From: Anas platyrhynchos
Lineage: Eukaryota; Chordata; Aves; Anseriformes; Anatidae
Length of the DNA stretch: 64,000 bases
Direction of reading: 5' to 3'
Assembly (NCBI RefSeq): GCF_047663525.1
Contig: NC_092621.1
Span: 10,823,001 to 10,887,000 of the forward strand
The number at the start of each line of letters is the position of its first letter. Position 1 is the stretch's first letter. Made by a program: the position numbers and the translations under genes. Shown piece after piece: positions 1 through 64,000 of the stretch. The notes below the pieces were generated by a model. That model ran no database searches. It saw only the letters and a program-made list of their open reading frames with translations, and had not been told where the DNA came from.

Positions 1-170
1 AGGGCTGTGCAGCACCCTGTCTGCCAGCCCTCGGAGCCAGAGCTTGTTGTTCAGCGATCAAACATCACCTGGGAGCCCTGCTTAACGGGGGCAGGCTAAC
101 TCCTCCCCAGCAGAGCTCAGCGAGGCCAGCCTTGCCGCGGCCTCATGCCGTGCGCTCTTTTTCACAACAG

Positions 171-3100
171 GCTTTGCACAACCAGATGATCACGGCCGTG
201 CAGGAGATCAACCACCTGATCGAGCCCGTGGCCAGCGCCGCGCGGGCTGAGGCCTCGCAGCTGGGACACAAGGTAACGGGAGGGGATGGGTGGGGAGGGG
301 GCGTTGAGGCAGCAGGCGTGTGGAGCACCCCACATCGGGAGGAGGGGTTGTGAGCAGCCTCCAGGAGCTGCTGGCACTGACGCTGCTGTTCCCTAGGTGT
401 CCCAGATGGCTCAGTACTTTGAGCCACTCATCTTGGCGGCTATTGGCGCTGCCTCCAAGACACCCAACCACCAGCAGCAGATGAACCTCCTGGACCAGAC
501 CAAAACGCTGGCCGAGTCTGCCCTGCAGATGTTGTACACTGCCAAGGAGGCCGGTGGGAACCCCAAGGTGAGCAGGAGGTGCACATGGTGAGCCTCGGAC
601 ACGTGCCACGTGTCCTACGTGTGGCACCAAAACCCAGAGCTGGTGTCCCTGTTGTCTCTTCCTTCTCTCACTCCGTCTCCTCCTTGCAGCAAGCCGCCCA
701 CACGCAGGAGGCTCTGGAGGAGGCCGTGCAGATGATGAAGGAGGCTGTGGAGGACCTGACCACCACCCTGAACGAGGCAGCCAGCGCCGCGGGTGTCGTC
801 GGGGGCATGGTGGACTCCATCACCCAGGCCATCAACCAGGTGAGGGGAACGCAGAGAGGGCTGGGGAAAAGGAGGAGGCAGAGGCAGGGAGAGATGCAGA
901 AGATGTTCAGATCTTTCGACATCAAAATTCTGGGGTTCAGGGTGGTGAGGGCACACTCAGGGCCATGGTGGGCACAACCTGAGGCAGGGCAGCACGAGTC
1001 TCCTGCTGTGCTGTGGCCAAGCAGGATCACTGGGCAGGGCCAAAGTCTCCCAATGTTTTCTTTCAGCTTGACGAGGGGCCAATGGGTGAACCAGAGGGGA
1101 CCTTTGTGGACTACCAGACCACGATGGTGAAGACGGCCAAGGCTATCGCAGTGACCGTGCAGGAGATGGTGGGTGCAGAAGCAGTGGTGCTGCCGCCTCG
1201 CCCAGCAGGGCAGCTGCCCTCCTTGCTCCCCTGTCCCACCCTAAAGCCCGTCTGAGCCCTGCTCTTCTCCCACCTGCAGGTCACCAAGTCCACCACCAAC
1301 CCAGACGAACTGGGCATACTGGCCAACCAGCTGACCAACGAATACGGGCAGCTGGCACAGGAGGCCAAGCCGGCTGCGCTCACCGCCGAGAATGAGGAGG
1401 TGAGAGCATCGTGAGGGGGGACCCGGGCAGGGTGTCCCTTCGGGCTGTCTCACGCCTGTATTTTCTTGCAGATCGGCTCCCACATCAAGCGCCGGGTGCA
1501 GGAGTTGGGTCACGGCTGTGCTGCCCTGGTGACCAAGGCTGGAGCCCTGCAGTGCAGCCCCAGCGATGCCTACACCAAGAAGGAGCTGATCGAGAGCGCG
1601 CGCAAGGTCTCCGAGAAGGTGAGCGGCTGCAAGGGTCCCAGGGCGGGTACCAGGAGGGGAGGAAGGATGTGAGAACAACTCTGGATTGAGCCACGTGCCC
1701 TTTGAGCCTCCACCAGGGGTTTTCATGTCACCCTGCTGGGCTCTGTCTGCTCTCTGGCCCTGGCACAATTCAGCTGGTGCGGCAGAGGATGGGTTCCCCT
1801 CCTGGCACCATCACAACTTGCACTGTGATGGGCAATTGTGGCAGCCAGGTGCTGCCTGCTGAAGTGCTGGTAACAGCCTGCCAAGGAAGACTGATCCACA
1901 CGCTGCTGGCAGCCCAGGGCTCTCTAAATCAGCCCTTGCAGAGGTGTGTGTAGTATTTGCTGTGCCTCCAGTAAGCCTGAAGCTCATGCTAGGTGATCAG
2001 TATCCCCTGCACCTTTTGCTAGCCTGATGGAAAGCATCCTGCCCATCAGCCAGTCTGAAAAAGCACACTGATTAGGAACAGACCAAAAAAAATGGTTTAA
2101 AAAATACAACTGATAAGGGTAGAGTGGCAATGCTTGCAAGCAAGATTACAGAGGCAAAGCAAACACTGCTTCGTACCACCTGGCACATGTCTGCGTGCCC
2201 GGGGCCTCCTCCTGGTTCTTCCTTTCCAAGCTTTTACTTTCCGTCAGGAAACTTACTATCTTACGAGCTCTTGCCAAAGCACAGAAATTGAGCTTAGCAC
2301 TTACAGAAGGAAGGAGCTGTAATGTTCTGATAAGGTGCTAGCCCTGTTTGTTTGGAAAGCAGCAGAGTGCAGTGTCTCCTGTACCCACAAGCACGATAGG
2401 TACGAGATAAAAATAAATGGGAGCTAAGAAGGGGATGAAGGATCCTGTTTGGATTGAAGGGTGTCTGTCCTGGGGAGGTGTCAGAGGTGTGTGGTAGGGA
2501 TGTCCTGAGCCTGCTGTGCCTCTCTCAGTCACCCTGCTCGTACCACGCAGGTGTCCCACGTGCTGGCAGCCCTGCAGGCTGGGAACCGCGGGACTCAAGC
2601 CTGCATCACCGCTGCCAGCGCCGTCTCTGGCATCATCGCTGACCTCGACACCACCATCATGTTTGCCACGGCAGGGACCCTCAATCGGGAGAACTCGGAG
2701 ACCTTCGCTGACCACAGGTACCAGGGTGGGGGGTACCACACCTTGGCCAGCCCCTGCTCAGCTGGGGACAGGGGGCAGGCTCTGCCCTGCTACTCACATC
2801 TCTGTAAGCTCAGCCCCAAGGAGACCTGCGAGTTCGGGTTGTGCCGGCAGTTTTTCCCCTCCAGCTCATACAGATGGAAGGCAGGGAGCAAGGAGCACGT
2901 GTGCATGCAGAGGCTTCTCTGTTTTTTCCTTAAACACCCCTCTCTGACTCCCTTCTTCTCCCCAGGGAGGGCATCTTGAAGACAGCCAAGGCGCTGGTGG
3001 AGGACACCAAGGTGCTGGTGCAGAACGCCACGGCCAGCCAGGAGAAGCTGGCGCAGGCTGCCCAGTCCTCCGTGACCACCATCACCCGCCTGGCGGAGGT

Positions 3101-6100
3101 GGTGAAGCTGGGTGCTGCCAGCCTGGGCTCTGAAGACCCAGAGACTCAGGTAGGGTGGGGTGTGTGGTTGAGTTTTTTGCCTGGTGCTAGCAGAGCTGGC
3201 TGATTTGAACGCCGTGTAGATGGCATGTTCTGGGGTGCCCGAATTTTCTGCTGCTGGGCCACCCCACCCGCAGCCTGAGTGTGTCCACAGCAAAGCCGTG
3301 ACCTTGGTCTTGCTCTCCCCAGGTGGTTCTGATCAATGCTGTGAAGGACGTGGCCAAGGCACTTGGGGATCTGATCGGTGCCACCAAAGCAGCTGCTGGC
3401 AAAGCTGGGGATGACCCTGCTGTCTACCAGCTGAAGAACTCCGCCAAGGTCTGCACTGGGGTGCAACGGGGAGAAGGGGATGGGGCAGGAGGGCTGGAAG
3501 AAGAGGAGGAAAGGACTTCTGTGCCTGTCTGGGGATGGGAGGACAACTGGGAGGCAGTCAGGGCAAGGGGGCACAGAGATCAAGATGAGGAGGTGTGAGT
3601 GGAGTATGGAGAAGGGGCAGATCCAGACCAAACCACGAGGGAGGGACAGGCGCCGGCAGCATCCCGGAGCTTTCCGGGGGGCTTTTTCCCAGTTCTGTTC
3701 TCCCTCCCACAGGTGATGGTGACCAACGTCACTTCCTTGCTGAAGACAGTGAAGGCTGTGGAGGACGAGGCCACCAAGGGGACGCGGGCACTGGAGGCCA
3801 CGATAGAGCACATCCGCCAGGAGCTGGCGGTGAGCGCAGCGCCGCGGGGCTCCCCCCCTGCCCTCCTGCCTCCCCAAAACCTCACCCCTGTGCCTCTCTC
3901 TTCTCAGGTCTTCTCCTCCCCGGTGCCTCCTGCTCAGGTCTCCACCCCGGAGGACTTCATCCGGATGACGAAAGGCATCACCATGGCCACGGCCAAAGCT
4001 GTGGCCGCCGGCAACTCGTGTCGGCAGGAGGATGTCATCGCCACGGCCAACCTGAGCCGCCGCGCCATTGCGGACATGCTGCGCGCCTGCAAGGTGCCAC
4101 GGGGATGGGCAGGGGTTGTGGGGCGGGCACGGGGCTGGGGGACAAGCAGGTGGCCTGTTTGAGCCCCTATATGGCAGGGGAGGCGTCCTGATACGAATTT
4201 CTGTCCCTGGGTTGCAGGAGGCCGCCTACCACCCCGAGGTGAGCGCCGACGTGCGGCAGCGGGCACTGCGCTTCGGCAGGGAGTGTGCCGATGGGTACCT
4301 GGAGCTGCTGGAGCACGTGCTGGTGGTGAGTGTCCCCAGACTCCTTTTCCGTGGTTTGCTGAGGCTTCCCTTGAACAACGGGGTGCTCCCCAGATCCCCG
4401 TCTTCCTTTGGGCTCTGTAGATCTTCTTCCCTCTGAGGTCTTTTTAGTGCGCTCCCCATGAGTGCCCGAGGTGAGCCCTGCACGGGGCTGAGCGCAGGGG
4501 AGGAGGTGGCATGGGGTCACTGCTGGCACACAGGTGTGTCCTCCAGGTCCTGCCTTGAAGGAGAGACCTGCTGGCTGCCTTGAGCCTGCACAGCTCTTCA
4601 TTGCTGCAGTGCTCCGGGCTAAGGTTGCTTTGACCTGAGCTAGACAGTCGATGTTAAAATCAACTTGAAAAAGCTGGTGACAGGTCCCTCTCCCGTTCCT
4701 CGCCCCTGTACCCACTGTGTGGCCCACCTCCGTCCCCGTGAAGGTCCCGCAGAGGAAAGGAGCACCTCTCGTGCTCCCTGATTGCTTAGGCAGGCAAGGT
4801 GAGGAGGGATGGGAGGGCCGCCTGCAATTACTTACGGAAGCAGATGTCGGAGTGATCAGCAAGCTCTAAAGAAAAGTATTTGGCTAACAACAGATGGAGA
4901 TTAACCGGCCATAAACAGATGGAGGCTGGAAATTCGACAACACAGGAACAGAATCCTGAAGCAGCTTCCATTATGAGTGGTGGGAGTGAGAAAGAGCCAG
5001 TGTGAAAACAGAGCTCGTTAAGCTCGCACAAGGGTGTGCGAGACAGGCAGTGCCTGCGGTGGCAGAGGTGTTGACTGCAGAGGCCAGCTGCACCCTCCTG
5101 ATCCAGCCCTCCTCCAGCTCAGTCCTCCCGAGCCCTTCAGCTGGCCGCTTTAATGAGCTGCCCTGCAAGATCGGTGTGGCTCGAATGAAGCAAATTAAGG
5201 CTGGATTAAGCAGGAGATGGGAAGAAAGGGTGCAGTGAGGTGCTTCCAGCGGTTTGCATTCTTGGCAAGATGCTGAGAGCTGATCTTGCTGCAGGGGTGG
5301 ATGCACAGAGCGCGTGCCTGCAGAGCTGATGATAGCCTGGACCTGGAGCGAGGAAAAAGAGCGAGCGTGGGGTCTGTGAACAGCATGGTTTCACTAGGGT
5401 GGTTAAAAAGGGACTGAGAACAAAGAGGGAGGCAGGCAGGACCCGAGGGCTAGACACTGAAGCCAGGCATGGGGGAAACCAAAGGATGGTTTTATCTGGA
5501 GGACATAGGGATACGGTTCCAAGGGGGGCAGTGAGTTTTCCGTGCTCTGCATCTAGATCAAATGTCTTTCTGGAAGATGCTCCAGCCACTCGTTAAGTCA
5601 CCGCAGCCAAGACCGAAGTGCTAGGTGAAATTCTCTGGCTGACCTGTTGTTAACAGATGATTGGGCTAATGACATACTGTGGCAGTGCCCAAGGTCAGAC
5701 TGCTCGCAGAAGCGTGCTATTCCCCTGCATTTTGGGTGTCGCCTTCCAGCCGCCACGCGATGTCTCCTGAGTTTCATACGTGCAGCCCATCCCGTGAACT
5801 ATTCACCGGAGGTGCATCTTAGCAAGCTTCTGGCCTCCAGAAAGAGGACCGTTTAGCAACTTTAAAAATCTTGTCGGGGCAGATGACAGAGTTAATAACA
5901 CGGCTTTTCGCCCAGGCGTGCTCAGGAGGGCAGCGTGGAGGTGCTGGGGGGGCAGTCAGCAGCTCTTTGTCAGCCCTGCCCCAAACGGAGGGATGTGGTT
6001 GGGAAGGTTGTGGACAGGACGCTGCCTTGCCCCCAGCAGCAGTGGAGGCTTGCAGTGTGTGTGCTGGATCAGTCCTTTTGGGAACCAAGGCCACGGTGTG

Positions 6101-9100
6101 CGAGCAGGAGCGGTCAGAGTGCAGGGGAGTTATTTGGCTGGGGATGGGAAACGCAGCTCCCAGGGAAGGAGCCAGCCAGCAGCATATTTCACTGGGGAGG
6201 GGAAGGAATGCGAAGCTCCGTGGGGACGTGGTATTTGGTAACAATAGGTCTCCATCACCAAAAGCAGGGGAATGCAGGCTGAAAAGTGCAGGCAGAGAGC
6301 TCAGGGTGGGGAGCAGCGAGGTGCCCCGTCCACCAGGCAGCAGGCAGGGCTGAAGTTTGCAGCGGTGATGGCAGCAGGGCACGGGACCTCCCCACCTTCC
6401 TCCCCCCTCTCCTCCTCACCTCCACCCCACCCCGCGCGTGTCCCCGTTGCCTGCCAGGGCATTCACTGCCTTCTTCTCTCTCCCCTCGGTGCTCCCCGTC
6501 AGCCGGTGAGTACGGCGACACTCGGTGTGCCTGCCGGTGCCTAACCTCAGCATGAGCCTTTGCTGGTGGCGTGCCCAGCCTGGTGCTGGGGTGGCACGGC
6601 TGCTGCCGTGTGGTTTTGGGGCAGGACCCCGCTGTCTGTGCCTCTACTCACCCTGCTCGAGCTGACGTGTGGCCTCGGGCGTGCCGTGGTGTGTGCATGG
6701 AAGTGCTTTGAGTGGGGAGGAGGAGGTCCTTGGGGGGGAAAAGGGGATCCTGCGGGGGGAAAAGGGGACCCTGGGGGGCAGCTGCTGAGCGCTGGAAGGA
6801 CCCTGACTTAAATGAGGACCTCGGTGCTGCGAGGTGTCCCAGAAGGTGTGGACTGAATAGGGCCAAGGGAAAGGAAAAGATGAGCTGGCTTGAGACAGGA
6901 TGGCAATCAGTGACTGACACATACTCATGGGGCTGGGGGGCTCTGCTCCCCTTCTCTTGGGGGATCGCCTCCAATGGACCCTCAGGGTCCCCTGAAACGA
7001 GAGTGGCTGGGTTTTGGTGGTGGCACCTTCTCAGGCAGCCACATTCTGGGGTCGAGGGGCAAAACATGGTCAGAAGGGGCTGCCAGGTAGGGTCCTGCCC
7101 CTGCTTTGTGGTCTCCCTCGCGTGCTCAGCTCTGCTCCTTTCCCCCAGATCCTGCAGAAGCCGACCCACGAGCTGAAGCAGCAGCTGGCCGGGTACTCCA
7201 AGCGTGTGGCCAGCTCTGTCACCGAGCTCATCCAGGCAGCCGAGGCCATGAAAGGTGAGCGCCACGGCTCCGTCCTCCTCCGGGACAGCATCTAGGGCTG
7301 TGATTAGAGCCTGGGGCCTTCGTGCTGGTGGGAGGAGGTGGGGTGGGTCAGAAAGGAGGCCGTGCGTGGCTTTAACCTGCCTGGGTCCCTGTCCCCTCTA
7401 GGGACGGAGTGGGTTGACCCAGAAGACCCCACTGTCATCGCCGAGAACGAGCTGCTGGGTGCAGCGGCTGCCATCGAGGCTGCGGCCAAGAAGCTGGAGC
7501 AGCTGAAGCCAAGGGCCAAGCCCAAGGTAGGACGGGGTGCTGAGCCCCCCACGAGCCCCCTGCCACCTTCCTGGCAGTCCCACCTGGGGCTCACGCTCCT
7601 CTTCTTGTCCACAGCAAGCAGATGAGAGCCTGGACTTTGAGGAGCAGATCCTGGAAGCTGCCAAATCCATCGCGGCAGCTACCAGCGCCCTGGTGAAGGC
7701 AGCCTCAGCCGCCCAGCGGGAGCTGGTGGCCCAAGGAAAGGTAGGGCTGGGAGGGAGGAAGGGCAGGAGCAGCACGAGAGTCGGAGCTGAAGCACTGTGC
7801 TGGGCTCCCTGCCTTCTCCAGCAGCCCTCAGTGCTCCTCTCCTGCCCCACAGGTGGGAGCCATCCCAGCCAACGCGGTGGATGACGGGCAGTGGTCCCAG
7901 GGACTGATTTCAGCCGTGAGTATCAGGGACACGTGTTGCCTGTGCGGCAGGGGACCTCCCCTTGCTCCTGCTCCCAAAAGGAGGACGCGCTGCCCTCGTG
8001 CTCTCCTCCGTGCAGGAGGCAGCCCCCTGCTTGCTCCCTCTCCCACCAGCTGGGTCGTGGCGTGGAAGCCGATGTCTCATCCCCTTGTCCTCCTGGGGGA
8101 CCCTCTCCTGCAGGCTCCCCGTCCCCCCCTGACCCCCTTCTCCTGCTGCAGGCACGCATGGTGGCAGCGGCCACCAACAACCTGTGCGAAGCCGCCAACG
8201 CGGCGGTGCAGGGCCACGCCAGCGAGGAGAAGCTCATCTCGTCCGCCAAGCAGGTGGCTGCCTCCACGGCGCAGCTCCTGGTGGCCTGCAAGGTGAAGGC
8301 TGACCACGACTCGGAGGCCATGAAGAGGCTCCAGGTGAGTCCCAGGCTGGGGTTCCCCATCCACTCGTCGGGTGCTTCACTGGGGCGCAGGCTCCGTGTG
8401 TTTTGGACCTTGTTTGGCTGCCTGCGTGTGTAATCCTGGGCTCCTGTCCACCAGGCTGGGGGTTGTTGAGCCCCGGGGGCATTCAGGGCTGATGGTCTGG
8501 CTTGGGAATGCCTGAAATGTGTGCACCCAATCCCTGGCATTAATGTCTGGGGACGTGTTTTGACACCGGAGATTAACCCTCTGTGGCCGCGGCATGGAGG
8601 TTAATGCCCACACGCTGGGGGTCAGCGTGAGGATCCCGGCGGGGTGAAGGCTGGGAGAGGTCAGCCAGGCTGCCCCAAAATCCCTGCCCTGCTGCTTGGA
8701 TGGGAGCAGAGCGAGGGAAGCACCACAAGCACCCGTCTGGGAGCAGCAGTGCCTGAAATGGTCATGAGCAGCGCTGGTGGCAGCGAGCCATCCTCGGGGA
8801 GCTCTGCCGGCAGCTCCCAGCTCGCCCGGCCTCCTCTCCTGCCTGGCTGGGACAGGGGCGCCCCCACCAAGTTGTAAGTTGTGCCCCAGGCTTAGGATGC
8901 TGTTCCCTCACCTCTTCTCCTGCTCCAGGCGGCCGGGAACGCGGTGAAGAGAGCGTCGGACAACCTGGTGAAGGCAGCGCAGAAGGCGGCCGCCTTCCAG
9001 GACCACGACGAGACGGTGGTGGTGAAGGAGAAGATGGTGGGGGGGATCGCACAGGTGAGGAGCGGGGCTGCTGCGGTGGGGCAGGGGGAGCTCCAGCGGG

Positions 9101-9383
9101 GCAGGGGGAGCTCCACACGCTCTCCTGTGCCACCCAAGGGGCGTGGTGTGGGCTGCTCTGGGACGGCGAGGTGGGAGGGGATGGTGGCAGGGCGCAGAGC
9201 GAGAGCCGCAGGGGCGCACGAGGCACCCATCTCTCCCCGTTCCCCCGGCAGATCATCGCCGCCCAGGAGGAGATGCTGCGCAAGGAGCGTGAGCTGGAGG
9301 AGGCGCGCAAGAAGCTGGCCATGATCCGGCAGCAGCAGTACAAGTTCCTGCCCTCCGAGCTGCGGGACGAGGAGCAGAACTGA
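171..9383 (+). CDS. TLN1: Talin-1, 3' part (19 exons, 5' end outside the window)
   Basis: Talin-1 links integrin tails to actin at focal adhesions and carries binding sites for vinculin and actin. Exons: 171-272, 397-567, 690-839, 1067-1168, 1280-1399, 1472-1618, 2551-2717, 2966-3149, 3323-3448, 3713-3829, 3908-4093, 4218-4325, 7149-7254, 7402-7526, 7615-7740, 7853-7915, 8152-8334, 8929-9054, 9252-9383. All have AG/GT borders and compatible phases, giving 846 residues, about talin 1696-2541. They cover the late rod bundles, the I/LWEQ (THATCH) actin-binding module (exons from 7149; blocks AENELLGAAAAIEAA, LISSAKQVAASTAQLL) and the C-terminal dimerisation helix (EEMLRKERELEEARKKL). The protein ends SELRDEEQN against SELRDEH in human TLN1; TLN2 differs more. 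In the exon at 8929 the segment AAAFQDHDETVV is two residues shorter than human. The donor at 3449 (GTCTGC) is weak but the reading frame demands it. Confidence 0.97.
4326..7148 (+). other. Large TLN1 intron just before the actin-binding module
   Basis: At 2.8 kb this is the longest TLN1 intron in the window; the others are 82 to 932 bp. It separates the exon ending at HVLV from the exon starting ILQKP, where the C-terminal I/LWEQ-containing part begins. I see no talin exon, RNA gene or clear repeat inside. Short open frames on both strands have no recognisable content. Confidence 0.6.
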
Positions 9384-10555
9384 GCCCCGCGCGCCCCCGC
9401 CGCTCTGCGCCCGGGCAGAGCCCTGCCGCCACTCACTGCACAGACTGCTGCCGCCGGCTCCTATTTAAGACACCCCCCACCTCGAGCAACGCCGGGCTGC
9501 CCTCGGGTACCCCACAGCCCTGCCTGCACCACCACCGGCGCGCCGGGACTAACCCAGACACCGCGCAGCACCGCCCCGAGCAGGCGCCGCACCAGCACCT
9601 CCGCTTCGCCGCCCAGCCCGCCTCCCCGCGCACCTCGGGGGGCTGCCGGGAGTGGGAGCCTGTCCTGGACCAGCCCCGGGTGCCCCCGCTGCTAAGCCTC
9701 ATTGAAGAGGGCCGGGGGGGCTTCCTCCTGCGGTGGGTCCAGCCCTCTAAACCCTTTTCAGGATTTTTATTTTTTATTTTTTTCTTCTCGTGCCTTTGTC
9801 GCCCTCTCTCTCGCTCCTTTCTTCTTCTTCTCCTTCCTCCAGGCGGGACGGGGGGACAGGCTGGTGTCTCGCCCTGTCCTGTGCCATGGGCTGCAAGGAG
9901 CAGCTCTGCACCTTCCTCTTGCTAACGCTCTTGCACCGAGCCGCCTTTCACCTCTGTTGCCTTACTGCTGGCTGAACCACCCGCCCCTCTTCCTCCTCAG
10001 CATCCCTGGGAGGCACCGAGCCTCCCCAGAGCATCCTCGCACCACCGCAGTGCCTCTGCTCGGGGCAGGCACGAGATGCCTTTGCCCCAGAGCTGCTCTC
10101 CCCCAACCTCGTCACCCTCTCCCTGGGGCCCTTCCTCCCCGCCCTCCCAGCCAGCTCTGCCTTCCTCCTCCTCCTCCTCCTTCCCAAGTGCCTGCGTTGT
10201 TTTCTGAGACTCAGTATTTTTTATAACTTTTAAATTTCTTTAGTATCGAGCCTGCAGCTTTTCAGAGTTCATTTATCCCCCTCGCTCACCTCGTCCCCAC
10301 TAACCCCCCGCAGCCCAGCGCCTGCCCAGGGGCCCAGAGACCAGCTCCTCACCCCTCCGTGGCTCCGGGACCCCCCCCTTTATCCCTTATCCCTTGCACT
10401 TGCTGAGGCTTCTCTCACTATTTTGATACTTTAAGCATCGCCTGTTACACATGAAAGGAATCCAGCTTTTCCCCCGAAGCTCGGGGGTTGATGTATGGGG
10501 ATTTGGATGGCTCTTTGACAAGATGCCTTCATCAATAAAAATGGATTTCCTGCTT
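9384..10555 (+). other. TLN1: TLN1 3' UTR
   Basis: Sequence after the TGA at 9381-9383 is C-rich with T-rich patches (9765-9840, 10201-10240) and runs to a canonical AATAAA. No other gene signal is seen. The exact cleavage point is inferred at about 15-25 nt beyond the signal. Confidence 0.7.
10534..10539 (+). terminator. TLN1: TLN1 polyadenylation signal AATAAA
   Basis: The first AATAAA downstream of the TLN1 stop codon, 1.15 kb into the 3' UTR. It is followed by T/GT-rich sequence (about 10545-10580) that could serve as the downstream element. Confidence 0.7.
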
Positions 10556-13254
10556 TCTCCGTGCACGTGTCCGTGGGGAAGGCGCAAGGAAAAGGGTGGG
10601 TTGGCAATCCCTGGGGGTGCCAGCATCTCAAAATTGGGGGCTGCTGGGTGGATTTGGGACGGCAGGACATGGTGGGCAGGGGCGCAGACCCCCCTGTGGG
10701 GCTGCCAGCCCTCCTGGGTTTGGGGGGGTGGGGGGGGAGCGTGGCGCAGGCGCTTCTCCAGCACGGAAAATATTCGAGGCACGTCCAGCAGCGGCACCCG
10801 GCCGCCCGGACCCCCGCTGCCAGCCATGTGCGGCCCTCGCAGGTGCCGCTGGGGGCCAGGGGGGGATTTTGTTGCTGGGGGATTTGGGGGCCGGCCGGGC
10901 TCCAGCGCAGCACCTGCCCCCGGGGCTCTGCGCTCCTGGCCCCATTCCTGCGGACGGACGGACGAAAATATCCCCGGGCAGGGCAGCAGGAGGGGGTGCA
11001 GGTGGGGAGCCCCCCGCTACGCTCACCCCCCCCCGAGCCTCCCCGCTTGGGGCTGTGTCCCTCAGCGTGCCGTGGGGCTGGGAATGCAGCCGGAGCCCCC
11101 CCGGCTGCCGGCGTTGAGCTCAGGCCCCAAAATATCCCCCCCGGGGCTGACCTGTGTGGGTGGCAGCTGCCCCACCTGCTCCCACCCCATCACTCAATTT
11201 TGGGGGGACCCGAGTGGTGCTAGGGATGTTGCGGGGTGGAGTGGGGACACCTCTGTCATCCCCTGCGCCCTGCGTCCCCCCTGTCCCCAAAACTCCCCCT
11301 GGCACCAGCAAACACCCAGGAGGATGGGTCTTTTATGTCACGAATCTGCAAGGTCTCAGCTTGCAGGGGTGGTGGTGGCCACGCCAGGGGGCTTGGAGCT
11401 GTTCTGGGGTCCCCCCCCCCACAACATCCCTGCTGATCCCGGGGGGGTGGAGGTGCCGTCCCCCCTGCTTTGGGGCCGCTCTCCCGCGGCGGTGGCCTGG
11501 CTCCAGGGGGGATTTGTGCGCCCCGCAGGAATCCCAGCCCTCCCAGCTGTCCCCTGACAATCTGCGCTGGCCTGACCCGGCACCAGGCTCCCGACCAGGT
11601 ACGGACAGACACGGGGCACTCTGAGGAGGGGCGAGAGGGCACAGCTCACCCCCTGCCCCTCCTGCCCCTGGGCAGGGGGCTGCCAGCAGCGGGGACCCCC
11701 GGCGATGTCCTCTGGGCGAGAGAGGGGACGCAGATGGCAGCAGTAAATCCCCAGGGGAGGGACACGGGGCAGGGTTCAGCCTGGCCAGAGCCCTGGCCCC
11801 GTAAATCTCCCCAGCTGTGTTATGGGGGGTTATTTTCCGAGCGGTGCTTGGACCTGGGGCACCTCAGTCACAAGGTGCCCGTGTCCCAAATTCATCCGGG
11901 CTTGGGAAGCCTCAGCCCCTTCCCGGCTGCTCGCACCGTGCACATCACCAGCTTTGCCCCGAGCTGATGAATCTTCCCCCAAAGGCCATCCATCCTCATC
12001 TGGGAACGACGGGAGATGGATCCTCCCCCCCGAGAGCGGCGTGCTGGCGGTTCCTGGCTCTCCTTCTCCAAATATGTGCCTAATTCGTCAGCACTAATAC
12101 CGCTCGCCAGCCTCCAGCCGCGGCTCCACCGCTTTGCATGGCTCCGGCAGCCCCTTGGTCCTTGGGAGATGCCCCTCACGCCCTCCCAGTGACCCCCAAA
12201 ATTTGTCTTGCACTCTCAGGGTCGCCCCCACAAAGCTGTTCCCTCCAGCTCTCTGCGCCCCTCTGCCAAAAACCCAGGGCAGATTTCTCTCACCACATTT
12301 TGGGGAGCCCTGTGCCGGGCTGGATGCAGCTGGGGGGCGATGGGCTTGGGGAGCCCACACGTCCCCTCCACCCTGCCCCATCCCAGCCCCCGCCCCCGTC
12401 CCCCAGCCCACCCTGCAGCTGGGAATGTGCCAGAAGCATTTACGAGCAGGGCTAAAGCACGGGGTATTTTTGGAGGAGCCGGGATCTGAAGGGTTTGCAT
12501 TTTTTTTGCCTGCGGAATACGGTTTATTTAGGGCAGAAGCAGCAGGGCAGCCCGCACGCCCCCTGTCCCGCCGAAATGCCACCCTAGGGGACGTGTAGGT
12601 GCCGGCACACTGGGGTCGGTGGCACCTGGGCACGAGGTGATGGTGGCATCGGGGTGGCACCGGGGCTCCCCCGTTGAAGCGGGGCCCCTGCCCCACCGTG
12701 ACGCAGCAGCGGGATGGGGAGGGAGGTCAGTGCTCGGCTCCCTTCGCTCCCAAAGGATTTTCCCTCTGTGTTTTTCTGCCAGGCCTTGCGCGGAGGATGC
12801 CGGGGCGGCACCGAAGGGTGTCCTGGGAGGGCTGTGCTGGGAAGAGCCTGCCCGGTGCAGGGGGGGACACTGGGGATCCCACCGCGGCCACCCTCAGGGG
12901 GTGGCAGGGGGACAGGGAGAGGATGGGACTGGTGCTGGGAAACAGGAGCGTTATTGCAGCGGGGATCTGCGTAGGGCTGAGCAAAATGCTGTGAATTTAG
13001 GGGTGCCACCAGCTCCGGGGGGCACAGGACTGCAGCAGGGGGCTGCGGTGCCGGGAGCGCGGTGTCCTGAAGGGGTGACAGGAACCACAAACAACCCAGG
13101 GGACACCGGGGTCCAGCAGCATCACCACAGTCCTCGGGTGCCCCCAGCGCATTCGCAGCACGAGGAAGGTCCCTGCGGCCCCAGAAAACTGTGCCTGTGG
13201 GGTTTTACAGCGCGTGGGCATCCCTGTGTGCCACTCAGTGTGCCCAGAGCCCCG
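10556..13254. other. TLN1-TPM2 intergenic region
   Basis: About 2.7 kb of very GC-rich DNA with G and C runs. It has long open frames on both strands (up to 368 codons on + at 10451-11557), but these reflect stop-poor composition: the translations are low-complexity Gly/Pro/Arg/Ser with no family resemblance. It probably holds distal TPM2 regulatory DNA; I can support no specific site. Confidence 0.5.
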
Positions 13255-13420
13255 CGGTGTCCCCAGCGCAGTGCCAACAGGGTACCCCCGCTGCTGTCCC
13301 CCTAGGGTGTCCCCAGTGCTGTCCCCCTGGGGTGTCCCCAGCGCTGTCCCCTGGGGGTGTCCCCAGTTCAGTGCCACCAGTGTAACCCTAACACAGAGCC
13401 CTGGGCTGTCCCCAGCGCCG
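13255..13420. repeat. GTGTCCCCAG minisatellite upstream of TPM2
   Basis: Imperfect tandem copies of a roughly 23-25 bp unit built on GTGTCCCCAGYGCTGTCCCC, at least five copies. It lies about 350-500 bp upstream of the TPM2 exon 1a start codon. Confidence 0.7.
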
Positions 13421-13570
13421 TCCCTTGCCGGTGCCCCCCACCCATCCCCACCGGCGCGCCCCTCTCCAGGTTCCCCCGCGGCTTCCCGGTGCCTTGTCGG
13501 TGCCTCCCCCCGGTACCCCCCCCCCGTTTCTCGTTCTCCCGTCCCTTTCGGTGCCGGTGTCGAAGCCTGT

Positions 13571-13580
13571 CCCTAAAAGG
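13571..13580 (+). promoter_or_regulatory. TPM2: CArG-like box in the TPM2 exon 1a promoter
   Basis: CCCTAAAAGG differs by one base from the SRF consensus CC(A/T)6GG and sits about 185 bp upstream of the exon 1a ATG in GC-rich promoter DNA. SRF sites are common at muscle contractile genes. Whether this one works is inference, since a one-mismatch 10-mer can arise by chance. Confidence 0.3.
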
Positions 13581-13734
13581 TGCTGGCGGGCGGCGGGGGA
13601 GGTACCGGGGCGGCCCCCTCCCGGCGCGGCCCCTCCCCGGCTCTTAGGCGGCGCGGCGGGGCGGGGGGCTCAGTGCCGGTGCTGCCGCCGCCCCCGGTGC
13701 TCCGAGCCCCGCCGCCCCCCGTGCTCCAAGCCCC

Positions 13735-13764
13735 GCCACCGCCACCGCCACCGCCACCGCCACC
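13735..13764 (+). repeat. (GCCACC)5 hexamer array forming the TPM2 Kozak context
   Basis: Five perfect head-to-tail GCCACC units run directly into the exon 1a ATG, so the last unit with the following G makes the optimal Kozak context. The array lies in the 5' UTR of the long tropomyosin transcripts. Confidence 0.85.
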
Positions 13765-24641
<10,877 letters not shown>

Positions 24642-24846
24642 GCTGCCTGGGGAGCCCCCGCCCCTCTTCCCTATACCCCACACGTGCACCCCACTTGGCA
24701 CGCTCAGGATGTCATCAGCTGAACTGCGCCTTGGCCAAATCCACACATCCGTTGAGAAGGGAAGCCCTGCAGCCTTACACCGTGGCTCGGGGGGCGTCTT
24801 GTCTGTGCACAGCCCCAACGGCTCTGTCCTGTCTTCATGTCCAAAT

Positions 24847-24852
24847 ATTAAA
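24847..24852 (+). terminator. TPM2: TPM2 distal polyadenylation signal (ATTAAA)
   Basis: ATTAAA, the commonest variant signal, 206 nt after the exon 9d stop and followed by GT-rich sequence. It would end exon 9d and probably exon 9c transcripts. Confidence 0.7.
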
Positions 24853-24869
24853 GCAGTTTGACAAGAAGG

Positions 24870-26127
24870 ACGGGTGCGCTTGGTCCTTGTGGGTGGGGGG
24901 CACGGGCGCTGGGAGGTGCGGGGCTGCTGCTGTGGGGCAGGCAGAGCAGTCACAAGGACGGCCTTGGCCTTGGGATGGGACCTTAGGATGCACAGGGAAC
25001 CTCAAAGTCCCAAGCTCAGCCCAAAATGAGCACGTGCACATTTACTGGGGTCTTCTCCAGGCCTGGAGCTGCTCACCCTATGCCCTCGCTGCGTTCTGTC
25101 CTACCAGCCGCCCGAGGGACAGCTGTACAAACCCACAGACGCCCTCATGGCAGGCCACCAACTCCCAGCACACTCAGGAAGTCCCCTCCTGCTCTGCTGT
25201 GTTTTCTCCAGCACAAAGAGGAGGCTGGCAGGATGTGCCTCGCCGCTGTCACCAAGCAGGGATGGGCTCCCTGGGGATGCCCGGAGCTGTGATCGAGCCC
25301 TGCCCTCTGCTCCAGGCCCCTCCACGGCTTGCATTTAGCCCTGCTGTCCTACACTACCCTGCGGATATCCCCCTGGCAGCACAGCCTCAGGTGGCCAGGA
25401 AACATTAATTTGTGCTGACCCCTCGCTGGGCCAGGCCATCACCCCGTCGAGTGACAGGGCGAGCTTTCCCTGACCACTTCCCTTTATTTGCTGCGCCCCT
25501 GGGCTCGGGAGAGGATGGAGAGCTGGCAGCTCTTTCCTGCCCAGGTGCTTCTGGCCCCCAAAATCTCGTTTGGAGCTCTGCAGGCTGAAGCTGAGCTTCA
25601 AAGGGCTCTGCCCTTGCTGCTCATTCTCCCTCTGGGCTGCCACATCCCAGGACGTGCACAAGGGTTGGGGTTTCTCCTCAGGTCTTTCCTCACAGCACAT
25701 CGCTGAGTGGAGCTGGTGTTTGCTCAAAGCAGCTCCCTGGAGGGGATTTGTCTGTCTGGAAGAGGCACAAGAGGGCAAAGCCGCCACAGCACCCTGCCCT
25801 GCAAACAGGCCTCCCTATCAGGGCGCGTCCCCAGCTGCCGGGCGTCCCTCCGACACAAAGAGCCCTTTCACACCCAGCACCGTTCCCCATTCCAGCCTCC
25901 TGCACCGTGCTGGCCCTTTCGACCATTTGCACCCCTCCCACAGCTCCTCCTTCACCTCTGAACTCATTTCTGCCAGGCTCTGCGGGCTGTTCCCGGTGAT
26001 GGCAGCACCAAGGCCGCCAGCCGGCCCCCCAGGGCCCAGCACCACGCTGCCACCATTCCGCTGCCCCTTGCTCTACAGGGAGGGGAACCCTAAAGATGAC
26101 AGGGCTCCGGGGGTACAGCTGCACACC
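24870..26127. other. TPM2-APH1 intergenic region
   Basis: About 1.25 kb between the TPM2 end and a CR1 piece. No exon or recognisable regulatory array is visible; open frames on both strands are short and compositionally ordinary. Confidence 0.5.
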
Positions 26128-26400
26128 GCGGAGTCCCAGCATGGGTTGGGTTGGGAGGGACCCTAAAGCCCACCCAATTCTGCCCCCCTGCCACGGGCAG
26201 GGACACCTCCCCCCAGCCCAGGCTGCCCCCAGCCCCATGCAGCCTGGCCTTGAGCACTGCCAGGGATGGGGCAGCCACAGCTCCTCTGTGCCAGGTCCTC
26301 ACCACCCTCAAAATAAAGAATTTATTCCAAACACCTAACCCAAATCTCCCCTCTTTTATTTTAAAGCCATTCCCCTTTGTCCTATCACCACCCCCAGACA
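26128..26400 (-). mobile_element. CR1 LINE 3' fragment
   Basis: The sequence follows the reverse complement of avian CR1 3' ends. It starts like the CAGAATGGGTTGGGTTGGAAGGGACC class, passes GGGCAGGGACACCTCC and GGCCTTGAGCACTGCCAGGGATGGGGC, and continues to TTTAAAGCCATTCCCC. It is 5'-truncated and diverged. It lies 470 bp upstream of the APH1 start codon. Confidence 0.85.
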
Positions 26401-26555
26401 CAGATCCCCCCCCAGCTCTCCTGCAGCCCCCTTTATGCAGCACCCCCAGCCGCAGCACCTTCCCCGGGCCACCCCCGGACACCCCACGGGGGACCCCCCC
26501 TTTGCGGGACACGGCCACCGTGGGCTCCGGGTAGACCAGGCGGCCCTGGGCGGGG

Positions 26556-26648
26556 CCACGCCCCCTGTGTCTAGACCACGCCCCTTATGCTTAGACCACG
26601 CCCCCTCCTGGCAGACCACGCCCCCTCCCCGAAGCCACGCCCCCTCCC
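26556..26648 (+). promoter_or_regulatory. Five CCACGCCCC boxes at 20-bp spacing upstream of APH1
   Basis: CCACGCCCC begins at 26556, 26576, 26596, 26616 and 26635, so the first four are exactly 20 bp apart and the last 19. The motif is a GC/CACCC-type box recognised by KLF/SP-family factors. The array is 220-310 bp upstream of the ATG in CpG-rich DNA without a TATA box. Function is inferred; the pattern is directly visible. Confidence 0.65.
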
Positions 26649-26865
26649 GGTTCCCCGCCCCCGCTGCCCGGTGCCGGCCCCGCCCCTCGCCGCTCTTCCG
26701 GGCCGGGCGGCGGCGCGCGCAGGCGGCGGGTGACGTCAGGCGGCCCCGGAAGGGCGGGGGGCGCGGGCCGGGAGCAGGCGGGACCCCGCGGTGCGAGCCC
26801 AGCCCGGGACCCCCCCCGGGACCGGAGCCGGTGCCGGTACCGGAGCCGGTACCGGAGCCGCAGCC

Positions 26866-29695
26866 ATGACGCTCGCCGTCTTCTTCGGGTGCACCTTCAT
26901 CGCCTTCGGGCCGGCGCTCAGCCTCTTCCTCTTCACCATCGCCCGCGACCCGCTGCGCATCATCATCCTCATCGCCGGGTCCGTGCCGGCACCGGGACCG
27001 GGACCGGGACCGGGGGGTGGGGGGCACCGGCACCGGGATCAGCACCGGGACCCGCACCCAGCCCGGGGCACGGTGCTGCGGCTGGTACCGGTATGGGTAC
27101 GGGGCTGGGGTGGGCACTGGTACCGGTACCGGTATGGGTATGGGGCTGGGGTGGGCACTGGTACCGGTACCGGTACCGGGAGGGGTGGTGGTGCCGGTAC
27201 GGGTGTGCACAGCAGGGCTACGGCACCCGCACCGGTGTGGGCACGGCCACAGCCACCGGTACCCGCACTGCTATGAGTGCTGCAGGACCACCAGCACCCA
27301 TACTGGTACCAGTACCGGGCACTGGTGTGGGCACCGGGGGTGTCACGGGCACAACGCGACCCCCGGTACTCACGGGGGCACCGGTACCGGGGCACCGGCA
27401 CCATCACGGGCACCACCAGTACCATGGCACCGGTACCAGTATGGGCACCGCCAGTGCTCACAGCACCACCAGTACCATGGCACTGGTACCAGTACGGGCA
27501 GCACCAGTACACGGCGGTGCCCAGGCCCCGTTACCGTCCCCGGTACCGTCCCGGTGACACGCTCCCGGTGCCCCGCAGGGCGTTCTTCTGGCTGGTGTCG
27601 CTGCTGCTGTCCTCCCTCATCTGGTTCATCGCGGTGAAGGCCAGCGACCCGCGCGACGAGGCGCTGCAGCGGGGGCTGCTGATCTTCGGGGTGATGTTCT
27701 CGGTGCTGCTGCAGGAGGCCTTCCGCTTCCTCTACTACAAGCTGCTCAGGTACCGGGGGGCACGGGGACACCGGGGCAAAGTCTGAGCCCCAGACCCGGT
27801 GGCGGTGGTGGTGGCGGCGGGGAGGTGGCAGCACTGCGGCACGCAGGCAGAGGGTGGCAGAGCTCCGTCCTGCAGAGCCCCGGCCTCTCCTCCCTGCAAT
27901 CTTCTTTTCCTATTTTTTTTTTTTTTTTTTGGAGCTTCTTTCTGCACCCTCTGTGTTTTTTTTTTTTTTCTTTTTTTTTGTGTGTTTTCTAAAAAAAAAT
28001 ATAATAGGTTTGCTCTCCCAGCTGCGTGCGTGCCCTAGGGGTGCGCTCTGCAGCTTGCGGTGCTGCTGCTGGGGCTGCGGCACCCCGGCGGCCCCCACAC
28101 CTGGTCTGTGGGGTTGGATTTGGGGTCACGGAGTCATTAGGGTTGGAAACAACCTCCGAGATCTGTTCCAGCCACCCCCCTGCCACCACTGTCACACACC
28201 AAACCCTGTCCCCAAGCACCACGTCCAGCCTTTCCTTGAACACCCCCAGGGACGGTGACTCCACCACCTCCCTGGGCAACCCGTCCCAGTGCCTGGCTGC
28301 TCTTTCTGAGAATAAATTTCTAATTTCCAACCTGAACCTCCCCCGGCACGCTCCAGGCCCTCGATGTCCTTGTGCTGAGGGTCCCAAAGCTGAACAAGTC
28401 CCCGAGGTGGCCTCAGCCCCGTGGCGGTGGCTCAGGAGGGTCCCCGCGGTGCGTTTTGGTGCAGAGTGCCCGCAGGGCCATTAATCAAGGGCAGGATTTT
28501 TGAGCGAGGAGCCAGGTGCCTGCTGGTGACACATTTTTCCCTGCAGGAAGGCCATCGAGGGGCTGGTGGCGCTCAGCGAGGACGGCTGCTCGCCCATCTC
28601 CATCCAGCAAATGGCATACGGTGAGTGCCGCGCGGGTACCCGGGGTACTGGTGGGGTTTGGGGGGTCCCTGGGGGTGGGGGTGGGGGACCGTGGATTTGG
28701 GGTGTCACGGCCTCTCTGTCCCGGCAGTGGCTGGCGTGGGCTTTGGGCTGATGAGCGGTGCCTTCTCCATGATCAACCTCCTGGCAGACGCGCTGGGACC
28801 GGGCACCGTGGGCATCCACGGGGACTCGCAGCTCTACTTCCTGACCTCAGGTGAGGAATGGGGCCGTAACCCACATCCCTGCTCCCCGTACCCATCGGAG
28901 CCCCCCGCAGGGCCCGTGGCTCCCTGTTGACCCCCCGCTGTTGCTCCCCGCAGCCTTCATGACCATGGTGTTGATTTTCCTGCACACCTTCTGGGGCATC
29001 CTCTTCTTCCACGGCTGCGAGAACCGGCGCTGGTGGGAGATCGCCGCCGTCGTCCTCATGCACCTCGCGGTTTCGGGGTCGGTGAGTGCTGCGAGCAGAG
29101 CCCCGTGCTGCCTCCAGGGATGCTGCCACACATCCCTGTCCCATCCCAGACCCTCACCAGGCTTCCCACACCACTGGAACCATCAGGAGGGGGACACGGT
29201 GGCTACGTGGAGCAGCCGGGCTGTGGGAGACCCCTCTCACCCTTTCCCTTTTTTGCTTTTCCCCCCACCCCAGACGTTTTGGAACCCGCTGTACGTGGGC
29301 AGCCTGGTGCCCTCCTACCTGCTGATGGCCGCTGCTGCTGTCTGGGCTTACCTGCTCTCGGGGGGCTCTGCACAGAACCTGCGCCGCTTCCTGCTCTGTA
29401 AGTGCCTGGTAAAGGGGCACAGGGACCCCTCTGGGTGCTGGGGACCCTCTGGGTGCTGGGGACCCTCTGGGTGCCGGGGACCCTCTGGGTGCTGGGTCCT
29501 GGGGTGGGGAAAGGGTCTCTTGGGGAACGAGGCGAGGAGCTGACTGCCTCTCCCACGGGACAGGAGGAGACCCTGGGGCTGACTCCGAGGGGGAGGTGGT
29601 TTGGGTATGAAATTTGGTGAAAATCTCCCCCCCACCACCCCGTCTTGGTTTCCACAGGTTCGCAGAGCGGAGCCAGCCCCCAGCTGGCATCCTGA
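26866..29695 (+). CDS. APH1-family gamma-secretase subunit, complete
   Basis: APH1 is the seven-pass membrane scaffold of gamma-secretase, with presenilin, nicastrin and PEN-2; the complex cleaves Notch, APP and many other membrane stubs. Exons: 26866-26978, 27579-27749, 28547-28620, 28728-28850, 28954-29081, 29274-29397, 29658-29695; phases agree, giving 256 residues (family about 247-265). Visible landmarks: N-terminal [24 protein letters not shown], the G-xxx-G-xxx-G helix motif (GVGFGLMSG), and the two conserved histidines in GIHGDS and FLHTFWG. Some positions look like APH1A ([16 protein letters not shown]), others like APH1B ([26 protein letters not shown]), so I leave the symbol open. 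The C-terminal tail [11 protein letters not shown] matches neither. The exon 1 donor GG|GTCCGT is poor but phase and homology require it. It sits between TPM2 and CA9. Confidence 0.95.
26979..27578. repeat. ACCGGT/ACCGGC minisatellite filling APH1 intron 1
   Basis: Nearly the whole 600-bp intron consists of short units on ACCGGTACC, ACCGGCACC and GGTATGGGTA, with a duplicated block of about 50 bp (27083-27180) containing GGGGCTGGGGTGGGCACTGG. The same hexamer theme is already present in the 5' UTR (26819-26860). It keeps a 275-codon + frame open across exon 1 that is not a gene. Confidence 0.85.
28127..28410 (-). mobile_element. CR1 LINE fragment in APH1 intron 2
   Basis: Diverged reverse complement of a CR1 3' end: CACGGAGTCATTAGGGTTGG start, then ACGGTGACTCCACCACCTCC, CCAGTGCCTGGCTGC and a final stretch about tail-region deletions near 28400. 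It lies wholly in the intron between exons 2 and 3. Confidence 0.85.
29422..29494. repeat. 18-bp tandem repeat beside APH1 exon 6
   Basis: About four copies of GGGACCCTCTGGGTGCTG beginning 25 nt past the exon 6 donor; one copy has a C for T change. Confidence 0.85.
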
Positions 29696-30484
29696 GGCCC
29701 CGCAGGACGCTCCTGTCCCCAGCTGCCCCTGCCCTCCCCTCCATCTCGGCGACACCATCGGCACTCGCCTCCTCTGCAATACGTTTTTCTCCTGGAAGGG
29801 GGGGACCCCGGCCAGCCCCCGGAGGGGCAGGGACCACCACCCAGCGGACAAGTGGCACCGGGGCTGGCCTGCTCCTCTGCCCCTCCGGGGACAGCCCAGC
29901 CTGCAGGACTTGGTTTTGCTGGCCCTGAACTACCCTGCCTGGGACGGATCCTTCCTCAGACTGATCCCAAGGACCCCCCTCGCTTCTCCCCCCGGCGCAG
30001 AAGATGCCCCCCTCGTCCCCTGTGCCGCTGGGGTGGAGGAAGCAGCTTTGCAAGGCGCTGTCTGGGCTGAGGCTGAGCCCTGTGGTGCTTCTTTCTCCAC
30101 CTCTTCGCCCCCTGCTCACGGCAAGACGTGGCCCCAGCGCCGGACTGCAGTGAGCTGGCATCCTGGGGGTGGCGTCGGGGGGCTGGTGTGGGGCAGGGGG
30201 GCAGCTGCTGGGGGTGGAAGGTGGTGGGAAGGGATGTGGGGAGATGGATCCCAGCAGCTCCGGTTGGGTGGCCGTGGACCAGCGAGCCTGCAGCTGGTGC
30301 CAGCACGGCCTGGGGAGGGGTGCTGGGGGCTGCCCCCCGGGGATCGTCGCCCTCTCCAGGGGCCGGAGGGGGATTTTTCAGGCAGGCACCGGCCCTGATG
30401 CTGTGCTTACAAGATGGGGATATTGAAACAGCCCAGGGGCTCAGTGCTGAGAAGGCGGCTTTGTCCACAGTGGGCTTTTATACC

Positions 30485-30490
30485 AATAAA
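30485..30490 (+). terminator. Proximal APH1 polyadenylation signal
   Basis: AATAAA running directly into a genomic A-tract (to about 30500). The A-tract could cause internal oligo-dT priming in cDNA, so use of this site should be judged with care. Confidence 0.55.
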
Positions 30491-30816
30491 AAAAAAAAAA
30501 TAAGCACCATAGCTGAGTGGGGTGTGTGCCAGCCCTGGGGGGGGGGGTGCTTCGGCCGCTCCTCGCTTGCCACCAGGGTGGAGGCTTCCTCCCGTGTCTT
30601 CCTCCCCTCACCCCTGCCTGAGCCCGTTGCTTTTGGCTGCAGCAGGGCCCTGATGCTCCCCAGGGCTTGGCTCTGGCTGCACGCGAGCCTCGGAGGCCAG
30701 CAGCTCGAGAGGAGCAGGGTGGGGGCCGGCGAGGAAGCCGAGGGGCTGCTGCCTTCACCTCTGCAGCGCTCCGGCCCTACCAAGCCCCAGCAGCTGTTTT
30801 TCCAAGGCTTTGCACA

Positions 30817-30822
30817 AATAAA
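30817..30822 (+). terminator. Distal APH1 polyadenylation signal
   Basis: AATAAA about 1.12 kb after the stop codon, followed within 45 nt by GGGCTGGGCTGTGTG (GT-rich). Confidence 0.5.
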
Positions 30823-31020
30823 GAGGAGGAAGAAGTCCCAGGGCGCTGAAGGGCAGGGCTGGGCTGTGTGAGGAGCCCCGCACTGCTTGCTCTGGAGCTC
30901 TGCCTGGGGCACGGATGGAGGCTCTGCGATGGGAAGGGTCCGGCGTCGCTCCGCGGCTTGCTCCTGGGACGGCAGAGGTGGCCGGCAGCACAGGAAGCTC
31001 TTACACCTTTTTTGGCCTTT

Positions 31021-31026
31021 TTTATT
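31021..31026 (-). terminator. CA9: CA9 polyadenylation signal
   Basis: TTTATT on +, AATAAA on -, 140 nt past the CA9 stop codon. It faces the APH1 signals in a tail-to-tail arrangement. Confidence 0.75.
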
Positions 31027-31165
31027 AACGTTTTTATCGTTTTTTGTAACAAAAATATCTGCTGGGGCTGGGCGTTGCCCCAGGTGAACAGTCTGTGCAG
31101 CCGGGGGAGGCTGGTGCCCCCCGAGCCCGGGGTGGGAGCGAGGGGACGGGGCTGAGCCGCGGGGC

Positions 31166-34100
31166 TCACGCTGTGTTCTCGGTGGTGGCCGCTGTGTAGA
31201 TGACCTTGGATTTGGTGGGCGAGTCCAGCCTGGCGTGGGACAAAGAGCAGGGTGTTAGGGCAGAGAGGGAAGCCCCGAAAACTCGTCTGCGTAACGCTCG
31301 TTTCCCATACAGCAGTGTGCAGGGGTATGGGGGGGGGGACAGCGGTGCCCCCGACCCTGCTCTGCCCACCACTCACCGTGCGTTCTGGCTGCGCTGCTTG
31401 TAGACGTAGTACATGAAGGCCAGTGCTGTGATGGCAAAGAGCACCCCGAAGACCACAGCCAACACGTCCCCTGCAAGCCCAGCACAGGCACGTCACGGGG
31501 CGGGTGGTGGTGGTGGTGGTGAGGGGAGTAGGGGGGGGACACAGGGCTGGGGGGGGACACGGAGCCAGCAGCCTCGGCTGAGCACACTTACCTGCGTGAA
31601 ACGAGGAGCTGGTCTGTCCCGCTGAGGAAAAATTAAAAAAGGAGAGGTGTGAGAGCCTGCTGTAGGGATGCCAGAACAGCCCCCCCATGGCTGCATGCCC
31701 CATCCCCACTGGGTGTCCCCCGGCACCCTCCCCAGGGCCAGCACCTCCTGTGCCTGCTGCCACCACCCCCAGGAGACACAGCACAGCCAGGGGGGGAGGA
31801 AAGTGCCAGTACAAGGCTTTGCCAAACCTGGGCTGCTCTCGTTGCTCCCCACGTGGGGACAGCCAGCCCACACCACCACCTACCCATGCCCTAAATCCTG
31901 TGCCAGGCAATATTTACCTAGCGCAGCAGCGCTGCTCTGCCCCGGCAGCATTATCACCTGCACAGCTCCAGCATCGCGCGCCGGGTGGCACTATCAGTGC
32001 CAGCATCCTAGAGCAGCTTTCCTGACCCTCCAGCTTGGGAAAAATCAACAAGCGTGGGTGAGGGAGGTAGAGCTGAAAGCGAGGTGGGACAGGACCCAGC
32101 CCCACTGGTGCACGGGGCGGTGTGGAGCGGGGAAGGCTGCACCACCCCAGTGCCTGCCAGGTCTGGGGACCAGCAACCTCATCCGGGAGCACAGGGACAC
32201 CAGCCCGGCACTCAGACACACGACTTCAGGGCCACAGGCTTTGTTTGGGGTGGTTTGATAGAAATAGCAAACGGGAAGAAAAGAGGTGAGCTCATTTGCA
32301 CCTCCGCCCCCTCGCCTCTGCCGGCGCCTGCTGAGGAATAGCTTCTGCAGAAAGGGGTAAAAGAAAAGGCTCGGAGGTAAACGGAGAGCACGATAATGTT
32401 TCTAGCAGGTTTACCAAAGATAGAGCATGCCAGCCCAACCCGATATCCTTCTCTGATAAGTGATATTCCAGACAAAGAAAATGCGGTAGATTTTATCTCC
32501 CCGGGCTTCAGTGAAGCATTTGCCGTGGAGCCATCCGGGAAGCTGCGAGCGAGGCCGAGGACCATGGTGATTAAATCCTGCAGCCCTTAACGAGCTGGCT
32601 GCAGGTGTGGTGGTGAGGAGAGGTGGCATACCACTGTGTGGTTAGCCAGGCATTCCCCTGGGGCCCGGGACCCATCCTGTGTGCTATTTCTATTAGTCAC
32701 CTTGACACAAGGCGACAAATGCCAGCGGAAAGGAGGAGGAACAGGATGTTGGACAGGGAAAAAAAGCCCCAAGCGAGCTCAGAGAACTGAAAAGGGGCAC
32801 CGACACGGTGATGCAGAGTGATAGTCGCACCTGAGGGCTAGCGGGAACTTCTACTCATAGCTGGAAACCACCAGAAAGGGCTTCGAGGACACACCGAGGG
32901 AACCATCCTCTGTTTGTCCTCGAGCAGGGTGGTGAGTACCCAGCCTGGCACCCCCCAGCCCTGCTCCAAAACCCAGGGTAACCCATTAGAAAAATGCATT
33001 CCCCTAAGAGAAGCCTCGCCCCACTTTTTGCCCTGCGCCCCAGCAGCCCGGTGCACCCCCAGGGTGCTCGCGCGCTCCTTACCCGTGGGCACCTGCCTCT
33101 CCCGGGACAAGGTGGGCTCGAAGCTCGCCAGCACCCACCGCTTGTGCAGGGCCTGGGTCGGCCGAAAATTATTCTGCAGGGGCTTGCCGTCGTCGTACTG
33201 CAGGCTCGTCACCAGCACCGAGATCTGGGAGGAGAGAGCAGGGTGAATAGGGCGGGGTGCGCACTGTGCTGGGGAGCCAAAAAGCCCCGGCGCACGGCAT
33301 CCACGGGGACCTGCACGGGCGCTGCCCCAACAGACCTGGTCATGGGAGAGCATCACGGTCTGGTTGAAGACCGTCCACATCACCGACTGGAAGCAGGGAG
33401 GGGTGGTCAGGGAGCCATTGTAGCGGTAATAGAGGTGCAGGCTGTCGGGCAGCAAGCCCGCGATGTTGAACCCGGGCACCATGACTTCCTCATCTGGGAG
33501 GAGAAGGCAGGGGAGTGAGGGCAGCCCCAGGGAGGGGAACGGGACCAAGCGCGGGGCTCACGGAGCACACCCGACCCGGGGCATCGCCCAGCCCAGCCTC
33601 GCACCACCCTGCTGCATGCACCCCGTGTGCCAGGGAGTGCAGGGGATTCTCCCTTCCTCTCCACTGCAAGGGGTTTCTCTGCTGGGAGCCTTACCTTCTC
33701 CTTGGATTTTTTGGAGATGCTTGATGATTTCCTCGTAGTAAGGGTTCTCCCTCGGCCCGACCTGCAATGCAGCAGCAAAAGGAGGTTTGGCTGCCTGCGA
33801 GGGGCACCCTGTCCTGCTGGACCCTCTTCGCCACGGGCACCAGCACCATTGCGGGTCCCCAGAATTACCCCTGACGCCCAGCCCGGTCCCACTCCCACCC
33901 CTCCTTGCCCAGGTCTGGGCTCTGGTTCTCACCTCCAGGAAGACTCCCAGCACGGCCAGCCCATCCGGGTAGCCCAAGGCCACCTTGAAGTTTTCGTACT
34001 TGGTGTTGTAGTGGACCACGTGGAGCTGGAGGGAAACACACAGCCCCGATGCAGGTTGGGCACCCCAAAGAGGTGCGCACCCCCATGGGGGCTCCCCGAC

Positions 34101-37100
34101 CATTGCAAGGGCTGGGAGAGGCATGCAGCCACACTGAGCATCCCTGCTAGGGGTAAATGTGCAGCTGGGATGGAGACAACACGTGCCAGTGGATAGAAGT
34201 GAGCACAAACAGCTGCCCATGGGAGCTGCCTTGCTTACAGGCAGCAAACCAGCCCCGGATAGCGGGGCTGGAGGACAGCAGCTGGTGGAAAAAAAGGGGT
34301 AAAACCATTTGGGAGCTGGCAGGGCAGGCTGTATACATGGGAAACTCCTTCTCCATTAGCCCAGCATTGGGAGAGGACGGTGGAGGGGGACGAGGGCTCC
34401 TCACCTCCCCAGCAAAACGCTTCCTGTTCACGGTGTGCTCGGAGCCAGCTGTCGACGGGGAGCCCCAGTGCAGGTGCAGCTGCTTGGCTTGGTACTGCTG
34501 GGCATAGCCACCCGTGATGGCCATGGACTCGGGCAGATCCAGGACAACTGCGGGGCAGGAGGGAGAGGTCGGTCAGTAAAACACAGAGTCCAGTCCGCCC
34601 CAGGTTCGCAGAGGAGGTGGCTTGGGGGAAAGAGTCACCCTGGGCTGGTGGAAGCTGGAGACAGCGAACAGACTCGCTTTTGATCTCTAACGAGGCTGTA
34701 GGTGGGGCAGTGGATAGCGCTGTGCAAATGCAGCAGGGTTTGGCTTTCGGCTTGGGGTTGTAGGACACCCAGATAAATAAATCACGGCGGCTGTTCCTGG
34801 AGCTGGAAGTGCTCAGAGGGCTCTGCCCCTCTGCAGAGACTCACGGGGCAGCCCTGTGCTGGATGCTGTCCAACACCTGATGCACTAAGCGAGGATAATA
34901 TAAAGAGCCCGTGGGCAAAGTTCAAGGATCGGCAGGCAAAACTCAAGGATTTGAATTTTTGGCCAAGACCAAGTCCAAAATTTCCATCTAGCAAAGCCAG
35001 CCCTCACGCCGTGGTGTGGCACACCTCAGGGCTGAGCTACTGGGACATGCACCAAAGCCACCCGGAGCATCCCCGGACCCTGAGAAAAGCTGCCCTCTCC
35101 TTCCAAGCACCTTCTAATTCTTAACGTCAGCCCTTTTCCTTCCTCATGCCTCTGTAGGTGAAGTGTCAGTCACATCGCCAGCCAGGGCACAGGTTTGGGA
35201 TCAGGAACACAACGCGGCTGTGATGAGTCATTTGTCCTCTCCTGTGCCGCCTGCCACCGGGCTCGGAGATACAGAACTCAAATACAGGAAGCGGGACACT
35301 GCTCCCTCCCTGGGGATTTACCTGCTTCAACATTTCTTTTGTGTATCTAGATCAGGGCATTCCTAGTATTTATCTGAGTCATTTTCAGGCCCTTGCAAAA
35401 GTCTGTGCAGCGAACACGTTGTATAAGGAGGAGCGACAGCAGAAATACCCCGGCTTTTCAGAACGAGCACAGAAGGCTCCATAATAATAATAATAATTTA
35501 AAAAGGCATCTTATAAGCAGACGAGAAACTTCTTCACCCCCCAGCCCTCTCAACAAAAATGTTACAAGTGCTTTCTGAACACCAAGCAACGCCAGATGCC
35601 AGGGTGTCCAAAATAGCAACCGCTGAGCTCGACCCGTTCAGCTATGCAGGCACGCTGGGGCGGGAGGCTGTAAAACAGAGCTCTGGGCACGCAGCGAGTC
35701 CGACTGGTCGAGTGTGCTGCATCGGGTCACGGGGCTGTTTTATCACACCTTCAGCAGGTTGCTGTCCCCAGCAGCTTCTCTTGGGGACCGGCAGCCACCA
35801 GCGCGCACAGGATGAGCGAGGTGCTCCTGGAAAGACCTGGTGGCAGCCAGGAGCTGCCATCTCCAGCTGCAGGGCAGGAAGGAAATTTTTTTTTTTTTTT
35901 TCTTTTTTTTCCCCCCCAAAAAAGTTGGAACGGAATCCATTTATGTTAACGTAGCATCAGTCTTTCCATGCCAGATAGTGCATGTATCTGCATGCAGTAT
36001 TTAGAAGGGCTTTATAGCCCTTCTAAAACTGGAGAAGGGAAATAAACAATTTCTAAAAGTGCCCTAAGATCCTGAGATAGTGTCTTGAAGCATGGGCTTT
36101 AAATTGGCCAAAGCTGTGTCCTAGAAGACTGAGGGGTGGGTACCATCAGGGCTAATCACACCAGGGACCAACCAGTCCTTTGAAAGTGGAAACGATGCCT
36201 GCAAACTTGCACCAGAAGTATTAGGGGCATGTTTTTAGAGGAAACATGGATTATAACAAATTCCCGGAGCCACCACCCAAAGGCAGCGAGTTGTGAGCTC
36301 TCCATCTCCTGGTTTCTCCCCTCCAGGCTGGAAAGCACCTGAACAAAGCTCTCCAAGAGCCACTGGGAGGGTTTCAGGGAAGCCTGGTCCTGCCAGGAGC
36401 GGCACCCGGTGCCTTTCGCACCCACCTGTGTGCCCGTTGTTCTTCAGCTTGAACTTCTTGCTGTTGGGCAGGCTGTACCCGGAGAGCTGGATGGGCTGCA
36501 GCTCGGGGCTGAAGATGGTCTTCTCCGTCTCGATGTTGATGGGGGACTGCTTGTTGCCCGAGCAGGCCGGGTAGTGCTCGCCCCAGCGCTCCGGTTCTGC
36601 AACGGGGAGGCAGCAGCGGTGAGGCCAGCCAAGCGAGGAGACCCCCGGGGGGGAATTGGGGTGGGTGGGAGGGAAGGGGCAGGCGCAGTTTGGGCAGTGC
36701 ACCTCGCTCACAGGCTTGGTTTCCACCAAGCTAGCTCGGGAGCAGCTCCCTGCTGCCACGTGACGGCGCGCAGCTGTGCCACGAAAGGGCTCCGAGCGCG
36801 GTGAGCTGCCAGAAAAGTCTATTTTTGGGGTGTTTGGGAAGAGCGCGAGAAGATCATTTACAAGTGGACTTGGCAGGCGGAGGAGCCTGCAGCTTGTCAC
36901 ACGCTCGCTGCTCATCGTTGCCTCTCCTGCTGCTACGTGAGCCCCTCCAGCACGGTGCCACCAGGGCCACACGTGCCCACGGCCACAGGTGGCGAGGTGC
37001 CGGCCCCACAAAGGGATGGGTGATGTCCCCAAAACCTCCCCTTACACCACAGGGGGCTGCTTCCAGCACTTTTCAGGCCAGCCCCAGCCTAGGGGACAAG

Positions 37101-40100
37101 AGGGACAGGGGACAGAGGGCAAGGGTGAGGACACGAGCTAATCCTTGGGCAGGTCAAAGTCCCAGCACAGGCTGCAAGTCCAGCCTTGGGGAGCCCAGCC
37201 TGGCATAGGATGCGGCCAGCTCCTGTCTGGGGGGGAAGCCTGGCCCCAAAGGCACCCCAACATGAGGGTTTGGGTGAGCTGCTGCTGCCCTCCCCAAATG
37301 GGAGCACCCCGGGCTCTCCAGCCCACCCATGCCCGGGTTCGGGCACCGCTGAAGCAGCAGGGTCAGGCAGGAGGGAAGGGCGAGCCGCTGAGTGCGCACA
37401 GGAGCCCTGTAATCATTAACCACGGCTGGCTCGAGCCCAGCGTGCGCTGGGTGGTGGGGGAAAGCAGGAAAACTGCAGGGTATTTACCTTCATAGCTCCA
37501 GTGGTTGTCACCAGGACCTTGAGAAGGAAAAGGGGAAAAAGAAAAAAAAAACAAAACACACACAAGAGCATGAATGGAAGGGAAAGGTTGGCAGCGAACA
37601 GGCAGTGCTCACAGCCCCAGCAGCAGGTCCCGGGGCTCACACTGCACCCCCAGCCCCCTCCCAGCCTTCGCTTCCCCACTCCTCCTCCTCCTCCTCCTGC
37701 CCCACAGCCGGGGGGCACTGCCTTCTCCCTGCGTGCATCACCCCGAGGGGAAACTCCAGGGCTCGACACTTTGTTATCACCGTTATAAGGGGAAAAATAA
37801 GTTGCAGATACAGGCTTTCATCGCGGAGCAGCTGTGCCCATGCTCCTCCAGCTGCACCAGGACAGAGCGAATTCACCTCCTCGGGCTCGCTCTCACCGGG
37901 GTGCTCGTGGTGGCACGGCGCCGATACCCCCAGCTGGCACATCCCAACCCAAAAAGGGTCAGAGAGGCTTGGGGCCAGCACCCACCCCGCTCCCTCAGCT
38001 CCCCAGGGCGCAGCCCAGTCCCCAGACATCTCCATCCCTCATTAGTGCAGATGCCCATTAGCCTGGACGGGGTGCAGCGGGGGCCAACAAGTGCCCTGCC
38101 ACTGACAACGGCCACCGACAGCCGCTTGCTATTAATAGGAGTGGATTCCAGCTCACGGGTGAGAAAGGAAGAGGCACGCTTTCCCAGGCCCAGGCAGCTG
38201 ATGCGGGGCCCCGAGCCCAGCGGGATCCTGCCCTCCTCCCTGCCAGGAGCCAGCCCTGGTGGCCGCGGATGCTTGGGGACAGCAGGGCCGTGGATATGGG
38301 AACAGCGTGGTGGTGATCGCTCTGCAGCACCTCAGAGGCTCGGGAGCCACTTGCCCAAGGTGTGGGGTGCTCCTGGAGGTGCAGAGCCCAGCAGAGGGCT
38401 GGGCACGATGCGGCTGCCTGCACAGGGCAGGAACAAGCGTGCAATTGTGCCAAGGATGCAGTGGTCACAGACAGGACCCCCAAGAGGTGCTTCAGCAGCT
38501 TTCCCAGGCAGGATTCCCCTCCTGCAGCATGAGGGTGGCGGGCCTGGAGCAGCTACGGGGCTGGCACACGATGCCTGGGTGCGCTGCACATGCCCGAACC
38601 GGCACAGCCTGCCCCGGCACCCTGCTTTTCTGCTCACCTCCAGGAACTCTGCCTTGACAGAAGGCTTCTCATCCTTCCACCTGAAGCTTGAGCAACAGCT
38701 CGGTGCTGGCACCTGCCCTGCTGCGTCAGCACCGTGCCACCCACCCCGGCTCCCCAGGTCCCAGTGCTTGCTCCTGCGGCGCAGGGGCTCCACAGGGGCT
38801 CACAGCCCCACATTTCTTGGTCCTCTATAGGGAAACGGGGATCCAACAGCCTGAAGGCTGCAGCTGCACCCAGGGTACCAGATTCCCCCGGGGGTCCCTT
38901 GGTACCCCAGCATCCACCTGCACCTACCCACGCACCGAGGCCACCCGAGTGCATTTCCCCACCCACGGAGCTGGGCACAGCACCGGGTCCCTCGGCGCAC
39001 GCCCCGAGCGATGCAGGGGGAGCACCGGTGCCAGCCCAGCCCGGCGATGGGATCAAGCCTTTGGCACCCACCCTGGCGTAGCCCTGCAAGGCACCAGACC
39101 CTTCGTCACCAGCATTACCCCACCGCCCTGCGCAAACGCTGATTTGCATAATTTCAGCCTCCCTCCCACGCTCCCCGCCGGAGCACGTCTTCTCCTTCCG
39201 AGCAGCGCACGGGGCCGGCTCCCCTCGCCGCTGAACCGCTGCCACACACCACAACAGAGGTGCTGCAGCTCTCTGCACGCCCTGCCCTACCCCGAGCACG
39301 TACAGGGGCTGCAAAGCACTCCCAAAAATGTTGGATGGGGGGAGCAGAAGCACAGCTGGTGCCCAGCGCTTTGACGAGCGCACTGGGAGAGGGTGAGCGA
39401 GGAGAGGACTCCTCGGTGGGGTCCCAGCAGGGAAATATTTCGGGGCTCTAACAGGAGCTGGCTGCGGCTGCAGGCACTAAAAGCCTTTGTGCTCAGCCAC
39501 GTGGAGCCCCTCCGCTCCCACCCAGCACCAAACCCACCCCCTTCCCTGAGCTGGGGGGAGCAACATCAACCAAGTTTCCCCATTTTGGTGCTTTCCCCAC
39601 ACACACACACAGGCACTTTGCTCGCTCCCTCCCACTTCAGGATCCTGGCGCTCGCTCCTTGATATCCAACACCATCCAACAACACTTTCCTGCCGGGTCC
39701 GGGCAGGCGCTGCCATTAGCGGCGTGCTGCTCTGCATGTCCTGCAGCCTGGGGGCGAGGGCAGGAGCAGTTTTGGGCACGGTGAGGAGCCAGCAGGACCA
39801 GGGGCTGCTGCTGGCAGGCACTGAAGCAGCAGGCTGCTCCCAGGAAACGCTGCAGGGATGCGGGCACAGACCCACAGCTGGTTGCACGGAGCAAGAGGCA
39901 CCCTCAGCAGAGCCAGGGAATAGGGTGAAAACAGGGGGATGCCCCTTCTGCCCTCAGCTGCTTGCAGTTTAGGGGATGCACAGCCTGCAGGGCACCTGAG
40001 GATGCCCAAATGTGCGGTGGCAGCCGCGTGCCGATGCCATCTGATGGCAGCAGGGCTGTCTGGTGCCTCCTCGCCATGGGCTCCGACAGGAGTTTATGGC

Positions 40101-42782
40101 TCCAGACATCCTGCTCGCTTATCGGGCGGGCACACGATGCCCTGTGCTCAGCCACAGGCTGCCCTGGGATCCTGCCACAGCCCCGAACCAGCCCCTGGAC
40201 AAAGGCTGTGGGATGATGGCAGGATCACCTCGCTGAGGACCAGTGCCAGGCTGGGGCACCATGGAGCAGAGCACAGGGGGGTGTTCCTGGTGCTCTGGGA
40301 GCCAAGAGAGCACCAGGACATGCAGAGATGCACAGGGGGAAAGCCTCAAAGCAGCGACCTGCCCCTGCAGACAGGTCCCAGCCGAGCAGACAGGTCCAGG
40401 CACCTTTCCCTCGCAAGCAGTAACCCGATCAAGGTACACGGGCTGTGCCGCCGCGCTCACGCTGCCCACAGCCAGCTCCCCGAGCGTATCTGTGGCCAGC
40501 AAGGAGCTGGCACGAGGTCTGGGGCTGGCACGGCGTCTGGGCAGCATCCTCCTGCCAAATCCCACAAGGAACCTCTGCACCCCGCAGGATGGGACAGCAG
40601 CAAGCCCCCAGCCCTGCCCCACAAGCACAGCCCCGTTTTTCCCCCCCCCAAGCAGCCCCACGCAGCACCCATGCCCTTCCAACCCCTGCATGCACTGATC
40701 CCACACAAACCCAGCTGCATTAAATTCCTTTTCTTGTGTGTTTCTAAACCCTGACCGACCGTGAGCCTTGTGGATCAGCCTTTAATCTGCCACCGGCAGC
40801 TCAGGTTGCCGCAGGGATTGTTCTTTGTGCTCCTGGGGGGCTGCGGGGCCCCGAGATGCAGGCAGCATCCCACAGGGAGGGGGAGGCACAGGGCAGGAAT
40901 CACCGCGGCTTGTTCCTGCTCCCCGTGAACCCAAGTGGCCTCGGTGAGTGTCGGGGAAAGAGGAAACAGCTGGAGGGCCTTGGGCAAAAAGGGCCGTGCC
41001 AGCAGGAGGGAGAAAAATGGGGAATCCCTTAAGGCTGGGGAGTGAGGTAAGTGAAAGTGGGTTAAGCTAAAAAATGGGCTCCACCGGAGGAAGAAGGCAT
41101 CAGGGGGTGAAGAAGAAGGGGACGCAGAGCTGGGCAGCCTCGAGGGCAACCCGCAGCTTGTGCCAGGTGCCCAGCAGCCACCGGCCATACCTGGTGCCCA
41201 CGCTGGGAGGAGGAAAGGAGCCAGCCTGGCGGTGACATGTGGCTGCATGGGGGCATTCCTGGGTCCCAACCAAACCCCACATTCCCGCGGGGCTCCAGCC
41301 AGACCCCCGGGGGGGTCAGGGTGCCCGTTTGCCCCCCGTCCCCTTTTCCCAGTCCCATCCCCAGGCAGCCGGAGCCTGGCACCCTCCTGCCCTGTGGCCG
41401 GAGTTACTTCATCTCTGCGGCGAGGAGCATCCGCGTCCCCGTCCCCACGCGCAGCGCGGCGAGGAACGTGATTCATCGCAGCAACAAAAGCAGCTCCCGG
41501 CACCGAACAATTGCCGACCCGTGCCGCATGGCAGCCGTCCCCGTGCAGGTCAGGGCAACTCTTACCAGAGGCAAAGAAACAAGGACACGCTAGCAGGCTG
41601 AGCCTGGGAAACACAAACCCACGGGCCAGGCTGGGACGGGAACGTCCCCGCGCTGTGCTCAGCCCCAGGCGAGCTGAGGCATGGCACTGCCCCAAAATCC
41701 CTGCTGAACGCTGGCAGCGCCACAGCCTCCGGGTCAGAAAAGGGACTGAGACCAAAGGGATTGAGCGTTCCCCTTGCTAAAAGAAGGACCCCAAAACTTG
41801 GAAGCCCCCTCTGCCACCAGGGACAGGGTGGGGGGAGGCACCCCGCAGCCCCCAGCCCCCTGCTCCATCCCCAGTTGTGGGGCAGCCCCACACCTGCCCC
41901 ATAGCTCCGGCCCCTCCGGGAGGCTGAAACCCCGTGCTGGGAGCCCTGAGCCCCTCAGGAAAGTAGGAACAGGATCTGGTGGGGAACGGGGCTGTTCCTG
42001 CCGGGGGTCGTGGCCGCACCGGAGTTGGCGGGAGCGGGGACAAAGGCAGGGACGTGCGGCTGCGGGGCTGCGCGATGCCGGAGGGGCACGGCCCCACTGG
42101 GGGCCCCTAACGGGGGCGGTACGGCAGCCCCTCAAGCCAGCAAGGGGGACCCCCGCTCCGAACACTGGGGACCCTAAATTCAGCATAGAAACGCTCTGTG
42201 CATCGGGGCACACGTGCATCGGGGACCCTAAACATGGCTGAGGGGTGCTCTGTGCATTGGGGACCCTAAATCTGGCATAGGGGTGCTCCGTGCATTGGTG
42301 TGCCTGTGGGTCGGGGACCCCAAATCCAGCAGAGGGGTGCTCTGTGTATTGGGGTGCCCGTGCACTGAGGACCCCAAATCCATCAGAGGGGTGTTTTGTG
42401 TATCGGGGTGCCCGTGCACGGGGGACAGCACAACATATAAAGGGTGCCCATCATTCGGGGACCCCAAATCCGTCAGAGGGGTGCTCCATGCCCTGAGGAC
42501 CCTGTGCATCGGGGACCCTAAACTCATCACAGGGGCGCCCTGATGCATCGGGGACCCTAAACCCTTTCATGGGGGGTTCCCGGTGCAGCCGGGACCCCCC
42601 CCCCCCCGGTCCCCCCGCACCCCCGTCTCACCTCTCTCCTTGGCGTGCGGGGACTCCTCATCCTCGTCGTGCCCGTGCCCGGCGGCAGCACGGCCCGTGA
42701 CGGCCAGGATCAGGACCAGGACCAGCACCGGGACCGACACCGGGACCGGCACCGGCACCGGCACCGGGACCCGCAGCCTCAT
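31166..42782 (-). CDS. CA9: Transmembrane carbonic anhydrase, CA9-like, complete
   Basis: Catalyses CO2 hydration at the outer cell surface; human CA9 is a hypoxia-induced pH regulator. Exons in transcript order: 42782-42632, 37517-37488, 36596-36426, 34547-34405, 34025-33933, 33761-33695, 33493-33336, 33224-33083, 31621-31592, 31470-31377, 31229-31166; all phases agree, 380 residues. Signal peptide rich in Val-Pro, then a short acidic stretch (HGHDEDEESPHAKERG), catalytic domain, TM helix (DVLAVVFGVLFAITALAF) and a tail ending TTENTA. Visible active-site residues: zinc ligands in LHLHWG and ELHVVH, proton shuttle in NNGHT, Thr pair in SLTTPPC, Glu in GSEHTV; cysteines in YPACSG and TPPCFQ suit the extracellular disulfide. 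WTVFNQTVMLS and the TM region match CA9 better than CA12 or CA14, as does the 30-nt exon 2. The large proteoglycan-like acidic domain of mammalian CA9 is missing. Confidence 0.94.
32390..32660 (+). mobile_element. Old CR1-type LINE reverse-transcriptase fragment
   Basis: In the CA9 intron between the catalytic and linker exons. CAAAGAAAATGCGGTAGATT and CTTCAGTGAAGCATTTG correspond to the LINE RT region usually encoding VDxIYLDFSKAFD. It is broken by indels and stops; non-functional relic. Confidence 0.6.
34560..36420 (-). other. CA9 intron 3
   Basis: No exon recognised. It contains a T-rich/C-rich run (35886-35921) and an (ATA)n patch near 35481. The rest is unremarkable. Confidence 0.5.
37518..42631 (-). 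other. CA9 intron 1 (5.1 kb)
   Basis: Exon 1 ends and exon 2 starts in matching phase, so no missing exon is required. Long open frames exist on both strands (418 codons + at 37574-38830; 326 codons - at 40775-41755), but they lack family resemblance. The proximal 450 bp is a minisatellite, annotated separately. I searched by eye for the acidic repeats of the mammalian proteoglycan-like domain and saw none. Confidence 0.5.
42140..42575. repeat. GGGGACCCTAAATC minisatellite in CA9 intron 1
   Basis: Seven or eight degenerate units, 40-65 bp each, of the form GGGGACCCYAAATC - CAGAGGGGTGCTCTGTG - YATYGGGGTGCCCGTGCA. It ends about 55 bp inside the exon 1 donor. Unit length and number vary and the array stays open in one frame on both strands. 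Confidence 0.85.
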
Positions 42783-42873
42783 GTCCGGCGCTGGATCGCG
42801 GTGCGCTGCGGGACGGGGCTGGACGGGACGGGACGGGACGGCGGCTCCGCGGTCTGCTCCGGGCGGCAGCGCG

Positions 42874-42879
42874 TACGTG
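42874..42879 (-). promoter_or_regulatory. CA9: Candidate hypoxia-response element of CA9
   Basis: TACGTG on the + strand, in GC-rich DNA 92 bp before the CA9 ATG and about 25 bp downstream of the start site predicted from the TATA box. HIF binds RCGTG; human CA9 has a TACGTG element right beside its transcription start. The match is only 6 bp, so function is inference supported by gene identity and position. Confidence 0.5.
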
Positions 42880-42925
42880 AGAGCGGGCGGGGGAAGAGGC
42901 GGCCCTGGCTCACGCCGCCGTTACC

Positions 42926-42932
42926 TTTTATA
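42926..42932 (-). promoter_or_regulatory. CA9: CA9 TATA box
   Basis: The - strand reads CTATAAAAGG, a near-ideal TATA box 144 bp before the ATG. A start site near 42900 is expected, giving a 5' UTR of roughly 115-120 nt. Human CA9 is described as TATA-less. Confidence 0.65.
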
Positions 42933-42963
42933 GAGGCTGGAGCCAAAGTCTGCCGCCGCCCGG

Positions 42964-42979
42964 CACACACACACACACA
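42964..42979. repeat. (CA)8 microsatellite upstream of CA9
   Basis: Perfect CA dinucleotide run, about 30 bp upstream of the TATA box on the CA9 strand. Confidence 0.85.
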
Positions 42980-43279
42980 GGTGAGCCGCCGCCGCCGCCC
43001 CCCGCACCGGGACTCGAACCCGCGGCACCCCCGGGAGGCCGGCGGCGGGGTCTGGGGGGGGTCCGGGGTAGCTGCCCCCCGGTAGCTGCCCCCCGGTAGC
43101 TGCGGGGGGCACTGAGAGGTGGGGAGGGGAAGGGGAGGGAGGGGGGGGAAGCTCCGTGTGTTCCCCCACCCCGCCCTGTGGTGGGGGCATGAGGGGCTGG
43201 GGGAGGGGTTTTGGTTGTAAAGAGGGGGGTTTCCTCAAAAATGGGGGTGGGGGTGTGCTCAGCGAGGGGTGTATTCAGT

Positions 43280-43810
43280 GAGGGGCTTTTTAGCTTCTTG
43301 GTGAGAGGTTCCCTCGCTAATGGGGTGAGGGGCACGCTCAGTATATCTGTCCCCCCCTCAGTAAGGGGGTGAGGGACCCCCTCAGTAACGGGGTGAGGGA
43401 CATCCTCGCTGACAGGGTGAGAGGCCCTGGGGGATGTTTTTGAGCTTCCCTGTGAAGGATTCCCTCAATAACATGATGAGGGACGTGCTCACACAGAATC
43501 ACAGAATTTCTAGGTTGGAAGAGACCTCAAGATCATTGAGTCCAACCTCTGACCTAACGCTAACAGTCCCCACTAAACCATATCCCTAAGCTCTACATCT
43601 AAACGTCTTTTAAAGACTTCCAAGGATGATGACTCCACCACCTCCCTGGGCAGCCTGTTCCAGTGCCTAACAAGGGAACAGCAAGGGACGTCTTAATCTG
43701 TGGGGTGAGGGACCCCCTCAGCAATGGGGTGAGGGACATCCTCGATGCTGGGTGTCTTCCCCCAGAGCTGGGCTGAGGGACGCCCTCATCCCCCATTGTC
43801 AGCGAGGGAC
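43280..43810. repeat. GGTGAGGGACCCCCTCAGTAA minisatellite, interrupted by CR1
   Basis: Units of about 29-30 bp containing GGGGTGAGGGAC and CCTC(A/G)(G/C) run from about 43280 to 43490 and resume at about 43684 to 43800. A CR1 fragment lies between the two halves. Confidence 0.8.
43491..43672 (-). mobile_element. CR1 LINE 3' fragment inside a minisatellite
   Basis: Excellent match to the avian CR1 3' end in reverse complement: ACAGAATCACAGAATTTCTA, GGTTGGAAGAGACCTC, TAAACCATATCCCTAAGC, TGGGCAGCCTGTTCCAGTGC. It is the least diverged CR1 piece in the window. 5'-truncated, about 180 bp. Confidence 0.95.
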
Positions 43811-44056
43811 GTCTGCCCGGGCAGCGACAGGACGGAATTAGCTGCGATGCTAATTTAGGGCAGAAAAAGACCAAAGAGTTCAAGGAGGCGGTGGCAGTGC
43901 CAGGCACTGCAGCAGGTTGCAGTCTGCCGTGGTAGCCGCAAAGGAACACCCCGGCGGTGTGAGCAAGGGCACGCTGCACGAGGGTGGATTTAAATCAGAT
44001 GTTGCCAGAAAGAGATCAGAGAGTGGTGGAGATGACAGCTGACTGCTTGCCAAGAC

Positions 44057-44330
44057 AAAGTGAAGCAAACATCAGGGATTATTAAGAAGGAAACAAAGAA
44101 CAAAACAGCAGAAAAACACATATTGCTGTTGTATAAATCTCTGGTGAAACCTCCTCTCGGTTATTACCCACGGGTTTTGTTTCTCCCATCACAAAGGGGA
44201 CAGAAGCAGAAACAGCACGCACAGGGCCCGGGGCTGTTTGGGGGCAGGAGCGGCTTCCTCACAAGGAAGGAGCAAAGCAAGCACAGCTCCCAGCCTGGAG
44301 AGGTGAAGTCCGTGGCTTTGTCCTCCCAGC
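44057..44330 (+). mobile_element. Old CR1-type LINE fragment (late ORF2)
   Basis: GGGATTATTAAGAAGGAAAC and TTGTATAAATCTCTGGTGA resemble the late ORF2 of CR1/L3-type LINEs (GGxxxKK-ExKT...LYKSLVxPxLxY); the translation KHILLLYKSLVKPPLGYYP fits that pattern. Diverged and incomplete. Confidence 0.65.
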
Positions 44331-46895
44331 TTGTACAGGAACAGGGAGCGGGGAACCTGTGTTTACTCCTGGGGTAGCGGATTTACGGCACAATCAACCC
44401 AAATCAAGTAGCAGGAAGTTTGAGGCCAACCAGAAAAATATCTTCACGTGTACCGCAGAAGGGAATGGGGCAGCTCCTTTCCTCCAACGTATGGGGAGCA
44501 TTGTGCCCATGCAAGAAGATACGAGTTAATGGGTTCGTTTCTGCTGCGCGCTGCCAGCGTCCCAGCTCTGTGCCATGTCCCCATGGGCCCCACGCCTCTG
44601 CTAAACCAGTTTGCCCAGCTGTTTCCCAGCCCAAATCCTCGGTCATCCCGTCACCTTCCGATGTGAACATGCTCGGCATCTGCTGAGCGCAGACATTGCT
44701 GTCACTGCAATGGGGCCATGGGGTAGAGGAGCTCCTGCAGGGCCTGGGCTTTGTGCTGAGCAGGAGAAAGCTCTCCCAAAAAGCTGACAGCTAGGAAAGC
44801 AAGCTGCCGTGCTGATCCCTTGCAAACTGTCACTGTGGGCTCCTGCTCACCTTGCACCTGGGGGCTCTGGTGAGCCCTGCCACCCGCGATGACCTGCAGG
44901 TGGGATGGATGCACTCCCAACCTGCAGACTTTATCCTGATCCACCTTGTTCCTCCCCACACCAGATAAGCTGAACCATCAGATAGGAAGACATTCATTTG
45001 TCAAAGCTCAAGCAAACAGGGCTGCGGGGGGGAAACAAACCATAAAATGCAGCTCCAACACCCTTTCCTTCTCACATTCCTGTAGTCTGTCTTATTAATG
45101 GTCCTCGTAACGTGTGTTAGCCTGAATGAGGAGGAAGGAGTCTGGTTAGGCGAGGAGAGGATCAGGCTACCCCTTTTCAGCGTGGATCCCGTCTGCGGCA
45201 CAAAGCACCGATGTGGGAGCTTCCCCAATCCTCAGCTGCATAAGATGGATGGGGCTGTGCTAGACTGGATGTGCTTTTGGAAATGCTGCCTGGTCTTGTT
45301 TTAGCCACAGTGCCATAGGGAGGGATAACCTCTAAGTGCTTGTAAAAGGATTAATTCTTAGGAAAAAGACGTCACTCCTAGGAAAATTAACTCATGCTAA
45401 GGAAAGACTTGGATCCCTAGGAGAACTTTTGTGACTCTGTGCCTGTAGCAAATTTGTAGCAGTAATCCTTTCCCACGGGACATATAAATGAATTCCTGAG
45501 CTGTTGTGCAGGCTGATTGTTCCTTTAATGACACAGCAGCAGGCACCGGTTCGGCAGTGCTGTTGTGCCTCTTCACGATTTAGGGGTTCACTGGGTGACT
45601 TCCAAATGAAACCCAGCTGATCTGTGCCACTCACTGGGGTGAGTCCCGGACACTGGCACCTGCAGTTTGCATTCTGTTACTGACTTTTGGTTAAAATAGT
45701 TGAAAAAATAACCTTTTATTCAATGTGATATTAAACTCTGCTTTGCAATTGCAAAAGTTGCACAAAACGTTTCCTTCCAATAGTTTCACTTCCATCTCTA
45801 TACCTTGCCTTTTGCTGGCATCCGAAAGACAAGCAGGCCCAACAGACTGCTCAGACTTTACAAGCTGCTCACTTTTATGCAAAAATCCCCTTTTGGGAAA
45901 GACTGGGGAGACTCCAGATTATGCTGGACCCAGTCTGCAGGCAGTCCCTGGAGTGCTCTGCTGGTCACTGCCACCGGCCTGCAGGAAGCAGGTAGCCAGA
46001 GGAACTGCTTGCCCTGGGATTTCCTGGGCCAGGGCCACCCCTCTGGTGTGGCAGCACCTTTGGAGCTGTGAATTCCTGCGGCTCTGCTAGGGATTGGTTA
46101 AAAATACACATTTTTGTTTCTAAATACAATTATAATATTTATACCTCCGTTGCTACCTACCGGTAAAACCTCAAAAATCTGGAGTGATAAGAAACTCAAT
46201 TTGGCTTTGATTTTAAGAGATATTCTCCCAAATCTGAACTTCAGAATAGCAAAACTTTTAGCAGCTAGAAAGCCTGGCTTCAGGCAAGGTGCACACAGGA
46301 GCCTCAGCCCCCCCGTGTCCGTCTGTTCCCGGCTGGCCAGCAACCCCAGGAGCAGCTGGCAAACACCGACCGCAGCAGGATCAAAGTGTGGAGAGTCCAG
46401 CTGGAAAATGCTTCCCACAGCAATGAATGAGCTGCACCACCATCTCTCTCAAGCAATGACGAAGCCAATCTCTTTAATTACAGCAATCAGAGCAAGATTT
46501 TACCTATAGCTGTGTGCAAAGCAGGACAGACAGCACTTGCCCGGGCGCTGCGTCCAATCTCTCTTTGTGAAAAAGCAGCTCCGTGGCCTCCCCCACGGCG
46601 TACGTGGTCCGCCTCCTGCCTGTACTTCTCTGAGTTTATTGTATAGCCTCAGTGTTTGTGTTTCTTTGATTTTTCCATTAAACTGTACTTATTTGTTCCT
46701 GTGTAGGGCTGCCCTTTTGGTAACATTTATTCTCTGATGTATTTATAGACAGCAATTCTATCCCTCCTCAAACCCCGTTTTGAAAGGTTAAACTGAAGCC
46801 CAAACAAGCTTAGCTTATCAGAAAACAGATGCCTCTTCTTCTCCCAATCACATTAACCCTTTGCACCTCTTCGGGTTTTAATTGACCTTCTCTGA
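44331..46895. other. Gene-poor region
   Basis: Mixed GC content, no recognised exon or RNA gene. Open frames are short and without family features. Confidence 0.4.
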
Positions 46896-46923
46896 ACACA
46901 CACACACACACACACACACACAC
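46896..46923. repeat. (AC)14 microsatellite
   Basis: Perfect dinucleotide run of 28 bp in AT-rich sequence. Confidence 0.95.
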
Positions 46924-47415
46924 CCCAAATTACACATGTACTTTATATGGACAATGCTTATCCTGCCAAATGTGGAACTGCTCATAATAAGCACATGAAC
47001 AAGTGGTTTGCCTGCTCTTCTTTCTCATTTTCTTACCCTAGTTTGTACCAGGAGTCCTCATTAGCAGCTTATCAGCTCTCAGAAGCATGAGGTTTCATGC
47101 TCTTGCAGCCTTCACAACCCTGCTGCAATAGTTTGATTTTCAGCGGCAGTGGCAGCGTTTCCCAGCTTTATTCTTGCACTTTGTGAAGGTCCTTAATGAT
47201 GTTATTTATAAAAGTGGGTCCAAAAGGAACTTCAGTAAAATGTTTTTTACTGACCGATGCCTCTTTTCTTGAAATAACACATGATTTTCCTGTTTTATTT
47301 AATGCCTGCAGTAAAGATTATCCTCTTCACTTTCATTAATGCTCACACCTGAAATTATATCAAATAAGTTGTTGAAATTCTGGTAAAGTAACGCAGAAAG
47401 CTTTCCTCAGCCAGA

Positions 47416-47541
47416 AAAATAAAACAAAATAATAAAATAAAATAAAATAAAATAAAATAAAATAAAATAAAATAAAATAAAATAAAATAAAATAAAATAA
47501 AATAAAATAAAATAAAATAAAATAAAATAATAAAATAAAAT
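47416..47541. repeat. (AAAAT)n pentanucleotide microsatellite
   Basis: About 125 bp of AAAAT/ATAAA units, over 20 nearly perfect copies after a slightly irregular start. On the - strand it reads as an artefactual Phe/Ile/Leu/Tyr repeat peptide. Its perfection suggests a young, length-variable locus. Confidence 0.95.
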
Positions 47542-49294
47542 GCTCATTTGGTACAAAATCATTTTAGCAAATCTGTATTGCATTTTATCTTTCTTCCTGC
47601 TTATTCTATAACTTCCCTTCACCTGGACACCTCAGATCAGATCCCTTTTCCCTGCTGAAAGTGAGGTACATTTGTTATTCTCTCCTCCCGTGGCACAGCT
47701 TCCAGCTGGACACCAGGCTTGCAAGCTGATTGATTGCTGGCTCTTTCAGCTCCCAGGTTGTGAACTCTGACCCATTTGAACGCCCATTTGACCCATCTGA
47801 GCTTTATTCTGGGTGGGTTGGTCTGTTCTTATACTTGATTTTTGATGGGTCCTCTGCTTCTATTCCTTTGTCTAGCAACATGGAGGCAAACACTTCCTTC
47901 TGTTTTGGGGTCACATCTGACATTTAATTTTTATGCAGCATCCGTCTCTGCTCTGTTTTGCCCCAGTCCCCTTCAAATACTGCCAAAGACCTTTCTGTGG
48001 TGTATTAGAGTCTTCTCTGCAGGGTCTTGACTGGGGATGGTTCCCAGGTTCTCCATGCACATCTTCACTCGGTGTAAGGTTATTTTCAGTCGGCACCTTT
48101 TATACAATAACTTCCCATTACAACCCAGCTAAGAAGCAACGACCACTGACTCTGGCTGGTGTCTTGGATGTTTAAACTGAGCGAGCAGCACCTGGTGCAT
48201 GCAGCTTTTTTATTTTATTATTATTATTTGTTGTTGTTGTTGTTGTTTGAAGCCACTAGCAAACCTTGCAGTGCCTTAGAGGAGTGTCACAGGAAGCTAC
48301 CATGTTTCTCCCATTTCTGCTGCCCCAGCAACAGGCACCGGGGAAAGAGAAACGATGCCTCAGTGTATAAGAAATGAGCAGAGTTCAGGATCTTGCCTGT
48401 AATTCACAGAAAGTTGCGAAATGCTTCCTGGTAAACATTTCCCCAGATCTGCAAAGTACCCTAAAACCAAACATGATTCACTACTTGGGGGATGATTGGT
48501 GATGGTTAGACCTACTCAGATCGTTGGCATTGTCCTGCATGATGAACTGTTCTTCCTAAAATGCTTCTCCAAAAAGGGAGATGAACTAACAAAACCTCCC
48601 CTCGGACCGTGCGGCCACAAGCCAGACATCTAAAACGAAGGGGAATTCGTGGGGCAGCAAGTTAAAAATACCAACTTTGATTTCCTCTGAAAGAGTCGTA
48701 TCGACCTCTGTCAGTTTAAACACAGCACAAAGCACCTGGGACAAGGGGCAGGATGTTCTCCTGTGGCAGAACAAGCAGGGGAGTTTACGGCTCGGGGCTT
48801 GCAGCTGCGAGGAGACTCGCTGGAGTATTCTGCCTGGCTGTGCATCACCGCACGCAGTCACCCCTGGTACGGAGCCCAGCAGCTTGGTGTGTGACTAAGA
48901 CATGGCCTGTGGGAAGTAGCTAGTTTCATCGGAAACCTTCAGATGACAGAGCTCCAAGATCTCAGGGAGGCGCTCGCTGAGGAATTCCTTAGAAATCTCC
49001 TCCAATGTGCAGCCTCCCTCGGTGTTGAAACGACGTGCTCTGGGTCTGTTAATCCAATTGTAACACCGAGATGTTGGTTCTTGTTCTGCCTCGGTGTTAG
49101 TTCAGGATCCTGATCAGCCCTGGTGTATTTTCACATATAACCAGGGAAACTCTCAGTAGCCACCTTAATAAATTCATTGCCTGAAGCCCTTTAAATTTCT
49201 CTCTAGAGGGCACTTTCCTGGCTGTAGAGCAGTCTGTATTTTTTTTTTTTTTCCTGTGGCCTCTCCAATTTTCCACTAAAGTTACCTCACAAAT
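47542..49294. other. Gene-poor AT-richer region
   Basis: Contains a (GTT)n run at about 48229-48249 and a poly-T run near 49238-49252. No gene recognised. Confidence 0.4.
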
Positions 49295-50182
49295 GTGGAC
49301 AGCAGAAGGGAACCTTTACATCAGCCTCAGCCTCACCAAAACTGCACACCAAGGCAGAATCTCTGCCCTGTTCCTACTTACTGGTGCAGGATCCTTGTCT
49401 GGAAAAGCATCAGCTCCTGGCACATCCTGGTAGTAATTGATGCTATTCTGCTTTCAGAACCCCAAATTATTTTCCAACACATGGATTTACAGGAAAAACT
49501 CCCTCATGCCCTGAGCTTGCCCCGTGCCCTCATGCTTGGCTTTCACCGGCCATGCTTTCAAAGACATCCAGGTCACCCAGGCCTCGTAGTTAATCATCAC
49601 TTAGCCAGCTTTCGAGCACAGCTGGGGGTTCACCAGAGGCCTCGTTTACTAACGTCCGAAATGGAGATTGCCCCCAGCCAGAACCGGTCTTTGCAGAACA
49701 GCCAGCAGCAGCTCCTGACCGCCAGCAGGTTTCACAAGGGGAGGGAAATGTTCAGCCCTCCCATCACCAAAAGTCCGCACAGGTCGAGCCGGGCTCAGCC
49801 GCTGCCTGCGTGGAAGCCAGCAGAGAGAAAACAGGAGGCTTCTCTAGCACGTAGCCAGGCAGTGGTGCAGCGGGGTCAGGGGAGATTCGGTGCTGCCTCA
49901 TCTTCGTCCTTAATCATCATCTTTGGAGATGAGCTGGCAAAAGGGGCTGGGGAAAAGGAAGTCAAATTCAGGAGTGACGCGTGTCGGGTCACCAGGCTGT
50001 GCTGTGTGCTGAGCAGGCACAGCACCGCGCTCACAGCACCCCGGGGTGCACGGCTCCGGCTGCCCACCCTGCGCCCAACCCCGCAGCGATGGGGCCAGCT
50101 GCACAGGGATGCAGTGCTCAAACTAGAGAGCCTTCACTCCTTGCCACCTGGCTTAGCTGCTTATAAAAACATAACAAGCTAG
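49295..50182 (+). other. Unexplained 295-codon open frame
   Basis: An uninterrupted + frame of 888 bp in sequence of roughly even composition, where such length is less expected than in the GC-rich part. No ATG start at its 5' end (opens with GTG), no clear splice context, no domain, signal peptide or membrane segment that I recognise. Composition is Ser/Arg/Pro/Leu-rich. It may be chance or a relic; I do not claim a gene. Confidence 0.2.
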
Positions 50183-53100
50183 CAGGTCTCAAGTCCCATC
50201 GGCGCGTGATGGCCTTGATCTGCAGATCAAGGGGGCCAGGCCCTCCTGCACGCAGCGGCAAGCAGCGAGAGCGGGCGGGCAGGGATGTCAGGAGGGATTT
50301 GCAGGCAAAGCTCCCCCGGCAAGGCTTGCTGCAACACGGCTGTTGCTGGGTGAAACCCGGACCCATGACGGATGCACAATAGCGCAAAGAGAAAAGAATT
50401 GCAGCTCAAGCAGCTGCCCAGCACAGGGAGGTGGCTGGGACTTAGGGCACGGTCCCTTCCACAATGGGATTAAGTTTTTCTCATTTTGCTGCTTTCAGAA
50501 GAGAAGAGGATGTGAGGCTGCTTATCAGGGCCAGGAAGCGTTACCCATCCCCAGCGAGGGCACCATGGGCCTGCTCCACACAATGCCTGTGGCAATGCCC
50601 ACGCACAGATCAACTGGAACCAAAATGCCCCAGGGAAAGGCTGGCAGGGGGGGACAAATGCTGCTGGGAGCGGCCGTCATCGCTCAAATTTCTTACAACA
50701 CAGGCATGACAACCAAAAAATGGTCTCTTGGGCCAAAAGTACCCTGCTTTGCAAATGCTGTCCCCTTGCTCCCCTCCTCTTCGGACCATTAGAGTCTTTC
50801 TAAAGGGTTGGCCAAGGCTTATACCACAACAGAAGGATCCCAGGCATTTCTATCCTCTCTGTTTTCTATCCGTTGCTAATTTCTGGCACATGGCAATGCT
50901 TCGCCCCTCACCCCAAGCAGTGCAGCTCTTTCGGAGAGCCCAGAGGCTGTGGAGCAGGGGGTCCTGCACCAACCAGCCCCCTGTTGTCTGCAGGCTGTGC
51001 CTGCTGTCTGCAGGGAGCAGAGGGGGCCCCTCTGGGGTGAGCCCCTCGGGTCGCACGCAGGAGCCAGCGGCCAGGCTGTGTTTGCATCCGTTGCAGGACA
51101 CTGGGGCGCTGTTTTAATTTAAAATGGATTAGGCTTTGTTTTCTTTTTAGCACAATAACATTGCACGCATTGTTGGGCGATAAAACACACAGATAGCCAT
51201 GGCAGCGGAGTGTTGGGGTGGACGTGATCAGAGGCACAGCGTGAGCTGAGACGGTGAGGAGCTGGGGGAGGAAAGCCTTACGGAAGCGTGCTGCTGGTAG
51301 CACAGACAGCAGCAAGGGCTGCAGTTCCTGGAGAGGCCCTTGCACAACTTCTGCAGAGCATCTTCCTGAAAGCAAGGGGTGGAGGGGCTGGCACGGGACC
51401 TGGATGATAACAGGAGCAGGACACGGGGTGCAGGGCAGCCTCGGATCCAGTTGCTCCTTGTCTCCCTCCTACTCACAGCCGAGCAACACTGATTGCTCTG
51501 ATGACTCCTGGCAGGGAGAGGAGCTCCTCCCGAGGCACTGAGGATGTCTCAATTCACCCAAGCACCTGTTTGCAAGTTGCTGTTTTCCCCAAGCTGATTC
51601 TGCCCCTTCCTGCCTTCCTCCAGCTTTTTCCTGGGCTTAAGATCTGCAATTAGTGCTGGCATACAAGCGCTGCCCAGCCAAGGTGCTCTGAAAAAATCAT
51701 TTTGTTTCCCAGGTTTCTTGGCAGGGCCCTGATATCACATGCACCGGGTTCCTTCGCTACCCTAATCCATGCCTTTTGGCCAGCAGCAGCGCAAGGCAGA
51801 AGGGATGTTATTTGGCAGTGCTGACCCTGAGCCGCATGAAGCAGCCCCTGAGAGCAAGGCCCTGGGGTGCCCCAGGGCTGCGGAGCTCAGCTGGGACTCA
51901 GCTGGAGGCACAGAGCTAGAGAGCAAAGCTTTGGGACCCCGCTGTGGTGGTAGAGACCAGGCAGTATTTCTCCCTCCTGCAGAAGCAGAGACTCCCTAAC
52001 AAACCCTTTTACAACCCTATTAGCTCCCCAAATCCTCAGTGAAGCAAGCTGGCCCTTGCAGGTCTCTGACCCAGTGCTACCCGGATCAGTCACGTTGACT
52101 CCCAGCACATGTGATGCCCGAGGAAGCTGATGCAGAATGCACTAGGAGAGCCCTCAGGATGCTGATGTAGTACCAGGGGACGTGACCCAGTGCAGCTCTC
52201 GGTGCAGTGTTTTCCCAGAACTTTCTTACCTAAAACCTTTCATAACCTCTGATGACTTTTTTTTATCATCAGTTTATCTGCAGACGTGCTCCAGACCAGG
52301 CATCCCTTGCTTTGAAAGCCAACAGCAGGCACCGGCCTCCTCTGGGACGCTTTGTCACCGCATCCCCACGTGGGCAAGGACAAGAGCAGCTCACGTGGAC
52401 GAGGTGTGCATCGGGGCTGGGAGCACACTGCAGCATCAATCGGGGGCAGCAAGAGAAAGCACACAGCTCTGCAAGACACCAGCGTCCACCTGCCCTGACC
52501 TGCCAGGCAAGTGGAAAAGCCGCAAAGAGTGAGACTGGAAAATCTCTGCAGGCGTTGTAGCAACGTGCTCGCATGTGGGTGGTAGGCACACGGCTGCCCA
52601 GGGCAGCAGAAGTAGGGCAGATGCTCTGCAGAGTGCTCATAGGAGAAACCAGGTCCTACTGCTGCTCTAATGATGCCAGGACAGCCTGGAGACACCGAGG
52701 CAGGAGGCTGGCCCTGAGCAAGGGCTGCAGCACCACCAAAACATCCCAGACAAAGAGCTGGGTGGTGCTGCATGGGGATCGGCAGCAGGAGCACAGGACC
52801 CCCAGCCCTACAGCTGAACACCTTGACCTCGGGGTGCTTTGGTGTTAAACCCCTGCAGAACTTGTGTTACAATGACAATTTTAAATGCTGATAGCAAACC
52901 AGCCTCCGAAGCCTTGGCAGCAGCAGGTCTTCAGCGTCTGCCTGCCCCAGAGGGCTCTGCCTGTGGCCTCGAATCTGAGAGGCCAGAAGATTGAGATACC
53001 ACACGCCACCAGATAGCAGAAGAGCCAACAAGCATGGCCTGGCCACAAAGACCCCATCCAGCCCCGGAGGAAACCGTGCTCAATGTCGTGAGGGCTGCGT

Positions 53101-56100
53101 GTAAGCCTTCCCCTGTGCCTTCCGAGGGCTGGCTGATAACACCGTGGACTGATAACTCCTTTCCTGCTGGCAATTCAGAGCTTCTTGTTACACAGAGACT
53201 CTTCTCTATTAGGTGTAATTATGGCAGGAATGCGGAGAACATGGATTTGCTCACACGAGGTGCCGGTAATTCCCTCCTCCCACAATCAGTTTTCCAGCAT
53301 TTTATTTGCCTGACACATCAGATCCCATTTTCTTAGATCCCATTTTCTTTGCAATAACAAATTATGTGTCATTAAGTCAGGCAATCAGAGAACCTCATTT
53401 ATCCAGTGCTTCCTGCAGAAGAGCTCCTCGGTGCTATATGCAGCTGCCACCCTTGCTGGACATTGTATGCACTCGGGAGAAATGGACACCCTTCGTATTT
53501 GATCCAACCTGACACTGTTCCTTGCAAGGAGCTCCAGACCTTTCAGCTCCTATCAGGCAGGCAGAGATAGGCTCTGGGGAAGGATGCTGCAAGCCAAAAT
53601 ATAAAGGCAGACCCCAAATAGCTATGAAAAGCCTTCTGCTAACAGCACACGCTCCTCTCCTACTCACATCCAACTAGATCATCCATCTCCTTGGGCAGCA
53701 GTTCCTACAGAAAGGGGTATGTTTCAAATGTAGGGAGCAAAGGAAGAGCGGCTCAACTGGTTTGTACTGGGGAGAGGCAGGGGAGGGACTCATCCAGGTG
53801 GGAATTGCTCTAGCACGGAGTAATACCAACCTGCGTGAGCACAGTGAGGAGATAAAATGGAACAAAGATGTTCATCTCTGAAACTCAGCAAGAACAAAGA
53901 ACAACGTCACTATTTTACGTACACGTATAAATACACGGGAAGAGCAAATAGAAAAGATCTGCAAAACTTATCAGGCCGAGTCTGGCCAATGTGGGCAGAA
54001 TGCAGCAGGTGCTGTGTGCCAAACCTGCATAGCTGCAGAGCCCCTTAATTGCTGCTTTTCATCAGGGCTGTGGAGAAACCTGGGCCATTCATTATTAAAC
54101 TGCAGTACAGCTTCTTTCCCAAACTGTGTCCTCCACAGAGGACAGAAATCTGTCAGAGAAAACCTGAAGTTATAAAACACCAGCCAAAAAAAAAAAAAAG
54201 AAAAAGAAAAAAAAAAAGAGGAAAAACAAAAACAACAAAGCCAGGACTGCTGGATCCCACAGGAGCTGCCTGTTGGTGGGGCATCCTTGGTGGCACTGCA
54301 TCCTTGTCCTGCTGATGGCAGGGGAGAGCCGGGGTCCCGCTGAGCCCCGCACAGAGCCTCTCTCTTTGCTAGAGCAGAACCACGAGGGAACAACAGGATC
54401 AAAAGAGCAGTAGCGAGCTCTGGGAACTCGTCAGACATCCGTGCTTTTAACAGAATCCCAAGCGAGCCGCCGAAGGGGGGCATTAGCACTGTCACGTGGA
54501 GCACATGATTTTGGAATTCACTAAGCCTTTGATGCAGTGTGAGTGCTGCCGTCCCAGCCGCTAGCCATCTGGCTGAGAGGCGGCCAAATTTCCTCTACCA
54601 AGCAGCGGAGGGATGGCCGGCACTCACAGCATGTCGCAGGAGCTGCAGAGCTGGAGGATGCGTGAGCAAGATGGGCTGACTGCACCAGCCTTGGTGCTCC
54701 CGGAGAGGCTTCCTCTTTTCTTCCTCTAAAATAGGCTACAGAGGAATGGAAAATTTGGTTATGGAGAAGTGGGCCTCAAGCTTGAAGTGCCGTGCTTCAT
54801 TACTGGGAACCAGAACGGAAGCACCTTAATTTGGACAGAAATGCAATTGAAAGCAAAAGGCGCATGTTAGTGGACATTGCTGGCCACGACACGGGGTCAC
54901 ATTTTGAAGAACGGTCTCAATTACAAAGTCCCCTCCAAACCTTCAGCTCTGCCTTGTGTGAGGATGGCTTGTAGATTAACCGCGTGGCGGATGCGAAGAT
55001 GCAGAGGTGACTCTACCCACACCCAAGGCACGTAAACATCTTTATAGTTTCCAGGACAGAAGAAGCCCAGCTGCTTTTTTTTTTCACAAGAGCCTACTTG
55101 AGCAAGTTAAGTAAGCTAAGAACCTACTTGAGCAAACCTGCAAGCTGAAGCAATTCCGTGCAATTCCACCTCCAATCCCCATCAGCAGGGGGATTGTGCA
55201 CCAAGATGCCCTCTGCACGGAGGCCACGTGCTGCCCCTTGCTCCCAGCCGATGGGAGCAGTGAGGCAGAGCCGGCTCGGAGCTGGGTCAGCGCCCACGCT
55301 CACACCTGCCCTGTGCAACTTCAGCATTAGGGAGTTTATCTCCCCTGCTCTCATCCTCCTCCTTTTAGCACAGTCACGCTGCTGGGTGAGGCTGGCGCAC
55401 CCTCAGCCTGGACAGGCCTTGCTGTGTGGTTGCTCTCATTCCAGACGGACAATATTTGGGTGAGACGATGCCTCGGGCAGAGGTTTGGCAGCTGTGCTGA
55501 TGCCCACCACAAAGGCCAGGGCTCCATTGACACGGTGCTTCCTCCAGGGTCCCTGCTGCTGGTCTGTAGTCACAGCATCCCAAAATGCAATGACAGCAAG
55601 GTCAGTGAATGCCCAGAGCCTAAATCAGGTGTGAAAGCACCCCAGAAGGGGCTGAGGACTGGCCATAATCTTGTTTTTGGGTTCTGGGCCGTGGTGCAAA
55701 CATTAATCCTGCACATTCTTTGGATGCTTCATGTCCCAGCCTCCTCCAAAGCACCTCTAAAGGAGCTCAAGGTGAAACTGAATTTCAAGGTGAAATGTTA
55801 GGTGTTGTGTAACCTGCCACGTAAATCTGTCTGCAAGAGACTGGAGGGTGGCAAACAGGACGTGATTTCCTCATGGGTTTCCAGCAAGCTCCAGGTTAGT
55901 AGTGAAGACTCAAACTAGTACTACGCAGAAGAGTGAATGAGATATACTTGAGAAGACGATGTGCCCTTTGTCATATCTCAAAACCTCCTGCGATTCTCTG
56001 AAGGAGACTAACCACAACAAATTAAATGGAAATCCATAACAGTCTGTTAGAGTGATAACTTACTAAAGCTGAAAAAAAAAAAAAAATTAAAAAAAGCACA

Positions 56101-56129
56101 CTTCAAAAGAGCACACAAAAATAATCACA
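50183..56129. other. Gene-poor region
   Basis: No recognised exon. Small items: a direct 15-bp duplication AGATCCCATTTTCTT near 53321-53350, an A-rich tract at 54185-54235 and another at 56072-56095. ORFs up to 193 codons (- strand, 52240-52821) have no family features. Confidence 0.4.
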
Positions 56130-57320
56130 CTGGAAGCTCGCCAGTAAGTCAACAGATAACAGGGACATGAAAGAGTCATTCAGAGAAGACAGAGGCACAG
56201 CGGAAACATACTGCGAGTTATCCATGCTATCAGAGGGCTGAGGGAAATTCCCAAACTGAGACCTCTTCTCGTGGGGATGAATGTGACAACTTGCTTCAAG
56301 CAAAAGCGTTGGCAGATATGTTTCAAAACAAATTAATAACACAATCAGCAAGTGACATAGATGGCGTTTATCCAAGAGCTCTGGACGAACCCAAACACAT
56401 CTCTCAGCTGCTCTGGGTCATGCAACCTATTGCTTAACTCAGCCTGAAACCAGAGGAGTGACAGCAGGCAAACAAGATGCCAGGGTTGGGCTTTTATTTA
56501 TTTATTTTTATTAAGGGCTTCAGGTAGGTCTAGGGATTTGTGTTTTTAACTCTGAGTTCTGCGCTGGGAATTAGGAACAGCACTCCTGGGCATGCGGAGA
56601 AGTGGGACGAAGGGGGAAGAAACAACCCTGCCCTGGGGAAGAAGTCTTGTCGCTCCCTGGGGGAGTCAGGGATCCTGTTCAAGGCTGTGGCTGGGCAGAT
56701 GGATGCACTGTACCTGGATGCCCAAAACACTTTCAGCAAGGTCACCCACCAGATGTCTTTAATCCATCCTCTCCACAGCATGTTCGTTCTCATGGTTAGT
56801 AACAGGCAGCAGATAGCAAGTGGGAAATGGTCAGTGCTTAACACAGAGGAAAGTTACCAGTGCTGCCTGACCAGGGGCTGTGCAGACAGAGAAGACAACC
56901 AGAGGAGAGAAACAGACATATGTAAGATCATGTGCAGTGAGGGAGGTGTTCTGAAAACATTTGTGATGTTATATAGCACAGAAACCAGGCCATAATGATT
57001 AAATAACGATACAGACTGCTAAAAACCAAACAGATCTAAGTACTTCTCCACTATAGGTCATAAACATGAGGAACTTGGGGACGGCACTAAATTAGGAGGT
57101 GTCGTTGACTCCATCAAGAGTAGAGAGGTCTTGCAGAGAGATCTTGCCAAATGAGAGAGCTGGGCAGTCCCCAGCAATATGAGATTTAACAAAGCAAGTG
57201 CTGGATTCTGCACCTGGGACAGGACAACCCTGGCTGTATGTAGAGACTGAGGGGTGAGAGGCTGGAGAGCAGCCCTGCATTAAAGGACCTGGGGGTCCCT
57301 AGAGGAGAGGTAAGAGGTAA
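56130..57320 (+). mobile_element. Degenerate CR1-type LINE ORF2 relic (about 1.2 kb)
   Basis: Three successive blocks follow LINE RT order on the + strand. At 56350-56460, GTTTATCCAAGAGCTCTGGA and CAACCTATTGCTTAACTCAG. At 56690-56760, translation YLDAQNTFSKVTHQM, the diverged catalytic-neighbour motif LDxxKAFDxVxH. At 57070-57310, GGGGACGGCACTAAATTAGG, GATCTTGCC, GGATTCTGCACCTGGGAC and GGACCTGGGGGTCCC. Multiple stops and frameshifts; immobile. Confidence 0.75.
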
Positions 57321-60300
57321 GAGTAGAGATAAGGGTGCTTTTTTCAGAGTATGACTAATGTGGGTATTGCATACCAGAGGAAGCATTGCTTTATAGCGTC
57401 CACTGCCCTTCAGTCTGCTCCAGGCATACCCCAGTGGCCACTGCTGCAGCCCGGATCGATGTCAGGTTTGACCCCTGCGCCCCAGACAGTGGTTTCTATG
57501 CCCTTGTGATGCATGAGAAGCCATGCCCTGGCCAATTAGCCTGACCTCAATGTTGCTGCCAAGCAATGGCACACCTCACAAGCACCTGGTCTGCACAGTA
57601 GCATTGACTAGAAGGTGGGGAGGACCGTACATATCTCAGCGGTGCTGTTACAACACTCCACAGGCACTTGACATAACCTAGCGTGAGACTAAGGGCACCG
57701 TGGAGAGCCTTGTCTGGGCCGAGGGCCAAATGGGTCTTTAAAACACATCTGAGAAAGGACACATGTCAACGTACACCATAACATTTCCCAGGAAGAAAGC
57801 AAACACCACCAAGGCTGCCAGTTTTGTGAAAACAGATTACGAGCTGTACTGGTTCTTGAGTCAGAGGTTCACATTCCCAAACCTCAGAGCTACCTCAAAG
57901 TCAATGGCCAGACCCGTGAGAGGTAAGGAGAGGGCAGAGCTGGGAGAAGAGGGAGCGAGAAGGGCTGAGAATGGAAGGAGAGAAAAGCTTCTGTTTTAGC
58001 TATAGCCTGTTGGTGAGTTGCTGGCCAAAAGCCTCAAAGAGATGCCAGAGCCCCAGTTTGGCCAGGCCAAGACAGATGTTAGCCTAGAGGTGATGAGCCG
58101 AAATGTTTGCAGCCAAGACCATCCAGATGTAAAGCACCAGGGGAAATAATGGGAGACAAAACCCTTGTGCAAAATGAGGGAGGCAGGTTAGGGGGGCTCT
58201 CTGAAGGACACACAGAGCACACTAAAGCACTTCTCCACGGGGAGCTCGCTGCACCAAGGCTCATCCTGCCTCCATGCAGGGAAACTGCTGCGGGGTCCTG
58301 CCTGCAGGCGGGGGTCTGACAGGGCACAGAGGAGGTGCAGGAGAAGAGCTGTGGGAATGATTTATGGGTTGGAAAGGGCAGGCTCTGACGTGAAAGAAAA
58401 CTGAATGCTGTGCATAGCTTATTGCAAAGACAGCAACTGCACTGCAATACGTAAGCAAACACCTGTTTAGTTACCAGGTGTTTAATAAGATTCCAATATG
58501 GCAGAAAAGATGGAAAAAAATGTAACTAATGCAAGCAGGCACTCTTTCTTCCCTTCTGAAGCAAGAACAACCTGAGATTTACCAGGTGGTGTTGCCATGC
58601 ATTCTCCAGTTCTGCCATTAGTTCTGCAGTGCTGCGTCCTGACAAGGGCCACAAATTATCCAAGCTGCTGGCTCGGATAACTCAGGCCCTTTCTCCAGTT
58701 CAGATGAGGGTTAGCCTCACGGTAACCCAAGCTCGGTGAGGACCTTTGTTGAGGTCAGGACCTGATAGTCTGGATGCTGCACAGAGTACAAGGCAGCCCC
58801 TGCACAAGTGAACTTCTGAATTTAACTCAGATCGAGGACATTAACCCCCTTCCACCAGCCTGTCTCTATTCACCTTCTCTCCTCTATTCAGATTATGAGA
58901 TAAAACTCCTCAACAGCCTGCAAGGCCATGAGTCCCTCCAGCACTTCTAGAGCTTCTCCCTGCTCTCCCTGCCTTCCTTGGGTGCAGGCTCTGCAGGCTC
59001 CCCACACCCGGGTGTCCATCCCCATCCTTCCTCTCTGAGCTCACCTCAGATCCCGTGGGGCATGAAATGCAGTGCTCAGGGGATCTGGGGGCTGCTCCTG
59101 TGCACACAGCCTGACACAGCCCTGGTATTTGTTGTTTTTTTTTTTTGTTTTTTTTTTTTTTTATGTGAGCACACCCCATGCAGCCCATCACACGTCAGCT
59201 GAACTACAACATGATGTGATGCAGACGGCCTTCCCGCTTTGCCTTACACAATTTGCTCTTTGCTTTTTGTAAGATATAACTTCTCAAGTGCTGCAAGGGA
59301 AGCTGCTGCAGTAGGAAATGAGATAGGGCTGCTAGCTCAGCTGCTTCTCTTTGATGGAGAAGACCTTCTTCTTGGAGTAGATGAAAGAAATCATCAGGCT
59401 AACTCATCCCCTTACCCAGAGCTGAAGCTCCAGTGCCTAACTTTGGCCACAAGCTGGAAGAATGCAGGCAAGGACGATGATAGAGATTTCAAGTTTGTAT
59501 TTTCTATCTCAGCAACCTGCTGTATTCCCAGATTTTGCCCATTTCTGGCATACATTTCTCCCCATGACAGCCCAGCACCTGTCAGACGGCCCCCCACAAG
59601 CTTGGCTAGATGCTGCATATAGGCACAGCATCAAGAGCATGCTAACACTCCCACAAACCAGAGCCTTGTAGCAATCACCCCAATGCCTCCAGTGCTGCAT
59701 AACCTCCTCAGCCTAGCAGCTTCTCACCTTTCTCTTCCCTTGATTTCCTCCCATGTCACAGAAAGAGCAGAAGTAGCTCAGGTGGAGGAAGCCCATCCCT
59801 CCAGCCAGGCATGCTGCTCAGGTCCATGTCAGGTCCCTGGCTGCCCATGTTGTGATTCTACTTCCCACCAACCAAACCAGGGGAAAAAGGAGTCTGTAAT
59901 CCATCTGCTGTGGTCTTGGGAAGCGTTCCAGGAGACATGCCACACACGGGCAGCAGAGAAGAGTCCTGGCCCTCCCCTGCTGTCGTTTTCCCCAGCAGTG
60001 CTTGTGAGCTGTGCCTGCAGCTGCTCCCACGAAGCACTGGAGGCAGCTGCTGTGGGAAAGCTCTTTGCCACCCTCCTTGGTTCAGCATTATCCCTGCTGC
60101 GCTCCAGCAGTGTTTTGCAGCTGGATCTTAGCCCTGGGTTTACACCACACTCCGTGGCATGGTAACTAGGAAAGAGTTACACAGCAGCTCAGTTCCTGAA
60201 ATGCATTTCTCACGTCTCATTTCTGTGCATGAGAGTTCTTAGAAGTGTCTGGGCCACGAGGCAGAGCTATGTGCTGCCCAGGAGGAAGGCTTTGCAGCTG

Positions 60301-61659
60301 CCCAGTGGTGGAGGAAGCCAAGGAGAACATTGGCACAGGAGCCAAGGCTGCCCAGAAAATGCCCCTGGGCTTAGTCAGGAAGACTCTGCAAGCAGCAGCC
60401 TTGGACTGCCTGGACTAGTTCTGTCCTGAACAGCCTCAAAACAGCTGCCAAAACCCAGCATGAGGAAGAGAAAAGGTGTGTTAATGCTGCAAGGCATTGC
60501 TGGGAAGAGCCAGGACATCAGGCTGGAACAATCACCATTTCCCTGTCTGGTTCCCAGCAACATTCCCTTGCGACTTGATGCAGCTCAGTGCTAATGCTCC
60601 AGCCTGCTGGAAGGGAAGAGAAATAGCCCCACGGTTAAAGGCAGAGACACAAGCACCCTGTATCACAATAACAAGCTTCCTTGGCTGCAGCTTGAGCCTG
60701 TGTGACAGGGATGAGGCAGCACCCACATCTCAGAAAGGCTGCACAGGGGTGTCCTCCTGCCTGGGGAAGCACTGAGGTGGCTCCGTGCAGGGGCACACAT
60801 GGGGAGATGAGTTTGGGGGTAGGTAGAGCACTACTGGTGGCAGTTGTACATCAGGATTACCAGCCCACCAACTTTAGTTTCTCCCACTGGGACACTTTGC
60901 ATGTTCAGAAGTAATCTGCAGTGGTAACGTGGCCAAGCCTCTAAACCACACTGCCCCTTCCTGAAACCACAGCACGCTGTGGCACAGCGCAAGGGAAAAA
61001 GCAAAGATCTGTGTCCCTGGCTCAGCTCCATGGGGCTGTACCTTTTTCCCAGGTTCCTTCAGGAAACCCAGGCAGCAACCTGCTTGCTTTTCAACACTGC
61101 TTGTCCCAACATAAAACCCAACAGTGCATGACTCCATTCCCTGGTGAGCTGGCAGCTGCATCGCTGAAGGGTACATCAGCGCAGGACAGCCCTGTGCTGG
61201 AAATGCCCAGGCCACGGCAGGCAAGCTGGAGCAAAGCACTGCCTGAGGGGCTGCACACGTGCCACCTGGCATGGACTCAACTGGCCGTGTCACAGCTGTC
61301 ACCTCTCTTAATGCCCCCGAGGAGGCAAATGGGAACCTCTGGCAGGACCCTGCACTGGCCACACGTGAGGGGCAAGCTCCCTGGTGCTTGGTGGCAGCAG
61401 CTGGAAGCAGCCACACACCTCAGAGGCCATCAACATGTGGGCAGGTGCTGGCAATTATGCAGGCATGGACAGGTTGGTTTTAAGCTCCTCAGAGGTCAAA
61501 TCCTGCTGCAGTTACTGGACTTTGGAGTAGATCCCGTGTCCTGAGAAGATCCTGTGTATACTCTTCACATGAGCTGTTAGGTGCTCTCCTCTCTTTACAG
61601 CCCACGGCCAAACTGACTGCAAGTAATAAGCACAAAGAAAACACTGAATTTCTTATAGG
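57321..61659. other. Gene-poor region
   Basis: No recognised gene. There is a T-rich tract at about 59129-59163. Short open frames on both strands show no homology I can name. Coding exons of an unfamiliar gene cannot be excluded by eye. Confidence 0.35.
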
Positions 61660-61953
61660 AAGAACTTAATTGAAAACATATTTTTTATTAAAGGTAGAAA
61701 ATACATAACAAGTAGCATGGTCCTGTATGTTCCCAATCCCTCTCCCCTCAGTGAAAAGAAGCATATTCTACAGCCTGGAATTGCAGTGATTCCCTGACTT
61801 GCAGACAAATGTTTCAGCAACGGTGCCCTCACTTGAGCTTTGGCTGAGGGAAGGGAATCAGCATGCCAGAACAAAACTGATGCAAGGTCAGGAAATTCCT
61901 GCAGGGGCAGGAAGATCTCCTCATCCCATGTCTCTGCGTCTGTTCAAGTACTC
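61660..61953 (-). other. Possible 3'-terminal exon on the minus strand
   Basis: On the - strand a TTTTTGTTGAATGCAG acceptor precedes an open stretch reading EYLNRRRDMG and TGA (61953-61921), with AATAAA at 61689-61684 about 230 nt later. A good donor (GAG|GTAAGG) lies only 40 nt upstream, too short for a usual intron. Layout resembles a terminal exon but the peptide is too short to identify. Weak. Confidence 0.15.
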
Positions 61954-63587
61954 CTGCATTCAACAAAAAGAACACAGAAGTTTCATTCCTTACCTCCCAA
62001 GCCTGAGCCCAGCTTTCCTTAGCACCCAGAGCAGCAGGTCCAAAGGACCAAAAGACAGAGGACTTGAGGAGAAACAGGTAGGAAATCAGTACAGGCAGCT
62101 CTGAGGGAACACATTGTTGTGAAATATCCAGCTTGTGACTATTAACAGCACGAGGTGAGGGGTCTCAAGGCATGTTTAAGTATTGACATGCAGGTTGTCA
62201 GGTACTGAGGATCTGTGCAGAGCACGACTGTTCCCATGCTCTCCTCTTTGCCAGGATGATCCAGATGCTGAAGTCTCAGCCACTGAGACCCTCTGAGTGC
62301 TGAAGAACATTCATTTCTGCAGGAGTCCAGTCCAAGGACACAGGGCCAGCTGGGTGCAGCAAAAAATGGTAAGAAAGAAGACTACTGTATGTCTGTATAT
62401 GTTCACCCAGTTATGCAAGGCCCAGCAGCACTGGAAGAGGATGGGGCTGAGACACTCTGACCTGCAAAAAGTCATGAAACACAGCTCAGTGCAGGACATG
62501 AGAGGAGGGTTTCTTTCAGTAGTACCAATACAGGATGCTTATAATCACATGTGCAGATCCCACAGGTTTCACTTGACTTCTGCCTAACCTCCAGCACAAG
62601 AAGCATCCTCTGGGTACACTGATAGCCACATGCAGGAATGAAGCAAGTGAGTCAAGCCCTTCAGGGAGAGGCCTTTCTCAGCCATCAAGAAGGAGACAAG
62701 ACAGGCCCCAGTTATAAAGCTTTGCTCCAACACGAATTCATGGAGCTGAGCCATGCAGGAAACCCTGCTGTCCCTATGAAGTCTGCAGCCAACACTGTGC
62801 TTGTCCAATCCCTCTCACGCCCAGGTGTTACAAACCCAGATTTCTTCAGAGGTGTACAACAGCCCCACAACTGCTTCATCCTGGCTTTAGCAACTGAACG
62901 GGGCAGGGACTGAGCCCACTGGCTGTACAAAGGAGCTGTGCATCCACTAAATGCTCCAGACAACCAACAAATTGAGCACAGCCAGCTGTGTGGCCCCCTC
63001 CATATACCCCTATAACCCATCCAGAACATCACAGCCCCGGTAACCAGCTGTCTCTCTAGCTGCTGAGACTGTGTTGAAAGCCCTTACTTAAAGTCCTCAC
63101 AGATGCCCTCGTAGGCTGCTGCCTTTCCTTATGTTCTCAGCCTTGCCTTTGGCTCATTGCCTCTGCTACCCCCCAGGGCTCTCTGCCCAGCACCTGTTTC
63201 TGATGTGTGCCTCTCTCCACAACATTAAGCCATTGCTGCTGACTACTGTACTGTGCAGATATGCTTTCTGATAGCACTCCTTCCAGCCACAGGCCCCTGA
63301 ATTTCAGTCTCTAACAAACTGTGAGCTCCCTCCAGCAGCCCTGTTATTGTACTGCAAGCACACCATGTACCACAGGTGCTGGGAACCCAACCTGATGCTG
63401 ATTGTTCCCATTTTTCCCAGCCTCCCTCTGCCACTGGTCTCTTTGTAGCCCTGGAATGGAAGCAGGCAGCTGCCCTCCATTTTTCCTGGTCTACATGTAT
63501 TTCTAAGCAGTTGATGGCCAAGATTTACTCCAGGTGGAGCATGTAGGACAGGAAGGAGCCCCATTGCACCTCCACTTCCTGGGGAAG

Positions 63588-63607
63588 CTAACCCTAACCC
63601 TAACCCT
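63588..63607. repeat. Short interstitial telomere-like repeat
   Basis: Three and a third perfect CCCTAA units. It could be chance, a break-repair footprint, or a short interstitial telomeric sequence of the kind found in bird chromosomes. Confidence 0.8.
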
Positions 63608-63629
63608 CCTGTGTGTGGTCTCCTCTTAC

Positions 63630-63657
63630 CATGTCACTCGGCTGTACATCCTCAATG
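63630..63657 (-). other. Exon-like segment on the minus strand
   Basis: Twenty-eight bases flanked on the - strand by CTCCAG and ATG|GTAAGAG, a strong donor. Open in two frames. If real it belongs to a minus-strand gene entering from the right edge. No homology recognised. Confidence 0.15.
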
Positions 63658-63981
63658 CTGGAGTTCCTTCAAGGAGCCACTCAAGGGAACGGAAGAGAAC
63701 TGCAGTGAGAAGCAGAGAGGCAGCATTAGGGTAGCACCAAATGGGTTGCTGGACACTTCTCAGCCCCACATGTTATGTATTTCTCTTTAGGCATCTTAGT
63801 GAGCCTCCCGCCAGTTTCTCCCCCAGCCCAGCACTTTCAATGAACACAGTCTCCATTCCAAGACCACTGAATAAAACCTGCGACGCAGGAGCACTACCTG
63901 TGGAAATAAGCTCCACATGCCCCACAGTGACTGTGTGTGGTATGGCTGTGGCACTGGATGACTGGAGCCGCCCCTGCTCAC

Positions 63982-64000
63982 CTGCTGGATTTCCTTCATT
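63982..64000 (-). other. Possible partial exon at the right edge, minus strand
   Basis: The last 19 bases read on - as an open segment ending CAG|GTGAGC, a consensus donor. The rest lies outside the window, so this cannot be settled here. Confidence 0.2.

Follow-up and report, generated by a model that had tools for sequence, protein, structure and literature searches.

Each of the three human APH-1 variants forms active complexes, and association with presenilin and nicastrin depends critically on the glycines G122, G126 and G130 (PMC2647162, accessible part of the text). The choice of APH1 matters for gamma-secretase: in mouse, loss of APH-1a is lethal, lethality is absent upon loss of APH-1b and -c, and one study suggested that longer amyloid-beta comes from APH-1b complexes (PMC4263104, accessible part). 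In genome history, Pedersen et al. (2019) placed APH1 among 11 families of human, chicken and gar that mark a paralogon whose four chromosomes go back to the genome duplications; in this paralogon 1, one line of the four has its chicken members on Z (PMC6354393). The accessible text of that paper does not assign APH1 members to chromosomes and does not discuss a third APH1 or gamma-secretase; a Z-linked APH1 of chicken may be drawn in its Fig. 3.

Two of the mammalian blocks can be read from published gene lists. In cattle, the order is USP3, CA12, APH1B, RAB8B, RPS27L, LACTB, TPM1, one unnamed gene and TLN2 (PMC10048491, accessible part), and APH1B and CA12 are named together on human chromosome 15 (PMC6620285). 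In the other block, CA9, TPM2 and TLN1 are consecutive in a cattle list (PMC11112828, accessible part), and in sheep 1.2 kb runs from the end of TPM2 to the start of CA9 with no gene listed between them in the accessible part of PMC6334744. Searched by title and abstract, the open-access literature did not describe a third APH1 ohnolog, a loss of APH1B in birds or a Z-linked gamma-secretase subunit, and the only relevant study among those listed was that on the paralogon; in their accessible parts, a paper on Notch orthologs gives human names only (PMC11594159) and a quail paper concerns APH1A (PMC6438477).

Here, we report an APH1 gene that is located between TPM2 and CA9 in a bird. Human 9p13 is not known to contain an APH1.

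Structure and neighborhood of the gene

The window, i.e., the whole stretch of DNA that was analyzed, is 64,000 nucleotides long (C35:10823001-10887000), and the genome searched is that of one bird (1.26 Gb, 42 contigs). The original prediction placed an intact 256-codon APH1 between TPM2 and CA9, and the gene model that we rebuilt from the window DNA has exactly these bounds (Table 1): seven exons, 256 codons plus TGA, no internal stop, and GT-AG borders in all six introns. We use APH1-Z as a working name for this Z-chromosome gene, a model of which presumably exists in genome databases. Its protein is a full-length match to the family (Pfam Aph-1 PF06105, E 3e-92, profile positions 1-231 of 231, score 308.6 bits where the cut-off is 25.6), and retains G122, G126 and G130 of the GxxxG helix together with H171 and H197, the histidines with a functional role in APH1. 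The predicted unique tail is there as well: 11 residues of its own versus SRVMMYSALR in bird APH1A. A pseudogene or a retrocopy was considered and ruled out, as the gene has seven exons, clean splice sites and no stop; the presence of introns means that it is no retrocopy. The start of the gene is embedded in a CpG-rich stretch, where the observed/expected ratio of CpG is 0.68-0.78 (three stretches within it) versus 0.22-0.47 in six stretches sampled outside. Intron 1 (26979-27578) is, judged by eye, packed with short repeats of the GGTACC type. When nine long open reading frames of the window were compared with Pfam, the sole match was a carbonic anhydrase exon.

Table 1 Features of the window (positions counted from its first nucleotide)
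Feature	Position	Strand	Remarks
TPM2, tropomyosin exons detected at three places (13765-13878, 20044-20181, 20589-20711)	13765..20711	+	tropomyosin search; gene continues beyond
CpG-rich stretch, promoter-like, spanning APH1-Z start	26400..27900	.	CpG obs/exp
APH1-Z coding span, ATG to TGA	26866..29695	+	7 exons, 256 aa
APH1-Z exon 1	26866..26978	+	113 nt; length equal to C26 APH1A exon 1
APH1-Z exon 2	27579..27749	+	171 nt
APH1-Z exon 3	28547..28620	+	74 nt
APH1-Z exon 4	28728..28850	+	123 nt; encodes G122, G126, G130 (GxxxG assembly motif)
APH1-Z exon 5	28954..29081	+	128 nt; encodes H171, H197
APH1-Z exon 6	29274..29397	+	124 nt
APH1-Z exon 7	29658..29695	+	own short tail and stop
AATAAA, possible polyadenylation signal of APH1-Z	30485..30490	+	790 bases beyond stop
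CA9, four detected exons (36421-36597, 34402-34545, 33921-34034, 33333-33494)	33333..36597	-	carbonic anhydrase search; tail-to-tail with APH1-Z

The left neighbor is a tropomyosin gene which we take to be TPM2 from its position and the human TPM2 sequence. Farther left and beyond the window, Talin_middle matches at C35:10813357-10814502 mark a talin gene on the plus strand, named TLN1 by position; the original prediction had placed the APH1 downstream of TLN1. The carbonic anhydrase on the right scored highest with CA9 when compared with solved structures by phmmer (190 bits, followed by CA14 with 180 and CA12 with 171). That these neighbors are instead the TPM3 and CA14 of the 1q21 block is disfavored: CA9 is best by 10 bits over CA14, and CA14 is found together with APH1A on another contig, C26.

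APH1 genes and paralogous blocks in the genome

An Aph-1 profile search of the genome gave eight matches (16 candidates scored), and with human APH1B as query there were 10 (E up to 10). Each of these matches is on C35, where APH1-Z is, or on C26. The C26 locus is APH1A, with 265 residues and the tail SRVMMYSALR, which is like that of human APH1A. The two bird genes agree in the length and phase of each of exons 1-6, and the arrangement is also the same: APH1A(+) and CA14(-) are tail-to-tail on C26, as are APH1-Z(+) and CA9(-) on C35. The carbonic anhydrase of C26 is CA14 (phmmer against solved structures, 161 bits versus 130 for CA9). Upstream of APH1A (L011 3000-3440), a small reading frame with an ITIM-like LTYAQL motif was seen by eye; it perhaps represents the final exons of a gene for an immune receptor or adaptor.

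Talins were found on C35, C34 and C11, named by position TLN1 (C35, C34) and TLN2 (C11), and tropomyosins on C35 and C34 (TPM2), C11 (TPM1), C26 (TPM3) and C29 (TPM4); these names are our assumption from position and sequence. With a RAB8B query, for which 150 of 231 candidates were scored, RAB8B itself was located on C11 (10796963-10818727) between TPM1 and CA12. The matches listed also included one of 93% directly after TPM4 on C29 (region 2452911-2464547) and one of 74% on C26, 43 kb from TPM3 (region 2764827-2815886), which would be RAB8A and RAB13, respectively; the TPM-RAB pair of C26 sits 1.5 Mb from APH1A-CA14. Genes of the RAB8/RAB13 type thus come after tropomyosin genes in three paralogous blocks (C11, C29 and C26), and this suggests that RAB8 was part of the ancestral block. 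Among the matches listed for the same query, none of the RAB8 type adjoins TPM2 on Z. Taken together, the pieces are TLN-TPM-APH1-CA on C35, TLN-TPM-RAB8B-(no APH1 match)-CA on C11, APH1-CA plus TPM-RAB on C26 and TPM-RAB8 on C29, from which an ancestral series of talin, tropomyosin, RAB8, APH1 and carbonic anhydrase, in this order, can be read. In the Z block, the place of APH1 is taken by APH1-Z.

The APH1B position between RAB8B and CA12

The original prediction looked to APH1A beside CA14 and APH1B beside CA12 in the same genome; the former is in place, and no APH1B was found at the latter site. On C11, TLN2(+), TPM1(+) and RAB8B(+) are followed by 28 kb without an APH1 match and then by CA12(-), identified from two exons only (phmmer against solved structures, 168 bits versus 109 for CA14). 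Neither the Aph-1 profile nor human APH1B found an APH1 between the last RAB8B exon (10818727) and the nearest detected CA12 exon (10846831). Please note that the absence of APH1B from C11 is defined by these homology searches and a direct reading of 5 kb of the 28 kb. That piece (C11 10829001-10834000) contains no N and no convincing APH1 match with four queries, the best APH1-like match listed having an E of 0.06 and a stop inside. It is AT-rich (G+C 0.355), in contrast to the GC-rich APH1-Z locus (0.65-0.66), and sequencing dropout is less likely there because of the low G+C; elsewhere in the RAB8B-CA12 interval, there may be an assembly gap. APH1-Z itself is positioned between TPM2 and CA9, not between RAB8B and CA12 where an APH1B ortholog belongs. 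As APH1A is found beside CA14 and no APH1B beside CA12, one ohnolog would have been swapped for another in this bird and none added.

Sex chromosomes

A CHD1-type C-terminal profile gave four matches, one each on C35, C34, C11 and C20. CHD1, which has a Z and a W copy, is classically used for sexing birds; the matches on C11 and C20 would be related CHD genes. The talin and tropomyosin pair is found on both C35 and C34, with compared exons near-identical in protein and aligned DNA pieces 69-92% identical. From the CHD1-type matches and the shared pair, we therefore assigned C35 (86.2 Mb) to Z and C34 to W, and regarded the bird as a female. The interval 3456687-3498418 of C34 contains what we regard as the W gametologs of talin-1 and tropomyosin-2. 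We also considered C34 as a further paralogon and dropped it, given the near-identical proteins, that level of DNA identity and the CHD1-type profile matches on both contigs.

No APH1 was found on the W contig by the Aph-1 profile, by human APH1B, or by the DNA of exons 3-6 of APH1-Z with their introns, a query with four matches that are all on C35 or C26; a carbonic anhydrase search gave no match for CA9 on W. Because no APH1 was found on C34, APH1-Z appears to be hemizygous in females.

Sequence comparison and tree

Among solved structures, the relatives of APH1-Z at E up to 0.001 are two distinct sequences only, human APH1A (346 bits) and human APH1B (295 bits). Over 244 core columns, APH1-Z is 61.9% identical to bird APH1A, 63.5% to human APH1A and 56.6% to human APH1B; the corresponding values are 79.9% between bird and human APH1A and 59.0% between human APH1A and APH1B. 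Maximum likelihood distances from APH1-Z are 0.70 (bird APH1A), 0.66 (human APH1A) and 0.90 (human APH1B), next to 0.255 between the two APH1A proteins and 0.82 between human APH1A and APH1B. The protein had been said to mix A-like and B-like positions, and so it does: at the 66 core sites where bird and human APH1A agree and differ from human APH1B, it has the A residue at 30, the B residue at 12 and neither at 24.

The tree consists of five sequences and is provisionally rooted with a Drosophila sequence. A position of APH1-Z within APH1A was rejected by the AU test (p 0.003 and 0.009), while APH1-Z as sister of APH1B (p 0.30) or as sister of APH1A (p 0.17) was not rejected with these five sequences and the provisional outgroup. 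The tree thus does not favor a third lineage over either of these two positions, and a grouping with APH1B is neither favored nor rejected. The original prediction held that a gene firmly inside the APH1A or APH1B clade, in a genome with no copy at the other site, would be a relocated APH1A or APH1B; the other site is indeed without a detected copy, and such a firm placement in either clade was not obtained. Judged from the distances (0.66-0.90, next to 0.255 for the APH1A orthologs), the divergence of APH1-Z predates the bird-mammal split, firmly so with respect to APH1A, and with respect to APH1B only if rates were not raised three- to four-fold.

Discussion

We consider it very probable that APH1-Z is a third genome-duplication ohnolog, of the 9p13 type, which this bird has retained and mammals lack, and that APH1B has had the reverse fate. 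Retention of such an ohnolog in birds and its absence from the mammalian block, as originally predicted, is supported by gene order, mammalian gene lists and sequence distance. In this scenario, a TLN-TPM-RAB8-APH1-CA block would have been copied in the vertebrate genome duplications, the APH1 of the 9p13/Z line would have been retained in this bird and lost from the mammalian block, and APH1B would have been kept beside CA12 in mammals and have gone from the bird, i.e., an exchange of ohnologs.

If the gene were instead the true ortholog of mammalian APH1B and had moved out of the CA12 slot into the CA9 slot on the way to birds, the CA12 slot would be expected to look as it does here, without an APH1 match, and the tree does not reject the sister relationship with human APH1B; the 12 B-like sites and the shared MT start with FTIA point the same way. 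Such a gene, however, would have had to land in the exact paralogous slot and orientation, beside the paralogous carbonic anhydrase, and this position makes a relocation unlikely. Its distance to human APH1B is also far above that between bird and human APH1A. Going by branch lengths, orthology would require that, since birds and mammals diverged, both APH1-Z and APH1B evolved about 3-4 times as fast as APH1A. In addition, APH1-Z matches APH1A at more sites than APH1B. Still more strongly disfavored, and extremely improbable in our opinion, is a bird- or reptile-specific APH1A duplicate that landed on Z. The best solved-structure match is indeed APH1A, but the AU test rejects APH1-Z inside that clade, it is 2.6 to 2.7 times as distant from the bird and human APH1A as these are from each other, and the gene has introns, hence is no retrocopy, and sits in the paralogous slot.

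The gene could also be a third ohnolog by origin and yet be decaying or unexpressed under relaxed constraint. Of the columns invariant in the other three sequences, APH1-Z keeps 111 of 129, bird APH1A 111 of 117 and human APH1B 111 of 141; the 18 changes in APH1-Z, compared with six in bird APH1A, seem to agree with relaxation. However, human APH1B has changed more (30 sites) and is in active complexes (PMC2647162, accessible part), and the frame of APH1-Z is intact, the splice sites are in order, the start is CpG-rich, an AATAAA lies downstream and the assembly motif is retained. We regard decay as very unlikely, slightly more so than a relocation of APH1B.

With APH1-Z read as the third ohnolog, it would, on its sequence, be an alternative scaffold subunit of gamma-secretase, replacing APH1B in this bird. 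As originally predicted, birds could then assemble a gamma-secretase type that mammals lack. The core of that prediction, a third ohnolog, is supported, and it is sharpened in that this bird would have exchanged ohnologs without gaining an extra gamma-secretase subunit. We think it somewhat likely that the ancestral set comprised at least three APH1 ohnologs, of which birds and mammals keep different members; that birds build their second gamma-secretase on a Z-linked APH1 absent in mammals; that birds have no APH1B, and any database entry under this name for a bird is a hidden paralog; and that, without a W copy, females have half the dose, in which case gamma-secretase composition, hence the processing of Notch, APP or neuregulin, could differ by sex. 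If this is true, a third APH1 class older than the bird-mammal split would be a natural variant for structure-function work, findings on mammalian APH1B could not be transferred to birds by name, and a sex-linked gamma-secretase subunit would be added to bird biology.

Compared with the known genes, APH1-Z resembles APH1A (human 1q21; C26 here) in family, in exons 1-6 of equal length and phase (C26), in the carbonic anhydrase placed tail-to-tail (CA14 here) and in 62-64% identity, and differs from an APH1A ortholog in that it lacks the SRVMMYSALR tail, adjoins CA9 on Z and is placed outside the APH1A clade. With APH1B (human 15q22), it shares the family, a paralogous slot (RAB8B-CA12 in the cattle list) and some N-terminal and transmembrane positions; it differs in its TPM2-CA9 slot, in an identity of 57% to human APH1B and in another tail, and no APH1B was found in the bird. 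A similar distribution to that proposed here is seen in the same paralogon for CHRNA8, which is present in chicken, lizard, frog and fish and not identified in mammals (PMC6354393, accessible part).
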